Below are positions 1-64,000 of a DNA stretch of 64,000 nt, in pieces (within the stretch, counting starts at the first letter, position 1; every line of letters starts with the position of its first letter). This DNA is from [Empedobacter] haloabium (GTDB taxonomy: Bacteria > Pseudomonadota > Gammaproteobacteria > Burkholderiales > Burkholderiaceae_D), in contig CP136508.1 in the NCBI GenBank assembly GCA_008011715.2, forward strand, positions 2,728,001 to 2,792,000, given 5' to 3'. The position numbers were made by a program, and so were the translations under genes. The notes under the pieces were generated by a model, which saw only the letters and a program-made list of their open reading frames with translations, made no database searches and was not told the origin of the DNA.

Positions 1-1019
1 ATGGCGCCGTAGCGCACGCACTGGAAGTAGGTGCCGTCCGCCGGCAGCAGCTCGAAGCGGCTGTCCGCCAGGCCGGCGCGGAACAGGTCGCGCTTGTGCT
101 GGTAGAACGCCGGCAGTTCCAGGTAGGGCGCGGGATCGGCCATGTAGGCCGCGATCCCGTGCTGCATCGGGGTGTTGGTGGTGAACACGTTGTACTGGTG
201 TACCTTGCGAAATTCCGCCATCAATGGCGCCGGCGCGGCCACGTAGCCGACCTTCCAGCCCGTCACGTGATACGTCTTGCCGAAGCTGGAGACGACGAAG
301 CTGCGCGCGGCCAGCACGGGATGGCGGCTCATCGACTCGTGGCGCTCACCGTCGTAGACCATGTGTTCGTACACCTCGTCGGCCAGGATCAGGATGTCGG
401 TGCCTTGCACGATGGCGGTCAGCGCGTCGATGTCGGCCTGGCGCAGCACGGTGCCGGTCGGGTTGTGCGGCGTGTTGATGACGAGCAGGCGCGTCTTCGG
501 CGTGACGGCGGCGGCGATGCGCTCCCACGGCACCCGGTAGCCTTCCGGCCCGACTTCCATCTGCACCAGCACCGGCACGCCGCCGGCCAGCTCGACGGTG
601 GGCAGGTAGCTGTCGTAGGCCGGCTCGATGATGATCACCTCGTCGCCCGGGTGCACGCAGCACAGGATCGCCGTCGTCAGCGCCTGGGTGGCGCCGGCGG
701 TGACGGTGATCTCGCTGTCGGCATCGTAGGCATGGCCGTACAGCGCGCCGATCTTGGCCGCGATGGCGTTGCGCAGCACGGGCGCGCCGGCCATCATCGG
801 GTACTGGTTGAAACCGGCCCGCATCGCCTCGGTCACCATGTCGACCAGCTTCGGGTCGCACGGGAAGTCGGGGAAGCCCTGGCCCAGGTTGACGGCGCCG
901 TGCTGGGCGGCCAACTGGGACATGCGGGTGAACACGGTCGTGCCCACGGCGGGCAGTTTGGAGGCGAGGGCGGGCGTGACGGGAGTGACGGCGGTTGCGT
1001 TGGTCATTGGCGTTGTCAT
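1..1019 (-). CDS. PLP-dependent aminotransferase (methionine/kynurenine type), 3' end cut by window
   Basis: Class I/II aminotransferase; transfers an amino group between an amino acid (probably Met, Phe or kynurenine) and a 2-oxo acid using PLP. About 339 codons are visible and the stop lies outside the window. Visible motifs are NLGQGFPDF near the N-terminus, NTPHNPTG, the ADEVYEH aspartate segment and SSFGKTYHVTGWK, whose Lys would bind PLP. This set matches the YbdL/kynurenine aminotransferase branch by recollection of the family. The ATG at 1019 gives MTTPMTNATAV; an in-frame ATG at 1007 is an alternative and neither has a strong ribosome site. The PIN gene lies 51 nt upstream on the same strand, so the two may be cotranscribed. 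Substrate is inferred. Confidence 0.9.
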   Translation of the reverse strand, partial: MTTPMTNATAVTPVTPALASKLPAVGTTVFTRMSQLAAQHGAVNLGQGFPDFPCDPKLVDMVTEAMRAGFNQYPMMAGAPVLRNAIAAKIGALYGHAYDADSEITVTAGATQALTTAILCCVHPGDEVIIIEPAYDSYLPTVELAGGVPVLVQMEVGPEGYRVPWERIAAAVTPKTRLLVINTPHNPTGTVLRQADIDALTAIVQGTDILILADEVYEHMVYDGERHESMSRHPVLAARSFVVSSFGKTYHVTGWKVGYVAAPAPLMAEFRKVHQYNVFTTNTPMQHGIAAYMADPAPYLELPAFYQHKRDLFRAGLADSRFELLPADGTYFQCVRYGA

Positions 1020-1070
1020 GGAAAGCGGGTCGACACCATTCTAGCGCAGGCACCCGCGCTTGCGGGCTGG

Positions 1071-1529
1071 TCAGGCCGCCGGCACGGGCGGCTGCCACTT
1101 CTCCGGCGGGATGACGGCGAACATGCCGGCCTTGGCCAGCCGCTTGGACAGCTTCAGCAGCGCCTTGTCCTTGGTGATCAAGGTGGTGGCGCCGGCGTCG
1201 CGCGCCAGTTCCAGGAATTTCTGGTCGTCCGGGTCGGTGCAGACGGGCAGGCGCACGCCCGATTCGGCTGGCGCCACGAGCTTGACCAGCGCATCGAAGC
1301 GGGCGGCGGCGGCGGGGCGGCTGCTGTCATCCAGCGGCAGGTGCGGATAGTGCAGCACGATGTTGTATTCGTCGCGGCAGTCGGCGCGCGTGATCGCCTC
1401 CACGGCCCCGCTTTCGATGGCGGCCAGCAGCGCGGCCCAGCGCGGGTCGTGGAAGACGAACAGGTCGAGGCAGACGTTGGTGTCGATGACGATGCGCGGC
1501 GGCAAGGATTCAGCTAAAGCAGGTATCAT
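1071..1529 (-). CDS. PIN-domain protein, putative toxin component without an adjacent antitoxin
   Basis: A 152-residue PIN-fold protein of the putative toxin (COG1569-like) group; such proteins are Mg-dependent RNases. The N-terminus carries [11 protein letters not shown] with the first metal Asp, a central DEYN acidic segment, [13 protein letters not shown], and ITKDKALL near the C-terminus, so the acidic residues expected of an active site are present. No small antitoxin ORF lies beside it: upstream is divergent yaaA 37 nt away, downstream is the aminotransferase. It may be a solitary PIN nuclease rather than a working toxin-antitoxin half. Fold is clear, role is inferred. Confidence 0.8.
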
Positions 1530-1566
1530 GTGGGAAATTCTTGTTTTGAAGTACGAACCGAATCAT

Positions 1567-2331
1567 ATGCTGATAGTGCTGTCCCCCGCAAAAAGTCTCG
1601 ACCTGGAGTCGCCTTCCCCCACCGACCACGCCACCGAACCGGCCTTCCTGGCCCATTCCGAACAGCTGATCGCGCAGCTGCGCGAGTTCTCGCCGGCCCA
1701 ACTGGCCGAGCTGATGGACCTGTCCGACGCGCTGTCCGCACTGAACGTGGGCCGCTATGCGTCGTGGAGCACGTCGCTCGACGATGCGCGCCAGGCCGTG
1801 ATGACGTTCAACGGCGACGTCTACGACGGCCTGTCCGCCCGCACGATGGCGCCGCCACAGCTGGACTACACCCAGTCGCGCATCCGCATCCTGTCCGGCC
1901 TGTACGGCCTGCTGCGCCCGCTCGACCTGATCCACCCGCACCGGCTGGAGATGGGCACGCGGCTGAAGAACCCGCGCGGCAAGGACCTGTACGCATTCTG
2001 GGGCGACCTGATCACGGAGGCGCTGAACGCGGCGGCGCGCGAGCAGGGCGCCCGCTGGCTGGTCAATTGCGCGTCGGAGGAATATTTCAAGTCGGTGCGG
2101 GCGGCCAAGCTGGATGTGCCGGTGATCACGCCCGTGTTCGAGGAGTGGAAGAACGGCAAGTACAAAATCATCTCGTTCTACGCCAAGCGCGCGCGCGGCA
2201 TGCTGGCGCGTTATGCGGCCGAGCGCAGCATTACCGAGCCGGAGCAGTTGAAGGCGTTCGATGTGGATGGGTATGCGTTCGACGCGACGGCGTCGAACGA
2301 TGCGACCTGGGTGTTCCGCCGCAAGGCTTGA
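1567..2331 (+). CDS. yaaA: peroxide stress protein YaaA (DUF328/UPF0246)
   Basis: A 254-residue YaaA protein, the usual family length. In E. coli YaaA limits Fenton damage under peroxide stress by lowering free iron; it binds DNA. The sequence opens [12 protein letters not shown], the family hallmark, and contains [19 protein letters not shown] and [11 protein letters not shown] blocks. The ATG at 1567 is chosen because homology begins exactly there; the reading frame stays open upstream to 1360, but that part overlaps the divergent PIN gene. There is no strong Shine-Dalgarno. It converges with bamD across a palindromic repeat that probably ends both transcripts. Confidence 0.93.
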
Positions 2332-2364
2332 GGAGTTTGCCAGCGCACCGCTGGCGGTTCAGGC

Positions 2365-2450
2365 TTGGGGACTGTCCCCGGTTTTCTTTGGTAACGCTGG
2401 CGTTAACGATAAAAACCGGGGTCAGTCCCCGTTGGGGACAGACCCCAAAA
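2365..2450. repeat. dispersed palindromic repeat, copy 1 (yaaA/bamD convergent gap)
   Basis: Contains GGGGACTGTCCCC at 2367-2379, GGGGTCAGTCCCC at 2418-2430 and GGGGACAGACCCC at 2434-2446. The flanking CCGGTTTT (2377-2384) and AAAACCGG (2412-2419) also pair, so the whole block can fold as a long hairpin between the two convergent genes. The same 13-mers recur in five other gaps of this window. Confidence 0.85.
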
Positions 2451-2455
2451 CCGGA

Positions 2456-3259
2456 TCAGCCCCAGAATTTCCACCACTTCCGCTCGGCTTTGGGCGCACC
2501 CTCCTCGAGGAACTTCGAGTTCGGGAAGTTCAGCTTGAACACCCGCATCGTATCGTCGCGCAGGGAGGTGTTGCCCAGCTTGTCGTAGCTGCGCGCCATG
2601 ATCCACAGCGCTTCCTCGATCGACGGCGAGTCGCGGTAGTCGCGCACGGCGTCCTGGGCGCGGTTGGCGGCGGCCAGGTAGGCGCCGCGGCGGTAGTAGT
2701 AGCGCGCCACGTACACTTCGTACTTGGCCATCGCGTTGATCAGGTACTTCATCCGGTCGACGGCGTCCGGCGTGTATTTGCTGTTCGGGAACTTGTCGAC
2801 CAGGGCCTTGAACGCCGCGAACGCTTCGCGCGTGGCCTTCGGATCGCGCTCGGCGGGATCTTGCTCGTAGACGAAGTTCAGCAGGCTCAGCTGGTCATTG
2901 AAGTTGACCAGGCCGCGCAGGTAGTACATGTAGTCGACGTTCGGATGATTCGGGTGCAGCTTGATGAAACGCTCCACGGCGGCCAGGGCCTGCGCCTGGT
3001 CCTGCGCCTTGTAGTGGGCATAGGCCACTTCCATCTGCGCCTGCTGCGCGTACACGCCGAACGGGTAGCTGGCTTCCAGCTTTTCATACAGCTGGATTGC
3101 GCGCTCGTAGTGCTGGCCGGCCATTTCTTCCTTGGCCTCCGAGTATAATTTCGTTGCGGACCAACCTTTGGTCTCATCGGCCTGTTCAGGTAACAGGCCG
3201 CAGGCCGACAAACTGAGCAGTGCTACGGATGCTGCCAACACCTTGATTTTTTTTTGCAT
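2456..3259 (-). CDS. bamD: outer-membrane assembly lipoprotein BamD
   Basis: A 267-residue TPR lipoprotein of the BAM complex, which inserts beta-barrel proteins into the outer membrane. The start at 3259 gives a signal peptide ending in LSAC with lipidated Cys20; the mature part has tetratricopeptide helices such as LYSEAKEEMAGQHYERAIQLYEKL and the YPFGVYAQQAQ block typical of BamD. The frame runs open far upstream across rluD, but that extension is antisense shadow. Divergent from rluD over 66 nt; the minus strand has TATAAT at 3310-3305, a possible -10 element for bamD. Confidence 0.95.
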   Translation of the reverse strand: MQKKIKVLAASVALLSLSACGLLPEQADETKGWSATKLYSEAKEEMAGQHYERAIQLYEKLEASYPFGVYAQQAQMEVAYAHYKAQDQAQALAAVERFIKLHPNHPNVDYMYYLRGLVNFNDQLSLLNFVYEQDPAERDPKATREAFAAFKALVDKFPNSKYTPDAVDRMKYLINAMAKYEVYVARYYYRRGAYLAAANRAQDAVRDYRDSPSIEEALWIMARSYDKLGNTSLRDDTMRVFKLNFPNSKFLEEGAPKAERKWWKFWG

Positions 3260-3325
3260 GTTCTCGTGCAAGAAGACGTTTAAACAAGATACTACACTAG
3301 GCTGATTATAGCCGATGGGAATGCT

Positions 3326-4435
3326 GTGAACTTGAACCATGTGCCGGATACGGCCGAACAACTGCCCGATCCACTCCTCGACAACGATGTTGACGCCGAT
3401 TTCGACGGCGAGTTTCCCGCCGCCGAGGCGCCCGGCTTTGCCGCGCCGCTGGCGCCGATCGAGCTGCAACTGACGCCCGAAGCCTGCGGCGAGCGGCTCG
3501 ACAAGGTCATCGCGAAACTGGTGCCGCAATTCTCGCGCGGCCGCCTGCAGAGCTGGATCGAGGAGGGCTTCGTCACCGTCGACGGCAAGCCGGCCAAGGT
3601 GCGCGCCACCGTCTACGGGGACGAGAAGATCGTCGTGCTGCCGCAGGCGGCGCCGGAGGACGTGGCGTTTGCTCCCGAAGAGATCGCCCTCGATGTCGTG
3701 TACGAGGACGACCACCTGATCGTCATCAACAAGCCGGCCGGCCTGGTCGTGCATCCGGGGGCGGGGAACTGGTCCGGCACCTTGCTGAACGGCCTGCTGC
3801 ATCGCTGGCCCCAGCTGGGCGGCGTGCCGCGCGCCGGCATCGTCCACCGCCTCGACAAGGACACCAGCGGCCTGATGGTGATCGGCAAGGACCTGCCCAC
3901 GCAGACCGACCTGGTGCGCCAGCTGCAGGCCCGTACCGTCAAGCGCGAGTACTGGGCGCTGGTGTGGGGCACGCCGCGCCTGTCGGGCACCATCGACGCC
4001 TCGATGGGCCGGCACCAGAAAGACCGCGTCAAGATGGCGGTCTCCACCAGCCTGGGCTCGAAGCCGGCCATCACGCATTACCAGCGCCTGGAATCGGGCG
4101 AGCTGGACCGCCGTCCCGTCAGCCTGGTGCAGTGCCGCCTGGAGACAGGCCGCACCCACCAGATCCGCGTCCACATGGCGCACCTGGGCTTCCCGCTGGT
4201 AGGCGACTACGTCTACGGCAAGCCGCACCTGACGGGCGTGTTCCATCGCCAGGCCCTGCAGGCCCGGCGCCTGGGCCTGGTGCATCCGGCCACCGGCCAG
4301 GACTGCGAATGGATCGTGCCGCTGGCCGACGATTTCCGCGCGCTGCTGGACGAGGCGGGCATCGAGGAACCCCCGGAAACCGTCATCGGTGACGACTATG
4401 CCGATGCGGACGACTTCGACGACGAGGACGAATGA
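3326..4435 (+). CDS. rluD: 23S rRNA pseudouridine(1911/1915/1917) synthase RluD
   Basis: Converts three uridines of helix 69 in 23S rRNA to pseudouridine. Of 369 residues, about 1-45 form an acidic extension; an S4-type RNA-binding domain follows at about 50-100, then the RluA-family catalytic domain with HRLDKDTSG, in which Asp177 is the nucleophile, and GRTHQIRVHMAHLGFPLVGD. Translation starts at GTG; no ATG fits. The last codon and stop overlap the ATG of pgeF (ATGA), indicating coupled translation. An rluD-pgeF pair downstream of divergent bamD is a conserved arrangement in proteobacteria. Confidence 0.95.
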   Translation: MNLNHVPDTAEQLPDPLLDNDVDADFDGEFPAAEAPGFAAPLAPIELQLTPEACGERLDKVIAKLVPQFSRGRLQSWIEEGFVTVDGKPAKVRATVYGDEKIVVLPQAAPEDVAFAPEEIALDVVYEDDHLIVINKPAGLVVHPGAGNWSGTLLNGLLHRWPQLGGVPRAGIVHRLDKDTSGLMVIGKDLPTQTDLVRQLQARTVKREYWALVWGTPRLSGTIDASMGRHQKDRVKMAVSTSLGSKPAITHYQRLESGELDRRPVSLVQCRLETGRTHQIRVHMAHLGFPLVGDYVYGKPHLTGVFHRQALQARRLGLVHPATGQDCEWIVPLADDFRALLDEAGIEEPPETVIGDDYADADDFDDEDE

Positions 4436-5229
4436 GCAAAACCTCCAACGCGCCGCAATGGCTGGTGCCGGACTGGCCGGACCTGCCGGCCACGGTCGGC
4501 GTACTGTGCACCACACGGCGCGGTGGCGTCAGCCCGCCGCCGTATGACGACGGCCAGGGCAAGGGCGGCCTGAACCTGGGGATCCACGTGGGCGATGCGC
4601 CCAGGTGCGTCGAGCGCAACCGCGACATCGTGCGCGCCGAGCTGCCGTCCGAGCCGGTCTGGCTGACGCAGGTGCATGGCACGGCCGTCGTGGACGCGTC
4701 CACGGTGGACACCATTGCCGGCGTCACGCCCACGGCGGACGCCAGTTTTACGCGCGAACGTGGCGTGGTGTGTGCCATCCTGACGGCGGACTGCCTGCCG
4801 GTGCTGCTGTGCGACACGGCCGGCACCGTGGTCGGCGCCGTGCATGCGGGCTGGCGCGGCTTGGCCGAGGGCGTGCTGGAACAGTCGGTGGCGACGATGC
4901 GCGCGGCCGGCGCCGGCGAATTGCGCGCCTGGCTGGGCGCGGCGATCGGCCCGGCCCGCTTCGAAGTGGGGCCGGAAGTGCTGGAAGCCTTCCTGGCGCG
5001 CGCCGAAGGCAGTGTCGACCTGGTGCGCGCCGCCTTCATCCCGCTGCCCGAGCGCCCCGGCAAATACCTGTGCAACCTGTATGCGCTGGCCCGCATCGCG
5101 CTGGCGCGCGTGGGCGTGCAGCGCGTCGCCGGCGGCGACTTCTGCACGGTGTCGAACTCCGGCCGCTTCTACTCCTTCCGCCGCGACGGCGTCACGGGCC
5201 GCCAGGCCAGCCTCATCTGGATTCGGTGA
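4432..5229 (+). CDS. pgeF: peptidoglycan editing factor PgeF / multicopper polyphenol oxidase fold (YfiH)
   Basis: A 265-residue DUF152/laccase-domain protein. Family members remove wrongly inserted amino acids from muropeptide precursors (PgeF) and show purine nucleoside phosphorylase/adenosine deaminase activity with a zinc site. Visible are LTQVHGT (His ligand), DCLPVLLCD (Cys ligand) and VHAGWRGL (His ligand), the three conserved Cu/Zn ligands. The C-terminus ends FYSFRRDGVTGRQASLIWI as in most homologues. It overlaps rluD by four bases. Family is certain; which activity dominates here is not shown by the sequence. Confidence 0.92.
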   Translation: MSKTSNAPQWLVPDWPDLPATVGVLCTTRRGGVSPPPYDDGQGKGGLNLGIHVGDAPRCVERNRDIVRAELPSEPVWLTQVHGTAVVDASTVDTIAGVTPTADASFTRERGVVCAILTADCLPVLLCDTAGTVVGAVHAGWRGLAEGVLEQSVATMRAAGAGELRAWLGAAIGPARFEVGPEVLEAFLARAEGSVDLVRAAFIPLPERPGKYLCNLYALARIALARVGVQRVAGGDFCTVSNSGRFYSFRRDGVTGRQASLIWIR

Positions 5230-5233
5230 TGCC

Positions 5234-5431
5234 TCATGGCGGCGGCTCGCGCCGGGCGGCGGCTTGCCGCTCGCGCCGGCGTTTGCGCCGCTTGCCTCCC
5301 GTCACATAGAATAGAATGCCCAGTGGCAGGGCACAGTACAGCAGGAACGTCATCATCCCCGCCACCACCGTAGGTTCGGTCAACGCCATCAGCAGCACGA
5401 CGTAGACCCAGGCAAGCGCGACTATCAGCAT
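5234..5431 (-). CDS. small two-TM hypothetical membrane protein
   Basis: A 65-residue protein with two hydrophobic stretches (residues about 1-19 and 23-42) followed by a very basic tail rich in KRRKRRR and ending REPPP. The tail should stay in the cytoplasm by the positive-inside rule. The ATG at 5431 is chosen because it begins the first membrane helix; the frame is open upstream but only as phaC antisense. It converges with pgeF (4 nt apart) and is divergent from phaC. I do not recognise a family. Confidence 0.6.
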   Translation of the reverse strand: MLIVALAWVYVVLLMALTEPTVVAGMMTFLLYCALPLGILFYVTGGKRRKRRRERQAAARREPPP

Positions 5432-5482
5432 CGTTTTTAGTAAGTCTTCGGTAACAAGATCAATTCTAAATGGAATGCACCA

Positions 5483-7213
5483 ATGAACAAGCCTGACCCG
5501 ATGCCCGACCCGCAAGCGATCGCTACCGCATGGATGTCCCAGTTCAGCGATCCGAACCAGTGGCAATCCTGGTTCCGCATGATGCCCGACATGGACGCGC
5601 TGCCCGGCGCCGCACTGCTGCGCGATGCCGGCGCCAGTATCCGGCCCGACGTGCTGGAGACCCTGAAGAACGAATACATCGCCGAATTCGGCGCCCTGTG
5701 GCAGGAATTCCTGGCCGGCCGCGCGCCACAGGTGAAGGACCGGCGCTTCGCGTCGGAGGCGTGGACGGCCAATCCCGTGACCGCCTTCAACGCGGCCGCC
5801 TATCTCCTCAACGCCAAGTTCCTGATCGCGATGGCCGACGCCGTGGAGGCGTCGCCGCACCAGAAACAGAAGATCCGCTTCGCCGTACAGCAGGTGGTGG
5901 ACGCGATGTCGCCCGCCAACTTCCTGGCGACCAACCCGGAAGCGCAGCAGAAACTGATCGAAACCAAGGGCGAGAGCCTGACCAAGGGCCTGGCCAATAT
6001 GCTGGCGGACATGCGCCGCGGCCATATCTCGCAGTCGGACGAGAAGGCCTTCGAGGTGGGCCGCAACCTGGCCACGACGGAAGGCCACGTGGTGTACGAA
6101 AACGCGCTGTTCCAGCTGCTGCAGTACAAGCCGCTGACGGCGAGCGTGCACGAGCGCCCGCTGCTGATGGTGCCGCCGTGCATCAACAAGTTCTACATCC
6201 TGGACCTGCAGCCGGATAATTCGCTGGTGCGCTATGCCGTCGAGCAGGGCAATACCGTGTTCCTGGTCTCCTGGCGCAACCCGGACCAGTCGCTGGCCCA
6301 GACCACCTGGGACGACTACGTGGAGCAGGGCGCTATCGAGGCGATCCGCGTGACGCAGGAGATCTCGCGTGCCGACAAGCTGAACACGCTGGGCTTCTGC
6401 GTCGGCGGCACGTTATTGGCCACGGCCCTGGCCGTGCTGGCGGCGCGCGGCCAGCAGCCGGCCGCCAGCGTCACCTTGCTGACGACCTTCCTGGACTTCT
6501 CCGACACGGGCGTGCTGTCCGTGTTCGTCGACGAGCCGCAAGTGCAGTTGCGCGAGCAGGCATTGGGGCGGGGCGGCCTGATGGCCGGGCGCGACCTGGC
6601 CAGCACCTTCTCCAGCCTGCGCCCGAACGACCTGGTGTGGAACTACGTGCAGTCGAACTACCTGAAGGGCAACGAGCCGCCGCCGTTCGACCTGCTGTAC
6701 TGGAACGCGGATTCGACCAACCTGCCGGGACCGATGTTCTGCTGGTACCTGCGCCATACCTACCTGGAAAACAGCCTGAAGGAGCCGGGCAAGCTGAAGG
6801 TCGCTGGCGTGCCGGTGGACCTGAGCACCATCGACGCGCCGGCCTTCGTCTACGCGTCGCGCGAAGACCATATCGTGCCGTGGCAGTCCGCCTACGGTTC
6901 GACCCTGCTGCTCAATCCGGGCCGGCGCGAACGCAACCGATTCGTGCTGGGCGCATCCGGCCACATCGCCGGCGTCATCAACTCGCCCGCCAAGAAAAAG
7001 CGCAGCTACTGGACCAACGCCGATGCCGGCGCGCCGGCGGATGGCTGGCTGGCCGGCGCGACCGAGCATCCCGGCAGCTGGTGGCCGGAGTGGGCCGCTT
7101 TCCTGGCCGAACACGGCGGCAAGGACGTCAAGGCGCCGGCCAAGCTGGGCAATGCGAAATACAAGCCCATCGAGCCGGCGCCGGGCCGCTACGTCAAGCA
7201 AAAGGCGGATTGA
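5483..7213 (+). CDS. phaC: class I poly(3-hydroxyalkanoate) synthase PhaC
   Basis: Polymerises (R)-3-hydroxyacyl-CoA into polyhydroxyalkanoate at the granule surface. The 576-residue length fits class I. An N-terminal PhaC_N region precedes an alpha/beta-hydrolase domain; the lipase-like box LGFCVGGT places the catalytic Cys at residue 306, with Asp462 (ASREDHIVPW) and His494 (GASGHIAG) completing the triad. PhaR, which usually controls granule genes, follows 242 nt downstream, but phaA/phaB are not adjacent. This is an intact carbon-storage gene. Confidence 0.97.
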   Translation: MNKPDPMPDPQAIATAWMSQFSDPNQWQSWFRMMPDMDALPGAALLRDAGASIRPDVLETLKNEYIAEFGALWQEFLAGRAPQVKDRRFASEAWTANPVTAFNAAAYLLNAKFLIAMADAVEASPHQKQKIRFAVQQVVDAMSPANFLATNPEAQQKLIETKGESLTKGLANMLADMRRGHISQSDEKAFEVGRNLATTEGHVVYENALFQLLQYKPLTASVHERPLLMVPPCINKFYILDLQPDNSLVRYAVEQGNTVFLVSWRNPDQSLAQTTWDDYVEQGAIEAIRVTQEISRADKLNTLGFCVGGTLLATALAVLAARGQQPAASVTLLTTFLDFSDTGVLSVFVDEPQVQLREQALGRGGLMAGRDLASTFSSLRPNDLVWNYVQSNYLKGNEPPPFDLLYWNADSTNLPGPMFCWYLRHTYLENSLKEPGKLKVAGVPVDLSTIDAPAFVYASREDHIVPWQSAYGSTLLLNPGRRERNRFVLGASGHIAGVINSPAKKKRSYWTNADAGAPADGWLAGATEHPGSWWPEWAAFLAEHGGKDVKAPAKLGNAKYKPIEPAPGRYVKQKAD

Positions 7214-7269
7214 CAAGCGTGCGTATTTATTAGTTGCGTGGTAATAAAGACCGATAAGTACGGGAAATA

Positions 7270-7319
7270 GGCGAGATCAGGCAAAATCTTATCTCGCCGC
7301 CACCAACTGTGGTTTTTTT
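7270..7319 (+). terminator. hairpin and T-run after phaC
   Basis: GGCGAGAT (7270-7277) pairs with ATCTCGCC (7291-7298); a short CCAC/GTGG stem then precedes seven T at 7313-7319. Position just after phaC suggests a terminator, although the strongest stem is not the one touching the T-run. Confidence 0.45.
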
Positions 7320-7324
7320 CACTC

Positions 7325-7330
7325 TATAAT
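7325..7330 (+). promoter_or_regulatory. TATAAT -10 element ahead of phaR
   Basis: A consensus TATAAT about 130 nt upstream of the phaR start. No good -35 is seen at 16-18 nt spacing, so strength is uncertain. Confidence 0.35.
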
Positions 7331-7352
7331 AGGCCGACCGGGCTTGGGCAAG

Positions 7353-7368
7353 GCGAACCGCGGTTCGC
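7353..7368. promoter_or_regulatory. 16-bp perfect palindrome in the phaR leader
   Basis: GCGAACCGCGGTTCGC followed by TTTT, between the TATAAT and the phaR start. It could be an operator (PhaR is autoregulatory in Cupriavidus and Paracoccus) or an attenuating hairpin; sequence alone does not decide. Confidence 0.4.
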
Positions 7369-7455
7369 TTTTCGCAGCGCTCTCTTTTTGCAGTTTTCGC
7401 AGCCTTGACCGGCTGCGCGCGGCAGCGCCGCATTGAGTGGATGAGTGGACTTGTG

Positions 7456-8023
7456 ATGAGTAGTGCAAAAAAAAGTGCTGAACGCTTGATCAAGAAGTAT
7501 CCGAACCGCCGTCTTTACGATACACAGACCAGTTCCTATATCACCCTGACCGACGTCAAGCAGCTGGTGCTCGATGCCGATCCGTTTTACGGTGGTCGAT
7601 GCGAAGTCGAACGAGGACCTGACCCGCAGCATCCTGCTGCAAATCATCCTGGAAGAGGAGGCCAGCGGCGCGCCGATGTTCTCGACCGACGTACTGGCGC
7701 AGATCATCCGCTACTACGGCCATGCGATGCAGGGCATGATGGGCTCTTACCTGGAGAAGAACATCCAGGCGTTTACCGACATCCAGCGCCGCCTGACCGC
7801 CAGCGCCGCCAATTTCGACGGCAAGACGTTCAGCCCGGAGATGTGGACCCAGTTCATGAACGTGCAGGCGCCGATCATGCAGGGCATGATGAACAACTAC
7901 ATCGACCAGAGCAAGAACCTGTTCGTGCAGATGCAGGAGCAGATGCAGAACCAGAGCCTGAGCCTGTTCGGCGCGTTCCCGTTCGGCGTGCCGCCGGCCA
8001 CGACGCCGCCGGAGAAGAAGTAA
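7456..8023 (+). pseudogene. phaR: polyhydroxyalkanoate synthesis repressor PhaR, split by a +1 frameshift
   Basis: PhaR represses phasin genes and binds PHA granules. The first frame gives the DNA-binding domain (AERLIKKYPNRRLYDTQTSSYITL, abbreviated here by its ends AERLIKK and SSYITL) up to LVLDADPF, then runs into nonsense. The next frame resumes at TVVDAKSNEDLTRSILLQI and continues to the normal C-terminus ending PPEKK. Removing one T from TTTT at 7585-7588 restores a colinear protein of about 188 residues. Either this is a genuine knockout, which would leave only the N-terminal domain, or a homopolymer sequencing error. The start at 7456 gives MSSAKKSAERL; 7441 is an in-frame alternative. 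No known recoding signal is seen at the site. Confidence 0.85.
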
Positions 8024-8031
8024 ATCCCACG

Positions 8032-8057
8032 AAAACCGGCCCGCGCCGGTTTTTTTA
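8032..8057 (+). terminator. intrinsic terminator of phaR
   Basis: AAAACCGGC at 8032-8040 pairs with GCCGGTTTT starting at 8045, running into a T-tract that ends at 8056. Eight nt after the phaR stop. Confidence 0.8.
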
Positions 8058-8066
8058 CGCCCCCTA

Positions 8067-8236
8067 AACCGGGGTCAGGTCTGACAATCGGACAAATGTC
8101 TCATTGCCAGACCTGACCCCGGTTAGCCCCCAAAGCTTGGGGTCTGTCCCCGTAGGGGACTGACCCCGAAGTTTGTAAGCGACCCACGCGACCCACTGCG
8201 AACTTCGGGGTCAGTCCCTTTGCAGGGACAGACCCC
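8067..8236. repeat. dispersed palindromic repeat, copy 2 (two adjoining inverted repeats)
   Basis: A perfect 17-bp inverted repeat, AACCGGGGTCAGGTCTG (8067-8083) with its complement at 8108-8124, is followed by a nested structure. In it GGGGTCTGTCCC (8139-8150) pairs with GGGACAGACCCC (8225-8236), and GGGGACTGACCCCGAAGTT (8155-8173) pairs with the complement at 8201-8218. These fill most of the 378-nt gap between phaR and the glucosidase gene; the rest is promoter. Confidence 0.85.
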
Positions 8237-8319
8237 ATGGTGTGGGTCACTAATTCCGCCGAGAAGCATCAAGCCCTGCACAGTGCGGTGGAAGCGTTGC
8301 CACACCGGCCAAATATTTG

Positions 8320-8349
8320 TTGACCAGACAATTTCGCCGCTGCTACTAT
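8320..8349 (+). promoter_or_regulatory. sigma70-type promoter of the glycan-use operon
   Basis: TTGACC (8320-8325), an 18-nt spacer and TACTAT (8344-8349) lie about 50 nt ahead of the GTG start of the GH1 gene. The -35 matches consensus at five of six positions. Confidence 0.6.
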
Positions 8350-8362
8350 CTTCACATGGAAC

Positions 8363-8376
8363 TGGAATCGTTTCCA
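8363..8376. promoter_or_regulatory. LacI-family-like operator
   Basis: TGGAATCGTTTCCA is a near-perfect palindrome with central CG, the form typical of LacI/GalR-family operators (compare TGGAAACGTTTCCA). It lies just downstream of the predicted start of transcription, where a bound repressor would block the GH1/ABC operon. No LacI-type gene is next to the operon. Confidence 0.6.
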
Positions 8377-8401
8377 ATCCAACCCATCAGAAGGAGACGC
8401 A

Positions 8402-9775
8402 GTGCTACAGAACACCCTGAGCAGCAGCTTCGACCCACCCGCCGGCTCGGTCGTGCGCCACCCGGATTTCCTGCTGGGCGTCGCCACGGCGGCCTACCAG
8501 ATCGAAGGCGCAGTGGCCGAAGACGGTCGCCTGCCGTCGATCTGGGACACGTTCTCGGCCACGCCCGGGAAGGTGCTGCACGGCGACACCGGTGCCGTCG
8601 CCTGCGATCATTACCACCGTTGGGAGGAGGACGTGGACCTGCTGGCCAGCCTGAACGTGGATGCCTACCGCCTGTCGATCGCCTGGCCGCGCGTGATGGA
8701 CGCCGCCGGCCGGCCGAACGAGAAGGGGCTGGCGTTCTACCGCCAGCTGCTGCAAAAGTTGAAGGACCACGGCATCCGCACCTCCGTCACGCTATACCAC
8801 TGGGACCTGCCGCAGCACCTGGAAGACGCCGGCGGCTGGCGCAACCGCGCGACCGCCCAGCGCTTCGCCGAGTACGCGGACCTGGTCAGCCGCGAGCTGG
8901 CCGGCCTGGTCGATTTCTGGTCCACGCTGAACGAACCCTGGTGCTCGGCGATGCTGGGCTACGGCACCGGCCACCACGCGCCGGGCCAGGCCGACCTGTT
9001 GGCCGCGAACGAAGCGATGCACCACCTGCTGCTGGGGCACGGGCTGGCGCTGGCGGCAATGCGCCGCAACGACCCCGGCTCGCAGAAGGGCATCGTCGTC
9101 AACGTCGGCCGCGGCACGACCGATGGCGCCACGCCGGCCGACGTGCGCGCGGCGCAGCTGTTCGAGCTGCAGCACAACGACTGGGTGCTCGACCCGCTGC
9201 TGCGCGGCGAATATCCGGCCGTGCTGCATGACGAACTGTGGCCGGCCGCGCGACCGCCGGTGCTGGAAGGCGACCTGGCGATCATCGGCGCGCCGCTGGA
9301 CTTCCTGGGCATTAATTACTACTTCCGCACCAATGTGCGCGCGGACGGGCAGGGTGGCTACGTGGAAGTGCCGCTGGCAGGCGTCGAGCGCACGCAGATG
9401 GGCTGGGAGGTGTATCCCGACGGCCTGCGCGACCTGCTGATCGGCTTCCAGCGCCGGTACGCGAATCTGCCGCCGATCTATATTACCGAGAACGGCATGG
9501 CCAGCGACGACCGGGTGGTGGACGGCGCGGTCATCGACCGCCAGCGCATCGCCTACCTGAACCGCCACCTGGCGGCGGTGGACGAGGCGCTCAAGGCGGG
9601 CGTGGACGTGCGAGGCTACTACGTCTGGTCGCTGCTGGACAACTTCGAATGGGCCTACGGCTACGAGCGGCGCTTCGGCATCGTCCACGTCGACTACGCC
9701 ACGCAGCGGCGCACGCCCAAGCGCAGCGCGGAGTTGATCCGCGACTTCCTCGCCCGACGCAGGGCAGGCGGCTGA
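8402..9775 (+). CDS. GH1 beta-glucosidase
   Basis: Retaining glycoside hydrolase family 1, releasing terminal beta-linked glucose or related sugar from short oligosaccharides. Length 457 is normal. The N-terminus FLLGVATAAYQIEGA is the GH1 signature; the acid/base Glu178 sits in TLNEPW and the nucleophile Glu363 in ITENGM. There is no signal peptide, so it acts in the cytoplasm on imported sugar. The start is GTG behind a good ribosome site (AGAAGGAGA). It is the first gene of a run containing an ABC sugar importer and a TonB receptor, implying that a beta-glucoside is captured, imported and cleaved inside. Confidence 0.95.
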   Translation: MLQNTLSSSFDPPAGSVVRHPDFLLGVATAAYQIEGAVAEDGRLPSIWDTFSATPGKVLHGDTGAVACDHYHRWEEDVDLLASLNVDAYRLSIAWPRVMDAAGRPNEKGLAFYRQLLQKLKDHGIRTSVTLYHWDLPQHLEDAGGWRNRATAQRFAEYADLVSRELAGLVDFWSTLNEPWCSAMLGYGTGHHAPGQADLLAANEAMHHLLLGHGLALAAMRRNDPGSQKGIVVNVGRGTTDGATPADVRAAQLFELQHNDWVLDPLLRGEYPAVLHDELWPAARPPVLEGDLAIIGAPLDFLGINYYFRTNVRADGQGGYVEVPLAGVERTQMGWEVYPDGLRDLLIGFQRRYANLPPIYITENGMASDDRVVDGAVIDRQRIAYLNRHLAAVDEALKAGVDVRGYYVWSLLDNFEWAYGYERRFGIVHVDYATQRRTPKRSAELIRDFLARRRAGG

Positions 9776-9854
9776 CACGCCCCGTTCGCCCGGCCGTATC
9801 ACTTATCATAAGCTAGTCATTATAAAAACAGCGCCACAGGCGCCAGGAGACAAG

Positions 9855-11132
9855 ATGAAAGAGGCCAACAAAGAGGCCAGGATGCGCGCCGCGCTTGCCG
9901 TGGCGGCCCTGGTGCTGGCCGGCCACGGTGCGCATGCGGCCACGCCGGCGCCCGCCGAGCCGCTCAAGGCAACCGTATCGCACTGGTGGACGTCCGGCGG
10001 CGAGTCGGCCGCGATCCGCCAGTTCGCCGAAGCGTTCAACCGTGCCGGCGGCCAGTGGATCGACCAGGCCGTGGCAGGCGCCGAGCAATCACGTGCATCC
10101 ACCATCAATCGCATTGTCGGCGGCAACGCGCCCGTCGCGGCGCAGTTCAACACCTCGCGCCAGTTCCGCGACATCGTCGACCAGGGCCTGCTCAATAACC
10201 TGGACGACGTGGCGGCCAAGAACAATTGGGACCGCGTGCTGCCGCAGGTGATCCTGGACGTGATCCGCATCGACGGCCATTACTATGCCGCGCCGGTGGA
10301 CATCCATATGCCGGCCTGGTTCTTCTACTCGAAAAAGGCGTTCGCGCAGGCGAAGATCAAGGACGAGCCACGCAACTGGGACGAGTTCATCGCCACGCTC
10401 GACAAGCTGAAGGCCGCCGGCCTGATCCCGCTGGCGTTCGGTGGCCAGGTGTGGCAGGAGAAGATCGTGTTCGACGCCGTGTTCGCGCTGGTGGGCGGGC
10501 CGGAGCTGTTCCTGAAGGTCTACCGCGACCGCGACCTGAACGCCGTGCGCTCGCCGGCGTTTCGTAACGTGCTGGTGTCGTTCCGCAGGCTGAAGGCCTA
10601 CACCGACCCCGGCGCGCCAGGGCGCAACTGGAACGATGCCACGGCCCTGGTGGTGTCGAACCGCGCCGGCCTGCAGATCATGGGCGACTGGGCCAAGGGC
10701 GAATTCCTGGCCGCGGGCCAGGTGGCCGGGCGCGATTTCGGCTGCTTCCCCGGCTTCGGCCCGAAGGCGCCCTACATCGTGGCGGGCGACGCGTTCGTGT
10801 TCCCGAAGACCGCCAAGCCGAACATCGTCAAGGCGCAGAAGCTGCTGGCCACGGTGATGACGTCGCCTGGCCCGCAGGCCGCGTTCAGCGCGCGCAAGGG
10901 CTCGATCCCGATCCGGCCGGACGTCGACATGTCCCAGCTGGACATGTGCGCACGCCAGGGGCTCGCGATCATGCAGGACACCTCGCGCCAGCTGCCCAAT
11001 GCCGAGATGCTGGTCGATCCGGACCTGAACGGCGCGTTGCAGGACGTGCTGACCAACTTCTGGAACCGCAATCAGACGCCGGAACAGGCGCAGCAGGCTT
11101 TCGCCCAGGCGATGAAGGACAACGCATGGTGA
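9855..11132 (+). CDS. sugar ABC transporter, periplasmic substrate-binding protein
   Basis: Family 1 extracellular solute-binding protein of a CUT1 importer, 425 residues. The N-terminus has a signal peptide (hydrophobic AALAVAALVLAG, then AHAA cleavage region). The mature start VSHWWTSGGESAAI and later MPAWFFYSKKAF, WDEFIATLDKLKAAG and GDWAKGEF are typical of glucose/oligosaccharide binders. ATG at 9855 has GGAGA upstream; ATG at 9882 would remove a short polar lead. The stop overlaps the next permease start by 7 nt, so the cassette is cotranscribed. Ligand probably glucose or a beta-glucoside, inferred from the GH1 neighbour. Confidence 0.92.
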   Translation: MKEANKEARMRAALAVAALVLAGHGAHAATPAPAEPLKATVSHWWTSGGESAAIRQFAEAFNRAGGQWIDQAVAGAEQSRASTINRIVGGNAPVAAQFNTSRQFRDIVDQGLLNNLDDVAAKNNWDRVLPQVILDVIRIDGHYYAAPVDIHMPAWFFYSKKAFAQAKIKDEPRNWDEFIATLDKLKAAGLIPLAFGGQVWQEKIVFDAVFALVGGPELFLKVYRDRDLNAVRSPAFRNVLVSFRRLKAYTDPGAPGRNWNDATALVVSNRAGLQIMGDWAKGEFLAAGQVAGRDFGCFPGFGPKAPYIVAGDAFVFPKTAKPNIVKAQKLLATVMTSPGPQAAFSARKGSIPIRPDVDMSQLDMCARQGLAIMQDTSRQLPNAEMLVDPDLNGALQDVLTNFWNRNQTPEQAQQAFAQAMKDNAW

Positions 11133-12013
11133 CCGCCCGCCGCACGGCCTGCTGGTCCGCCTACGCGGCATTGCTGCCGATGGCCCTGACCGTCGTGGGC
11201 GTCTACATCGGCACCCTGCTGTGGACCGCGCGCGTCTCCGTCAGCAGTGCGCGCATCTTCCCCACCGGCGACTTCGTCGGCCTCGGTCAGTACGAGCGGC
11301 TGTTCCGCAACGCGCGCTGGCTGCTGTCGCTGGAAAACCTGGCGATCTACGGCGTGCTGTTCATCCTGGCCTGCCTGGTCGTCGGCTTCCTGCTGGCCGT
11401 GTTCATCGACCAGAAGGTGATGGGCGAGGGCGCCCTGCGCACCGTGTTCCTGTATCCGTACGCGATGTCGTTCGTGGCTACTGGGCTGGTGTGGCAATGG
11501 ATCCTGAACCCGGAGCTGGGCATCCAGCGCGTGGTACGGCGGCTGGGCTTCGAGGATTTCACCTTCGACTGGATCGTCGACCAGGACAAGGCGCTGTACA
11601 CGATCGTGCTGGCCACCGTCTGGCAGGCTTCCGGCCTGGTGATGGCGCTGCTGCTGTCCGGGCTGCGCGGCATCGACGAGGAGCTGTGGAAGGCCGCCCG
11701 CATCGACGGCATCCCGGTGTGGCGGGTGTACACCAGTATCGTGCTGCCGATGCTGTGGCCGTCGCTGTCCACCGCCTTCATGCTGCTGGCCGTGATGGTG
11801 GTCAAGCTGTTCGACGCCGTCGTGGCGATGACGCAGGGCGGCCCCGGCACGGCGACGGAGGTGCCGGCCAAGTTCATCATGGACTACCTGTTCGGCCGCG
11901 CCAATATCGGCCTGGCCTCGGCCGCCTCGCTGGTGCTGCTGGCCACCGTGCTGGCGGTGGTGGCGCCGCTGTACTACGCCCGCAGCAAGGCCGTGCAAAG
12001 GGGACTGCGATGA
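11126..12013 (+). CDS. sugar ABC transporter permease 1 (MalF type)
   Basis: A 295-residue inner-membrane permease with about six helices, beginning YAALLPMALTVVGVYIG. The EAA loop that docks on the ATPase reads LWKAARIDGIPVWRVY. It starts inside the last codons of the binding-protein gene and its stop overlaps the ATG of permease 2 (ATGA), so translation is coupled along the operon. It pairs with permease 2 to form the CUT1 channel. Confidence 0.93.
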   Translation: MVTARRTACWSAYAALLPMALTVVGVYIGTLLWTARVSVSSARIFPTGDFVGLGQYERLFRNARWLLSLENLAIYGVLFILACLVVGFLLAVFIDQKVMGEGALRTVFLYPYAMSFVATGLVWQWILNPELGIQRVVRRLGFEDFTFDWIVDQDKALYTIVLATVWQASGLVMALLLSGLRGIDEELWKAARIDGIPVWRVYTSIVLPMLWPSLSTAFMLLAVMVVKLFDAVVAMTQGGPGTATEVPAKFIMDYLFGRANIGLASAASLVLLATVLAVVAPLYYARSKAVQRGLR

Positions 12014-12915
12014 AGCGCGATGCGATCGGCGATATCGTTCTGCCGCCGGTGCGGCGCAAGCAGCGCCGCCTGACGCCGGCGCGCATCGGCGTGTACGCCT
12101 TCCTCGTCACGGCCGCGCTGTTCTTCCTGGTGCCGCTGTACGTGATGCTGGTGACGTCGGTCAAGCCGATGGCGGAGATCCGGCTCGGCAACCTGTTCGC
12201 GTTGCCCATGGCGCCCACCCTGGCACCGTGGGAGAGCGCCTGGAAGAGCGCCTGCACGGGCCTGGAATGCGAGGGCATCCGTGGCGGCTTCTGGAACTCG
12301 GTCTGGATCACGCTGCCCAGCATGGTGCTGTCGATCGCCATCGGCGCGGTCAACGGCTATGCGCTGTCGTTCTGGCGGCCGCGCGGGGCCAATGTGCTGT
12401 TCGCCGTCCTGATGATGGGCGCCTTCGTGCCGGGCCAGGTCATGCTGTATCCGCTGGTGCGCGCGCTGGCGGCGGTGGAGCTGTACAGCTCCTTGCCGGG
12501 CATCGTGCTGGTGCACGTGATCTTCGGCATGCCGACCATGACGCTGTTGTTCCGCAATTACTATGCGGCGCTGCCGCAGGAGCTGTTCAAGGCGGCGCGC
12601 ATCGATGGCGGCGGCTTCTGGCGCATCTTCCTGGAGCTGATGCTGCCGATGTCCACGCCCGTCATCGTCGTCGCCGCCATCATGCAGGTGACGAACATCT
12701 GGAACGATTTCCTGCTGGGGCTCGTCTTCGCCGGCAGCGACCACCTGCCGATGACGGTCCAGCTCAACAACATCATCAACACCACCACGGGCGAGCGCCT
12801 GTACAACGTCAACATGGCAGCGACGATCCTGACTTCGATGGTGCCGCTGGCGCTGTACTTCCTGTCGGGACGCTGGTTCGTGCGCGGCATCGCCGCCGGT
12901 GCCGTCAAGGGATAA
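12010..12915 (+). CDS. sugar ABC transporter permease 2 (MalG type)
   Basis: A 301-residue permease with an N-terminal cytoplasmic basic stretch, a first helix YAFLVTAALFFLVPLYVML followed by TSVKP (the MalG hallmark), and the EAA loop LFKAARIDGGGFWRIF. The periplasmic loop after helix 1 carries an insert with two Cys (ACTGLEC), also seen in glucose-type CUT1 permeases. It overlaps permease 1 by four bases and is followed 12 nt later by the ATPase gene. Confidence 0.93.
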   Translation: MKRDAIGDIVLPPVRRKQRRLTPARIGVYAFLVTAALFFLVPLYVMLVTSVKPMAEIRLGNLFALPMAPTLAPWESAWKSACTGLECEGIRGGFWNSVWITLPSMVLSIAIGAVNGYALSFWRPRGANVLFAVLMMGAFVPGQVMLYPLVRALAAVELYSSLPGIVLVHVIFGMPTMTLLFRNYYAALPQELFKAARIDGGGFWRIFLELMLPMSTPVIVVAAIMQVTNIWNDFLLGLVFAGSDHLPMTVQLNNIINTTTGERLYNVNMAATILTSMVPLALYFLSGRWFVRGIAAGAVKG

Positions 12916-12927
12916 GAGGAAAACCAC

Positions 12928-13998
12928 ATGGCCAATGTCTCCATCCGCAACCTGGGCATCGAACTGGGTGCCAACCGTGTCATCTCCGCGCTCGACCTGG
13001 ACGTGCGCGCCGGCGAGTTCGTCGTGCTGCTGGGGCCTTCCGGCTGCGGCAAGTCGACGCTGCTGCACAGCATCGCGGGCCTGAACGACGCCGCCGCCGG
13101 CAGCATCGAGATCGGCGGGCGCGACATGACGTACGCCGATCCCAAGGATCGCGGCATCGCGCTGGTGTTCCAGTCGTACGCGCTGTACCCGACCATGAAT
13201 GTGGAAAAGAACCTGTCGTTCGGCCTGCGCATCGCCGGCACGCCGAAGGACGAGATCGCGCGGCGCGTGGCGCGCGCGGCGGACATGCTGCAATTGGGCC
13301 CGCTGCTGCAGCGGAAACCCGGCCAGCTCTCGGGCGGGCAGCGCCAGCGCGTGGCCATCGGTCGCGCCATCGTGCGCCAGGCCGACGTGTTCCTGTTCGA
13401 CGAACCGCTGTCGAACCTGGACGCCAAGCTGCGCACGGAGCTGCGCCGCGAACTGAAGCTGCTGCACGGCCAGCTGGGCGCGACGATGATCTACGTGACG
13501 CACGATCAGGTCGAGGCAATGACCTTGGCCGACCGCATGGCCGTCATGCAGGGCGGCGTGATCCAGCAGTTCGACACGCCCGATGCGATCTACCGGCGGC
13601 CGGAAAACCTGTTCGTCGCGACCTTCCTCGGCTCGCCGGGCATGAACCTGTTCCGCGGCCGGCTGGCGCGGCAGGACGGCCGCGTGGTGTTCGACGACGG
13701 CCACCTGGCGCTCGACGTCAGCGCCTACCCGTTCCGCCAGCCGCCAGCCGACGGCCAGGCCTGCGTGCTGGGCGTGCGGCCGGAAGACGTGGAGGTGCGT
13801 GCCGACGGCCCGTGCCAGGGCAACGTCGCACTGGTCGAGGCCATGGGGGCGCACCGCGTGCTGTGGCTCGATCACCACGGCACCCAGGTCGCCGCCATCG
13901 TGCAGGACGAGCACCCGGCCGTGGCGGGCAGTGCGGCGTTCGCGTTGCGGCCCGCGCACATTTCGCTGTTCGACGAGGCCAGCACGCGGCGCCTCTGA
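12928..13998 (+). CDS. sugar ABC transporter ATP-binding protein (MalK/UgpC type)
   Basis: A 356-residue CUT1 ATPase. Walker A GPSGCGKST lies at about residues 37-45, Q-loop in VFQSYALYP, signature LSGGQRQRVAIGRA, Walker B VFLFDEPLSNLD and H-loop YVTHDQVEA. The C-terminal 110 residues form the TOBE/OB regulatory domain (VLGVRPEDVEV). It energises the two permeases encoded directly upstream; ribosome site GAGGAAAA precedes the ATG. Confidence 0.95.
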   Translation: MANVSIRNLGIELGANRVISALDLDVRAGEFVVLLGPSGCGKSTLLHSIAGLNDAAAGSIEIGGRDMTYADPKDRGIALVFQSYALYPTMNVEKNLSFGLRIAGTPKDEIARRVARAADMLQLGPLLQRKPGQLSGGQRQRVAIGRAIVRQADVFLFDEPLSNLDAKLRTELRRELKLLHGQLGATMIYVTHDQVEAMTLADRMAVMQGGVIQQFDTPDAIYRRPENLFVATFLGSPGMNLFRGRLARQDGRVVFDDGHLALDVSAYPFRQPPADGQACVLGVRPEDVEVRADGPCQGNVALVEAMGAHRVLWLDHHGTQVAAIVQDEHPAVAGSAAFALRPAHISLFDEASTRRL

Positions 13999-14083
13999 CC
14001 CGCAGCACCACCCATGACGGCAATGGCCGCGGCGCGGCCGGGCGCCGTCGCGCCTGACGCTTGACCTATCCGAGGGGAGACCG

Positions 14084-16489
14084 ATGAAGACACTGAACAA
14101 GACGACACTGGCGCTGTGCCTGGCGGCGCTGGGCGGGGAAGCCGCCGCGCAGGCGGCAGCGCAGGACCCCGGCACGATGGAACGCATCGTCGTCACCGCC
14201 AACCGCCGCGACCAGCTGGTGCAGGACACGCCGTTGGCCGTCAGCGCGTTCACGCAGGAGACGCTGCAGAACAACCAGGTCAAGGACCTTGCGTCGCTGA
14301 CGGCCCTGGTGCCCAGCCTGGTGGTGGAACCGCACAGCGACTCGGGCGGCGTGCACGTCTACCTGCGCGGGGTCGGTTCGGCCAACCACACGGAACTGGG
14401 CGACCCGGCCGTGGCGTTCTACGTGGACGGCATCTACCTGCCGCGGCCGCAGGGCGCCACGGCCCTGATGTACGACCTGGCCCACGTGGAGGTGGCGCGC
14501 GGGCCGCAGGGCACGCTGAGCGGCCGCAATGCGACGGCCGGTGCCGTCAACCTGGTGTCGGCCGCGCCCAACACGACGAAGACGATGGGCGCCGTCAGCG
14601 TGACGGCCGGCGACTATCACCGCATCCAGACGCAGGGCATGATCAACCTGCCGTTCGGCGACAACCTGGCGTTGCGGGTGGCGGCGATCAAGGACAGCCA
14701 CGACGGCTATGTGGACTTCGCGCGCGGGTCGAACGTGCCGCCGGGTGCGGACAAGTACGGCGCGCAGGACCAGGCGGGCGCGCGCGCCACCCTGCTGTGG
14801 AAGATCACACCGGCCTTGCGCGCCACCTTCATCGCCGACTATTACGAAGACAAGGGTGCCGGCAACGTCTACCTGGCGCAGGAGCCGGTGGCCGGCCAGG
14901 ACCGCTGGAGCGCGGTGATCGACACCCCCGGCACGCTGGATCAGTCCATCATGACGTACAAGACGAAGTGGAACTGGGCCGCGACGGACTGGCTGGACGT
15001 GCAGTACCTGGGCAGCTGGAGCCGCCTGAAACGCAGCAACGCCAGTGACGCCGACGCCGGCCTGTACCTGGGCTTCAAGGCGGAAAACCGCACCGAGTGG
15101 GGCCAGTTCGACAGTCATTCGAACGAGCTGCAGCTACGTTCCGCCGGTGCCGGGCCGGTGCAGTGGGTCGCCGGCCTGTTCGAGTTCGGCGAGAACAACC
15201 GCATCCGCTTCGACATCGACCGCAGCCAGATTTCCGAGGCGGCCCTGCGCCAGGACCTGGCGGCCGGCAATGTGATCTTCGTGCGGCCGACCGTGGGCGA
15301 ATATGCTTCGGCGATGTCGTTCATCCAGGGCGACCGGCAATTGAAATCGAAGGCCGTGTTCGCGCAGGGCAGCTATGACGTCAACGAGCAGTACAAGGTC
15401 ACTGCCGGCGCTCGCTACACCAAGGACCACAAGTTCGACCGGGGCGGCCAGAACTGGGCCTGCCCGAACTGGCCGGACAATGCCCCGCGCGGCGCGGCCG
15501 TGCTGACGCCGAACCAGCTGGCGCAACTGGTCACGCCCGGCACGGGCCTGATCAACACCCACAATATCGGCCCGGGCGGGGCGGTCACGGTGGCCGGCTG
15601 CGGCAACACGCCGGGCGACAACACGGCCGACCTGGAATATGGCCAGGCGACCTGGCTTGGCCGGGTGGAGTACAAGCCGGCCAGGGACATCCTGGCGTTC
15701 GCGTCCGTGACGACGGGCTTCCACTCGCCCGCGATCGGCGACGGCGGCGCCACCACCAAGCCGGAAAAGCTGACCAGCTACGAGATCGGCTTCAAGTCCG
15801 ACCTGCTGAACCGGACGCTGACCTTGAACCTGGACGCGTTCTGGATGAAGTACAAGGACAAGCTGGAGTCGCAGGTCGTCAACAACACGCTGCAGAACTT
15901 CAACGCGGCCGGCGCCACCGTCAAGGGTATCGAGGCGGAGTTCGCGTGGCGCCCGGTTCCCGCCGCACGCATCAGCGGCAACGCCACCTGGCTGCGCGCG
16001 GCCTACGACAGCTTCCTGTCGTGCGACATCGACGCGGCGCGCGCCAACGGCCAGGTGTGCGGTACGACGGCGCCGACGGAGGACGTTGGCGGCTCGGTGC
16101 TGAAGCATGCGCCGCGCTTCGCCACCACCGTGATGGGCGAATACGATTTCGCGGTCGCGGGCGGCCGGCTGACGCCGCGCCTCCAGGCGCACTACGAGAC
16201 GAAAGCCTTCATCGCTGCCGGTGCGTTCAACCGCGACGTGCCGGGCCATCCGGGCGTCAAGCAGCAGCCGGCTTACACGACGCTGGACGTCAGCCTGCGC
16301 TACGAGCCGGCCAACAAGGCCTACACGGCCGAACTGTTCGTCAACAACGCCACCGACAAGGAGGTCAAGTACGACGCCGTCGAGGTCTGCACGCAGGTGG
16401 GCGCGCCGTGCCAGCCGAACCAGCAGATCTGGGCGGCCTACTACAACCAGCCGCGCACGCTGGGGGCGCGCTTGTCGATGAAGTTTTAG
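14084..16489 (+). CDS. TonB-dependent outer-membrane receptor
   Basis: An 801-residue receptor with a signal peptide (ALCLAALGGEAAAQA), a plug domain beginning ERIVVTANRRDQL and containing VYLRGVGS and EVARGPQGTLSGRNATAG, and a 22-strand barrel ending in Phe (ARLSMKF). It imports a ligand across the outer membrane using TonB energy. Position 85 nt after the sugar ATPase gene, same strand, with its own GAGGGGAGA ribosome site, suggests it feeds the ABC importer with an oligosaccharide. Sequence style is near the SusC-less TBDRs of Massilia and sphingomonads; the ligand is inferred. Confidence 0.92.
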   Translation: MKTLNKTTLALCLAALGGEAAAQAAAQDPGTMERIVVTANRRDQLVQDTPLAVSAFTQETLQNNQVKDLASLTALVPSLVVEPHSDSGGVHVYLRGVGSANHTELGDPAVAFYVDGIYLPRPQGATALMYDLAHVEVARGPQGTLSGRNATAGAVNLVSAAPNTTKTMGAVSVTAGDYHRIQTQGMINLPFGDNLALRVAAIKDSHDGYVDFARGSNVPPGADKYGAQDQAGARATLLWKITPALRATFIADYYEDKGAGNVYLAQEPVAGQDRWSAVIDTPGTLDQSIMTYKTKWNWAATDWLDVQYLGSWSRLKRSNASDADAGLYLGFKAENRTEWGQFDSHSNELQLRSAGAGPVQWVAGLFEFGENNRIRFDIDRSQISEAALRQDLAAGNVIFVRPTVGEYASAMSFIQGDRQLKSKAVFAQGSYDVNEQYKVTAGARYTKDHKFDRGGQNWACPNWPDNAPRGAAVLTPNQLAQLVTPGTGLINTHNIGPGGAVTVAGCGNTPGDNTADLEYGQATWLGRVEYKPARDILAFASVTTGFHSPAIGDGGATTKPEKLTSYEIGFKSDLLNRTLTLNLDAFWMKYKDKLESQVVNNTLQNFNAAGATVKGIEAEFAWRPVPAARISGNATWLRAAYDSFLSCDIDAARANGQVCGTTAPTEDVGGSVLKHAPRFATTVMGEYDFAVAGGRLTPRLQAHYETKAFIAAGAFNRDVPGHPGVKQQPAYTTLDVSLRYEPANKAYTAELFVNNATDKEVKYDAVEVCTQVGAPCQPNQQIWAAYYNQPRTLGARLSMKF

Positions 16490-16513
16490 GCGCCCGGGAC
16501 GCGGAAAACCCCT

Positions 16514-16567
16514 GGTGTCAGGCACCTATCCGCGGGTCTTCCGACCCGCGGATAGGTGCCTGACACC
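16514..16567. repeat. perfect 25-bp inverted repeat, 4-nt loop
   Basis: The left arm at 16514-16538 begins GGTGTCAGGCACC and the right arm at 16543-16567 is its exact complement; the loop is TTCC. It lies between the receptor stop and rimO and could end the receptor transcript, but no T-tract follows. It is a different sequence family from the GGGGTCTGTCCCC repeats, with a related GTCAGG core. Confidence 0.85.
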
Positions 16568-16662
16568 GGTGTTGTTTACCGCCGCCGACTTCTCCAGCAC
16601 CCCGCCTTCGGGTACAATGGCAGATTGGTTCAAACGTTCGTTGCCATCTTAGCTACCCACAC

Positions 16663-18072
16663 ATGCAATCTCAGCCACTCTCCCGCCTGAACAAGCCCGC
16701 CGCCGGCGCGCCTGCCACCTCGTCCGCCCCTGCCCCGAAGGTCGGTTTCGTTTCGCTCGGCTGCCCGAAGGCGCTGGTCGACTCCGAACAGATCCTGACG
16801 CAGCTGCGCGCCGAAGGCTACGAGACCGCCAAGTCGTATGACGGCGCCGATCTCGTGATCGTCAACACCTGCGGCTTCATCGACGCGGCCGTGCAGGAAT
16901 CGCTGGATGCGATCGGCGAGGCGCTGGCGGAAAACGGCAAGGTCATCGTGACCGGCTGCCTGGGCGCCAAGAAGGACACGGACGGCAGTGACCTGATCCA
17001 GAAGATCCACCCGAAGGTGCTGGCCGTGACGGGCCCGCACGCGGTCGGCGAGGTGATGGCCTCGGTGCACACGCACCTGCCGAAACCGCACGAGCCGTTC
17101 ATCGACCTGCTGCCGCCGCAGGGCATCAAGCTGACGCCGAAGCACTACGCGTACCTGAAGATCTCGGAAGGCTGCAACCACCGTTGCTCGTTCTGCATCA
17201 TCCCGTCGATGCGCGGCGACCTGGTGTCGCGCCCCATCGCGGAACTGATGCTGGAAGCGGAAAACCTGTTCAAGGCCGGCGTCAAGGAACTCCTGGTGAT
17301 CTCGCAGGACACCTCGGCCTACGGCATCGACGTCAAGTTCCGTTCCGGCTTCTGGAACGGCCGCCCCGTCAAGACGCACATGACGCAGCTGACCGAAGCG
17401 CTGGGCCAGCTGGCCGCGCAGTACGGCGCCTGGGTGCGCCTGCACTACGTCTACCCGTACCCGCACGTGGACGAGATCATCCCGATGATGAGTGGTGGCC
17501 ATGTGCTGCCTTACCTGGACATCCCGATGCAGCACGCGCATCCGGAAGTACTGAAGCGCATGAAGCGTCCGGCCTCCGGCGAGAAGAACCTGGAGCGCAT
17601 CCTGAAATGGCGCCAGATGAATCCGGACCTGACGATCCGTTCGACCTTCATTGCCGGCTTCCCGGGCGAGACGGAAGCCGAGTTCGAATACCTGCTGGAC
17701 TTCCTGAAGGAAGCGCAGATCGACCGCCTGGGCTGCTTCGCCTACTCGCCGGTGGAGGGCGCCACGGCCAACGAGATCGCCAACCCGGTGCCGGAAGAAG
17801 TGCGCGAGGAGCGCCGCGGCCGCGTCATGCTGCTGCAGGAAGAGATCTCGAAGAAGCGCCTGCAGGCCAAGGTCGGCAAGACGGTGAAGGTGCTGATCGA
17901 CGAGCTGACCCCATCGGGCGCGATCGGCCGCTCGGCCGCCGACGCGCCGGAAATCGACGGCGTGGTCTACGTCAAGAAGCCGTACGAGCCGCACAAGAAG
18001 CTGGCCGTGGGCCAGTTCTTCGACGTCGAGATCACGCGCGCCGACGCGCATGATTTGTGGGGTGAAGCGTAA
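16663..18072 (+). CDS. rimO: ribosomal protein S12 methylthiotransferase RimO
   Basis: Radical SAM enzyme that adds a methylthio group to the conserved Asp of ribosomal protein S12. The 469 residues contain the N-terminal MTTase/UPF0004 domain with cluster cysteines Cys34, Cys70 and Cys99, the radical SAM motif Cys171-x3-Cys175-x2-Cys178 (CNHRCSFC), the RimO-specific block [11 protein letters not shown] and a C-terminal TRAM domain from about residue 400. A 25-residue Ala/Pro-rich N-terminal lead precedes the domain. It is monocistronic, bounded by the perfect palindrome upstream and an intrinsic terminator downstream. Confidence 0.96.
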
Positions 18073-18112
18073 TCCGGGACGTTCAACCCGCCGGGGTTTT
18101 GCAAGCTACAAT

Positions 18113-18141
18113 AAGGCGAACCATCGAGGTTCGCCTTTTTT
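18113..18141 (+). terminator. intrinsic terminator after rimO
   Basis: AAGGCGAACC (18113-18122), 5-nt loop, GGTTCGCCTT (18128-18137) and a T-run to 18141. It lies only 10 nt ahead of the next ATG, so transcription of that gene must either begin downstream of the hairpin or read through it; a TACAAT at 18107-18112 just ahead of the stem is a possible -10. Confidence 0.85.
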
Positions 18142-18150
18142 ACGCCCACC

Positions 18151-19320
18151 ATGACCGCCAAAAAAAACCTGCAAACCACGCTGATCCACCACGACTACAC
18201 GCCACCCGAAGGCTTCGGCGCCTACCCGCCCGCCATCCACCATGCCAGCACCGTCCTGTTCGACAACGTCGCCGCGCTGCGCTCGGGCGACTGGAAGGAC
18301 AAGAGCGGCTATACCTACGGCCTGCACGGCACGCCGACCACGTTCACCCTGGAAGCCAAGCTGGCCGCCATCGAGGGCGGCACGCACTGCCTGCTGGCGC
18401 CCAGCGGCCTGTCCGCCATCACGATGATCGACTTCGCGCTCCTGAAGACGGGCGACGACGTGCTGCTGCCCGATAACGTCTACCACCCCAGCCGCGTGCT
18501 GGGCAACTGGCTGCAGCAATCGATGGGCATCACGGCGCGCTATTACGACCCCCTGGTCGGCGCCGGCATCGCGCAACTGATCCGCCCGGAGACAAAGCTG
18601 ATCTGGACCGAGGCACCGGGCTCGGTGACGATGGAAGTGCCCGACCTGCCGGCCATCTGCGCGGCCGCGCACGCGCGCGGCGTCACGGTCGCGCTGGACA
18701 ACACCTGGTCCGCCGGCATCGCGCTGCGCGCCTTCGACCTGGGCGTGGACATCGTCGTGCAGGCGCTGACCAAGTACCAGTCGGGCGGGGCGGACGTGCT
18801 GATGGGCGCCGCCATCACGCGCGACGAGGCGCTGCACGACAAGCTCTCCACTTCCCATATGCGCCTCGGTATCGGCGTGGGCGCCGACGACGCCTACCTG
18901 GTCCTGCGCGGCCTGCCGACCCTGAAGCTGCGTTTCGATGCGCACGATGCCGGCGCGCGCCGGGTGGCGAGCTGGCTCAAGGGACGGCCCGAGATCACCC
19001 ATGTGCTGCATCCGGCCTTCGAAGACTGCCCCGGGCACGCTAACTGGCGGCGCGACTTCAGCGGCGCGGGCGGCCTGTTCTCGGTGTTGTTCGACGCACG
19101 CTACAGCGAGGCGCAGACCGACCGCTTCGTCGACAGCCTGCGGCTGTTCAAGATCGGCTACAGCTGGGGTGGACCGAACAGCCTGTGCGTGCCTTACCGG
19201 ATGCAAGGCATGCGCAATGCCTGGGGTGCGGCCGGCACGCTGGTGCGCTTCAATATCGGCCTGGAAGACCCGGCCGACCTGGTTGCCGACATCGAACAGG
19301 CACTCGCCGCGCTGGCGTAG
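18151..19320 (+). CDS. metC: cystathionine beta-lyase-like Cys/Met metabolism PLP enzyme
   Basis: A 389-residue PLP enzyme of the Cys/Met metabolism family; MetC cleaves cystathionine to homocysteine, pyruvate and ammonia. The phosphate-binding region is LLAPSGLSAITM, the cofactor Asp lies in ALDNTWSAG and the Schiff-base lysine is Lys208 in ALTKYQSGGADV. The LHGTPTTF segment and the bent SWGGPNSLCVPY C-terminal part match bacterial MetC. Cystathionine gamma-synthase or methionine gamma-lyase is less likely but cannot be excluded without alignment. It stands alone, preceded by the rimO terminator. Confidence 0.87.
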   Translation: MTAKKNLQTTLIHHDYTPPEGFGAYPPAIHHASTVLFDNVAALRSGDWKDKSGYTYGLHGTPTTFTLEAKLAAIEGGTHCLLAPSGLSAITMIDFALLKTGDDVLLPDNVYHPSRVLGNWLQQSMGITARYYDPLVGAGIAQLIRPETKLIWTEAPGSVTMEVPDLPAICAAAHARGVTVALDNTWSAGIALRAFDLGVDIVVQALTKYQSGGADVLMGAAITRDEALHDKLSTSHMRLGIGVGADDAYLVLRGLPTLKLRFDAHDAGARRVASWLKGRPEITHVLHPAFEDCPGHANWRRDFSGAGGLFSVLFDARYSEAQTDRFVDSLRLFKIGYSWGGPNSLCVPYRMQGMRNAWGAAGTLVRFNIGLEDPADLVADIEQALAALA

Positions 19321-19449
19321 GAGGAGGATTGCGTGGCGCTATGACGACGATTGAGCAATACAATCGACACGCTGTTGTTCTTTCAGGCGTTCTGGTGCTT
19401 TAATGGAAACAGGAGATCGCTGAGCCACCTATAACAACGGGAGGAAGTC

Positions 19450-20859
19450 ATGAACGCTTCGAGGATGGCGTTTGCCATCGCGCTTGCCCTGTCACCTGCG
19501 CTGGTCTGGACTCAGGAGGGCGCGCCGAAGCGTCCCGGCGAACCGCCGCAGCAGCCGACCAGCTACGCCAAGGTCGACATCACCGAACCGTTCAACGTCA
19601 CCCTCGAGCGCATGCGCGCGGCGCGGCCCATCGTGATGAAACGCCAGCAGGAACTGCTGGCGCAGCGCTACGACCTGGCCAACCGGCCGGCGCCGGGCGT
19701 GACGATGTTCCGCGGCAAGCCCGTGCAGGAAGGCGTGCGGGTGCGGCTGCCCAAGGGCGTCACGTGGCAGCAATTGGCCGCCATGGGCCCGGACGAGATC
19801 CGCAACCGCGACCTGTTCCCGGCCGGCTTCCTGCCGCTGCCGCACCCGAACCATCCCGAGGGCGGCATGCTGTTCCCGCAGTTTCATATCGACGAGGTGC
19901 TGAAACAGGAGGCGCGTGACCTGAACCGCTTCGACCTGGCGTTCGACCTGCCCGACCACGTGCTGCCGGAGTTCCCGGCGCCGATCTTCCTGACCACGCA
20001 CCCGGAGCTGGGCGATGTCTCGAAGGGCAAACTGATCACCATCGACAACTTCTACGACACGTTCAACGGCATCCTCAATCCGAAGCAGATCGAGGGCCTG
20101 CGCCTGCTGCTGACGCCTTTCGCCCAGCAGCAGTTCAACCAGACCGAGGACCGCCGCTCCGTCAGACCCAGCCGCGGCGTGACCTGCTTCGACTGCCACG
20201 CCAACGGTCACACCAATGCCTCGACGCACCTGGCCGGCGACATCCGCCCGCAGGAGCTGCGCCACCGCATCGACACGCCGTCGCTGCGAGGCGTCAACGT
20301 GCAGCGGCTGTTCGGCTCCCAGCGCGCGCTGAAGACGGTCGAGGACTTCACGGAGTTCGAGCAGCGCGCCGCTTATTTCGATGGCGATCCCGTGATCGCC
20401 ACGAAGAAGGGCGTCAACATCCTGGAGCGGGGCAGCCAGGTGCATTTCATGGGCGAATTCCAGGCGTTGCTGGACTTCCCGCCGGCACCGAAACTCACCG
20501 TGCTGGGCAAGCTCGATCCGAAGAAGGCGACGCCGCAGGAGCTGCGCGGCGAAGCGGTCTTCAACGGCAAGGGCCAGTGCGTGACATGCCACGCGGCGCC
20601 GTACTACACGGACAACCTGATGCACAACCTGAAGACGGAGCGCTTCTACAAGCAGAAGGTGGTCAACGGCATGAAGGCAGTGGGCGACGGCCCGATCAAG
20701 ACCTTCCCGCTGCGCGGCATCAAGGAGTCGCCGCCTTACCTGCACGACGGCCGGCTGCTGACCTTGGAGGATACGGTGGAGTTCTTCAATCTCGTGCTTG
20801 AGACCAAGCTGACGGATGGGGAGAAGGCCGACCTGGTGGCGTTCCTGCGCGTGTTGTAA
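19450..20859 (+). CDS. secreted di-haem cytochrome c (cytochrome c peroxidase/MauG-like)
   Basis: A 469-residue protein with an N-terminal signal peptide (MAFAIALALSPALVWTQ). Two haem c sites are seen: Cys246-Phe-Asp-Cys249-His250 and Cys377-Val-Thr-Cys380-His381. The spacing of about 130 residues, the [12 protein letters not shown] block after haem 1 and the FPLRGIKESPPYLHDGRLLTLEDTVEFF block after haem 2 (cited by its ends FPLRGIK and VEFF) match the MauG/CcpA superfamily. The long N-terminal region of about 200 residues is unusual for classical peroxidases. Function may be peroxide reduction or periplasmic electron transfer. It is not linked to a mau or cbb3 cluster. Confidence 0.8.
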   Translation: MNASRMAFAIALALSPALVWTQEGAPKRPGEPPQQPTSYAKVDITEPFNVTLERMRAARPIVMKRQQELLAQRYDLANRPAPGVTMFRGKPVQEGVRVRLPKGVTWQQLAAMGPDEIRNRDLFPAGFLPLPHPNHPEGGMLFPQFHIDEVLKQEARDLNRFDLAFDLPDHVLPEFPAPIFLTTHPELGDVSKGKLITIDNFYDTFNGILNPKQIEGLRLLLTPFAQQQFNQTEDRRSVRPSRGVTCFDCHANGHTNASTHLAGDIRPQELRHRIDTPSLRGVNVQRLFGSQRALKTVEDFTEFEQRAAYFDGDPVIATKKGVNILERGSQVHFMGEFQALLDFPPAPKLTVLGKLDPKKATPQELRGEAVFNGKGQCVTCHAAPYYTDNLMHNLKTERFYKQKVVNGMKAVGDGPIKTFPLRGIKESPPYLHDGRLLTLEDTVEFFNLVLETKLTDGEKADLVAFLRVL

Positions 20860-20861
20860 GG

Positions 20862-21067
20862 TGGGGTCTGTCCCCGCAGGGGACTGACCCTAATGCCGCT
20901 AAGGTAAGGAAATGCCTCAGCCAGCCGCAGACGTCTTTCCACCAAAAGCGGAGAGCTGGGGTCAGACCCGGCGGGTCTGACCCCGGTTTTGGACCTGGGG
21001 TTGAGGGATACGCCTGCGGCCCAGTGAGTCTTACATCCTTAACTTAGCGGCATTCGGGACTGACCCT
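20862..21067. repeat. dispersed palindromic repeat, copy 3, inside a larger imperfect inverted repeat
   Basis: GGGGTCTGTCCCC then GGGGACTGACCC at 20862-20890; AATGCCGCTAAGGTAAGGA (20892-20910) faces its near-complement (18 of 19) at 21036-21054; in the centre GGGGTCAGACCC (20958-20969) faces GGGTCTGACCCC (20973-20984). The 262-nt gap between the cytochrome and the next gene is almost wholly this structure. Confidence 0.8.
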
Positions 21068-21121
21068 GAAGTTCGCCGCAGTCATCGAGACGCATGGTGC
21101 TGACGCCGGCGGCTTATCGAC

Positions 21122-21478
21122 TTAGATCGGCTCGTTGTTGTTCAGCGTAACCCAGCCGCGAATCAGCCGGTAAGCCTTCCACAACCACGCGCCGCCCCAC
21201 ACGAGGTAGGCCAGCGGGATGCCGATGATCGTAATGAACAGCGCGCCGCCCACCACCATCCACACCAGGTACCACCAGAACGAGCGGATCTGCCAGTCGT
21301 GATGGCTGTGCACGAAGGTGCCCATCGTCTCGCCACGCTTGACGTAGTTCAGGATCAGCGGGATGAACGAGAACGCACCCAGCGTGAAGATGAAGCTGAC
21401 GCCGTGGGCCACGTACAGCCACCATGCCCAGCTCTTCGCGCCGTCGGTACGCGCGTCGAAAACGATGTCCTGAGCCAT
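21122..21478 (-). CDS. DUF4870-like small membrane protein
   Basis: A 118-residue membrane protein with about three helices: WWLYVAHGVSFIFTLGAF, SFWWYLVWMVVGGALFIT and IIGIPLAYLVWGGAWLW. The NYVKRGE, HHDWQIRSFWW pattern and the C-terminal YRLIRGW match DUF4870-type proteins, whose role is unknown. The start at 21478 follows GAGGGAGTTC (minus strand), a good ribosome site. Convergent with the cytochrome gene across the repeat. Confidence 0.8.
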   Translation of the reverse strand: MAQDIVFDARTDGAKSWAWWLYVAHGVSFIFTLGAFSFIPLILNYVKRGETMGTFVHSHHDWQIRSFWWYLVWMVVGGALFITIIGIPLAYLVWGGAWLWKAYRLIRGWVTLNNNEPI

Positions 21479-21543
21479 ATGAACTCCCTCTATGTTGAGA
21501 TAAAAGTCATACTATAGCAATTTTGCCAAGAACTGCACACGGC

Positions 21544-21780
21544 TCACTCGCCGCTGGACGCGAATTCCGCTGCAGCCTTGGCGGCCCACAGCGCCTCCTT
21601 TTGCGAGGGATAGGGCTCGTCATAGCCGTCCAGCGCGCCGTCGTCGCCGACGAACCAGACCGACCAGCCATCCGCCTCCGGCCGGATGGCGATATCGTCC
21701 GGCCGGCACAGCGCGGCGATGTCCTCGCCCGGGTCCAGCGTGACGATGCGGGTGCGGCGGTGCAGGATCGTGGTGGACAT
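21544..21780 (-). CDS. small hypothetical protein
   Basis: A 78-residue soluble acidic protein beginning MSTTILHRRTRIVTLDPGED and ending AAAEFASSGE. A WSVWFVGDDGAL stretch and YPSQKEALWAAKAAA helix suggest a small folded domain. GGAGGC precedes the ATG on the minus strand, supporting translation. It lies 65 nt from the DUF4870 gene and 22 nt downstream of the cytochrome c gene, so it is likely in that transcript. No family recognised. Confidence 0.7.
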   Translation of the reverse strand: MSTTILHRRTRIVTLDPGEDIAALCRPDDIAIRPEADGWSVWFVGDDGALDGYDEPYPSQKEALWAAKAAAEFASSGE

Positions 21781-21802
21781 ATGGCCTCCGTGGTAGTGAC
21801 GA

Positions 21803-22198
21803 CTAAGGGTACTGGCGCAGGTAGGCCAGCAGGTTGGCGATCTGGCGCTCGTCGCCGATGCCCCAGAAGCGCATCTTGGTGCCCGGCACCATGGCGTCCG
21901 GGTCCCGCAGGAAGCGCGCCAGCGCGGCGTCGGTCCAGACGATGCCGGAGCGCCGCAGCGCCGCCGAGTAGGCGTAATCGGTGCTGGCGGCGGCGCGCCG
22001 GCCGATGATGCCGTTCAGCTGCGGGCCGAAGCCGCCCCTTGCCGCCGGGCCGACCTGATGGCACGACGCGCACTTGCGGAACGCGGCCGCGCCGGCGACA
22101 GGATCGCCGGGCGGCGGTGCGGCGTGGGCGGACAGGACGAGCAGCATGGCAGGTAGGGCAAACAGGGCAAGCAGGGCGGACAGGGACAAGCGGATCAT
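21803..22198 (-). CDS. small c-type cytochrome, class I
   Basis: A 131-residue secreted cytochrome c. The signal peptide is LSALLALFALPAMLLVLSAHA; the single haem site is CASCH (in FRKCASCHQVGP), and the axial Met is probably in GTKMRFWGI. The GFGPQLNGIIGRRAA block is typical of mitochondrial-type cytochrome c2 relatives. The start at 22198 is chosen because it begins the signal peptide; an upstream GTG frame runs to 22291. It is divergent from tspO and may exchange electrons with the di-haem cytochrome nearby, which is inference. Confidence 0.88.
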   Translation of the reverse strand: MIRLSLSALLALFALPAMLLVLSAHAAPPPGDPVAGAAAFRKCASCHQVGPAARGGFGPQLNGIIGRRAAASTDYAYSAALRRSGIVWTDAALARFLRDPDAMVPGTKMRFWGIGDERQIANLLAYLRQYP

Positions 22199-22293
22199 GG
22201 TGTGATTATAGGCGCTCGCCGGACCGGCCGCGGCGCGCTTCGGCGCGCACTGATATAGTAGTGTTTTTACAATATCAGCAGGAACGACCACCG

Positions 22294-22794
22294 ATGACCC
22301 TGGACCGCTTGACTAGCCAAATCAAGACGCTGGCCGCCTGGCTGGCGCTGACCTTCGTTGCCGCCGCGCTGGGCGCCTGGGCGTCGCGCGGCGCGCCCGA
22401 GTTCTACCAGCAGCTCGTCAAGCCCGACTGGGCGCCGCCCGCCGGCGTGTTCGGCCCGGTCTGGACCTTGCTGTACGTCCTGATGGGGATCGCGGCGTGG
22501 CTGGTGTGGAAGCTGCGCGGCTGGTCCACCGCGCCACGCACCCTGGGCCTGTATGTCGTCCAGCTGGCCGCCAACGCGCTGTGGAGCTGGCTGTTCTTCG
22601 GCTGGCACCTGGGCGCCGCCGCGTTTTTCGAGGTACTGGTCCTGTGGCTGCTGGTGCTGGCGACCACGGTCTGCTTCTGGCGTGCCCGCCCGCTGGCCGG
22701 TGCCTTGCTGCTGCCTTACCTGGCATGGGTGTCGTTCGCCAGCGCCCTGACGTATGCGGTGTGGCAGCGCAATCCGCAACTGCTGGGCACCTAG
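22294..22794 (+). CDS. tspO: TspO/MBR family tryptophan-rich sensory protein
   Basis: A 166-residue five-helix membrane protein. Family blocks are visible: KPDWAPPAGVFGPVWTLLYVLMG (cited by its ends KPDWAPP and YVLMG), LAANALWSWLFFG and LPYLAWVSFASALTYAVWQRNP. TspO binds porphyrins and modulates tetrapyrrole or stress responses in other bacteria. The ribosome site AGCAGGAA precedes the ATG. It is divergent from the cytochrome c gene with about 95 nt between starts, and the CoA-transferase follows 10 nt after its stop. Confidence 0.92.
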   Translation: MTLDRLTSQIKTLAAWLALTFVAAALGAWASRGAPEFYQQLVKPDWAPPAGVFGPVWTLLYVLMGIAAWLVWKLRGWSTAPRTLGLYVVQLAANALWSWLFFGWHLGAAAFFEVLVLWLLVLATTVCFWRARPLAGALLLPYLAWVSFASALTYAVWQRNPQLLGT

Positions 22795-22804
22795 GGAGGA
22801 CACG

Positions 22805-23998
22805 ATGAGCGGACCCCTGGCAGGCATCAAGGTGATCGAGATCGGCGCGCTGATCGCGGCGCCGTTCGCCGCGCGGCTGCTGGCCGAATTCGGCGCGGAG
22901 GTCGTCAAGATCGAGGCGCCGGGCGGCGGCGACCCCTTGCGCAAATGGCGCAAGCTGCATCAGGGCACGTCGCTGTGGTGGTATCTGCAATCGCGCAACA
23001 AGCAGTCGGTCGCGCTGGACCTGAAGACGCCGGAGGGTGTCGACATCGTCAAGCGCCTGGCGCTGGATGCCGACCTGCTGATCGAGAACCTGAAACCGGG
23101 CGCGCTGGAGAAGCTGGGCCTGGGCTGGGACGTGCTGCACGCGCTGAACCCGAAGCTGACGATGGTGCGCATCTCCGGCTACGGCCAGACCGGTCCGTAC
23201 AAGGACCGTCCCGGCTTCGGCGCCATCGGCGAGGCGATGGGCGGCATCCGCTACACGACCGGCGAGGCCGGCGGCGTGCCCGCGCGCGTGGGCGTCAGCC
23301 TGGGCGATTCGCTGGCGTCGCTGCACGCCGTGATGGGTGCCCTGATGGCCGTGCTGCGCGTGAAGACGGGGCAGGGCGACGGTCAGGTGGTGGATGTTTC
23401 GCTGGTCGAAAGCGTGTTCAACCTGATGGAAAGCCTGGTGCCGGAATTCGACCTGCTGGGTCACGTGCGCGAGCGCAGCGGCGGCGCGCTGCCCGGCATC
23501 GCGCCGTCGAACACCTACCCGACCCGCGACGGCGCCTATGTCGTCATCGCCGGCAACAGCGATCCGATCTACCGCCGCCTGATGGCGGTCATCGAGCGGC
23601 CCGACCTGGCCGACGACCCGCGCTTCGCCCATAACGACGGGCGCGCCGCGCAGGCCACGCTGATCGACGCGGCCATCGCCGGCTGGACCTCGCGCCATCC
23701 GATCGAGACGGTGCTGGCGGCGCTGGAAGCGGCCGAGGTGCCGGCCGGGCGCATCTACTCGGTGGCGGACATCGTCGCCGACCCCCACTACCAGGCGCGC
23801 GAGATGCTGCTGCCGGCCACCTTGCCGGATGGGGTGCAGGTCAAGATGCCGGGCATCGTGCCGAAGCTGTCGGCGACGCCGGGCGAGGTGCGCTGGCAGG
23901 GGCCGGCGCTGGGGCAGCATACCGATGGGGTGTTGGCGGGGCTGGGGTTCGACGCCGGTCAGATCGCGGCGCTGCACGAGAAAGGGGTGGTGCGGTGA
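22805..23998 (+). CDS. family III CoA-transferase (CaiB/BaiF)
   Basis: A 397-residue class III CoA-transferase, moving CoA between carboxylic acids through an acyl-aspartyl intermediate. Motifs are GIKVIEIGALIAAPFAARLLAEFGAEVVKIE (cited by its ends GIKVIEIG and EVVKIE), SRNKQSVALDLKTPEG, ENLKPGALEKLGLG and GYGQTGPYKDRPGFG; the catalytic Asp should be in VSLGDSLAS. GGAGGA precedes the ATG. It forms a likely operon with tspO, although the functional link is not obvious. Substrate unknown. Confidence 0.9.
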   Translation: MSGPLAGIKVIEIGALIAAPFAARLLAEFGAEVVKIEAPGGGDPLRKWRKLHQGTSLWWYLQSRNKQSVALDLKTPEGVDIVKRLALDADLLIENLKPGALEKLGLGWDVLHALNPKLTMVRISGYGQTGPYKDRPGFGAIGEAMGGIRYTTGEAGGVPARVGVSLGDSLASLHAVMGALMAVLRVKTGQGDGQVVDVSLVESVFNLMESLVPEFDLLGHVRERSGGALPGIAPSNTYPTRDGAYVVIAGNSDPIYRRLMAVIERPDLADDPRFAHNDGRAAQATLIDAAIAGWTSRHPIETVLAALEAAEVPAGRIYSVADIVADPHYQAREMLLPATLPDGVQVKMPGIVPKLSATPGEVRWQGPALGQHTDGVLAGLGFDAGQIAALHEKGVVR

Positions 23999-24023
23999 GT
24001 GATCCGCGCCGCGTCAAGTCTTA

Positions 24024-24148
24024 GGGTCTGTCCCCGGATGGGACTGACCCTGGTTTTTATCGCTACAGCGAGCGTCATCGTTATGTCTCGACGGCAAAGC
24101 GGCCACGGATGAAAACCGGGGTCAGTCCCCTTCGGGGACAGACCCCAA
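24024..24148. repeat. dispersed palindromic repeat, copy 4
   Basis: GGGTCTGTCCCC then GGGACTGACCC near 24024-24051, paired with GGGGTCAGTCCCC and GGGGACAGACCCC near 24118-24146. The spacer is about 65 nt. The block fills the gap between the convergent CoA-transferase and serB genes and probably ends both transcripts. Confidence 0.82.
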
Positions 24149-24163
24149 GCCTGTCCGCCATCT

Positions 24164-25030
24164 TTATCCCAGCAGGTTCAGGATGCCATCGAGCCCGACG
24201 AAGTTGAACGCCACCGTGGCCTGCTCGCGCACCACCGGCTTGGCCCGGAACGCCACCGACAGCCCGGCGATGCCCATCATCTCCAGGTCGTTGGCGCCGT
24301 CGCCCATGACGATCGCCTCGGCCGGCGTGATGCCCAGCCCCGCGCACACGTGTTCCACGGCGGCGCGCTTGGCCGCCGCGTCGACGATCCCGCCCACCAG
24401 TTTGCCGGTCAGCTTGCCGTCGACGATCTCCAGCTGATTGGCCTGCGTGTAGTCGAGCCCCAGCCGGGTCTTCAGCCGGTCGGTGAAATAGGTGAAGCCG
24501 CCCGACACCAGCAGCGTCTTCAGGCCGGCCGCCTGCACGGCCCGCAGCATCCGCTCGGCGCCGGGCGACAGGCGCACGCGCTCGTCGTACACACGCTGCA
24601 GCGCGCCCGCATCCAGGCCTTCCAGCAGCGCCACGCGGCGGCGCAGGCTTTCGGCGAAGTCCAGTTCGCCGCGCATTGCCGCTTCCGTGATGGCGGCCAC
24701 CTCGGGCTTGAGGCCCTGCATGTCCGCGATCTCGTCGATGCATTCGATCGTGATCAGGGTGGAATCCATGTCCATCGCCACCAGGCGGAACTCGTCCAGG
24801 CGGCGCCGCCCCATCATGTAGGTGGCATCGAGCTGGGCGGCGTGGGCCGCCACCTCGATGGTCTGGCGCAGCGCCGGCGAGAAGGCGATGCCCTCGCAGC
24901 GTACGGCATTGGCTGAGATGCGGGTGATGCTGGTGGGCGCCGTCAGCGCGGCGATGCGCTCGGCACGGTCCAGGCAGTCGCCCTCGCCCTGCAGGACGAG
25001 GTTCATCGTGAAATCTTTGGCTAGGGTCAT
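24164..25030 (-). CDS. serB: phosphoserine phosphatase SerB
   Basis: Last step of serine synthesis: phosphoserine to serine. The HAD catalytic domain shows motif I AMDMDSTLITIECIDEIAD (nucleophile Asp in DMDST), motif II VSGGFTYFT, and motif IV MGDGANDLEMM. An N-terminal ACT-like region of about 90 residues precedes it. The annotated ATG at 25030 gives MTLAKDFTMNLV; ATG at 25006 (MNLVLQGEG) matches relatives about as well. It lies 20 nt downstream of mfd, probably cotranscribed. Confidence 0.95.
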   Translation of the reverse strand: MTLAKDFTMNLVLQGEGDCLDRAERIAALTAPTSITRISANAVRCEGIAFSPALRQTIEVAAHAAQLDATYMMGRRRLDEFRLVAMDMDSTLITIECIDEIADMQGLKPEVAAITEAAMRGELDFAESLRRRVALLEGLDAGALQRVYDERVRLSPGAERMLRAVQAAGLKTLLVSGGFTYFTDRLKTRLGLDYTQANQLEIVDGKLTGKLVGGIVDAAAKRAAVEHVCAGLGITPAEAIVMGDGANDLEMMGIAGLSVAFRAKPVVREQATVAFNFVGLDGILNLLG

Positions 25031-25050
25031 CAGTAACGGGAGTGATTGGG

Positions 25051-28000
25051 TCAGGCGGTCAGCTGTCTGATCGCGGTCTTGATCTGCGCCACGCGCGCCG
25101 GCAGGTCCGGCATGCTGGCGGTGATCTTCAGTTTGTCCTGGCCATTGAGCTTGATGTGGCGGTTCTTCTGGATCAGGGTGATGATGCGCATCGGGTCGAT
25201 GGGCGGCTTCGGCATGAACTGCAGGTTGGCTGCTTCGCCATGCGCGTCGATTTTAACAATTCCCACGGTCTTCGCGGCGATGCGCAGCCGGTGCGTCTCG
25301 ACCAGCGCCTTGGCCGGGTCGGGCAGCTTGCCGAAGCGGTCGATCAGCTCTTCCTGCAGGCCGTCGATGGCGTCCTGCGTCTCGCAGTTGGCCAGGCGCT
25401 TGTAGATCGACAGGCGCTCGTGCACATCGCCGCAGAAGTCGGCCGGCAGCAGCGCCGGCACGTGCAGGTTGATCTCCGTCGTGGTCGACAGTGGCGCCGC
25501 CAGGTCGGGCTCCTTGCCGGCCTTGAGCGAGCGAACCGCCTCGTTCAGCATGTCGGTATACAGCTGGAAGCCGACTTCCAGCATCTCGCCGGACTGGCTC
25601 TCGCCCAGCACCTCGCCGGCGCCGCGGATCTCCAGGTCGTGCATGGCCAGGTAGAAGCCGCTGCCCAGTTCCTCCATCTGCTGGATCGCGTCGAGCCGGC
25701 GCTGCGCCTGTTTCGACAGGCTCTGCACGTCGTTGACGAGCAGGTAGGCATAGGCCTGGTGGTGCGAACGGCCCACGCGGCCGCGCAGCTGGTGCAGCTG
25801 GGCCAGGCCGAATTTGTCGGCCCGGTGCATGATGATCGTGTTCGCCGTCGGCACGTCGATGCCGGTCTCGATGATCGTGGTGCACAGCAGGATGTTGTAG
25901 CGCTGCGCCACGAAGTCGCGCATCACCTTTTCCAGGTCGCGCTCGTGCATCTGGCCGTGCGCCACGGCGATGCGCGCCTCCGGCAGCAGTTCGGTCAGCT
26001 GGGCCAGGCGGTTCTGGATGGTCTCGACCTCGTTGTGCAGGAAGTACACCTGGCCGCCGCGTTTGAGTTCGCGCAGGACGGCCTCGCGGATGATCGATTC
26101 CCCTTCGCTGCGCACGAAGGTCTTGATCGCCAGGCGCTTTTGCGGCGCGGTGGCGATGACGGAGAAGTCGCGCAGGCCTTCCAGCGCCATGCCCAGCGTG
26201 CGCGGGATCGGCGTGGCCGTCAAGGTCAGCACGTCCACCTCGGCGCGCAGCGATTTCAGCGCCTCCTTCTGGCGCACGCCGAAGCGGTGCTCCTCGTCGA
26301 TGATGACGAGCCCCAGGCGGGTGAACTTGACGTCCTCCGACAGCAGTTTATGCGTGCCGATGACGATGTCCAGCGTGCCGTCCGCCATGCCCTTGATGGC
26401 GTTGGCGATCTCCTTGCCGGTGCGAAAGCGCGACATCTCGGCGATCTTCACGGGCCAGTCGGCGAAGCGGTCGGCGAAGGTCTGCGCGTGCTGCTCGGCC
26501 AGCAGGGTGGTGGGGGCGAGGATGGCGACCTGCTTGCCGCCCATGACGGCGATGAAGGCGGCGCGCAGCGCCACTTCGGTCTTGCCGAAGCCGACGTCGC
26601 CGCACACCAGCCGGTCCATCGGCTTACCCGAGGTCATGTCCTTGATGACGTTCATGATGGCCGCGGCCTGGTCCGGCGTCTCGTCGAAGCCGAAGCTCTC
26701 GGCGAAGCGCTCGTAGTCGTGCGACGAATATTCGAACGCGTGGCCCTGGCGCGCGGCGCGGCGCGCGTACAGGTTGAGCAGCTCGGCCGCCGTGTCGCGC
26801 ACCTGGTCGGCAGCCTTCTTCTTGGCCTTTTCCCACTGGCCCGAGCCCAGCGCGTGCAGCGGCGCATCCTCGGGCGCGCCGCCGGAGTAGCGCGAGATCA
26901 CGTGCAGCTGCGAGACCGGCACGTACAGCTTGGTGTCCTTGGCGTATTCCAGGTGCAGGAATTCGGTCTCGCCTTCGCCCAGGTCCATGCTGACCAGGCC
27001 CATGTAGCGGCCGATGCCATGGTTGATGTGCACGACCGGGTCGCCGATCTTCAGCTCGGACAGGTCGCGCACCATCGACTCGACCTGCGTCACGGCCTCC
27101 TGCTTCTTCTTGCCGACCCGGCGCCCGGAGCCGGCGTACAGCTCCGTCTCCGTGATGAACGCCAGCGGCGCGTCCAGCGCCAGCTCGAAGCCCTGCTGCA
27201 GTGGCGCCACGCCCAGGGCGAAGGGCGCATCGGACGCGAGGAAGCCCTCGTAGCCTTCGACCAGCGCCGGCTGCAGGCCGAACTCGGCGAAGTATTGCTG
27301 CAAGGTCTCGCGCCGGCCGTTCGAGTCCGCGCACATCATGACGCGCCGGCCCGGCTGCAGCAGGTAGGCGCGCAGGTTGATCAAAGGATCGTCCAGGTGG
27401 CGGTTGACGGCCACGTTGGGGATCGGCGCGGACAGCTCGGAGGGCGCGCCGTCGGCGTCGCGCCCGATGGCCACGCGGGCATGGCGCTTGGCGCAGGTGA
27501 AGAACGCCTCGTCGCGCAGGAAGATCGATTCCGGCGGCAGCAGCGGGCGCTCGCGGTCCGACTTCAGGAACTTGTAGCGCGACTCGGTATCGGCCCAGAA
27601 GCGGCGGATGGCGCCGTCGATGTCGCCCACCAGCGCCAGGGCGGCGCCTTCCGGCAGGTAGTCGAACAGCGTGGCCGTCTCTTCGAAGAACAGCGGCAGG
27701 TAGTACTCGATGCCGGCCGACGCGATGCCGCTGCTGATGTCCTTGTAGACCACGGCGCGCGACGGATCGCCCTCGAACGTCTCGCGCCAGCGGCTGCGGA
27801 AGGTGGTGCGCGCCGCCTCGTCCATCGGGAACTCGCGCCCTGGCAGCAGGCGCACTTCCTTGACCGGGTAGAGCGAGCGCTGGGTGTCGGCGTCGAAGGT
27901 GCGGATCGACTCGATCGTGTCGCCGAACAGGTCGAGCCGGTACGGCAGCGCGGAGCCCATCGGGAACAGGTCGATCAGGCCGCCCCGCACCGAGTATTCG

Positions 28001-28488
28001 CCGGGCGACATCACCTGGGTCACGTGCGAGTAGCCGGCCAGGGTCAGCTGCGACTTCAGCGCCGCCTCGTCGAGCGACTCGCCCTGCTTGAAGAAGAAGG
28101 TGTAGGCGGCCAGGAAGGACGGCGGCGCCATGCGCACCAGTGCCGTGGTGGCGGGCACGATCATCACGTCGCACTGGCCGCTGCGGATCTCGTGGAGCGT
28201 GGCCAGGCGTTCGGACACCAGGTCCTGGTGCGGCGAGAACGCGTCGTACGGCAGCGTTTCCCAGTCCGGCAGCAGGTGGCAGCGCAGGCCGGCCGCGAAC
28301 CAGGGGATCTCGTCCAGCAGGCGCTGGCCGTCGCTGGCCTGGGCCACGATCACGGCCAGCATCTGGCCCCGGCCTTTCAGCGCCAGCGCGGCCTGGGCCA
28401 GCGCCCAAGCGTCGGCGGAACCATACAATGCCGGCAGCACGAAGCGGTTACCGGGCTTGGGAAGGGCTTTGTTCAGGTCGAAAGGCAT
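25051..28488 (-). CDS. mfd: transcription-repair coupling factor Mfd
   Basis: Displaces RNA polymerase stalled at lesions and recruits UvrA. The 1145-residue length is normal. The N-terminus holds the UvrB-like damage domain (PFAAGLRCHLLPDWETLPYD region), then the RNAP-interaction module, then a RecG-like translocase with Walker A GDVGFGKTEVALR near residue 635, IIDEEHRFGV near 730, ATPIPRTL and QLRGRVGRSHHQAYAYL, and a C-terminal TRCF domain. The complementary strand is open for 1176 codons, an artefact of GC bias. Upstream of serB on the same strand. Confidence 0.97.
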   Translation of the reverse strand: MPFDLNKALPKPGNRFVLPALYGSADAWALAQAALALKGRGQMLAVIVAQASDGQRLLDEIPWFAAGLRCHLLPDWETLPYDAFSPHQDLVSERLATLHEIRSGQCDVMIVPATTALVRMAPPSFLAAYTFFFKQGESLDEAALKSQLTLAGYSHVTQVMSPGEYSVRGGLIDLFPMGSALPYRLDLFGDTIESIRTFDADTQRSLYPVKEVRLLPGREFPMDEAARTTFRSRWRETFEGDPSRAVVYKDISSGIASAGIEYYLPLFFEETATLFDYLPEGAALALVGDIDGAIRRFWADTESRYKFLKSDRERPLLPPESIFLRDEAFFTCAKRHARVAIGRDADGAPSELSAPIPNVAVNRHLDDPLINLRAYLLQPGRRVMMCADSNGRRETLQQYFAEFGLQPALVEGYEGFLASDAPFALGVAPLQQGFELALDAPLAFITETELYAGSGRRVGKKKQEAVTQVESMVRDLSELKIGDPVVHINHGIGRYMGLVSMDLGEGETEFLHLEYAKDTKLYVPVSQLHVISRYSGGAPEDAPLHALGSGQWEKAKKKAADQVRDTAAELLNLYARRAARQGHAFEYSSHDYERFAESFGFDETPDQAAAIMNVIKDMTSGKPMDRLVCGDVGFGKTEVALRAAFIAVMGGKQVAILAPTTLLAEQHAQTFADRFADWPVKIAEMSRFRTGKEIANAIKGMADGTLDIVIGTHKLLSEDVKFTRLGLVIIDEEHRFGVRQKEALKSLRAEVDVLTLTATPIPRTLGMALEGLRDFSVIATAPQKRLAIKTFVRSEGESIIREAVLRELKRGGQVYFLHNEVETIQNRLAQLTELLPEARIAVAHGQMHERDLEKVMRDFVAQRYNILLCTTIIETGIDVPTANTIIMHRADKFGLAQLHQLRGRVGRSHHQAYAYLLVNDVQSLSKQAQRRLDAIQQMEELGSGFYLAMHDLEIRGAGEVLGESQSGEMLEVGFQLYTDMLNEAVRSLKAGKEPDLAAPLSTTTEINLHVPALLPADFCGDVHERLSIYKRLANCETQDAIDGLQEELIDRFGKLPDPAKALVETHRLRIAAKTVGIVKIDAHGEAANLQFMPKPPIDPMRIITLIQKNRHIKLNGQDKLKITASMPDLPARVAQIKTAIRQLTA

Positions 28489-28607
28489 GCAGGCGAAGCG
28501 GCAGACGAAAGGACGAAAGACCGGGCGCTTTCACTCTGGGAAGCGGGGGCCCGGCGGACGTTGCCATTATAGTCGAAGCGCTTTTGACGCGTCGCCGGGG
28601 GCGCGGG

Positions 28608-29423
28608 TCAGCCGGCGCAGCGCAGCAGTACGGCTGTCACGTTGTCGCGGCTGCCGTCATGCAGCGCCAGCGCCACCAGCGCGGCACAGCGTTCGTGCAG
28701 GTCGTCGTCGCGCGCGTCCGCCAGGATGGCGGCGATGGCGCCATCGGCGCTGTCGCCGTGCAAGCCGTCGCTGCACAGCAGGAACAGGTCGCCCGGCGCC
28801 ACCGGCTGCACCAGCAGTTCCGGTTGCACGGCGGGGCCGGGTCCCAGCGCCTGCAGCAACAGGTTACGGCCCGGCAGCATGGCGGTGCGGCCCGCGTCCA
28901 GGGCCTGCTGGTACAAGGTCTGGTCGTGCGTAACCTGGGCGATACGGCCGGCGCGCAGCAGGTACAGGCGGCTGTCGCCCACGTGGCCGACGTAGGCCGG
29001 GCCGGCAGGGTCGGGGCGCCACAGCGCCGTCAGCGTGGTCCCCATGCCGGTGCCCTCGGGCCGGCCCAGCGCCGTGTTGGCCTGGTACAGCCGGGCGTTG
29101 GCGTGCGCCACGGCGGCGCCCAGGGTGTGCAGGGGTGCCGCGCCGTGCGCACCCGGGGCGAAGGTATCGTCGGCGCCGTGGCCGGCAGCGCGGAGGAACG
29201 CGTGCAGCAGTGCCAGCGCTTCGGCGCTGGCGGTGGCGCCGCCCGCGTGGCCGCCCATGCCGTCGGCCACGGCCAGCAGGCCGGGCTGCGGCGCGAGCAG
29301 GAAGTTATCCTCGTTGGCCGCGCGGAACGGACCGGTCTCGGTTAGGCCGAAGGCGGTGCCGCCGGCCAGCGCGCAGTACTGCGACGTAGACAACGGCGGC
29401 GACAGCGGCGGGTGGCTGGCCAT
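28608..29423 (-). CDS. PP2C-family Ser/Thr protein phosphatase
   Basis: A 271-residue PPM/PP2C phosphatase removing phosphate from Ser/Thr on proteins, Mn/Mg dependent. Motifs include RAANEDNFL (first metal Asp), VADGMGGHAGG, VGDSRLYLLRAG, LCSDGLHG and SRDNVTAVLL, the complete metal set. No membrane helix. It begins 10 nt after the stop of the penicillin-binding protein gene with GGAGGG upstream, so the two are likely cotranscribed. No Ser/Thr kinase or FHA protein is adjacent, so its partner kinase is elsewhere. Confidence 0.92.
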   Translation of the reverse strand: MASHPPLSPPLSTSQYCALAGGTAFGLTETGPFRAANEDNFLLAPQPGLLAVADGMGGHAGGATASAEALALLHAFLRAAGHGADDTFAPGAHGAAPLHTLGAAVAHANARLYQANTALGRPEGTGMGTTLTALWRPDPAGPAYVGHVGDSRLYLLRAGRIAQVTHDQTLYQQALDAGRTAMLPGRNLLLQALGPGPAVQPELLVQPVAPGDLFLLCSDGLHGDSADGAIAAILADARDDDLHERCAALVALALHDGSRDNVTAVLLRCAG

Positions 29424-29433
29424 ATACCCTCCG

Positions 29434-31869
29434 TCAGTCGCCCGGCGGGGGCGGCTGCTGCGGCGCCGGCGCGCCTGGCGGCTGCGGCACGATGTTCGAC
29501 GCCGGCGCGCCGGGCGTCACCGGAATGACCGGCGGCGCACCCGGCACCGCGGCCGGCGCAGCGCCTTCGCCAGCTGCCGGCTGCGGCGCGGCATCGCCCA
29601 GGTCGATGCCCTTGACGGTCGGGTCGTTGGCGTATTCCTCGTAGATCCAGTCGCCGTCCAGCTGGACGACGCCTTCCGGCACCGGGCGCTCCGCCACGGG
29701 GCGCCTGGCCAGCGCCACCTTCATGTAGTCGATCCAGATCGGCAGGGCCAGGGAAGAGCCGAACTCGCGGCTGCCCAGCGACTTCGGCTCGTCGTAGCCC
29801 ATCCAGGCCACCGCCACGATGCCGCCGCCGTAGCCGCCGAACCAGCCGTCCACCGCGTCGGTCGTGGTGCCGGTCTTGCCGGCGATGTCGGTTCGGGCCA
29901 GGCGCTGCCAGGCGGTGGCGCCGGTGCCGCTGCGGGCCACGTCGCGCATCATGCTGTCGACGATGAAGGCATTGCGGGCGTCCAGCACGCGATTGGCTTC
30001 GTCGGGACGGCTCGGCGCCGGTCCCGCCTTCAGCAGCTTGCCGCTGGCGTCCTCGATGCGGGCGATCAGGTAGGGCTGCACCTTGTAGCCGCCGTTGGCG
30101 AACACCGCGTAGGCGCCGGCAAGCTGCTGCGGCGTGACCGCGCCGGTGCCCAGCGCCATCGTCAGGTTTTGCGGATGCCTGGCCAGGTCGAAGCCGAAGC
30201 GGCCCAGGAACTCGTGCGCGTACGGCACGCTGATCGCGTTGAGGATACGTACCGACGGCACGTTTTTCGACTTCGTCAGGGAGGTGCGCATCGTGATCGG
30301 ACCGTCGAACACGAAGTCGTCGTTCTGCGGGCGCCACGGCTCGCCGTTGGCGCCGCCCGGCAGCTCGATCGGCACGTCGTTGATCAGGGTGGCCGGCCCG
30401 TAGCCCTTTTCCACCGCGGCGGAATAGACGAACGGCTTCAGCGACGATCCCGGCTGGCGCCAGGCCTGCGTCACGTGGTTGAACTTCTGCAGGTTGTAGT
30501 CGAAGCCGCCCACCATCGCGTGGTACGCGCCGGTGCTGGCGTCGATCGAAGCGAAGGCCGCCGCCACCGTCGGCACCTGCGTGATGGCCCAGCGCTTCTT
30601 GCCGTCACGCTGGACATGCGAGACGCGGATGATGGCGCCCGGGCGCAGGCGGATGCTGTCCTTGGCCTTGGCCGACAGGGCGCCCGCCGCCAGCTTCAGG
30701 CCGTCGCCCTTGATCGTGACGTCGTCGCCATCGGCCGTTTCGGCGCGTACCTCGGTGCTCGATGCGCTCAGCACGACCGCCGCGATCAGGCCGTCGCTGG
30801 ACGGGCGTTTTTCCAGCGCCTCGTCGATGGCTTCGTCGCGTTCCTCGCCCTCGTCCGGCAGCTCGATGAAGCCCTCCGGGCCGCGGTAGCCATGGCGCTG
30901 GTCGTAGGCGATGACGTTGCGGCGCACCGATTCGTACGCGGCGTTCTGGTCGGCCGACAGGATGGTCGTGCGCACCACGATGCCGCGCGTGTAGGCGTCC
31001 TCGTTGAACTCGGCCACGGCGGCCTGGCGCGCCAGCTCCGCCACGTAATCGGCGTGCGTGTCGAATTCCTGGCCGCGGCTGTTGACCCGGATGGTTTCCT
31101 TGACCGCCGCGTCGTACTGTTCCTGCGTGATGTAGTCGATGTCCAGCAGGCGGCGCAGCACCACCTCCTGGCGCGCCTTGGCGCGCTTGAAGTTGACCAC
31201 CGGGTTGTGGCGCGCGGGGTTCTTCGGCAGGCCGGCCAGCATGGCCATCTCGGCGATCGACAATTCCTTCAGCGACTTGCCGAAATAGACCTGGGCGGCG
31301 CCGGCGAAGCCGAACGAGCGCTGGCCCAGGTAGATCTGGTTCATGTACAGTTCGAGGATCTGGTCCTTGGTCAGCGCGTCCTCGATCTTGTAGGTCAGCA
31401 TGACCTCGTTGAGCTTGCGCGACAGGACTTTCTCGCGCGTCAGGAAGAAGTTGCGCGCGACCTGCATCGAAATCGTCGAGCCGCCCTGGCGGAAGCCGCC
31501 CGCCAGGTTGGCCTTCATCGCCCCCACCATGCGTACCCAGTCGATGCCGCCATGCTCGTAGAAGCGGGTGTCCTCGATGGCCAGCACCGACTTCTTCATC
31601 ATCTCCGGGATCTGGTCGATCGGCACGAAGTCGCGGTGCTCCTCGCCGAATTCGCCGATCAGCACATTGTCGGCCGTGTAGACGCGCAGCGGAATTTTCG
31701 GTTTATAGTCCGTCACGGCTTCCAGCGACGGCAGTCGCGGCTTCACGATCAGGAACAGGTAGGCCAGCAGCGCCAGGGCGGCCAGCAGGCCGGCGACGCC
31801 GACGAACAGCAGGCCGCGCACGGCGTTGCGCCGATTGATCCAGGTAGTCTTCAAGTGAGTGGCTTCCAA
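29434..31869 (-). CDS. mrcA: penicillin-binding protein 1A, bifunctional
   Basis: Polymerises glycan strands and cross-links peptides in the periplasm. An 811-residue class A PBP: one N-terminal anchor (about residues 18-42), a GT51 domain with catalytic Glu99 in IEDTRFYEHGGID and GGSTISMQVARNFFL, an OB-like insert, then the transpeptidase with SSLK (Ser475, Lys478) and KTGTT (Lys665). The C-terminal 60 residues are Pro/Ala-rich and end PPPPGD. The first gene of a two-gene unit with the PP2C phosphatase; divergent from glpD. Confidence 0.95.
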   Translation of the reverse strand: MEATHLKTTWINRRNAVRGLLFVGVAGLLAALALLAYLFLIVKPRLPSLEAVTDYKPKIPLRVYTADNVLIGEFGEEHRDFVPIDQIPEMMKKSVLAIEDTRFYEHGGIDWVRMVGAMKANLAGGFRQGGSTISMQVARNFFLTREKVLSRKLNEVMLTYKIEDALTKDQILELYMNQIYLGQRSFGFAGAAQVYFGKSLKELSIAEMAMLAGLPKNPARHNPVVNFKRAKARQEVVLRRLLDIDYITQEQYDAAVKETIRVNSRGQEFDTHADYVAELARQAAVAEFNEDAYTRGIVVRTTILSADQNAAYESVRRNVIAYDQRHGYRGPEGFIELPDEGEERDEAIDEALEKRPSSDGLIAAVVLSASSTEVRAETADGDDVTIKGDGLKLAAGALSAKAKDSIRLRPGAIIRVSHVQRDGKKRWAITQVPTVAAAFASIDASTGAYHAMVGGFDYNLQKFNHVTQAWRQPGSSLKPFVYSAAVEKGYGPATLINDVPIELPGGANGEPWRPQNDDFVFDGPITMRTSLTKSKNVPSVRILNAISVPYAHEFLGRFGFDLARHPQNLTMALGTGAVTPQQLAGAYAVFANGGYKVQPYLIARIEDASGKLLKAGPAPSRPDEANRVLDARNAFIVDSMMRDVARSGTGATAWQRLARTDIAGKTGTTTDAVDGWFGGYGGGIVAVAWMGYDEPKSLGSREFGSSLALPIWIDYMKVALARRPVAERPVPEGVVQLDGDWIYEEYANDPTVKGIDLGDAAPQPAAGEGAAPAAVPGAPPVIPVTPGAPASNIVPQPPGAPAPQQPPPPGD

Positions 31870-31985
31870 GGTTGCGAAACCGGGCCATTATAGAGCAGTC
31901 AAGAGCGCGGGCAGGCGCCGCGCTCTTGCGGAACGGTCGGTAAGTGTCGTATCTTGATGGAAATTCTTCAGGCCGGAGTGACGCG

Positions 31986-33560
31986 GTGGCGCACGAATAT
32001 TCGCAAGCTGGACCATACGATGGGGCGCCGGGGCCGCAATGCGGCCGGGCTGGCGCCGACTGCGACGTGCTCATCATCGGCGGCGGCATCCATGGCGCGG
32101 GCATCGCGCGCGACGCGGCCGGGCGTGGCCTGTGCGTCGCCCTGTGCGACCAGGGCGACCTCGCCGCGCACGCCGCGTCCGCCTCCACCAAGTTGATCCA
32201 TGGCGGCCTGCGCTACCGGGAGTATGCCGAATTCGCCCTGCTGCGCAAGGCGCTGGCCGAGCGCGAGGTGCTGATGCGCGCGGCGCCACATATCACGTGG
32301 CCGCTGCGCTTCGTGATGCCGCACGGCCCGGGCCAGCACGCGGCGCCGATGGTGCGGGCCGGCCTGTTCCTGGTCGACCGCCTGACCCGGCGCCAGTTGC
32401 TGCCCGGCTCGCACGGCGTGCGCCTGTCCTGCCACCCGGCCGGCCGCGCGCTGCAGCCGCGCTTCACGCGGGCCTTGGTATATGCGGACGGCTGGGTCGA
32501 CGACGCCCGCCTGGTCGTGCTGAACGCGCTGGACGCGGCCGAGAAAGGCGCCTGCGTGCTGCCGCGCACCCGCTGCGTGGCGGCGCGGCGCGACGGCGAC
32601 ATCTGGCGCGTGACGCTGCGCCGCGCCGACGGCAGCGAGAAGCAGGTCAGCGCGCGTGCGCTCGTCAACGCGGCGGGACCGTGGACGGCGCAGGTACTGG
32701 GACTGGCGCTGGGCCAGGCGCAGGCGGGCCGGCTGCGGCTCGTCAAGGGCAGCCACATCGTCGTGCCACGGCTGTTCGAGCACGATTACGCCTACCTGTT
32801 CCAGCACGCGGACGGCCGCGTCATCTTCGCCATTCCCTACGAGCGCGATTTCACGCTGATCGGCACGAGCGACGTGGACTACACCGGCGACCCGGCCGCC
32901 GTCGCCGTCGACGCCGGCGAGATCGCCTGGCTGTGCGACGCGGCCAGCACCTGTTTGCGCACACCGGTACGGCCGGCCGACGTGGTGTGGAGCTACGCTG
33001 GCGTGCGGCCGCTGCTGGACGAGGCGGCGCGCGACACCCGGGCCGTCACGCGCGACTACCGGCTGGCGCTGGACGAACAGGGCGCGCCGCTGCTGTCGGT
33101 CTTCGGCGGCAAGCTGACCACCTATCGCAAACTGGCCGAGGAAGCGGCGGACCTGTTGTGCCGCCAGTTGGGCCGGCGCGCGCCGGCGTGGACCGAACGC
33201 GCCTGCCTGCCCGGCGGCGACCTGTTCGGCGCCCAGCCGCAGAACCGAGCCGTGCTGGAGTTCGACGGCTGGCGCTCGAGCATGCAGGTGCACTACGCCT
33301 TCCTCGACCCGGCCCTGGTGCGGCGCTACGCCCGCGCCTACGGCACCCGCATCCACACGCTGCTGCGCGGGCGCACGACGCTGGCGGACATGGGGGAGGC
33401 AATCCTGCCCGGCCTGTATGAGGCCGAGGTGGCGTATCTGCGCCAGCACGAGTGGGCGCGCACGGCCGAGGATATCCTGTGGCGGCGTTCCAAGCTGGGG
33501 TTGCATCTGGGGCCGCAGGCCGCGGCCGTGCTGCAGGCCTGGCTGGACGCGCATGAGTAA
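31986..33560 (+). CDS. glpD: glycerol-3-phosphate dehydrogenase, FAD-dependent
   Basis: Oxidises sn-glycerol-3-phosphate to dihydroxyacetone phosphate at the inner membrane, passing electrons to quinone. The FAD Rossmann motif is LIIGGGIHGAGIARDAAGRG, followed by STKLIHGGLRYREYAEF and GTSDVDYTGDP, and ends with the GlpD C-terminal domain. GTG at 31986 is chosen because GGAG lies 7 nt upstream; a GTG at 31944 in the same frame lacks a ribosome site. glpK and glpF are not adjacent. It converges with the HNH gene 39 nt downstream. Confidence 0.92.
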   Translation: MAHEYSQAGPYDGAPGPQCGRAGADCDVLIIGGGIHGAGIARDAAGRGLCVALCDQGDLAAHAASASTKLIHGGLRYREYAEFALLRKALAEREVLMRAAPHITWPLRFVMPHGPGQHAAPMVRAGLFLVDRLTRRQLLPGSHGVRLSCHPAGRALQPRFTRALVYADGWVDDARLVVLNALDAAEKGACVLPRTRCVAARRDGDIWRVTLRRADGSEKQVSARALVNAAGPWTAQVLGLALGQAQAGRLRLVKGSHIVVPRLFEHDYAYLFQHADGRVIFAIPYERDFTLIGTSDVDYTGDPAAVAVDAGEIAWLCDAASTCLRTPVRPADVVWSYAGVRPLLDEAARDTRAVTRDYRLALDEQGAPLLSVFGGKLTTYRKLAEEAADLLCRQLGRRAPAWTERACLPGGDLFGAQPQNRAVLEFDGWRSSMQVHYAFLDPALVRRYARAYGTRIHTLLRGRTTLADMGEAILPGLYEAEVAYLRQHEWARTAEDILWRRSKLGLHLGPQAAAVLQAWLDAHE

Positions 33561-33598
33561 TCCCGAGTCTCGACGGCACGCCGGTGCAGCTATGACGT

Positions 33599-34567
33599 TC
33601 AGGCAGCCAGCAGGTCCATCAGGTCAAGTCCGGCGCGGCGCAGGGCGGCGAAGCGGCGCGAGCCGCGATGGCGTTCCAGGTACTGCCGCAACATTGCCTG
33701 ATACGGGGCCTTGGCGCCGAAAAAGCCTGCCATCTTGACGAAGACCAATTGCAATTGCGCCTCGTTGCTCCTGCGCGCGCGTGCGTTGCGCACATGCGCG
33801 TGCATGGCGATCAGGTGGGCGGCGTCGCGTACGAGAAAGTCGAAGTCGTCCAGCGTCTTCTTGCGCTGTTCCACCAGGGCGGCGCGCTGCAGCGCATACA
33901 CCTCGATCGAGTGCAGGCCCTTTTCGCTGGGCCGGCCATCGGGCTGGATACGTGGGCGTACCAGGCCATCCTCGCCGAACTCCAGATGGTCTCCCGGCTG
34001 GTCGAAATACGGATGCAGCAGCAGTCGCGCCTGCTCCTCGTCGTCCAGCACGCCAGTGTGGCTGCGCACGCGCACCCCTTCCCGCAGGAGCGGGAACTGG
34101 GATGCCTTGCCTAGTTGCTGAATGTCGTTGACGCCGGGAACCTCGTGTCCCGCGCTGCGATTGCAGCGCGGGCACGCGACCACGAGGTTGTGCCAGTTCG
34201 CGCCCAGCCAGTAGTAGCCAGGATGGTAGGCGTAGCCGGCGCCCTCGATGGAGGCCTTGGGACGGTAGTGGTCGATGTCTTTCGGCGTGACGTGCGCCAT
34301 CGCGCTCTCGCAATAGCCGCACTTCTTGTTGAACTTGCCGTCCAGGTAGTCCGATACCTCCTTCTCACTGTAGATGCGGAAGACGAAATTCTCTTTCGAT
34401 ACCTTTTTGTTGCCGGCGTAGTGGGCCGCATTCGTGAAATGGGCGATCGCCCGTTCGGTTTCGCTGGCCGCCCTTGTCAGCCGGACCCCGCCCTTGCGGC
34501 GCACCGTCTTCTCATGAAACACCTTCAGCGTGGCCGGTGGATCGGCCTCATGCGCCACGGGAATCAT
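33599..34567 (-). CDS. HNH endonuclease, PtuB-like (second gene of a Septu-like cassette)
   Basis: A 322-residue HNH nuclease. Cys83-Gly-Tyr-Cys86 and Cys132-Pro-Arg-Cys135 form a structural zinc site; between them DIDHYRPK gives the catalytic His100, and WHNLVVAC gives Asn127. A second conserved block reads RLLLHPYFDQPGDHLEF near residues 181-197. This arrangement is that of the TIGR02646/PtuB-type HNH proteins found in Septu and some retron systems. The start at 34567 overlaps the stop of the ATPase gene (ATGA), so translation is coupled; the frame is open to 34603 but adds only non-conserved residues. It probably cuts DNA or another nucleic acid under control of the upstream ATPase protein. 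Confidence 0.85.
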   Translation of the reverse strand: MIPVAHEADPPATLKVFHEKTVRRKGGVRLTRAASETERAIAHFTNAAHYAGNKKVSKENFVFRIYSEKEVSDYLDGKFNKKCGYCESAMAHVTPKDIDHYRPKASIEGAGYAYHPGYYWLGANWHNLVVACPRCNRSAGHEVPGVNDIQQLGKASQFPLLREGVRVRSHTGVLDDEEQARLLLHPYFDQPGDHLEFGEDGLVRPRIQPDGRPSEKGLHSIEVYALQRAALVEQRKKTLDDFDFLVRDAAHLIAMHAHVRNARARRSNEAQLQLVFVKMAGFFGAKAPYQAMLRQYLERHRGSRRFAALRRAGLDLMDLLAA

Positions 34568-36813
34568 GACCCGCCCCGCGCCTGCTTGATGGCGTCCCGC
34601 CACAGGGCCGTCACCGTATTGCGCGCGGCGGTGGAGGTTTTCGGCAGCCTGAGCGCGCCGCGCTGCCGCTCGCGCGTCAGTTCCCTATCCACCAGCTCGT
34701 ACATGCGCTGCTCCCGCGCAGTGCCGCCGAAGTGAGCGCGGCCTTTCAGTTCGGCTTTCAGCTCGGCCAGCCGCCGCGCCTGCGCACGGTCGGGCCGCGT
34801 CAGCGCCAGCAGCGTGTAGTACTCGTCGAACAGGCTCTCCGTTTCCGGGTCCGAGGTGGAGCGCAGTCCGAAGAACTGCGACGTGAGCAACTGCTCGACG
34901 CGGTAGTCGGCCGGCGACGGCAGGTCGCCGGTCGCTTCGATCTCGCCGTTGGCGTCGCGTCCCATCGTCGTGACCTCGCCCTTGCCGACGCCGCGCAGGC
35001 ACAGCGGCTCGTGCGTCGTGACGATGAACTGCATGCCGGGCAGCGCGCGCCGCAGGCTGCCGACGACGCGCATCTGCCAGCGCGGATGCAGGTGGACACC
35101 GATCTCGTCGAGCAGCACGATGCCTTCCGCATTCGCGGCCGAAGGCCAGAAGACCATGGCCGTGCGCAGGATGTCGGCGGTCAGGGCAATCATGCCCTGA
35201 TAGCCATCGCTGAGCTGCGTGAGCGGGATCCAGGCGCCGTGCAGGTCGACGCTGACAACGCCATCGCGCCGGCGCAAGGTGGCTGCCGGAGGCAGGCACA
35301 ACAGATCTTGCAGGATCAGCGCGACATCGCTGAACCTGCGAATGTCCAGGCTCATCAGCCAGCTGTTGGCGTCGGCGAGCGGGGCGAACGGATCGAACAG
35401 GTTGGTAACGCGCACGGGACTGTCGAAATCGTACTGCGTGTCCATCTGCCGCCGCGCCCCGAGGCGGGTGGCCCCATACCCGAGCAGCACGGTTGGGGGG
35501 GTGCTCACGGGACCCTGCGCCTGCACATCGCTTCCCGTCATGCTCAGCGTTACTTCCGCGCCGAAGGCGCCAGTGAAACGCAGTGAATCCGCCGTAAACG
35601 TCAATGTATGCGGCTCAGTAAAACCGCTGAGTTTCACGGAGACGCGCCCGCTCTTGCAGCGTTGCCGGATGAACTCACTGGGTACCAGCAGCCCATTGCG
35701 CATCAGTTCGAGGCAAGCATCCGGGCCCGCGAGCACTGCCCCGACGGCCCGCAAAACCGTGGTTTTGGCGGTGCCGTTTTCCCCCAGCAGTACCATCCAT
35801 GAGCCGCCAGCGTCAGGCCCATGCGTCATGGGCAATGCAAGCTGCGTTATCGCACGGACGTTGGAGATTGAAATCGACTCGATGGTCCGGCTCTGCAACC
35901 GGTACCGCTCGAGATTGCGCTGGTGCTTCAGCGAGTACTCGGCCTGCAGCGCGGTGCGCTCGTGTTGGCGCAACCGTACGGCATCGCGCCTGGCCGCGGA
36001 GCTGGCGGAAGGCACGGCGGGCCATTGCCATTCCACGGCTGGCAGCGGCACGTCGACCTTGGCGAGCACCCGACTGATGAACTGGCGGTTGGCGCCCGCG
36101 TAGACATGGGAAGGCATCGCCAACTGAACCAGGGCCTTGCCGAGATCATGCAGTTGCATGCGTATCCGGGGATGCAGCCCGATCTGATCGTTGGCCTGTT
36201 GAATTGCCTGTTCTATCTGCGAGACATGCGCCGCGCAGGCCTTGCGCGCCGCCACCAGTCCCGGGCGATTCAAGTCGAGGACGGCGATGGTGATCGTACC
36301 TTCCTCGGTCAAGCCGCTGACTTCGCCAGACTCGTCGAACAGCAGATGTTCGCCCGGATCGTCGGAGTAAGGGTGCAGCAGAAGGCGCGATTCTTTGCTC
36401 AGGTCGCCATCTGGCGCATGCACACGGCTGCGCTCGGAGCGCAGGGGAAAGCGATTGCGTTTGGCGATATTGCATGCGCGACACGCAGGCAGGAGATTTC
36501 GGCGCTCCAATGCCGTCCACCAGTAACCGGGATGCGCGGTATTCTCCAGCACGCTGGACTTGGGCCGATACAGCTCGATGTCTATCGGCCCGGTGAGTTC
36601 CAGGTGGCTTTCGCAGTAGGCGCACTTGCGGTGGAATGTCGCCAGCAAGTGGTCGACGACGGCAGGCTCGCGATAGCTCTTGAAATCGAAGCGCTGCTGC
36701 CGGCGTTGCGCCGCCGGCAAGCTATGGAACTCCCTGGCGTGCTCGAGTTCCTTCCCCATCCGCTGAAGGACCCGGGCAGGGAGCTTCCATGGGGTGTCGG
36801 CAACTTGCAACAT
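34564..36813 (-). CDS. HNH-domain/AAA ATPase fusion, PtuB-PtuA-like (first gene of a Septu-like cassette)
   Basis: A 749-residue fusion. Residues about 60-185 resemble the neighbour HNH protein: Cys64-x2-Cys67, HPGYWW 94-99, Asn106, Cys111-x2-Cys114, and LLLHPYSDDPGEHLLF. The expected catalytic His is replaced: the motif reads DIELYRPK with Leu81. Residues about 310-670 form an SMC/RecF-like ATPase: Walker A GENGTAKTT (344-352, with Ala349 where Gly is usual), signature-like LSDGYQG (534-540), Walker B GIVLLDE (564-570) and TTHEP (599-603) with a switch His. The C-terminal 70 residues are charged and helical. The family link to Septu PtuA is inference from domain order. Both genes sit between housekeeping genes with no mobility gene adjacent. 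Confidence 0.83.
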   Translation of the reverse strand: MLQVADTPWKLPARVLQRMGKELEHAREFHSLPAAQRRQQRFDFKSYREPAVVDHLLATFHRKCAYCESHLELTGPIDIELYRPKSSVLENTAHPGYWWTALERRNLLPACRACNIAKRNRFPLRSERSRVHAPDGDLSKESRLLLHPYSDDPGEHLLFDESGEVSGLTEEGTITIAVLDLNRPGLVAARKACAAHVSQIEQAIQQANDQIGLHPRIRMQLHDLGKALVQLAMPSHVYAGANRQFISRVLAKVDVPLPAVEWQWPAVPSASSAARRDAVRLRQHERTALQAEYSLKHQRNLERYRLQSRTIESISISNVRAITQLALPMTHGPDAGGSWMVLLGENGTAKTTVLRAVGAVLAGPDACLELMRNGLLVPSEFIRQRCKSGRVSVKLSGFTEPHTLTFTADSLRFTGAFGAEVTLSMTGSDVQAQGPVSTPPTVLLGYGATRLGARRQMDTQYDFDSPVRVTNLFDPFAPLADANSWLMSLDIRRFSDVALILQDLLCLPPAATLRRRDGVVSVDLHGAWIPLTQLSDGYQGMIALTADILRTAMVFWPSAANAEGIVLLDEIGVHLHPRWQMRVVGSLRRALPGMQFIVTTHEPLCLRGVGKGEVTTMGRDANGEIEATGDLPSPADYRVEQLLTSQFFGLRSTSDPETESLFDEYYTLLALTRPDRAQARRLAELKAELKGRAHFGGTAREQRMYELVDRELTRERQRGALRLPKTSTAARNTVTALWRDAIKQARGGS

Positions 36814-36893
36814 GAATGTTACTTTCTGGAAATAAAGCCCATTCTATTAGAAATCGCCAATCCGGACAAATGAGTATGTCGTGCCCGCCGATA

Positions 36894-36920
36894 AAAAAAG
36901 CGGCTAACGGCCGCTTTTTT
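36894..36920 (-). terminator. intrinsic terminator after the peptide transporter
   Basis: Stem AAAAAAGCGGC / GCCGCTTTTTT (36894-36904 with 36910-36920), 5-nt loop, T-rich on both strands. It ends the POT transporter transcript and separates it from the HNH-ATPase gene, which therefore needs its own promoter in 36814-36893, an AT-rich stretch. Confidence 0.88.
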
Positions 36921-36938
36921 CCTTACAAGCAGGGACGC

Positions 36939-38444
36939 TTACTTCACGCCATGCATCAACTTCTGGATCAACGGCGCGACGATGAACAGCACGATACCGC
37001 CACCCACCAGCGACCAGAAGCCGAACGTGTAGCCCGACAGCGCGGACGCCACCGACATGCCCGACTCGCCGCTGACGTGCGAGGCGAAGATGCCGGACAG
37101 GTTGTTGCCGATGCCGGTCGACAGGAACCAGCCGCCCATGCCCAGGCCGACCAGGCGCACCGGCGCCAGCTTCGTCACCATTGACAGGCCGATCGGCGAC
37201 AGGCACAGCTCACCGATGGACTGGATCACGTAGACCATGAACAGCGTCCAGAACGGAATCTTGCCTTCGGCGGACACCAGCGAGGACAGTGCGAACATCA
37301 ACAGGGCGAAGGCGACGCCGTTGAAGATCAGGCCCAGGCCGAACTTGCGCGGGATCGACGGGTCGGCGTTGCGGCGCGCCAGCCAGATCCAGATGGCGGC
37401 GACGATCGGCGCGCAGGTGATGATGGCGATCGAGTTCACGCTCTGGAACCAGGCGGTCGGGAAGACCCAGCCGCCGAAGTCGCGGTTGACGATGTTCTCG
37501 GCCAGGAAGGTGAACGAGCTGCCGGCCTGTTCGAAGAACATCCAGAACAGGATGTTGAAGGCGAAGATGATCAGCATCGCGAATACCTTGTCGCGTGCCA
37601 CGGGGCCGTTGCGGAAGCCTTCGATGATCAGCATGACGGAGAGCAGGATGAACAGCACGGTCAGCACCGCCTGCAGCTGCTTGGCGCCGACCGCCAGCAG
37701 CATGAACACGACGGGAATGACGACGAAGGCCCCCAGGATCACGTACAGCACGCGCGCCATGCCCACGGCCTGCGGCTCGGGTGCGCCGATGCCCTTCAGG
37801 CCCTGGCGGCCGATGAAGAACCACACCAGGCTGATCAGCATGCCCACGCCGGAGGCGATGAAGACGATCTTGTAGGCGGGCGTGTCGCCCGTGTTGAAGA
37901 TGTGCTGGGCCAGGTACTGGGTCAGGATCGGCGCGATGAAGGCGCCGCCGTTGATGCCCATGTAGAAGATGGTGAAGCCGCTGTCACGACGGGTGTCGGC
38001 GGCCGAGTACAGCTTGCCCACCATCGTCGAGATGTTCGGCTTGAACAGGCCGTTGCCGGTGACGATCGTGGCCAGGCCCAGCTTGAAGATCGTGGGGTCC
38101 GGGTAGGCGATCATGAACAGGCCGGCCGCCATGAAGGTGGCGCCGATCAGGATGGAACGCTGGTAGCCCAGCACGCGGTCGGCCACGTAGCCGCCGAACA
38201 GCGCCGCCGCGTAGACCAGCGCCAGGTAGGAGCCGTAGGTCAGGTTGGCATCGGCTTCGCCGGAGGAAGCGCCGCCGTGGAACTGGGCCACGATATACAG
38301 GACCAGGGCCCAGCGAATGCCGTAGAACGCAAAGCGTTCCCAGAATTCGGTCATGAACAACATCCAGAGTGGGCCGGGATGTCCCATGATCTGGCGGAAT
38401 TCCGGGATCGCCGTTTCTCGCGCCGTATTGGTTGCACCGCTCAT
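36939..38444 (-). CDS. dtpA: POT/PTR2 proton-dependent oligopeptide transporter
   Basis: A 501-residue major-facilitator protein importing di- and tripeptides with protons. The POT signature EFWERFAFYGIRW lies in helix 1, GYVADRVLGYQR follows helix 2, and GNGLFKPNISTMVGKLY and FYMGINGGAFIAP are the PTR2 signatures. About 14 hydrophobic segments are seen, matching bacterial POTs. GAGGTCTCC precedes the ATG on the minus strand. The symbol follows the E. coli family and the exact peptide range is not known. Confidence 0.9.
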   Translation of the reverse strand: MSGATNTARETAIPEFRQIMGHPGPLWMLFMTEFWERFAFYGIRWALVLYIVAQFHGGASSGEADANLTYGSYLALVYAAALFGGYVADRVLGYQRSILIGATFMAAGLFMIAYPDPTIFKLGLATIVTGNGLFKPNISTMVGKLYSAADTRRDSGFTIFYMGINGGAFIAPILTQYLAQHIFNTGDTPAYKIVFIASGVGMLISLVWFFIGRQGLKGIGAPEPQAVGMARVLYVILGAFVVIPVVFMLLAVGAKQLQAVLTVLFILLSVMLIIEGFRNGPVARDKVFAMLIIFAFNILFWMFFEQAGSSFTFLAENIVNRDFGGWVFPTAWFQSVNSIAIITCAPIVAAIWIWLARRNADPSIPRKFGLGLIFNGVAFALLMFALSSLVSAEGKIPFWTLFMVYVIQSIGELCLSPIGLSMVTKLAPVRLVGLGMGGWFLSTGIGNNLSGIFASHVSGESGMSVASALSGYTFGFWSLVGGGIVLFIVAPLIQKLMHGVK

Positions 38445-38666
38445 GCGGAGACCTCCTGAAAAAAAGTCGCCATTGTAATGTACCGGCCCGGAATGTCGAT
38501 CTTTTCAGGTGGTGCACCGCAGCAATGTTGTGTGTTTGCTGAATTGTCTACAATTGTTGCAACCGTGTTGGCCCTATAGGAGGGGCGGGATGCGTGTATA
38601 TTGACGGTTCGTACGGCCCTATTGCAGAGCACGGCGGGCCGGGAAACTGATAAGGATTGATGCACC

Positions 38667-40040
38667 ATGGAACAAGGCTTTGTCGATACACTGATTTCAC
38701 CAGAGGGCAAACTTGAGGTCTTGTCCAAGGCAGAGGTCGTCAAACTGCTCGATTCGGGCAAGGGCGGTCTCTACAATATGTTCCGCAACTGCGCGCTGGC
38801 GGTCCTCAACTGCGGCAGCACCATCGACGATGGCAAGGAGCTGCTGGAGCGCTACAAATCGTTCGAGATCAACATCATCCAGCGCGAGCGCGGCATCAAG
38901 CTGGAGATCAAGGGGGCCCCCGCGATCGCCTTCGTCGACGGCAAGATGATCAAGGGCATCCACGAGCACCTGTTTGCCGTGCTGCGCGACATCGTCTTCG
39001 TCAGCAACGAAGTGACGGACAACCCGAAGTTCGACCTGGCCTCGACCGAAGGCATCACGGACGCCGTCTTCCACATCCTGCGCAACGCCAACGTGCTGCG
39101 CCCGCAACTCAATCCGAACCTGGTGGTGTGCTGGGGCGGCCACTCGATCAACCGCGCCGAGTACAACTACTCGAAGGAAGTGGGCTACCAGCTGGGCCTG
39201 CGCGGCCTGGACATCTGCACCGGCTGTGGCCCCGGCGCGATGAAGGGCCCGATGAAGGGCGCGACCATCGGCCATGCCAAGCAGCGTTTCATGAGCGGCC
39301 GCTACCTGGGCATCACGGAGCCGGGCATCATCGCGGCCGAGTCGCCCAACCCGATCGTCAACGACCTGGTGATCATGCCGGACATCGAGAAGCGCCTGGA
39401 AGCGTTCGTGCGCACGGGGCACGGCATCATCGTCTTCCCCGGCGGGGCCGGCACGGCCGAGGAGATCCTGTACATCCTGGGCATCCTGCTCCATCCGGAC
39501 AATGCCGACATCCCGTTCCCGCTGATCTTCACGGGTCCCGAGTCGTCGCGCGAGTACTTCGTGCAGATCAACGAATTCATCGGCACCACGCTGGGGCCCG
39601 AAGCGCAGCAGCGCTACAAGATCATCGTCGACGATCCGGAAGCCGTGGCGCGCGAGATGCAGGAAGGGATCAAGCAGGTGCGCGAGTTCCGCAAGGGCCG
39701 CAGCGACGCTTACTATTTCAACTGGGCCTTGAAGATCGACCACGAGTTCCAGCGCCCGTTCGCGCCCACGCACGAGAACATGCGCAACCTGAAGCTGCAC
39801 AAGAACCAGCCCGTGCACCTGCTGGCGGCCGACCTGCGCCGGGCGTTTTCCGGCGTGGTGGCGGGCAACGTCAAGGACGACGGCATCCGCGCCATCGAGC
39901 AGCACGGTCACTTCGAGATCTGCGGCGACCTGACGATCATGGAGCCGATGGACGCGCTGCTGGCGTCGTTCGTGGCGCAGAGCCGCATGAAACTGCCGGG
40001 CAAGGCCTATACGCCGTGCTACCGGGTCGTCAAGTCGTAG
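38667..40040 (+). CDS. ppnN: pyrimidine/purine nucleotide 5'-monophosphate nucleosidase PpnN (LOG/SLOG family)
   Basis: Hydrolyses nucleoside monophosphates to base and ribose-5-phosphate; in E. coli it is stimulated by (p)ppGpp. At 457 residues it has the full PpnN architecture: N-terminal DUF4478-like part, a central LOG Rossmann domain with CTGCGPGAMKGPMKGA and PGGAGTAEE (258-266), and a C-terminal DUF3412-like part. The ATG at 38667 follows AAGGATTGATGCACC. Unusually, a SLATT-domain gene follows after 7 nt on the same strand, suggesting joint transcription. Confidence 0.93.
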   Translation: MEQGFVDTLISPEGKLEVLSKAEVVKLLDSGKGGLYNMFRNCALAVLNCGSTIDDGKELLERYKSFEINIIQRERGIKLEIKGAPAIAFVDGKMIKGIHEHLFAVLRDIVFVSNEVTDNPKFDLASTEGITDAVFHILRNANVLRPQLNPNLVVCWGGHSINRAEYNYSKEVGYQLGLRGLDICTGCGPGAMKGPMKGATIGHAKQRFMSGRYLGITEPGIIAAESPNPIVNDLVIMPDIEKRLEAFVRTGHGIIVFPGGAGTAEEILYILGILLHPDNADIPFPLIFTGPESSREYFVQINEFIGTTLGPEAQQRYKIIVDDPEAVAREMQEGIKQVREFRKGRSDAYYFNWALKIDHEFQRPFAPTHENMRNLKLHKNQPVHLLAADLRRAFSGVVAGNVKDDGIRAIEQHGHFEICGDLTIMEPMDALLASFVAQSRMKLPGKAYTPCYRVVKS

Positions 40041-40047
40041 GCCGGCG

Positions 40048-40563
40048 ATGGTCGAACCGCCGTACCACCCGCCGCACGACGCCGACGCGCTGATCCTGGC
40101 GTGGCTGCGCCGGGCGCGCGAATCGCAGCTGGGCCACTACGAAATGGCGACGATGCTGGAACGGCGCAGCTACTGGCTGGGCGTGCCCGTCATCGTCATC
40201 TCCGGCGTGGTCGGCACCTCGGTGTTCGCGTCGATCGCCGCCGAGGTGGTGGCGGTCGAGGCCAAGCTGGCGGTGGGCGCGCTGAGCGTGCTGGCGGCGA
40301 TCCTGTCGAGTTTGCAGACGTTCTTCAAGTTCGCCGAGCGCGCCGAGAAGCACAAGACCTTCGGCGCCCGCTACGGCGCCATCCGGCGCGAGCTGGAAGC
40401 CATGCACGCCAGTGGCACGGCGGCGCACGAGCCGAACTACATCAATGTCCTGCGCGACAAGCTGGACCGGCTGGGCCAGGAGGCGCCGGCCGTGTCCAGC
40501 GCCATCCATGCGCGCGTGCTGAAGGTGCTGCGGGCGGACACGACGCCCGTGGCCGGCGGCTAG
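40048..40563 (+). CDS. SLATT-domain (DUF4231-like) two-TM protein
   Basis: A 171-residue membrane protein. A polar helix with WLRRARESQLGHYEMA leads into two adjacent membrane helices (about 42-63 and 72-95), then a long charged helix beginning FFKFAERAEKHKTFGARYGAIRRELE (cited by its ends FFKFAER and RRELE). This is the form of SLATT domains, predicted pore-forming effectors that travel with SMODS nucleotidyltransferases or SLOG-domain sensors. Here its only partner is ppnN, a LOG/SLOG-fold enzyme, 7 nt upstream. The role as an effector is inference; a simple membrane protein of unknown use is the alternative. Confidence 0.75.
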   Translation: MVEPPYHPPHDADALILAWLRRARESQLGHYEMATMLERRSYWLGVPVIVISGVVGTSVFASIAAEVVAVEAKLAVGALSVLAAILSSLQTFFKFAERAEKHKTFGARYGAIRRELEAMHASGTAAHEPNYINVLRDKLDRLGQEAPAVSSAIHARVLKVLRADTTPVAGG

Positions 40564-40661
40564 CGTCCAGCGTCGCTTGCTGTCCAACCAGGGCGGGATG
40601 GCGCGCGGGCGCAAGGAAGGGGCAGGATTTCGACGCGCAAGACGTAGATCGGGGACGGACC

Positions 40662-40863
40662 TGCGCCAGGTGCGCGGTGGCGGCGCCGTGCCGGTGCTGC
40701 GCCAGGGCGGCACGTGGCCTGCGTGGTGGAGTGGGTGCGGTCGACGGTGCCGGCCGGCGCGCGCTTCATTGCCGTGGCAGGCGAGGGCGGGACCGAGAGC
40801 TACCGGATCGTCGATCTGGTGGCGATGCTGGACAGGTTGGGGTCTGTCCCCAACGGGGACTGA
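40662..40863 (+). pseudogene. possible remnant of a frameshifted gene ending in a repeat
   Basis: One frame gives RGGGAVPVLRQGGT with strong GC at third positions, and from about 40714 the next frame continues as VACVVEWVRSTVPAGARF and ends DLVAMLDRLGSVPNGD, again with coding-like base use. The last seven codons and the stop come from the palindromic repeat at 40839. No start or family could be assigned. The rest of the 378-nt gap between the SLATT gene and lysS is repeat. Confidence 0.35.
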
Positions 40864-40933
40864 CCCCGAAGTTCGGCTGCGTAGCGACGAGCCCGCAGAA
40901 CTTCAGGGGCAGTCCCCATGCGGGGACAGTCCC
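40839..40933. repeat. dispersed palindromic repeat, copy 5
   Basis: GGGGTCTGTCCCC (40839-40851), GGGGACTGACCCCGAAGTT (40855-40873), AACTTCAGGGGCAGTCCCC (40899-40917) and GGGGACAGTCCC (40922-40933). Nested inverted repeat with a 25-nt centre, ending 8 nt from the lysS stop; a likely terminator for lysS. Confidence 0.85.
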
Positions 40934-40941
40934 TAGGCGGA

Positions 40942-42471
40942 TCAGTCTTCCTTGCGCAGGTGCGGGAACAGCAGCACGTCGCGGATGTTGGGCGAATCCG
41001 TCAGCAGCATGATCAGGCGGTCGATGCCGATGCCGCAGCCGCCGGCCGGCGGCATGCCGTATTCCAGCGCGCGGATGTAGTCGGCGTCGTAGTACATCGC
41101 CTCGTCGTCGCCGGCTTCCTTGGCGGCCACCTGGGCCAGGAAGCGGGCCGACTGGTCTTCGGCGTCGTTCAGCTCGGAGAAGCCGTTGGCGATCTCGCGG
41201 CCCACCATGAACAGCTCGAAGCGCTCGGTGATGCCCTTGCGGGTGTCGGACGCGCGCGCCAGCGGCGACACTTCTTCCGGATAGTCGATGATGAAGGTCG
41301 GCTCCCACAGCTGCGCTTCGGCCGTTTCCTCGAACAGCGCCAGTTGCAGCGCGCCCAGGCCGGAGTGCGCGTGCGGCTTGACGCCGAACTTCTTCAGCTC
41401 GGCCGTGATGAATTCGGCGTCGTTCAGCTGTTCGTCCGTGTAGTGCGGCGCGAACTTGTTGATGGCGCCGACGATCGTCAGGCGGTGGAACGGCTTCGAC
41501 AGGTCCAGCTCGCGGCCGCCGTAGGTCAGCACCGCCGAGCCGTGCGCGTCGATGGCGGCCTGGCGGATCACGGCTTCCGTGAAGTTCATGATCCACTGGT
41601 AGTCCGTGTACGCCGCGTAGAACTCCATCATCGTGAATTCGGGGTTGTGACGGATCGACACGCCCTCGTTGCGGAAGTTGCGGTTGATCTCGAACACGCG
41701 GTCGAAGCCACCCACCACCAGGCGCTTCAGGTACAGCTCCGGCGCGATGCGCAGGAACATCTGCATGTCCAGCGCGTTGTGGTGCGTGATGAACGGTTTC
41801 GCCGCCGCGCCGCCCGGGATCGTGTGCAGCATCGGCGTTTCGACTTCCATGAACTCGTTGTCCTGCATGAAGCGGCGGATCGACGCGATCGCGGCGGTGC
41901 GGGCCTTGAACGTGCGGCGGGTTTCCTCGTTCATGATCAGGTCGACGTAGCGCTGGCGGTACTTGGTCTCCTGGTCGGCCAGGCCGTGGAACTTGTCCGG
42001 CAGCGGGCGCAGCGACTTGGTGATCAGGCGCAGTTCCGTCACCTTCACCGTCAGCTCGTCCGTCTTGGTCTTGAACAGCGTGCCGACCACGCCCAGGATG
42101 TCGCCCAGGTCATAGGTACGGAAAGCTTCCATCGCCGCTTCGCCGGTGGCGTCCAGGGTGACGTAGATCTGGATGCGGCCGTCGCACTTGGCGCCGGACG
42201 AATCCTGCAGCGTGGCGAAGGCGGCCTTCTTGCCCGCTTCGCGCTTCAACATCATGCGGCCCGCCAGCACCACCGGCACGGGGTTCGCTTCCAGTTCTTC
42301 GCGCGACTTTTCGCCATGCTGCGCATGCAGGTCGGCGGCCTTGTGTTCCGGGCGGAAGTCGTTCGGGAAGGCGACGCCTTTTTCGCGGATCGCGGCCAGC
42401 TTGGCGCGGCGTTCGGCGATGATCTTGTTGTCGTCCTGGCCGGGCGCCTGGTCTTGGATTTCCGTAGTCAT
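40942..42471 (-). CDS. lysS: lysyl-tRNA synthetase, class II
   Basis: Charges tRNA-Lys. A 509-residue class IIb enzyme with an N-terminal OB fold ([15 protein letters not shown], then [22 protein letters not shown], cited by its start DLGDILG and end DELTV), motif 2 [22 protein letters not shown] (cited by its ends RNFRNEG and MMEFY) and motif 3 [13 protein letters not shown]. Last gene of the prfB-HAD-lysS run, 6 nt after the HAD stop. In E. coli lysS also follows prfB, so the linkage is old; the HAD gene is an insertion into it. Confidence 0.96.
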
Positions 42472-42477
42472 GGTGAT

Positions 42478-43173
42478 TTATGCTTCTGTAGTGGTGGTGG
42501 TGACGGCACTGCTGGCGAAGAGTGCGTCGATATTCAGTTCTGTAAAGTCGCGCGCGACGCGGATGACGTTGTCGAATTCGGCGAAGGCGTCGGCCGGCAA
42601 CGTGGTCGTCAGCACGACCGCGCGCATGCCGGCGCGCCGCGCCGCTTCCACGCCCAGCGGCGCATCCTCGAACACGATGCAGTGCTCGGGCGCCACGCCG
42701 CAGCGCTCGGCGGCCAGCAGGAATACGTCCGGATTGGGCTTGCCGCGCGCCACGTCCGCCGCGCCGACGACCGCGTCGAAGTGGCGGCGCAGGTCCAGGC
42801 CATCGAGCGTGAAGACGATGTTGGCGGGTGGCGCGGCGGTGGCCACGGCCAGGCGCACGTCCGCTTCCTGGGCGGTGGCGACGAACTGCTCGAAGCCGGC
42901 GACGGCTTCCAGGTGCGGCGCGTACAGCTCGCGGTACAGCTCTTCCTTCTCGGCGTCCAGTTCGGCCGTCTGTTCCAGGGTCAGGTCGGCACCCAGGTAG
43001 GTGCGCATGATCTCGTGGCCCTGGCGGCCGGCCGTGGCGCGGAAGAAGGCGTCGGCGTCGATGGCCTGGCCGCGGCGCTCGAAGAACGCCAGCCAGGACT
43101 TGGTGTGGAAGGCCATGTTGTCGACGATGGTGCCGTCCATGTCGAAGATGAAGGCACGTGCTGGCTTGCTCAT
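42478..43173 (-). CDS. HAD-superfamily phosphatase, beta-PGM/phosphoglycolate-like subfamily
   Basis: A 231-residue HAD hydrolase with motif I FIFDMDGTIVDN, a helical cap (AFFERRGQAIDADAFF region), motif II ATAAPP, motif III Lys in GKPNPDVFLLA and motif IV VFEDAPLGVEAARRAG. This pattern covers sugar phosphatases and beta-phosphoglucomutases; the substrate is not clear. It starts at 43173 (TGATG overlap with the prfB stop), so translation is coupled. The Thr-rich tail VTTTTTEA is unusual but short. Confidence 0.88.
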   Translation of the reverse strand: MSKPARAFIFDMDGTIVDNMAFHTKSWLAFFERRGQAIDADAFFRATAGRQGHEIMRTYLGADLTLEQTAELDAEKEELYRELYAPHLEAVAGFEQFVATAQEADVRLAVATAAPPANIVFTLDGLDLRRHFDAVVGAADVARGKPNPDVFLLAAERCGVAPEHCIVFEDAPLGVEAARRAGMRAVVLTTTLPADAFAEFDNVIRVARDFTELNIDALFASSAVTTTTTEA

Positions 43174-44277
43174 CAGACGCCCTGTTTCAGCGAGGCGGCG
43201 ATGAAGTCGTCCAGGTCGCCGTCCAGCACGTTTTTCGTGTTGCCGGTCTCGAAGCCCGTGCGCAGGTCCTTGATGCGCGACTGGTCCAGCACGTAGGAGC
43301 GGATCTGGTGGCCCCAGCCCACGTCCGTCTTCGAGTCTTCCAGCTTCTGCTGCTCGCTCATGCGCTTGCGCAGCTCCTGCTCGTACAGCTTGGCCTTCAG
43401 CATTTCCATCGCCTCGGCCTTGTTGCGGTGCTGCGAGCGGTCGTTCTGGCACTGCACGACGATACCGGACGGCGCGTGCGTCAGGCGCACCGCGGAGTCG
43501 GTCTTGTTGATGTGCTGGCCGCCGGCGCCGGACGCGCGGTACGTGTCGATGCGCAGGTCGGCCGGGTTGATCTCGATCTCGATGGAGTCGTCCACTTCCG
43601 GGTAGACGAACAGCGACGTGAACGACGTGTGGCGGCCATTGGCGCTGTCGAACGGCGACTTGCGCACCAGGCGATGCACGCCGGTTTCCGTGCGCAGGTG
43701 GCCGTAGGCGTAGTCGCCCTCGACCTTCAAGGTGGCCGTCTTGATGCCGGCGACTTCACCCTCGGACTCTTCCATGATCTCGACCTTGAAGCCCTTGCGT
43801 TCGCAGTAGCGCACGTACTGGCGCAGCAGCATCGAGGCCCAATCCTGCGCCTCGGTGCCGCCGGCGCCGGCCTGGATGTCGATGAAGCAGTTGTTCGGGT
43901 CCATCGGGTTGTTGAACATGCGGCGGAACTCGAGACCCTCGATGACCTTCTGGATCTCGGCCGTATCGGCGATGACGGCTTCCAGCGTGCTGTCGTCGTT
44001 CTCTTCCTTGCCCATCTCGAACAGCTCGGCCATGTCCGCGAGGTCGGCCTTTGCCTTCGTCAGCGTGTCGACGATGGCTTCCAGTGCCTTCTTCTCGCGG
44101 CCCATGTCCTGGGCTTTCTTGGGATCGTTCCAGACCGCCGGGTCTTCCAGCTCGGCGTTCAGTTGTTCCAGTTTCTCCGACTTCTTATCGAAGTCAAAGA
44201 TACCTCCGAAGTTCGGCTTCGCGGGTCGTCAGATCGGCGAGCTGGGCGGAGAGGGCGTTGATGCGTTCGGCTTCCAT
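43173..44277 (-). CDS. prfB: peptide chain release factor 2, with programmed +1 frameshift
   Basis: RF2 ends translation at UGA and UAA. The ATG at 44277 opens a 27-codon frame ([16 protein letters not shown]... to RRYL) that stops at UGA at 44196-44194; a +1 shift at CUU-UGA-C continues as [13 protein letters not shown] to give about 367 residues. Visible are the SPF anticodon-like tripeptide ([13 protein letters not shown]) and the GGQ catalytic motif ([13 protein letters not shown]). The frameshift lets RF2 regulate itself: low RF2 stalls at UGA and favours shifting. The second frame has an internal ATG at 44105 that should not be taken as the start. Confidence 0.96.
44193..44207 (-). promoter_or_regulatory. 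prfB programmed frameshift site
   Basis: Minus strand reads GGAGGTATCTTTGAC: an internal Shine-Dalgarno GGAGG three nt before CUU-UGA-C, the canonical RF2 +1 recoding signal. The UGA is codon 28 here. Confidence 0.95.
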
Positions 44278-44322
44278 GATTTTTATGTCTCTGTAGAGTG
44301 CGATCAAACCTCGGATTATACC

Positions 44323-44616
44323 TTACCGCCCTCTGCCGCGGCGTGCGCCCGCCAGCAGCACCGCGCCATAGGCCAGCGCGCCGTACAGCAGCACGATGGC
44401 GATGCAGGCCGGGACGGTCGGCGCCACCAGCCAGCTGCCTTCGGTCAGCCCGAGCGGGCCGAGTACCGGGTTCCAGGCGATGACGAGGGCCTGGGCCGGC
44501 AAGGTGGCGTAGAAGGTGACGGGGCCGGCCGGCCCGAACACGATGACGGCGTAGGAAACGAAGAAATAGGCGACCACGCAGGTGGCGGCCAGCAGGGCGC
44601 GGCGGCGGACGGGCAT
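44323..44616 (-). CDS. small hypothetical membrane protein
   Basis: A 97-residue protein with three hydrophobic stretches: LLAATCVVAYFFVSYAVIVF, FYATLPAQALVIAW and VPACIAIVLLYGALAYGAVLLAG. The tail is ARRGRGR. AAGGAG lies upstream of the ATG on the minus strand, so expression is plausible. Divergent from the phosphodiesterase gene with about 74 nt between starts; 45 nt upstream of prfB on the same strand. No family recognised. Confidence 0.7.
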   Translation of the reverse strand: MPVRRRALLAATCVVAYFFVSYAVIVFGPAGPVTFYATLPAQALVIAWNPVLGPLGLTEGSWLVAPTVPACIAIVLLYGALAYGAVLLAGARRGRGR

Positions 44617-44690
44617 GGCGATGCTCCTTGAGTGGGCGGCGGCTCCTGCGTATTATGCATGCCGTTCCCCCCACAAGTGATGGAAATCCC

Positions 44691-46718
44691 ATGTCGTCCC
44701 AGCGCCTGTCGCGTATTTGCCTGCCACTCAGCCTGCCACTCCTTGCCCTGCTTGTCGGTGGCTGCACCACCATCGTACCGGGAGTCCCGGCCGGCAGCAC
44801 CGTCACCCTGGCGCTGCTGGAAACGACGGACCTGCACGGCAACGTCGCCAGTTATGATTATTACAAGCTGGCGCCGGATGCCTCGCTGGGGCTGGAGCGC
44901 ACCGCCACGCTGATCCGCGCCGCCCGCGCCGAGTTCCCCAACAACGTCCTGCTGGACAATGGCGACACCATCCAGGGCACGGCGCTGTCCGACTACCAGG
45001 CCGTGGCGGCGCCGTTGCCGTGCGGCGAAACGCTGGCGATCTACAAGGTGTTCAATGCGCTGGGCTATGACGGCGCCGGTGTCGGCAACCACGATTTCAA
45101 CTATGGCCTGGCCTACCTGAACCAGGTCACCGGCAGCCGTTTCGACGTCGACGGCGTCGATGCCGCCCGCCCCGCCTGCGCCGGTCCCACCTTTCCGCAC
45201 GTGCTGGCCAACGTGGTCAGCGTCAAGTCCGGCCAGCCATTGTTCCGCCCTTATGCCATCATCGACAAGCCGGTCACGGCCACCGGCCCGGACGGCCAGC
45301 CGCTGCGCGCCACGATCAAGGTCGGCATCATCGGCTTCACCCCGCCGACGATCCTGACCTGGGACAAGCGCCACCTGGAAGGCAAGGTGAGGACCCTCGG
45401 CGTGCGCGAGGCGGCCGAGCGCTACATCCCCGAGATGCGCGCCAAAGGCGCCGACCTGGTGGTGGCGATCTCGCACGGCGGCCTGGATGACAGCGACTAT
45501 TCGCCGACGCTGGAAAACGGCAGCTGGCACCTGGCCCGCGTGCCGGGCGTCGATGCGCTCTTGATCGGCCACTCGCACCAGGTATTCCCGAACGCGGCCA
45601 GCACGGTCGCGCAATTCAACCTGCCCGGCGTGGACAAGGCGAAAGGCACCGTGTACGGCGTGCCGACCGTGATGGCCAGCCTGTGGGGCAAGCATCTGGG
45701 CGTGATCGGTCTGCGCCTGACCCGCAAGGACGGGCGCTGGCTGGTCGACAAGGAGCGCACGACGGTGGAGGTGCGGCCGATCCAGCCCGCCGGCGGCCCT
45801 GCCGTGGCGGCCGATGGCGCCGTGCTGCCGCTGATCGAGTCCGAACACGCGGCGACGATCCGCTATGTGAAAACGCCGATCGGCGCCACCGACTTCCGCC
45901 TGTCCACCTATTTCGCCGACGTGGGCGACGTCAGCGCGATCCAGGTCGTCAACCAGGCGCAGGCCGCCTACCTGGCCGACTACGTCAAGGCCAACCTGCC
46001 GGCATATGCCGGGCTGCCGGTGCTGTCGCTGGCGTCGCCGTTCAAGACCGGCAGCGCCGGCGCCACCGACTTTACCGACGTGGCGGCGGGCCGCATCGCG
46101 CTCAACAACGCGGCCGATCTGTACCTGTACCCGAACTCGCTGGTCGGCGTGAAGGTGGACGGCGCGGTGCTGAAAGGCTGGCTGGAAAAAGCGGCGGGCC
46201 GGTTCAATACCATCGACCCGGCCCGGCCGGGCGAGCAGGAGCTCGTCAATACCTCGTTCGCCGGCTTCAACTTCGACATGCCGACCAGCGCCGAGCTGCG
46301 GTACGAGATCGACGTCACGCGGCCCGCCGGCCAGCGTATCGTCGACCTGCGCTGGCGCGGCGCCCCCGTCGCCCCGGCCCAGGAATTCCTGGTCGCGACC
46401 AATAATTACCGCGCCGCCGGTGGCGGCGCCTTCCCGGGCCTGGACGGCAGCCGCACGGTCGTCACGGCGCCGGACAACAATCGCGACGTGCTGATCGACT
46501 ACATCAAGCGCGAACGCGAACTGCGCCGCGCCACGCACGGCGACGCGCGCAGCTGGCGTTTCAAGCGCGTCAAGACCGCCGGGCCGGTCGTGTTCCACTC
46601 GGCGCCCGGCAAGACCGCGCTGGCGCGCGAAGCGGGCATCGACAATGTACGCGAGCTGCGCTCGGATGACCGTGGCGGCAAGGGGCTGGCGGTGTATGCC
46701 ATCGACTTGGGTCGCTGA
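44691..46718 (+). CDS. cpdB: 2',3'-cyclic-nucleotide 2'-phosphodiesterase/3'-nucleotidase (CpdB type)
   Basis: Periplasmic nucleotide salvage enzyme of the 5'-nucleotidase family. The 675-residue protein starts with a signal peptide ending LVGGC, which suggests a lipoprotein. The metallophosphatase domain has ETTDLHGNVASYDYY, DNGDTIQG, GNHDFNYG and GHSHQVFP; the C-terminal 5'-nucleotidase domain carries NNYRAAGGG. The CpdB-type YDYY after TTDLHG favours the cyclic phosphodiesterase group over UshA. ATG at 44691 begins the signal peptide; upstream ATGs add a polar lead. Confidence 0.92.
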   Translation: MSSQRLSRICLPLSLPLLALLVGGCTTIVPGVPAGSTVTLALLETTDLHGNVASYDYYKLAPDASLGLERTATLIRAARAEFPNNVLLDNGDTIQGTALSDYQAVAAPLPCGETLAIYKVFNALGYDGAGVGNHDFNYGLAYLNQVTGSRFDVDGVDAARPACAGPTFPHVLANVVSVKSGQPLFRPYAIIDKPVTATGPDGQPLRATIKVGIIGFTPPTILTWDKRHLEGKVRTLGVREAAERYIPEMRAKGADLVVAISHGGLDDSDYSPTLENGSWHLARVPGVDALLIGHSHQVFPNAASTVAQFNLPGVDKAKGTVYGVPTVMASLWGKHLGVIGLRLTRKDGRWLVDKERTTVEVRPIQPAGGPAVAADGAVLPLIESEHAATIRYVKTPIGATDFRLSTYFADVGDVSAIQVVNQAQAAYLADYVKANLPAYAGLPVLSLASPFKTGSAGATDFTDVAAGRIALNNAADLYLYPNSLVGVKVDGAVLKGWLEKAAGRFNTIDPARPGEQELVNTSFAGFNFDMPTSAELRYEIDVTRPAGQRIVDLRWRGAPVAPAQEFLVATNNYRAAGGGAFPGLDGSRTVVTAPDNNRDVLIDYIKRERELRRATHGDARSWRFKRVKTAGPVVFHSAPGKTALAREAGIDNVRELRSDDRGGKGLAVYAIDLGR

Positions 46719-46755
46719 TCGCGGCGGTGCCATCGGCGGCATGCGGCGCGGTGCT

Positions 46756-46798
46756 GAAGGGCCGGGGTCGGACCCGCCGGGTCCGGCCCCGGCCCTTC
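46756..46798. terminator. 20-bp inverted repeat after cpdB
   Basis: The arms 46756-46775 and 46779-46798 pair at 19 of 20 positions around a 3-nt loop; the centre is GGGGTCGGACCC. No T-run. It has the same overall form as the dispersed repeats and lies 38 nt after the cpdB stop. Confidence 0.6.
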
Positions 46799-46911
46799 AC
46801 AGCCCTTCAGCAACGCAAACGTGACGGAATCACTTGGCGCACAAGCGACACCCGCCCGCCCAAGCGTGCTCGTCACTGCTATCATGGAACCCGCATAAAG
46901 GAGGACGCCAC

Positions 46912-47403
46912 ATGAAAGCTCTGGCTTGCGGCATCTGTTTCATCCTGGCTCAGCTGGCGTCCGGCCCGGCCCTCGCCGCCAAGGCACAGCCCAGCCAGCG
47001 CGCCGCCGAAAGCGACGTGGAAGCCCAACTGCTGGCCCTGGAAAAGCAGCGCGCGGACGCGATCGTAAGGCGCGACGCGCCCGCCCTGCGCGAGCTGATG
47101 GACCGCTACTACCGGCACGTGGAAAGCCGCGGCCGCGTGCGCAGCAAGACCGAGCTGCTGACGGCACTGGAGCGGGGCGACTTCCGTTTCACGACCTACG
47201 AGGTCGAAACGGCCGACGTGCAGCTGCTGCCGGGCGGCCAATCGGCCATCGTCGCGGGCGTGTTCCGCAGCCAGCAGAAGGGCGGCAAGCTGTTCCGGGG
47301 ACGCTACGTGCACGTGTGGGTGCGCGAGCCGGACGGCTGGAAGAACACGTATCATCAGGGCACCGAGATCAAGCTCGCCAGCGAGCCGTCCGCTTGCAAC
47401 TGA
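46912..47403 (+). CDS. secreted NTF2-like (DUF4440) protein
   Basis: A 163-residue protein with a signal peptide (ALACGICFILAQLASGPALA) and a SnoaL/DUF4440 fold: EAQLLALEKQRADAIVRRDAPALRELMDRYY (cited by its ends EAQLLALE and LMDRYY) is the first helix pair, then RFTTYEVETADVQLL and RYVHVWVREPDGWKNTYHQGTEI as strands. Such proteins are periplasmic with varied or unknown roles. Strong ribosome site AAAGGAGG. Convergent with the DUF817 gene. Confidence 0.82.
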   Translation: MKALACGICFILAQLASGPALAAKAQPSQRAAESDVEAQLLALEKQRADAIVRRDAPALRELMDRYYRHVESRGRVRSKTELLTALERGDFRFTTYEVETADVQLLPGGQSAIVAGVFRSQQKGGKLFRGRYVHVWVREPDGWKNTYHQGTEIKLASEPSACN

Positions 47404-47412
47404 GCCGGCAGC

Positions 47413-48252
47413 TCACTCCGGCACGTGGATGCGCGCCTTGACGTGCTTCAGGTTGGCCACGATCGTAAACGTCATCACGACCAGCAGCGACCACGAACTC
47501 CATTTGCTGACGTGGACCACGGCCCAGGCGCCCAGCTGGTTCGGATAGCGCCACACGCCGAAGAACGTGCCCAGGTTTTCCGCCAGCCAGATGAAGAAGC
47601 CGATCAGCACGAAGGCCAGCAGCAGCGGCATGCGCCGGTCGCGGTCCAGCGGCCGGAAGATCACGGTGGTGCGGGCGTACAGGCCCAGCGCGCAGGCGGC
47701 CAGGTACCAGCGGTAGTCGCCGATGTAGTGGTGTGTGAAGAAATTCGCGTAGATCAGCAGCGCGATCAGCGCCGCCAGCGGGTAGGGCGGATGGTGGCGG
47801 ATGCGCAGGTCGAACAGGCGCCAGGCCTGGATGATGTAGCTGCCCACCGCCGCGTACATGAAGCCGGCGAACAGCGGCACGCCGAACAGCTTGGTCAGCC
47901 CGGCATCCGGGTAGCTCCACGAGCCGATCGCGCCGGACGTCTTGAATACCTCCAGCGCGAAACCGACCACGTGGAACAGGCTGACGGCCTTCAGTTCGTC
48001 CCAGGTTTCCAGCCGGGTCGCTACCATGCCGCCCTGGATCGCCAGCGCGGCCAGCAGCAGCACGTCGTAGCGCGCGATGCCCAGCAGGCCGGCGCGCGGC
48101 ACCAGGAACACGGCCGCGAAGAACAGCCCCACGAACAGGCAGGCGCGCGCCTCCTTGACGCCGAAGTACAGGAATTCGACCAGGGCGCGGCGCCAGCCGG
48201 CCAGCGCGCGCGGACGGGCGTCCGTCAGGTGGCTGTCGAGGGCCGCCAGCAT
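47413..48252 (-). CDS. DUF817 family membrane protein
   Basis: A 279-residue membrane protein with about eight helices. Family blocks are FLYFGVKEARACLF, FHVVGFALEVFKTSGAIGSWSYP and WLAENLGTFFGVWRYP. DUF817 proteins are found in many proteobacteria and their function is unknown. The start at 48252 is chosen at MLAALDSH; the frame open to 48327 overlaps the DUF2288 gene. It follows the DUF2288 gene by 7 nt on the same strand. Confidence 0.88.
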   Translation of the reverse strand: MLAALDSHLTDARPRALAGWRRALVEFLYFGVKEARACLFVGLFFAAVFLVPRAGLLGIARYDVLLLAALAIQGGMVATRLETWDELKAVSLFHVVGFALEVFKTSGAIGSWSYPDAGLTKLFGVPLFAGFMYAAVGSYIIQAWRLFDLRIRHHPPYPLAALIALLIYANFFTHHYIGDYRWYLAACALGLYARTTVIFRPLDRDRRMPLLLAFVLIGFFIWLAENLGTFFGVWRYPNQLGAWAVVHVSKWSSWSLLVVMTFTIVANLKHVKARIHVPE

Positions 48253-48259
48253 CGGCGCT

Positions 48260-48592
48260 TCAGTGCGGGCGCTTCTGCTGCTGGACGAGGATGAACGGGC
48301 TGACGACGCAGGCCCACAAGCTGGCATCCGTCTCCAGCCAGCCTTGCGCCTGCTGGTCGGAGACCTTGGCGATCTGCCCCGCCGCCATCCACTGGCCGAC
48401 GCTGGCCTTGTCGTCGTGGGCGACGCGCACGGCCACGTCCACCAGATCCAGCTCGTCGGCCACCCACACCACGTTGCCCGAGGCGAAATGGCGCATCAGC
48501 TCCGTCCACGGCAGGCGCGCCGTCTCGCGGTTCACTTTCTGGCGCAGTTCGGTGTCTTTGTCGGGATCGAGTTGCATGGGCTGGTTCGGCAT
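48260..48592 (-). CDS. DUF2288 domain protein
   Basis: A 110-residue soluble protein with ETARLPWTELMRHFASGNVVWVADELDLVDVAV as its core (cited by its ends ETARLPW and LDLVDVAV), the DUF2288 signature, and the C-terminal WACVVSPFILVQ. Function unknown. It starts 5 nt below the RES toxin stop, so it may be cotranscribed with the toxin-antitoxin pair and DUF817. Confidence 0.85.
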   Translation of the reverse strand: MPNQPMQLDPDKDTELRQKVNRETARLPWTELMRHFASGNVVWVADELDLVDVAVRVAHDDKASVGQWMAAGQIAKVSDQQAQGWLETDASLWACVVSPFILVQQQKRPH

Positions 48593-48597
48593 GTGGT

Positions 48598-49323
48598 TCA
48601 CGGTTGGGTTGTCTGTGGTGCGACGGGCAGCGGGATCGCTTCGACCAGCGGCTGCGGCGTGCCCCGCCATGTTAACCGATAGGCCGGCCCTTTGCGAACA
48701 TTGCCGACCAGCGCGGGACGGAAACAGGCCAGGCAGGTGCCGCCCTCGTGGCGCACGCTGGGGTAGATGATGCCCGTCGAGCCGCCGGCCAGCAGCCGCT
48801 CGGCCAGCGCCTGCGACGCCACGTAGCTGGCCGGGTCGAGGCAATCGGCGAATTCGCTCAGGCCGCGGATGTCGTGGAAGCGCGCCGTGAAGTCGGCCTG
48901 CATGGCCTGGTAGGTCACGCTGTCTTCGAAGCGGTCGATCTCCGCGTACTCGACGGTCTTGTGGAACATCACCTCGGCCAGTGCCGTCTCCATCGCGAAG
49001 CCGCAGTACCACGCGCCGCGCTCGCCATCGTTGAAGCGGCTGCCCTCGGGGCGGGCGTAGGTATAGGCTGCGTTGACGATGCGGTAGTTCGGCACGGCGA
49101 ACAGCAGCTCGTCGATGCCGATGCCGGGCGTGCCGCCGTGCTCGGACAGCAGGCGCGCATTGGTGGCGTTGTCGAGTTCGAACAGGTCGCGCAGCTCGGC
49201 ATCGCTGTCGGCCAGCGGCGCGAGCACGGAATCTTCGACGTCGGCAAAGCGGGAGGGAATCAGGCGGCAGGTATCGAACTGGCGCAGCAGCCGCAGCGGT
49301 GGAGTCGGCAGGGTGTCGGGCAA
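48598..49323 (-). CDS. RES-domain toxin (NAD+ phosphorylase type)
   Basis: A 241-residue RES-domain protein; characterised members degrade NAD+ and stop growth until neutralised by an Xre/ParS-type antitoxin. The core is SRFNDGERGAWYCGFAMETALAEVMFH (cited by its ends SRFNDGERG and AEVMFH), supplying the conserved Arg and Glu, and GGSTGIIYPSVRHEGG, supplying the Ser. The start is TTG directly after the antitoxin stop (TAATTG), with GGGGG upstream; no better start exists. The gene pair order antitoxin then toxin is usual for this family. Confidence 0.88.
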   Translation of the reverse strand: MPDTLPTPPLRLLRQFDTCRLIPSRFADVEDSVLAPLADSDAELRDLFELDNATNARLLSEHGGTPGIGIDELLFAVPNYRIVNAAYTYARPEGSRFNDGERGAWYCGFAMETALAEVMFHKTVEYAEIDRFEDSVTYQAMQADFTARFHDIRGLSEFADCLDPASYVASQALAERLLAGGSTGIIYPSVRHEGGTCLACFRPALVGNVRKGPAYRLTWRGTPQPLVEAIPLPVAPQTTQP

Positions 49324-49761
49324 TTACAGGCCCCCACGCCGCGCATCGAGCAGTTTGCGCACGGTTTGCATCGACAGCAGGCCGCCCGCCAGCATGTAGG
49401 CAAGCGGCGTGCGGCCACCGAAGATGAGGTTCCGGTTGGGCAGGCTGACCCACTCGTCGGCCAGCTTGTCGCCGTAGATGATGTGCAGGGTTTTATAAAT
49501 GCCGAGCAGGTAGGAGATGCGCGTGATGCGGTCCACCTCCAGCACCCGGTCCGGGTTCTTCTTCCATTCGTAGAACGCGCTGCTGGACAGGCCGCCCAGC
49601 AGCTCGCGCGCATCGTCGTCCCGCAGCTTCCAGGCCGCGGCCAGCTTGAAAAAACCCTTCAATGCGGACTTCGACAGCCGTTCGCGTTCTTCGCGGGCAT
49701 TCAGGTCGACAGGGTTCTGGGGCAGGTAGCGACTTTTCGGATAGGCGTAGGCGGAATACAT
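49324..49761 (-). CDS. Xre/MbcA/ParS-family antitoxin (DUF2384) of the RES pair
   Basis: A 145-residue protein. The N-terminal half holds an Xre-like helical region (LSKSALKGFFKLAAAWKLRDDDARELLGGLS, cited by its ends LSKSALKG and LLGGLS), then SAFYEWKKNP; the C-terminal part DEWVSLPNRNLIFGGRTPLAYMLAGG (cited by DEWVSLP and RTPLAYML) is the DUF2384 toxin-binding domain, which inserts into the toxin active site. GGAGG precedes the ATG. The upstream palindrome is a likely autoregulatory operator. Confidence 0.9.
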   Translation of the reverse strand: MYSAYAYPKSRYLPQNPVDLNAREERERLSKSALKGFFKLAAAWKLRDDDARELLGGLSSSAFYEWKKNPDRVLEVDRITRISYLLGIYKTLHIIYGDKLADEWVSLPNRNLIFGGRTPLAYMLAGGLLSMQTVRKLLDARRGGL

Positions 49762-49768
49762 AGATCCT

Positions 49769-49778
49769 CCATATATGG
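49769..49778. promoter_or_regulatory. palindrome over the antitoxin ribosome site
   Basis: CCATATATGG, perfect, between the -10 and the antitoxin ATG and touching GGAGG. A candidate operator for autoregulation by the Xre antitoxin. Confidence 0.5.
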
Positions 49779-49782
49779 TGAC

Positions 49783-49811
49783 TTTATACTCCGCATCCGG
49801 ATTGAACGCAA
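49783..49811 (-). promoter_or_regulatory. promoter of the antitoxin-toxin pair
   Basis: Minus strand: TTGCGT (49811-49806), 17-nt spacer, TATAAA (49788-49783), followed by the CCATATATGG palindrome. Confidence 0.55.
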
Positions 49812-49968
49812 GCTTTTTTCATTGCACCAAACCAACCTCGACTGTAGGCGGGCCGGGAACGGGGCTGTGCGAATCCGTCTGACAGGGCTGGCCGGTCTTG
49901 ACCGGCAGGCGTAAGATTACCTCAACCAAAGGTTACTTTTGACCAGACTTTGCCTGAAAGGAGCCGCG

Positions 49969-50418
49969 ATGAGGACCAAGTACCGCCTGGCATTGCCAGC
50001 CGCCGCGCTGCTGAGCGCTTGCGCCCAACTGCCCCCGGGCGACAATGCCGAGCTGACACGGCAGGTCACCGAAACGGAAAAAGCGTTTGCCGCCACGATG
50101 GCGCGGCGCGACTTCGCGGCATTCCAGACTTTTCTTGCGGAGGAGGCGATTTTCGACGGCGGGCGCGAGCCGCTGCGCGGCAAGGCCGCCGTGGCAGCCG
50201 CCTGGAAACGCTACTTCGAGGGCGGGCAAGCACCGTTCTCGTGGGAGCCGGACCGGGTGGTGGTGCTGGCGTCGGGCACCTTGGCGCAGTCGGGCGGGCC
50301 GGTGCGCGACCCGCAGGGCAAGCTGACGGCGCGCTTCAATTCGATCTGGCGGCAGGAAGCGCCGGGGCAATGGCGCATCGTGTTCGACAAGGGGGAGCCG
50401 GTGTGCGATTGTAAATAA
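49969..50418 (+). CDS. NTF2-like lipoprotein (DUF4440)
   Basis: A 149-residue lipoprotein: signal peptide LALPAAALLSAC with lipidated Cys, then a SnoaL/DUF4440 fold (QVTETEKAFAATMARRDFAAFQTFLAEEAIFDGG, cited by its ends QVTETEKAF and EEAIFDGG; and GQWRIVFDKGEPVC). GAAAGGAG lies upstream of the ATG at 49969; an in-frame ACC-led ORF to 49939 lacks one. It is the second such secreted protein in the window and only distantly similar to the one at 46912. Function unknown. Confidence 0.8.
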   Translation: MRTKYRLALPAAALLSACAQLPPGDNAELTRQVTETEKAFAATMARRDFAAFQTFLAEEAIFDGGREPLRGKAAVAAAWKRYFEGGQAPFSWEPDRVVVLASGTLAQSGGPVRDPQGKLTARFNSIWRQEAPGQWRIVFDKGEPVCDCK

Positions 50419-50465
50419 CCCCCCCGATCGGCGCCTGTCCCCGGCGTCGACGATTGCAGCGCTGT

Positions 50466-52160
50466 TCAGCAGGCCTCGGCGTGCTCCACCATCAGCTGCA
50501 CCCGGGTGGTGCCGTTGTATTCGTTGGCATCGAGCCGGAACGCGACGCGGGCGCGGTCGCCCAGCGCATCGGTGCGGCCGAACCAGATGGCGTCGTAGCG
50601 GGCGCCGTTCTTTTCCAGCAGCAGCTTCAGATGGCGCTCCTTCAGGATGCGCTGGCTGACCACGCGGAACTCGTCGCAGAACACGGGCGGCGCGAAGCCC
50701 TGGCCCCAGACGATGCCGTCGATCAGCTCGATGAACTGGGTCGAGTAGTACGCATCCTCCAGCGGACCGTCCGTCTCGATCACCCGCTCCAGCTGCTGTT
50801 CGCTGAGCCAGGAGCGGCCGACGGTCTCGAACGCGTCGGCAAAGGCGTCGAAGGCCTCGGGGCGGATCGACAGGCCCGCCGCCATCGCGTGGCCGCCGAA
50901 CTTGTCGATCAGGCTGGGCGCCCTTTTCGACACCAGGTCGAGCGCGTCGCGCAGGTGGAAGCCGGCGATCGAGCGCCCCGAGCCCTTGATCCAGCCGTCG
51001 CCGGCGGGGGCGAATGTGATCGTGGGACGGTAGAACTTTTCCTTCAGGCGCGAGGCGACGATGCCGATCACGCCCTGGTGCCAGGACTGGTCGAACACGG
51101 CGATCGTGGTGCTGTCGGCCGGCTCGAAGGCGTCCAGGTGCAGCAGCGCCGTATCCTGCATCTCCGCCTCGATCTCGCGCCGCTTGATGTTGATCTCGTT
51201 GAGCTGCTGCGCCAGCGCCCAGGCCCGTTCCTCGTCGTCCGTGACCAGGCATTCGATCCCCAGCGACATGTCCTGCAGGCGGCCCGCCGCGTTCAGGCGC
51301 GGACCCAGCGCGAAGCCCAGGTCGAACGGCGTGGCGCTGCGCGCCTGCCGCCCGGCCACGCGGAACAGCGCCGCCACGCCCGCGTGCATGCGACCCGCGC
51401 GCATGCGCTTCAGGCCCTGGGCGACGAGGATGCGGTTGTTGGCGTCCAGCTTGACGACGTCCGCCACCGTGCCCAGCGCCACCAGGTCCAGCAGGTTGTC
51501 CAGCTTCGGCTGGGTGGACTGGTCGAACACGCCGCGCCGGCGCAGCTCGGCGCGCAGCGCCAGCAGCACGTAAAACACCACGCCGACCCCGGCCAGGTTC
51601 TTGGACGGGAAGCCGCACTCCGGCTGGTTCGGGTTGACGATGACGCGCGCGTCCGGCAGGCGCTCGCCCGGCAGGTGGTGGTCGGTGACGACGACCTCGA
51701 TGCCGCGCCGGCTCGCCTCGGCCACGCCCTCGATGCTGGCGATGCCGTTGTCGACGGTGATGATGATGTCCGGATTCTTCTCGCGCGCCGTCAGTGCGAC
51801 GATTTCCGGCGTCAGCCCGTAGCCGTATTCGAAGCGGTTCGGCACGATGAAGTCGACCGTGGCGCCCATCGCGCGCAGGCCGCGCAGCGCGGTGGCGCAG
51901 GCGGTGGCGCCGTCGCAGTCGTAGTCCGCCACGATGACCATGCGCTTGTTGGCGGCGATGGCGTCCGCCAGGAACGCGGCCGCCCGGTCGATGTGCAGCA
52001 GGCCGGATGGCAGGATCAGCGCGCCCAGCTCGGACGACAGCTCCTTCGGATCGGTCAGCCCGCGCGCGGCGAACAGGCGCGCCAGCACGGGGTGGATGCC
52101 GCCCTGGCGCAGCATTTCCGCTTCGCGGAACGGGCAGGGGCGGGTGGTGATGCGGGTCAT
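50466..52160 (-). CDS. recJ: single-stranded-DNA exonuclease RecJ
   Basis: 5'-to-3' ssDNA exonuclease acting in recombination and mismatch repair. In the 564-residue protein, motif I VADYDCDG supplies Asp79, Asp81 and Asp83, and DHH is Asp160-His161-His162 (VVTDHHLPGE); DHHA1 domain has SGRSIAGFHLRDAL and GGHAMAAGLSI. All metal ligands are intact. It is followed by an intergenic region without a terminator and preceded by a COG4255-like gene 30 nt upstream on the same strand. In E. coli recJ neighbours prfB-lysS; here they are 6 kb apart. Confidence 0.96.
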   Translation of the reverse strand: MTRITTRPCPFREAEMLRQGGIHPVLARLFAARGLTDPKELSSELGALILPSGLLHIDRAAAFLADAIAANKRMVIVADYDCDGATACATALRGLRAMGATVDFIVPNRFEYGYGLTPEIVALTAREKNPDIIITVDNGIASIEGVAEASRRGIEVVVTDHHLPGERLPDARVIVNPNQPECGFPSKNLAGVGVVFYVLLALRAELRRRGVFDQSTQPKLDNLLDLVALGTVADVVKLDANNRILVAQGLKRMRAGRMHAGVAALFRVAGRQARSATPFDLGFALGPRLNAAGRLQDMSLGIECLVTDDEERAWALAQQLNEINIKRREIEAEMQDTALLHLDAFEPADSTTIAVFDQSWHQGVIGIVASRLKEKFYRPTITFAPAGDGWIKGSGRSIAGFHLRDALDLVSKRAPSLIDKFGGHAMAAGLSIRPEAFDAFADAFETVGRSWLSEQQLERVIETDGPLEDAYYSTQFIELIDGIVWGQGFAPPVFCDEFRVVSQRILKERHLKLLLEKNGARYDAIWFGRTDALGDRARVAFRLDANEYNGTTRVQLMVEHAEAC

Positions 52161-52190
52161 GGTGAATCCAGGTGAAGGTGAAGCGGTGCC

Positions 52191-53219
52191 TCAGGTCAGT
52201 AGCGCGCTCAGGTTGACGGGGCGCCAGAAACGGTACTGCGCCATTTTACTCGTGCGGGTCTGCAGCCAGCCGTCGCGGTGGGTCAGCACCAGCTCGACTT
52301 CGCCGACGCTGCCGGCCCGCTGCGCCGCCAGCAGCGGTGCGAACCAGTCCTGCTCGAGGCGGGCCATGGCCTCCAGCCACAGGCCCCAGTCCTCGGCCAG
52401 GCCGGATGCCAGCGCGGCGCCGGCCACGAGCACGTCGCCCGCGCGCAGTTGCGCCGGGGTGGCGGCACGGTGCCCGGGCGCGGCCAGGCGTGCCAGCCAG
52501 TCCGGCGCGGCCGCCGTGGCCAGGCTGTTGGCGGCCGGCCGGCGCGTCGCGTCGGCACCGCCCCACAGCCAGAACGAGTTGACCGGCGGCTGGCCGCGGG
52601 CCTGCCGCGCCGCGTTCAGCGGATGGGCGAACCACAGCATCTGCACCTCGTTCTGCAGGCGGCGGAAGGCGCGCGCCATGTCGCCGCGTGGCATCCAGGC
52701 GTGCAGGTTGTCGCCGTACGCGGCGTCGGGCGACGCCGTGTCCAGGCCGGCCCAGGCGTCCGCGCGCAGGAACCAGTTGTGCGCGTCGGCGTACACCAGC
52801 TCGTGGCCGTCGTCGGTAAACAGCGGCAGCACCGCCTCGAACAGCGTGCGCGATTCCTCTTCCGCCAGCTGCAGCTGGCGTGGGTCGGACATCTGCAGGT
52901 GGCTGCCCACGTGGATCGCCACCGGATGGACGAGGAACCAGTGGCCGGCTTGCGGCGCCATGCCATGGCCCGCCATCACGGCCGGCGCCACCGGCGCGCC
53001 GGCATCGGCCGCCGTGGGCGCGCCCGCCAGGCCGAGCGCGTGCGCGACCCAGGCTTCGTGCGGCAGCACGCGGCTGTCCGCTTCGAAGGGGTGATATGCC
53101 TGGGCAGCGGGGCGCGACAGCAGCGCCGCCAGCGCGGGCGCCTGCAGGGCGCGGATCAGGTCGGGCGCCATCGGCGCGGGTGGCAAGGCGAACGGAACGA
53201 GGAGGGTGGCGGCAGGCAT
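52191..53219 (-). CDS. uncharacterised protein upstream of recJ (COG4255-like, phosphoglycerate-mutase-like)
   Basis: A 342-residue soluble protein, beginning MPAATLLVPFALPPAPM. Blocks include WFLVHPVAIHVGSHLQM, DAHNWFLRAD and VNSFWLWGGAD, by recollection shared with betaproteobacterial proteins encoded next to recJ and often labelled cofactor-independent phosphoglycerate mutase-like. I see no phosphomutase metal site, so that label may be wrong. The start at 53219 is chosen over 53255 because it begins conserved sequence. Divergent from lolC. Confidence 0.7.
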   Translation of the reverse strand: MPAATLLVPFALPPAPMAPDLIRALQAPALAALLSRPAAQAYHPFEADSRVLPHEAWVAHALGLAGAPTAADAGAPVAPAVMAGHGMAPQAGHWFLVHPVAIHVGSHLQMSDPRQLQLAEEESRTLFEAVLPLFTDDGHELVYADAHNWFLRADAWAGLDTASPDAAYGDNLHAWMPRGDMARAFRRLQNEVQMLWFAHPLNAARQARGQPPVNSFWLWGGADATRRPAANSLATAAAPDWLARLAAPGHRAATPAQLRAGDVLVAGAALASGLAEDWGLWLEAMARLEQDWFAPLLAAQRAGSVGEVELVLTHRDGWLQTRTSKMAQYRFWRPVNLSALLT

Positions 53220-53371
53220 CCCGCCATTGTACGGTTTTTCAGCCCCAAGCCTCAACCACGGCCCTGGCGTCGATGTATGTTGGCCGGGTCACGCATGAAT
53301 GGTGTTTCCCTCCATGAAATGCTGTTTATATGGCAAACTGCGCACTTTCGCGATCGAAACACGTCCGCCCC

Positions 53372-54637
53372 ATGAGCTTTTCCCGTAACCTGCCGTTCGA
53401 ATGGCTGGTCGGCCTGCGCTACACGCGCGCCGGCAAGCGCAGCGGCCGCAACAGCTTCATCTCGTTCATCTCCGCCATCTCGATGGCCGGTATCGGCCTG
53501 GGCGTGGCCGCGCTGATCATCGTCCTGTCCGTCTACAACGGCTTCCAGAAGGAGGTCACGGCGCGCATGCTGTCCGTGCTGGGCCACGTGGAGATCTACC
53601 AGATGGGCGGTCCCATGACGGACTGGCGCGCCACCGCGCGCGCGGCGCTGAAGAATCCCGAAGTGCGCGGCGCCGCGCCGTTCGTCGAGACGCAGGCCCT
53701 GCTGGCGCACGGCGGCGACGTGCTGCGCCCGGCCGTCATCCGCGGCATCCTGCCGGACGAAGAGCCCAAGGTGTCGGACGTGGTGCGCCAGGTGCGCGAG
53801 GGCAGTTTCGCCGACCTGAAGCCGGGTGCCTTCAACATCGTGCTGGGCGTCGAGCTGGCCAAGGCGCTGGAAGTGAAGGTGGGCGGCAAGGTGGCGATGG
53901 CGCTGGCCGAGGGCGGCGGCCTGGCCGGCGGCGCGCCCGGCATGCGCACGTTCACCGTCGTCGGCATTTTCGAGGCCGGCCACAACGAATTCGATTCCGC
54001 GCTGGCCTACGTCCATCTCGAGGACGGCGAGCAGCTCCTGAGGCTGGCCGGCCCGTTCGGCCTGCGCCTGAAGGTGCGCGACATGCAGCAGGCGCTTGAC
54101 GTGGCGCAGCAGCTGAAAGGCTCGATGCCGGGCGAACTGCTGATCCGCGACTGGTCGAAGCTGAACACCACCTGGTTCGCCGCCGTGCAGACGCAGAAGC
54201 ACATGATGTTCGTGATCCTGACCCTGATCATCGCCGTGGCCGCGTTCAACCTGGTCGCCACGCTGGTCATGACGGTGACGGACAAGCAGGCCGACATCGC
54301 CATCCTGCGCACCCTGGGCGCCTCGCCGCGCTCCATCATGAAGGTCTTCATGATCCAGGGCGCGCTGGTCGGCGTGCTGGGCACCATGCTGGGCGTGGCC
54401 GGCGGCGTCGCGATCGCCCTGAACGTGGACGTGATCGTGCCGGCCATCGAGGCCGTATTGGGCGTGAAATTCCTGGCCAAGGACATCTATTTCATCAGCG
54501 CCGTGCCGTCCGACCTGCGCTGGCCGGACGTGGCCGCGATCGGCGCCACCGCCGTCGGCCTGGCCCTGCTGGCCACCATCTACCCCAGCTGGTGGGCCGC
54601 GCGCGTGAAGCCGGCCGACGCGCTGCGCTACGAATGA
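53372..54637 (+). CDS. lolC: lipoprotein-releasing ABC permease, LolC/LolE family, first copy
   Basis: Inner-membrane permease that extracts lipoproteins for transfer to LolA. The 421 residues have four helices (about 30-52, and three in the C-terminal 150), a large periplasmic domain and an FtsX-type core with [35 protein letters not shown] (cited by its ends FNLVATL and SIMKVF). ATG at 53372 begins MSFSRNLPFEW. A very similar gene follows 34 nt later, then lolD, so the three form one operon. Confidence 0.93.
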   Translation: MSFSRNLPFEWLVGLRYTRAGKRSGRNSFISFISAISMAGIGLGVAALIIVLSVYNGFQKEVTARMLSVLGHVEIYQMGGPMTDWRATARAALKNPEVRGAAPFVETQALLAHGGDVLRPAVIRGILPDEEPKVSDVVRQVREGSFADLKPGAFNIVLGVELAKALEVKVGGKVAMALAEGGGLAGGAPGMRTFTVVGIFEAGHNEFDSALAYVHLEDGEQLLRLAGPFGLRLKVRDMQQALDVAQQLKGSMPGELLIRDWSKLNTTWFAAVQTQKHMMFVILTLIIAVAAFNLVATLVMTVTDKQADIAILRTLGASPRSIMKVFMIQGALVGVLGTMLGVAGGVAIALNVDVIVPAIEAVLGVKFLAKDIYFISAVPSDLRWPDVAAIGATAVGLALLATIYPSWWAARVKPADALRYE

Positions 54638-54671
54638 CAAGAAGACAAACGAGAACACCAAGGACCGATCC

Positions 54672-55934
54672 ATGTTGAAGAATCTGCCGTTCGAGTGGCT
54701 GGTGGGCCTGCGCTACACGCGGGCCGGCAAGCGCAGCGGCCGCAACAGCTTTATCTCGTTCATCTCGCTCATTTCCACGGCCGGCATCGCGCTGGGGGTG
54801 GCGGCGCTGATCATCGTGCTGTCCGTGATGAACGGCTTCCAGAAGGACGTCACCGGGCGCATGCTGTCGGTGCTGGCGCACGTCGAGGTGTTCGATACCC
54901 AGGCCGGCATGCCGGACTGGCAGGAACAGGCCAGGGTGGCGCTGCGCCATCCGGAAGTGCGCGGCGCCGCGCCGTTCTCGGAAACCCAGGCGGGCCTGAT
55001 GCATGGCGGCGAGGCCCTGCGCCCGGCCATCGTGCGCGGCGTGCTGCCCGAACAGGAGCCGCAGGTCTCCGAAGTGGCCAGCCACGTCAAGCTGGGCAGC
55101 TTCGCCGACCTCAAGCCGGGCGAATTCAATATCGTGCTGGGCGTGGACCTGGCGCGCGCACTGGGCGCCAACCTGGGCGAGAAGGTGACGATGGTGCTGC
55201 CGCAGGGGACCGTGACGCCGGCCGGCCTGGTGCCGCGCATGCGCTCGTTCACGGTGGTCGGCATCTTCGCCGCGCAGCACCAGGAGTTCGACGCCGGCAT
55301 GGCCTTCATCCACCTGCAGGACGCGCAGCGCATGCTGCGCATGCCGGCGCCGTCCGGCCTGCGCCTGCGCCTGGCGGACATGCACCGCGCGCCCCAGGTG
55401 GCCGAAGAACTGAAAAAGCTGATGCCGGCCCACGTCACGGTGCGCGACTGGTCCAAGCTGAACGCCAACTGGTTCGCCGCGGTGCAGACGGAAAAGCGCA
55501 TGATGTTCATCATCCTGACCCTGATCGTGGCGGTGGCGGCGTTCAACCTGGTCTCCACCCTGGTGATGACGGTCACGGACAAGCAGCCCGACATCGCCAT
55601 CCTGCGCACCCTGGGCGCCTCGCCGCGCTCGATCATGAAGATCTTCGTGATCCAGGGCGCGCTGGTGGGCCTGTTGGGCACCGCGCTGGGCGTGGGCGGC
55701 GGCGTGCTGGTGGCGCTGAACATCGACGTCATCGTGCCGTTCATCGAGCAGCTGTTCGGCGTCCAGTTCCTGTCCAAGGACATCTATTACATCAACACCG
55801 TGCCGTCCGACATGCGCTGGCCGGACGTGACCACGATCGGCATCGTCTCCGTGTTGCTGGCGTTCGCCGCCACCATCTACCCCAGCTGGTGGGCCGCGCG
55901 CGTGAAGCCGGCCGAGGCGCTGCGCTACGAATGA
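54672..55934 (+). CDS. lolE: lipoprotein-releasing ABC permease, LolC/LolE family, second copy
   Basis: A 420-residue paralogue of the preceding gene, collinear without gaps of note. Shared blocks include [53 protein letters not shown] and the C-terminus [18 protein letters not shown]. The periplasmic domain differs most. By eye roughly two-thirds of residues agree, more than between E. coli LolC and LolE, so this is probably a recent duplicate or a pair kept alike by conversion. Which is C and which is E cannot be decided from position alone. Confidence 0.9.
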
Positions 55935-55944
55935 TCCAACCCTT

Positions 55945-56643
55945 ATGACCACCATGAACATGAACCATGACGCCGTCCTGTCCTGCCGCAACCTGGGCAA
56001 GACCTTCACCCAGGGCAGCTACCAGGTCGACGTCCTGCGCGGCATCGATTTCGCCGTGCACCGCGGCGAGCGCGTCGCCATCGTCGGCGCCTCCGGCTCC
56101 GGCAAGTCCACCTTGCTGCACCTGCTGGGCGGCCTCGATACACCCACCGCGGGCAACGTCACCTTGCGCGGCAAGGATTTCGCCACCCTGTCGGAAGCGG
56201 CGCGCGGCGACCTGCGCAACGAGGCGCTGGGCTTCGTCTACCAGTTCCACCACCTGCTGCCGGAATTCTCGGCGCTGGACAACGTGGCGATGCCGCTGAT
56301 GATCCGCCGCATGCCGCGCGCGGCGGCGCAGGAGCAGGCGCGCCAGATGCTCGAGCGCGTCAACCTGGGCAAGCGCGTCACGCACGTGCCGGGCGAGCTG
56401 TCCGGCGGCGAACGCCAGCGCGTGGCGCTGGCGCGCGCGCTGGTCACGCAGCCGGCTTGCGTGCTGGCCGACGAACCCACGGGGAACCTGGACCACGCGA
56501 CGGCCGAACAGATCTTCGATCTGATGCTGGAGCTGTCGCGCACCCTGGGCACGGCCTTCGTCATCGTCACGCACGACCCGGAACTGGCGCGGCGCTGCGA
56601 CCGCATGCTGCGCATGACGGACGAAGGCCTGCGGCCCGCCTGA
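55945..56643 (+). CDS. lolD: lipoprotein-releasing ABC ATPase LolD
   Basis: A 232-residue ATPase for the LolCE permease. Walker [11 protein letters not shown]-loop [22 protein letters not shown] (cited by its ends FVYQFHH and NVAMPL), signature [15 protein letters not shown], Walker [13 protein letters not shown] and H-loop VTHDPELA are all intact. The LolD-specific QFHHLLPEF block separates it from other MacB-type ATPases. The ATG lies 10 nt after the second permease; alternative ATGs four and six codons later exist. Confidence 0.95.
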
Positions 56644-56656
56644 AGGGAGTTTTTTC

Positions 56657-57463
56657 ATGTGGATCGACACGCACTGTCACCTGGACGCCCGCGAGTTCGG
56701 CGGCGAATCGCTGCGCGTGGCCGCGGATGCGGCGGCGCGGGGCGTGTCGATGATCGTCATCCCCACCGTGACGGTCGACAATTTCGCTGCCGTGGCGCAG
56801 TTGGGTGCCGCGGCGCCGAACGCCTGCTACGCCTTGGGCATTCATCCGATCTGCGTGCCGCAGGCGAGCGAGAACGACCTGGCCACGATGCGCGCGTGCG
56901 TGGCGGCGGCCATGGCCGACCCGAATTTCGTCGCCATCGGCGAAGTAGGGCTGGACTTCTTCCTGCCGCACCTGGCCGAGCCGGCCATGCGCGAAAAGCA
57001 GGTCTACTTCTTCCGCGAGCAATTGAAAATCGCGCGCGAATACGGCCTGCCGATCCTGACCCACGTGCGCAAGTCGCAGGACCAGGTGCTCAAGCACGTG
57101 CGCCAAATTCCACCAGCCGGCGGCATCGCGCACGCGTTCAACGGCAGCTTCCAGCAGGCGCAGGGCTATATCGAGGTGGGCTTCAAGCTGGGCTTCGGCG
57201 GCAACCTGACCTTTACGCGGGCCTTGCAGATCCGGCGGCTGGCCGAGCAGTTGCCGCTGTCGTCCATCGTGATGGAGACGGATGCGCCGGACATCGCCCC
57301 ACAGTGGCTGCATCCCGGGGTCAATACGCCGGACCAGGTGCCGGCGATCGGGGCCGTGCTGGCCGAATTGCGTGGGGTGGCGGTGGAGGAGGTTCGTGCC
57401 GTGACCACGGCGAACGCGCGGGCGGTGTTGCCGCGCCTGGGGTCTGTCCCCAACGGGGACTGA
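56657..57463 (+). CDS. tatD: TatD-family metal-dependent hydrolase/DNase
   Basis: A 268-residue TatD-fold hydrolase; members are 3'-5' exonucleases using two metals. The first metal ligands are in WIDTHCHLD (His6, His8), then GEVGLDF with the bridging Glu, THVRKSQDQVL, IAHAFNGS and METDAPD. All are present. The C-terminus is unusual: the final codons LGSVPNGD and the stop are encoded by the palindromic repeat at 57439, replacing whatever tail the gene had. It starts 13 nt after lolD. Confidence 0.93.
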   Translation: MWIDTHCHLDAREFGGESLRVAADAAARGVSMIVIPTVTVDNFAAVAQLGAAAPNACYALGIHPICVPQASENDLATMRACVAAAMADPNFVAIGEVGLDFFLPHLAEPAMREKQVYFFREQLKIAREYGLPILTHVRKSQDQVLKHVRQIPPAGGIAHAFNGSFQQAQGYIEVGFKLGFGGNLTFTRALQIRRLAEQLPLSSIVMETDAPDIAPQWLHPGVNTPDQVPAIGAVLAELRGVAVEEVRAVTTANARAVLPRLGSVPNGD

Positions 57464-57548
57464 CCCCGAAGTTGACGTCTCGGGTCGGCCACCAACTCCA
57501 GGGTCATGGTGCTGGCCTGCACGCCAGCACCGCTGCGGGGACAGACCC
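57439..57548. repeat. dispersed palindromic repeat, copy 6 (overlaps 3' end of tatD)
   Basis: GGGGTCTGTCCCC (57439-57451) and GGGGACTGACCCCGAAGTT (57455-57473), with the far arm GGGGACAGACCC at 57537-57548. The inner right arm is degraded. The TGA stop of tatD lies inside it. It separates tatD from convergent gudD. Confidence 0.82.
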
Positions 57549-57556
57549 TTTGGACC

Positions 57557-58897
57557 CTAGCGCACGAACGCCGGTCGCTTCGGATCGAACGTCCAGCCCG
57601 GGAAGAAGTACTGCATGGCCACCGCATCGTTGCGTGCGCCCAGGCCCATGCTGCGATACAGCTCATGGGCCGCTTCCACCGCCGTCATGTCCAGCTCCAC
57701 GCCCAAGCCCGGGCTGGTGGGCACGTCCACCTTGCCCTGCCTGATCCGCAGGGGATTGCTGGTCAGGTACTGGCCGTCCTGCCAGATCCAGTGCGTGTCG
57801 ATCGCCGTGATGTTGCCCGGGGCGGCGGCGGCCACGTGGGTGAACATCGCCAGCGACACGTCGAAGTGGTTGTTCGAATGCGAGCCCCACGTCAGGCCCC
57901 ATTCCTTGCACAGCTGCGCCACGCGCACGGAGCCCTGCATCGTCCAGAAGTGCGGGTCGGCCAGCGGGATGTCGACCGATTGCAGGGCGATCGCGTGACC
58001 CAGCTCGCGCCAGTCGGTGGCGATCATGTTGGTCGCCGTCGGCAGGCCGGTGGCGCGGCGGAATTCCGCCATCACTTCGCGGCCGGAATAGCCGTTCTCG
58101 GCGCCGCACGGGTCCTCGGCATAGGCCAGCACGTGGTGCTGGTCGCGGCATAGCCGGATCGCATCCTTCAGCAGCCAGCCGCCGTTCGGGTCGAGCGTCA
58201 CGCGCGCCTCGGGGAAGCGTTCCGCCAGCGCCGTCACGGCCGCGATTTCCTCCTCGCCGCGCAGCACGCCGCCTTTCAGCTTGAAGTCCCTGAAGCCGTA
58301 GCGTGCATACGCCGCTTCGGCCAGCCTGACGACCGCTTCCGGCGTCATCGCTTTTTCGTGACGCAGGCGCAGCCAGTCGTCGGCTTCATCGGGCGCGCTG
58401 TGGTAGGGCAGGTCGGTGGCGCCGCGGTCGCCCACGTAGAACAGGTAGCCCAGCATCTCGACCTGTGAGCGCTGCTGGCCGTCGCCCAGCAGCGCGCAGA
58501 CCGGCACCTCGAGGAACTTGCCCAGCAGGTCCAGCAGCGCCGCTTCCAGCGCCGTCACCGCATGGATCGCCACGCGCAGGTCGAAGGTCTGGTTGCCGCG
58601 GCCGCCCGCGTCGCGCTCGGCGAATGCGGCCCGTACCTTGTTCAGGATGGCCTGGTAATTGCCGATCGGCTGGCCGACGACCAGCATGCGCGCATCCTCC
58701 AGCGTGGTGCGGATCGCCTCGCCGCCGGGCACTTCGCCCACGCCGGTGTTCCCCGCGCTGTCCGTCAGGATCACCAGGTTGCGCGTGAAATAGGGGCCAT
58801 GTGCGCCCGACAGGTTCAGCAGCATGCTGTCGCGGCCGGCGACAGGGATGACGCGCAGCGCGGTGATCGTTGGCGCGCGCGAGGCGGATTGGTTCAT
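57557..58897 (-). CDS. gudD: glucarate dehydratase GudD
   Basis: Removes water from D-glucarate (and L-idarate) to give 5-keto-4-deoxyglucarate. The 446-residue enolase-superfamily enzyme has [10 protein letters not shown] (catalytic Lys pair KxK), the metal residues in LDPNGGW and AEDPCG, and [16 protein letters not shown] with the catalytic His. ATG at 58897 follows GGAGAC on the minus strand. Divergent from the permease gene over a 306-nt regulatory gap. The kdgD-type aldolase and semialdehyde dehydrogenase of the route are not in the window. Confidence 0.94.
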
Positions 58898-58915
58898 GGT
58901 GTCTCCTGATCGAAA

Positions 58916-58935
58916 TGATAGAAAATGACGTGTTA
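58916..58935. promoter_or_regulatory. operator-like site near gudD, related to the one near gudP
   Basis: TGATAGAAAATGACGTGTTA agrees with the gudP site TGACAGAAAATGATATGTCA at 16 of 20 positions. It is 19 nt upstream of the gudD ATG. Confidence 0.45.
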
Positions 58936-58967
58936 CGCTCAAAAGCCGCGCAAGCGCCCCGTTCCGG

Positions 58968-58982
58968 ATGTTAGCCTAACAT
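58968..58982. promoter_or_regulatory. 15-bp palindrome in the gudD/gudP gap
   Basis: ATGTTAGCCTAACAT, perfect apart from its centre base. The half-site ATGTTA is that of E. coli GntR/IdnR (LacI family) operators, which have 4 rather than 3 central bases. A related core TAGGCTAAA is at 59034-59042. Confidence 0.55.
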
Positions 58983-59080
58983 TGCGTGGCGACGCAACGC
59001 AAAAATATATTTCCTTCCTTAGCAGCAATATTGTAGGCTAAACCGTTGATTAATCGCGGGTTTGCGCGCGATCCGGGGAT

Positions 59081-59110
59081 TTGCAGTTTCATCGAAGTCA
59101 TGCTTATACT
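59081..59110 (+). promoter_or_regulatory. sigma70-type promoter of the glucarate permease gene
   Basis: TTGCAG (59081-59086), 18-nt spacer, TATACT (59105-59110), 94 nt before the ATG. The large inverted repeat begins 11 nt downstream, where a repressor would block initiation. Confidence 0.6.
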
Positions 59111-59120
59111 GTGATAAACA

Positions 59121-59148
59121 GCGATGACAGAAAATGATATGTCATCGC
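59121..59148. promoter_or_regulatory. 28-bp operator candidate upstream of the permease gene
   Basis: GCGATGACA (59121-59129) is exactly complementary to TGTCATCGC (59140-59148), spaced 10 nt, one DNA turn centre-to-centre apart from the arm length. Directly after the predicted -10. Confidence 0.6.
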
Positions 59149-59203
59149 AAAGAAAACAAGATCCGACCCATCGGACCCCACCATGCATCGACCAGGAGAC
59201 GTT

Positions 59204-60559
59204 ATGCCAACGCAGCAATTGAAGCAGCCGGCCGCCCGGCCCGACCCGCGACCCGCCCGCCCCACCCGCGTACGGTGGAGCATCCTCGCCATCCTCTTCA
59301 TCGTCACGACGATCAACTACGCCGACCGCGCCACGATCTCGATCGCCGGGCCGGAACTGAAAAAGCTGCTGGGCCTCTCCGCGGTCGAAATGGGCTATGT
59401 GTTCTCGGCTTTCGGCTGGTCCTACGTGCTGGCCCAGTTGCCGGGTGGCTGGCTGCTGGACCGCTTCGGCTCGAAGATCACCTACTTCTTCAGCATCTTC
59501 CTGTGGTCGCTGTTCACACTGCTGATGGGCGGCGTGGGCTTTTTCACGGGCGGCGCCGCGGTGGCGGCGCTGTTCTGCCTGCGCCTGCTGGTGGGCGCGG
59601 CGGAAGCGCCTTCCTTCCCTGGCAACAGCCGCATCACGTCGGCCTGGTTTCCCACCAATGAGCGGGGCCGCGCCGCCGCCATTTTCAACTCGGCGCAGTA
59701 TTTCGCCACCGTGCTGTTCGCACCCCTGATGGGATGGCTGGTGCACAGCTACGGCTGGCAGAGCGTGTTCTACGTGATGGGCGCACTGGGTATCGGCATG
59801 TCGCTGTTCTGGCTGCGCTGGGTGCATGGCCCGCGCCAGCACCCGCGCGTCAACGCGGCCGAACTGGCCTACCTGGAAGAGGGCGGGGCGCTGCTGGACA
59901 TCGAGAATACGCAGCGCGCCGCCGCGCGCATCGAGACGGGCCCCATCATCCGCCAACTGCTGGGCAGCCGCATGCTGCTGGGCGTGTACGTCGGCCAGTA
60001 CTGCATCACGACCTTGACTTACTTCTTCCTCACGTGGTTCCCCGTCTACCTGGTGCAGGAACGCGGCATGACGATCCTGAAGGCGGGCTTCGTGGCCGCG
60101 CTGCCGGCTGTTGCCGGCTTCCTGGGCGGAATCCTGGGCGGCATGATCTCGGACCGCATGCTGCAGCACGGCGCCTCGCTGTCGCTGGCGCGCAAGACCC
60201 CGATCGTGGGCGGCATGCTGCTGGCGATGAGCATGATCGTCTGTAACTACGTCGAGCAGGACTGGGTCGTCGTGGCCGTGATGTCGCTGGCGTTCTTTGG
60301 CAAGGGCGTCGGCGCGCTGGGTTGGGCGGTCGTGTCGGATACGTCGCCGAAGGAAGCCGGGGGCCTGAGCGGCGGCTTGTTCAACACCTTCGGCAATACC
60401 GCCGCCATCACGACGCCGATCGCCATCGGCTACATCCTCGAGGCCACCGGCTCGTTCGCCGGCGCGCTGGTGTTCGTCGGCGCCAATGCGCTGGTGGCGA
60501 TCCTGTGCTACCTGTTCGTCGTGGGCGACATCCGCCGCTTCGAATTCCGGCAGCCGTGA
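59204..60559 (+). CDS. gudP: MFS permease, D-glucarate/galactarate type (anion:cation symporter family)
   Basis: A 451-residue major facilitator with about 12 helices. The ACS-family pattern is clear: FIVTTINYADRATISIAGPEL in helix 1, GGWLLDRFGSK after helix 2, GAAEAPSFPGNSRITSAWFP in helix 4 and RGRAAAIFNS. ATG at 59204 has AGGAGACG upstream; 59183 lacks one. Paired divergently with gudD, it most likely imports D-glucarate. Confidence in the family is high, in the exact sugar acid moderate. Confidence 0.88.
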   Translation: MPTQQLKQPAARPDPRPARPTRVRWSILAILFIVTTINYADRATISIAGPELKKLLGLSAVEMGYVFSAFGWSYVLAQLPGGWLLDRFGSKITYFFSIFLWSLFTLLMGGVGFFTGGAAVAALFCLRLLVGAAEAPSFPGNSRITSAWFPTNERGRAAAIFNSAQYFATVLFAPLMGWLVHSYGWQSVFYVMGALGIGMSLFWLRWVHGPRQHPRVNAAELAYLEEGGALLDIENTQRAAARIETGPIIRQLLGSRMLLGVYVGQYCITTLTYFFLTWFPVYLVQERGMTILKAGFVAALPAVAGFLGGILGGMISDRMLQHGASLSLARKTPIVGGMLLAMSMIVCNYVEQDWVVVAVMSLAFFGKGVGALGWAVVSDTSPKEAGGLSGGLFNTFGNTAAITTPIAIGYILEATGSFAGALVFVGANALVAILCYLFVVGDIRRFEFRQP

Positions 60560-60607
60560 GGTCAGGCGCGTCGGGTAGAATCGTCGTTTCGCCAGACCGC
60601 AACGACC

Positions 60608-61627
60608 ATGGACCCACAGCAGAGCGACGAGCCCCACATCACCAGCGCGACCCTGAACGACGTCGCACGTGTCGCCGGCGTTTCGCCGATCACGGTGTCG
60701 CGCGCGCTGAACCAGCCGCACCTGGTGCGGCCCGGTACCCTGGCGAAGATCCAGGCCGCGGTGCGCGAGACCGGCTATGCGCGCAGCCGGCCGGCACCAG
60801 CGGCGGCCGACCGCAGCAAGCTGGTGGCGCTGATCCTGCCCACCGTCGCCAATCCGATCTTCGCCGACATGGTGCAGGCGGCCAGCGACAAGCTGACCGA
60901 AGGCGGCTACCAGCTGATGCTGGGCCTGGCCGGCTACGAGCTGTGGCGCGAGGAGATCCTGGTCGAGACGGTGCTGAGCCGGCGACCCGATGGCCTGATC
61001 GTCACGGGCACGCTGCATTCCGATAACACGCGGCGTCGCCTGGAGGGCGCAGGCATCCCCATCGTCGAGACCTGGGACATGACGCCGCATCCGATCGACA
61101 TGCTGGTGGGCTTCTCGCACGAAGCGGTCGGGCACACGGTGGCGGCGCGCATGGTCGAAAAGGGCTACCGCCGCATCGCCATCCTGACCGCCAACGACCC
61201 GCGCGCCGCGCGCCGCAACCTGGGCCTGCAGGCGGCGCTGGCACGCCAGGGCCTGAACGTGGTGGCGATCGAAACGGTACCGGTGCCGGCCAGCCTGCAA
61301 CTGGGGCGCGAGGGCTGCGCGCGGCTGCTGGGAGCGCACGCGGACATCGAACTGATCGTCTGCAGTTCCGACACCCTGGCGCAAGGCGCCATGACGGAAG
61401 CGGCCAGCCGTGGCCTGCGCGTGCCGGACCAATTGGCGGTGCTGGGGTTCGGCGACCTCAATTTCGCCGCCCATACCTACCCGCCGATGTCCAGCGTGAA
61501 GGTGGACGGCGTCGCCATCGGCGCCCTGGCGGCCCAGGCCATTCTCGAGCGGCTGGGTGCCGCGCCAGGACGCCTGCCGAAGGTGACGGATACCGGATTC
61601 CAGCTGATCGAGCGGGGGAGTACCTGA
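60608..61627 (+). CDS. LacI/GntR-type transcriptional regulator, probable regulator of glucarate use
   Basis: A 339-residue LacI-family repressor. The helix-turn-helix is TLNDVARVAGVSPITVSRALN near residues 15-36, followed by the hinge and a periplasmic-binding-protein-like ligand domain (LILPTVANPIFADMVQAASDKL, cited by its ends LILPTVANP and ASDKL; and VPDQLAVLGFGDLNFAAHTYPPMSSV, cited by VPDQLAV and PPMSSV). The GFGDLNFA form is that of the GntR (gluconate repressor) branch. It lies 48 nt after gudP on the same strand, and the palindromes in the gudD/gudP gap are its likely targets. Confidence 0.92.
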   Translation: MDPQQSDEPHITSATLNDVARVAGVSPITVSRALNQPHLVRPGTLAKIQAAVRETGYARSRPAPAAADRSKLVALILPTVANPIFADMVQAASDKLTEGGYQLMLGLAGYELWREEILVETVLSRRPDGLIVTGTLHSDNTRRRLEGAGIPIVETWDMTPHPIDMLVGFSHEAVGHTVAARMVEKGYRRIAILTANDPRAARRNLGLQAALARQGLNVVAIETVPVPASLQLGREGCARLLGAHADIELIVCSSDTLAQGAMTEAASRGLRVPDQLAVLGFGDLNFAAHTYPPMSSVKVDGVAIGALAAQAILERLGAAPGRLPKVTDTGFQLIERGST

Positions 61628-61730
61628 GTCAAGGCGCAAGCGCGGGCATCTGAGCCAGCGCAAGCGCACCGGCCGCCGCCCGGCCTATCGTGACAGCCTC
61701 GGCGCGCGGGCGCCACCGACAGGGGCAGGC

Positions 61731-64000
61731 ATGCGCGGTGCAATCCTCGGCTTCGTGGGCGGTAGCGCGTTGCTGCAACTGCAGTCTGCGCTGCCCGGTA
61801 CGGCCATGCTGGCATGCGCGGCGCTGCTGTGTTGCGCGACGCTCGCATTGCAGTGGCGTCGGACCGGAACGTCCGGTTCGCTGCTGCGCATCGCCGCTGG
61901 CACCTTGGCGGGGTTCTGCTGGGCCGCCATCGTCGCGGCTCGAGCGCTTGCGCCAGCCCTGGCGCCGCAAGACGAAGGCCGCGATGCGACCGTCATCGGC
62001 ACCATCGACAGCCTGCGGGCCCCCAGTCAGGGCAGCACCCGCTTTCACTTCGCGCTGGAAGATGTCCTGGCGCCCGCCAAGATGGCGATACCGCCGCGCA
62101 TTGCGCTGTCCTGGTACGGCAGCGACGGCAGCCCGACGCGGGCCGTGCGCCCGGGCGAGCGCTGGCAACTCAAGGTGCGGCTGCAGCGGCCGCACGGCAA
62201 CGCCAACCCGGGCGGCTTCGATTACGAGCTGTGGCTGCTGGAGCAGGGCGTGCGTGCCACGGGCTACGTCCGCAGCGAAGGTCCGAACCGGCGACTGGCC
62301 GCGTTCGTGCCGACGCCGCACAACTTCGTGCAGCGCTCGCGCGACCGGTTGCGCGAGCGTATCCTGGCCGCGCTGGCGGACCGGCCGTACGCCGGCGTCA
62401 TCGTCGCGCTCGTGGTCGGCGACCAGCGCGGCATCGGGCAGGCCGACTGGCAGGTATTCACCCGCACCGGCATCGGCCACCTGGTGTCGATCTCCGGCCT
62501 GCACATCACGATGATTGCTGGCCTGGTGGCCGGTATCGCATCCTGGCTGTGGCGCCGGTCCTTCCTGATGCCCACCCTGCAGCTGCCCCTGCGCCTGCCG
62601 GCGCAGAAGGTGGCCGCGCTGGCCGGCATGCTGGCGGCCCTGGGCTACGTGCTGCTGGCCGGCTTCGGCGTGCCGGCGCAGCGCACCCTGTACATGCTGG
62701 GCGTCGTCGCGCTGGCGCTGTGGACAGGTCGCTTGCCGGGCGTAACGCACGTGCTGGCACTGGCGGCCGGCGTCGTCGTGCTGCTCGATCCATGGGCCGT
62801 GATGTGGCCGGGGTTCTGGCTGTCGTTCGGCGCCGTGGCGCTGATCCTGTACGCGACCGTGGGGCGCACCGCCGTCTACAAGCAGGCACCGGCCGCCGAC
62901 GCGCCGCCTGACCAGACCCGGCGCGGCCGTCCATTGACGCGGCGCCAGCGGCTGATGCAGGCCCTGCACGGCGCCGCGCTGACGCAGTATGCGGTGACGC
63001 TCGGGCTGGTGCCGCTGACGATGCTGCTGTTCGCCCAGGTCTCCGTAGTCAGCCCGTTGGCCAATGCCATCGCGATCCCGGTCGTCAGCCTGCTGGTGAC
63101 GCCGCTGGCCCTGGCGGGCGGCGTGCTGCCCGAGCCGCTTGCCACGCCGCTGCTCCTGACGGCACATGCGGTCGTCGAACTGCTGGCGGCGCTGCTGCGC
63201 TGGCTCAGCGCCGGCCGCCTGGCCGTGTGGGCGGCACCGGCGCCGGCGTGGTGGACCTTCGCGCTGGCCCTGGCCGGCACCTGCTGGCTGCTGGCCCCGC
63301 GCGGCTGGCCCAATCGCTGGCTGGGCCTGGCGACCTGGGTGCCGCTGCTGGCCGCCCAGCCGGACGCGCCGGCAGCGGGCACGCTGCGCATCGTCGCTTT
63401 CGACGTGGGTCAGGGCATGGCCGTGCTGGTCGAAACGTCCGGCCACCGCCTGCTGTACGACACCGGGCCGGCCTACGGTCCCGATGCCGACGCGGGCAGC
63501 CGCGTCATCGTTCCCTACCTGCGCTGGCGCGGCATCGAGCGGCTCGACGGCGTCATCGTCAGCCATGGCGACACCGACCACGTGGGCGGCGCGCTGTCGC
63601 TGCTGCGCGCGGTGCCCGCCGGCTGGCTGCTGTCGTCGCTGGCGCCGGCCCATCCGGTCGTGCAGGCAGCGCCGCGCCAGGTGCCATGCGCCGCGGGCCA
63701 GGGCTGGACCTGGGACGGCATCCGCTTCGACGTGCTGCATCCGACAGCGGCCAGCCACGCCGACGGTACGATCAAGTCGAACGCGCGCAGCTGCGTCCTG
63801 CGCATCGGCGCGCCCGGCGGGACGGTGCTGCTGGCCGGCGACATCGAGGCGGCGCAGGAAACCGAATTGCTGGCGCGTGGCGCGCGGCTGCGGGCCGACG
63901 TGCTGCTGGCGCCGCACCACGGCAGCGGCACCTCGTCCACGCCGGCGTTCCTGGCCGCCGTGCGGCCGCGTGTGGCCGTCTTCCAGGTGGGCTACCGCAA
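61731..64000 (+). CDS. comEC: competence protein ComEC/Rec2, 3' end cut by window
   Basis: Inner-membrane channel for uptake of single-stranded DNA in natural transformation. About 756 codons are present. N-terminal helices and an OB-like DUF4131 domain (RDATVIGTIDSL to RPHGNANPGGFDYELWL) lead to the competence domain with GIGHLVSISGLHITMIAG and many helices, then a metallo-beta-lactamase domain with FDVGQGMAVLVET, VSHGDTDHVGG, LAGDIE and LAPHHGSGTS, the nuclease-like metal residues. ATG at 61731 follows AGGGGCAGGC. The LacI gene ends 103 nt upstream. The complementary strand is open for over 760 codons, an artefact. Confidence 0.94.
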   Translation, partial: MRGAILGFVGGSALLQLQSALPGTAMLACAALLCCATLALQWRRTGTSGSLLRIAAGTLAGFCWAAIVAARALAPALAPQDEGRDATVIGTIDSLRAPSQGSTRFHFALEDVLAPAKMAIPPRIALSWYGSDGSPTRAVRPGERWQLKVRLQRPHGNANPGGFDYELWLLEQGVRATGYVRSEGPNRRLAAFVPTPHNFVQRSRDRLRERILAALADRPYAGVIVALVVGDQRGIGQADWQVFTRTGIGHLVSISGLHITMIAGLVAGIASWLWRRSFLMPTLQLPLRLPAQKVAALAGMLAALGYVLLAGFGVPAQRTLYMLGVVALALWTGRLPGVTHVLALAAGVVVLLDPWAVMWPGFWLSFGAVALILYATVGRTAVYKQAPAADAPPDQTRRGRPLTRRQRLMQALHGAALTQYAVTLGLVPLTMLLFAQVSVVSPLANAIAIPVVSLLVTPLALAGGVLPEPLATPLLLTAHAVVELLAALLRWLSAGRLAVWAAPAPAWWTFALALAGTCWLLAPRGWPNRWLGLATWVPLLAAQPDAPAAGTLRIVAFDVGQGMAVLVETSGHRLLYDTGPAYGPDADAGSRVIVPYLRWRGIERLDGVIVSHGDTDHVGGALSLLRAVPAGWLLSSLAPAHPVVQAAPRQVPCAAGQGWTWDGIRFDVLHPTAASHADGTIKSNARSCVLRIGAPGGTVLLAGDIEAAQETELLARGARLRADVLLAPHHGSGTSSTPAFLAAVRPRVAVFQVGYR

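Follow-up and report, generated by a model that had tools for sequence, protein, structure and literature searches.

The closest described relatives of the cassette analyzed here are the two types of Septu systems. Septu type I, represented by the E. coli PtuAB complex (PDB 8eea), is recognized by a PtuA-type ABC/SMC-like ATPase with Walker A, signature and Walker B motifs, by a PtuB protein of the HNH type, and by the adjacency of the ptuA and ptuB genes. Septu type II, which corresponds to retron type I-A (Ec78/Eco7, Ec83), shares the PtuA and PtuB homologues and is further recognized by an adjoining reverse transcriptase and an msr-msd retron RNA. In the corresponding studies, PtuA and PtuB are found at a ratio of 6:2 in a Septu-type complex (PMC12948488), defence is abolished by substitution of PtuB H75 or N91 (PMC13096335) or of PtuB H53 (PMC12935923), and the targets of PtuAB vary among the relatives studied, DNA being reported in some and tRNA in others (PMC11555353; PMC13096335). 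A PtuA:PtuB ratio of 4:2 is given in the titles of PDB entries.

The window, a stretch of 64,000 nucleotides from [Empedobacter] haloabium (contig CP136508.1), contains a two-gene cassette that shares with Septu type I the protein families, the ptuA-ptuB gene order and the HNH and ATPase motifs, and the predicted folds of its two products match chains of the PtuAB complex. What distinguishes it from type I is an extra, whole PtuB-like copy carried on the N terminus of PtuA. The two genes, referred to as A and B (Table 1), overlap by 4 nt (ATGA) with the ATG of B lying within the overlap, and an in-frame GTG upstream of this ATG would give an alternative B of 334 aa. The initial annotation had described two coupled minus-strand genes with an ATGA overlap at 33599-36813 and had singled out Leu81 and Lys350 of A and His100 of B, all of which proved accurate.

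Table 1. Features of the fused Septu cassette, in positions of the window.
Feature	Position	Strand	Basis
Gene A, ptuB-like copy fused to ptuA, 749 aa, ATG start	34564..36813	-	PADLOC PDLC00292, AlphaFold2 model
PtuB-like N-terminal region of A, about residues 1-257	36043..36813	-	hhalign against the lone-protein profile
Codon of Leu81 in A, aligned with the motif His of lone copies	36571..36573	-	His in 51/90 fused and 90/90 lone rows
ABC/SMC-type ATPase part of A, from about residue 309	34564..35889	-	
Lys350 codon of A, Walker A	35764..35766	-	
Gene B, lone PtuB-type HNH protein, 322 aa, ATG start	33599..34567	-	PADLOC PDLC00319
His100 codon of B, HNH motif His	34268..34270	-	
Whole inserted stretch	33554..36887	.	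blastn of both flanks against the empty site of relative G791

As judged from its sequence, the cassette is a Septu (PtuAB, type I) locus of distinct architecture, probably an operon, for which an anti-phage function may be presumed. The link to Septu, already proposed in the initial annotation, was supported both by PADLOC models and by solved PtuA and PtuB chains. The PADLOC PtuA model PDLC00292 (726 positions) matches residues 16-744 of A with an E-value of 2.2e-207, and the PtuB model PDLC00319 matches B with an E-value of 3.4e-82. In a single-sequence search against solved structures, A matched PtuA chains in its ATPase part only, and no PtuB chain was found with B; in a profile search, A matched PtuA chains, its N terminus matched PtuB chains (22bv_F, E 1.2e-12) and B matched PtuB chains as well (9vh1_F, E 1.8e-16). 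The ATPase part of A carries Walker A, signature and Walker B motifs of the PtuA type, and B, a predicted nuclease, retains His100, Asn127 and Asn136. Among Pfam families, AAA_21 exceeds its cut-off in A, and the HNH family scores 21.3 bits in B against a cut-off of 21.4. The NCBIfam equivalogs of retron Ec78 scored below their cut-offs (PtuA on A, 114.3 bits against 500; PtuB on B, 44 bits against 150), and as the titles of the models refer to retron effectors, the missed cut-offs do not define Septu as a whole. TIGR02646 likewise remained below its cut-off on B (35.5 against 52.15 bits). An ATPase-like frame of 262-478 aa, bearing a Walker A or Walker B pattern and in some cases ending at the locus edge, is present in 27 of 30 TIGR02646 loci; longer re-reads of three such loci gave an unfused ATPase of 430 aa (L184), a contig end (L185) and no frame with both motifs (L186).

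The predicted structures agree with this assignment. The AlphaFold2 model of A has a pLDDT of 89.5 and a pTM of 0.87, and the model of B a pLDDT of 95.4. In Foldseek searches, the best 50 rows for A all come from PtuA, PtuAB or retron complexes, and the ten matches of B at E ≤ 0.001 are all chains of 205-258 aa from PtuAB or retron I-A complexes, including 8eea_G of the E. coli Septu. The alignment rows for A mostly cover residues 286-719, so its HNH part is assigned through sequence profiles and through the secondary structure of the model, in which two strands (78-81 and 107-110) and a helix (112-118) have their counterparts at 97-100, 128-131 and 133-136 in B.

A and B resemble each other to a degree that is far beyond chance. 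BLASTP gives an alignment of 206 residues with 35% identity (E 2e-32), and a profile-profile comparison with hhalign aligns columns 3-257 of the fused profile with columns 15-305 of the lone profile (probability 100, E 7.5e-59). Because the match covers nearly the whole lone profile, A consists of a near-entire PtuB copy joined to the ATPase, extending beyond the HNH motif alone. The duplication plus fusion envisaged in the initial annotation is thus borne out by the alignment of the N terminus of A with nearly all of B; its homology of about 120 residues was correct in kind but too short in extent, as the profile match takes in some 257 residues of A.

This layout, of which the initial annotation knew no description, is already contained in a library of defence-system models. 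Three PADLOC PtuA1 models, PDLC00292, PDLC00288 and PDLC00291 (726-773 positions), cover A from residues 16-18 to 737-744, and PDLC00292 is also the top PADLOC match for 3/3 other fused proteins tested. B in turn matches positions 16-244 of PDLC00292 (E 1.1e-43), and therefore this PtuA model already spans the HNH region together with the ATPase. The three entries, as shown, correspond to the same layout and make no mention of a fusion, a degenerate HNH or a paired lone copy; our search of an open-licence library found no text describing the fused layout.

The solved entries of retron type I-A or Septu type II that were matched by profile have PtuA and PtuB as separate chains, in contrast to the fusion found here. 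No reverse transcriptase was detected among the 7 neighbouring proteins (window 28611-42471; Pfam, E ≤ 1e-5), unlike the adjoining reverse transcriptase of that type, and a retron reading of the cassette was rejected on this ground.

We counted 97 loci with a fused gene, composed of 4 from whole-genome searches (the locus of the window, L023, L024 and L025), 9 on plasmids, opened from 36 matching records, 80 on genome contigs and 4 on viral contigs. The genome-contig loci are the best 80 of 440 relatives, selected as full-length matches to A, so lineages that dropped the fused domain would be missed. Carriers include Pseudomonadota, Bacteroidota, Actinomycetota, Bacillota, Acidobacteriota, Gemmatimonadota and Planctomycetota. 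In evenly drawn samples of the order (399 genomes) and of the phylum (398 genomes), 4 and 5 genomes matched, of which 1 and 4, respectively, were fused, with the HNH match required to lie within the ATPase's own frame. On viral contigs, a search from the lone-gene side gave 10 loci: the ATPase was fused in 4 and lacked a detectable HNH part in 3, and no ATPase was found in the remaining 3; with A as the query, 0/18 loci were fused among the matches listed.

The adjacency of ptuA and ptuB that characterizes Septu type I, seen in the window as the ATGA overlap, extends across this set, the lone HNH gene adjoining the fused gene in 96/97 loci (91/92 of the main set, L017 and 4/4 viral-contig loci). 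The remaining locus, L080, runs into a contig end, and just the beginning of a downstream gene can be read there; in plasmid locus L017 the fused gene is broken and the lone gene intact. Fused homologues that lack a second HNH gene, which the initial annotation had named as evidence against its adaptor idea, were therefore not encountered. In the 9 opened plasmid loci, A is annotated as 'AAA family ATPase' in 9/9 and B as 'hypothetical protein' in 8/9. Plasmid locus L014 lies near genes annotated ABC-three-component, and L015 near genes annotated AAA ATPase plus UvrD helicase.

In the window, the cassette lies between two convergent genes, one for a POT transporter and one for an FAD-dependent, glycerophosphate-oxidase-type oxidoreductase, both of which are present in 40/40 sampled genomes of the genus. 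In relative G791 the cassette is absent and 218 bp occupy the site, and 8/8 of the short-gap relatives compared, from 20 regions fetched, match both flanks. A search with B in 40 other genomes returned a single weak match (E 7.8e-5). The empty site and the rarity of B matches fit a recent or sporadic gain of the cassette. Stretches of more than 2 kb occupy the same site in nine other genomes of the genus (L164-L172); their frames, which appear to be ordinary or unknown genes, led us to reject a defence hotspot at this position.

The two HNH copies differ in the conservation of their motif residues. We assigned these residues by analogy with other HNH enzymes, taking Cas9 D839, H840 and N863 as the presumed equivalents, and from the PtuB substitutions that abolish defence (H75 or N91, PMC13096335; H53, PMC12935923). 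Fused copies were scored in 90 rows, excluding L080 and L106 and counting near-copies such as L028/L030 separately, and lone partners in 92, the broken, His-less fused gene of L017 being kept out of the lone set. The full Asp/Glu-His-Asn-Asn set is present in 92/92 lone partners and in 15/90 fused copies, 10 of these 15 also having the Lys after Arg-Pro. Considered residue by residue, the fused copies retain the first Asn in 90/90, Asp/Glu in 53/90, the His in 51/90 and the second Asn in 44/90. All four zinc-type cysteines are found in 90/90 fused copies and 92/92 lone partners, and the ATPase residues Lys350, Ser535, Gly537, Asp569, Glu570 and His601 in 90/90 fused rows. Residue 349 in the Walker A of the window's A is Ala, with Gly in 89/90 fused rows, and the window's copy might therefore be impaired.

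At least one motif residue is missing in 75/90 fused copies, among them the A of the window with its Leu81, so that the inactive fused HNH suggested by the initial annotation probably describes this locus and most of the homologues read; the complete motif in 15/90, however, rules out the notion that the fused HNH is always dead, and indicates that it may still cut in some lineages. His81 in fused homologues had been named as evidence against the adaptor idea; the residue is indeed present in the 51 copies counted above, but 29 of these 51 lack the second Asn. Loss of motif residues in the fused copy thus appears common and not a defining trait. The first 11 rows had suggested a complementary loss of either the His or the second Asn, hardly ever both (only L025 lacked both), an idea dropped with the 90 rows: both residues are present in 22 fused copies, only the His in 29, only the Asn in 22 and neither in 17 (Fisher p 0.29), and the two losses look independent. 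Of the three viral-contig fused copies read, which stand outside these 90, L208 has the His and the second Asn, and L207 and L209 lack the His.

Fused copies with a complete motif would also be expected if the two HNH copies formed a heteromeric active site or nicked in turn, with degenerate lineages having shifted to single-strand cutting; given that the lone motif is intact in 92/92 partners whatever the state of the fused copy, we regard this as highly improbable. Conserved basic residues bear on another explanation, in which the fused copy, instead of docking PtuB, would bind the substrate or select the target, holding DNA or tRNA for the free PtuB to cut. Arg83 (89/90) and Lys118 (80/90) could contact nucleic acid, and HNH-type strands and a helix are predicted in the fused copy, but the RPK motif has its Lys85 in just 30/90 fused copies, and we consider such a role unlikely.

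The history of the two copies was examined on trees of the HNH and ATPase parts. Lone partners cluster together in the HNH trees (90/91, and 39/39 when 38 sampled loci and the window were used), which suggests a single old ptuB duplication; repeated local duplication within operons is not favoured for the same reason. The fused copies do not form one clade in either quick HNH tree (4 changes, of which starred branches force 2 in the larger tree and 1 in the sample), so more than one fusion is possible. The ptuB duplication would accordingly be old and probably single, and would have left one whole copy joined to ptuA at its 5' end. On the ATPase-part tree, the minimum number of changes in the intact motif state is 12, starred branches forcing 10 of these; were loss irreversible, 24 losses would be needed. 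The sister rows L035 and L036 differ in this very state (DIEL vs DIEH).

Fused HNH regions are more diverged than lone ones in 43/46 close pairs. This faster divergence, together with scattered and varied lesions and with the 15/90 intact copies, would be expected if both copies were once nucleases and the fused one became redundant, its activity decaying by chance while the domain persisted on a needed ATPase chain. The dN/dS values argue otherwise. In 16/21 hand-picked pairs the fused HNH region gave 0.09-0.47, the other 5 being saturated, and these values are to be read with dS > 1 in 8 of the 16 and with rows shared between pairs; the lone copy had the higher dN/dS in 4/16 pairs. In 13/16 computed pairs both fused copies lack a motif residue, and dN/dS there was 0.11-0.47. 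Together with the four cysteines kept in every fused copy scored, these values point to selection on the fold of the fused copy, and passive decay thus seems quite improbable to us.

We lean towards a reading in which the cassette is a Septu type I variant whose fused copy serves as a non-catalytic structural part and whose lone copy is the obligate nuclease, with docking of the latter on the former as the presumed contact. When the ancient ptuB duplication had placed one whole copy in frame ahead of ptuA, the other copy would have stayed free, and this free copy, B, would remain the obligate nuclease. The fused copy would have been retained for its fold and not for its chemistry, most likely as a built-in partner on the ATPase that pairs with the free PtuB or seats it in the putative oligomer. 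Infection would then relieve the restraint imposed by the ATPase, allowing the free PtuB to cut nucleic acid, DNA or tRNA as in the relatives studied; as these targets vary, no target is assigned to the present cassette.

Somewhat more tentatively, at a little below even confidence, we propose that the fused cassettes belong to a large Septu branch spanning several phyla, in which every ATPase chain has a PtuB-like pseudo-nuclease of its own, the working complex is a hetero-assembly of PtuB' and PtuB, and the fused subunit has repeatedly lost its activity, as the state changes on the ATPase-part tree may indicate. If true, this branch would provide a natural series of nuclease-to-scaffold conversions in separate lineages. 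Known complexes contain fewer PtuB than PtuA subunits, and a PtuB-like domain on every ATPase chain implies a different stoichiometry. The fused form would be an experiment of nature on the way PtuA positions its nuclease and holds it in check, and the scattered intact and degenerate fused copies offer a ready series for studying the role of a nuclease domain after cutting stops.

The Walker A motif of A, the fused gene of the window whose product joins an N-terminal PtuB-like HNH copy to a PtuA-type ATPase, deviates at residue 349, where glycine is present in 89 of the 90 aligned fused homologues and alanine solely in the A protein of the window. On plasmid pRlX3 of Rhizobium ruizarguesonis, the fused gene is interrupted by in-frame stops, while the neighbouring lone HNH gene, in contrast, is intact. 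At L211, a PtuA-type ATPase frame adjoining a lone HNH gene carries approximately 220 residues ahead of the ATPase match, within which no HNH match was found; this is a further N-terminal extension of PtuA.

Coordinates of the features described in the text
Feature	Location	Detail
Walker A of A	window 35764-35769	GENGTAKT
SLATT_4 gene	window 40048-40560	Pfam 30.4 bits (cut-off 27)
Second ATPase-HNH gene pair, own genome	L003 352-2142 and 2142-3218 (G000:C1 3056590-3059910)	
Broken fused gene, pRlX3	L017 4001-6186	
PtuA-type ATPase frame	L211 3089-4849	586 aa

The genome also encodes another ATPase-HNH pair besides A and its lone HNH neighbour B; the top PADLOC match of its ATPase is the PtuA1 model PDLC00293 (E 2.8e-48), and the partner matches the PDC-M01B and PDC-M62B models and contains the motifs DHYLPK and CHHCN. 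Elsewhere in the window, a small gene encodes a SLATT_4 two-transmembrane effector domain, a type named for its association with SMODS and SLOG proteins.

A and B lie in an inserted stretch at window 33554-36887, in the gap that separates the oxidoreductase gene from the POT-transporter gene. In nine further genomes of the genus (L164-L172), this gap is occupied by differing stretches of more than 2 kb, and it seems tolerant of insertions.
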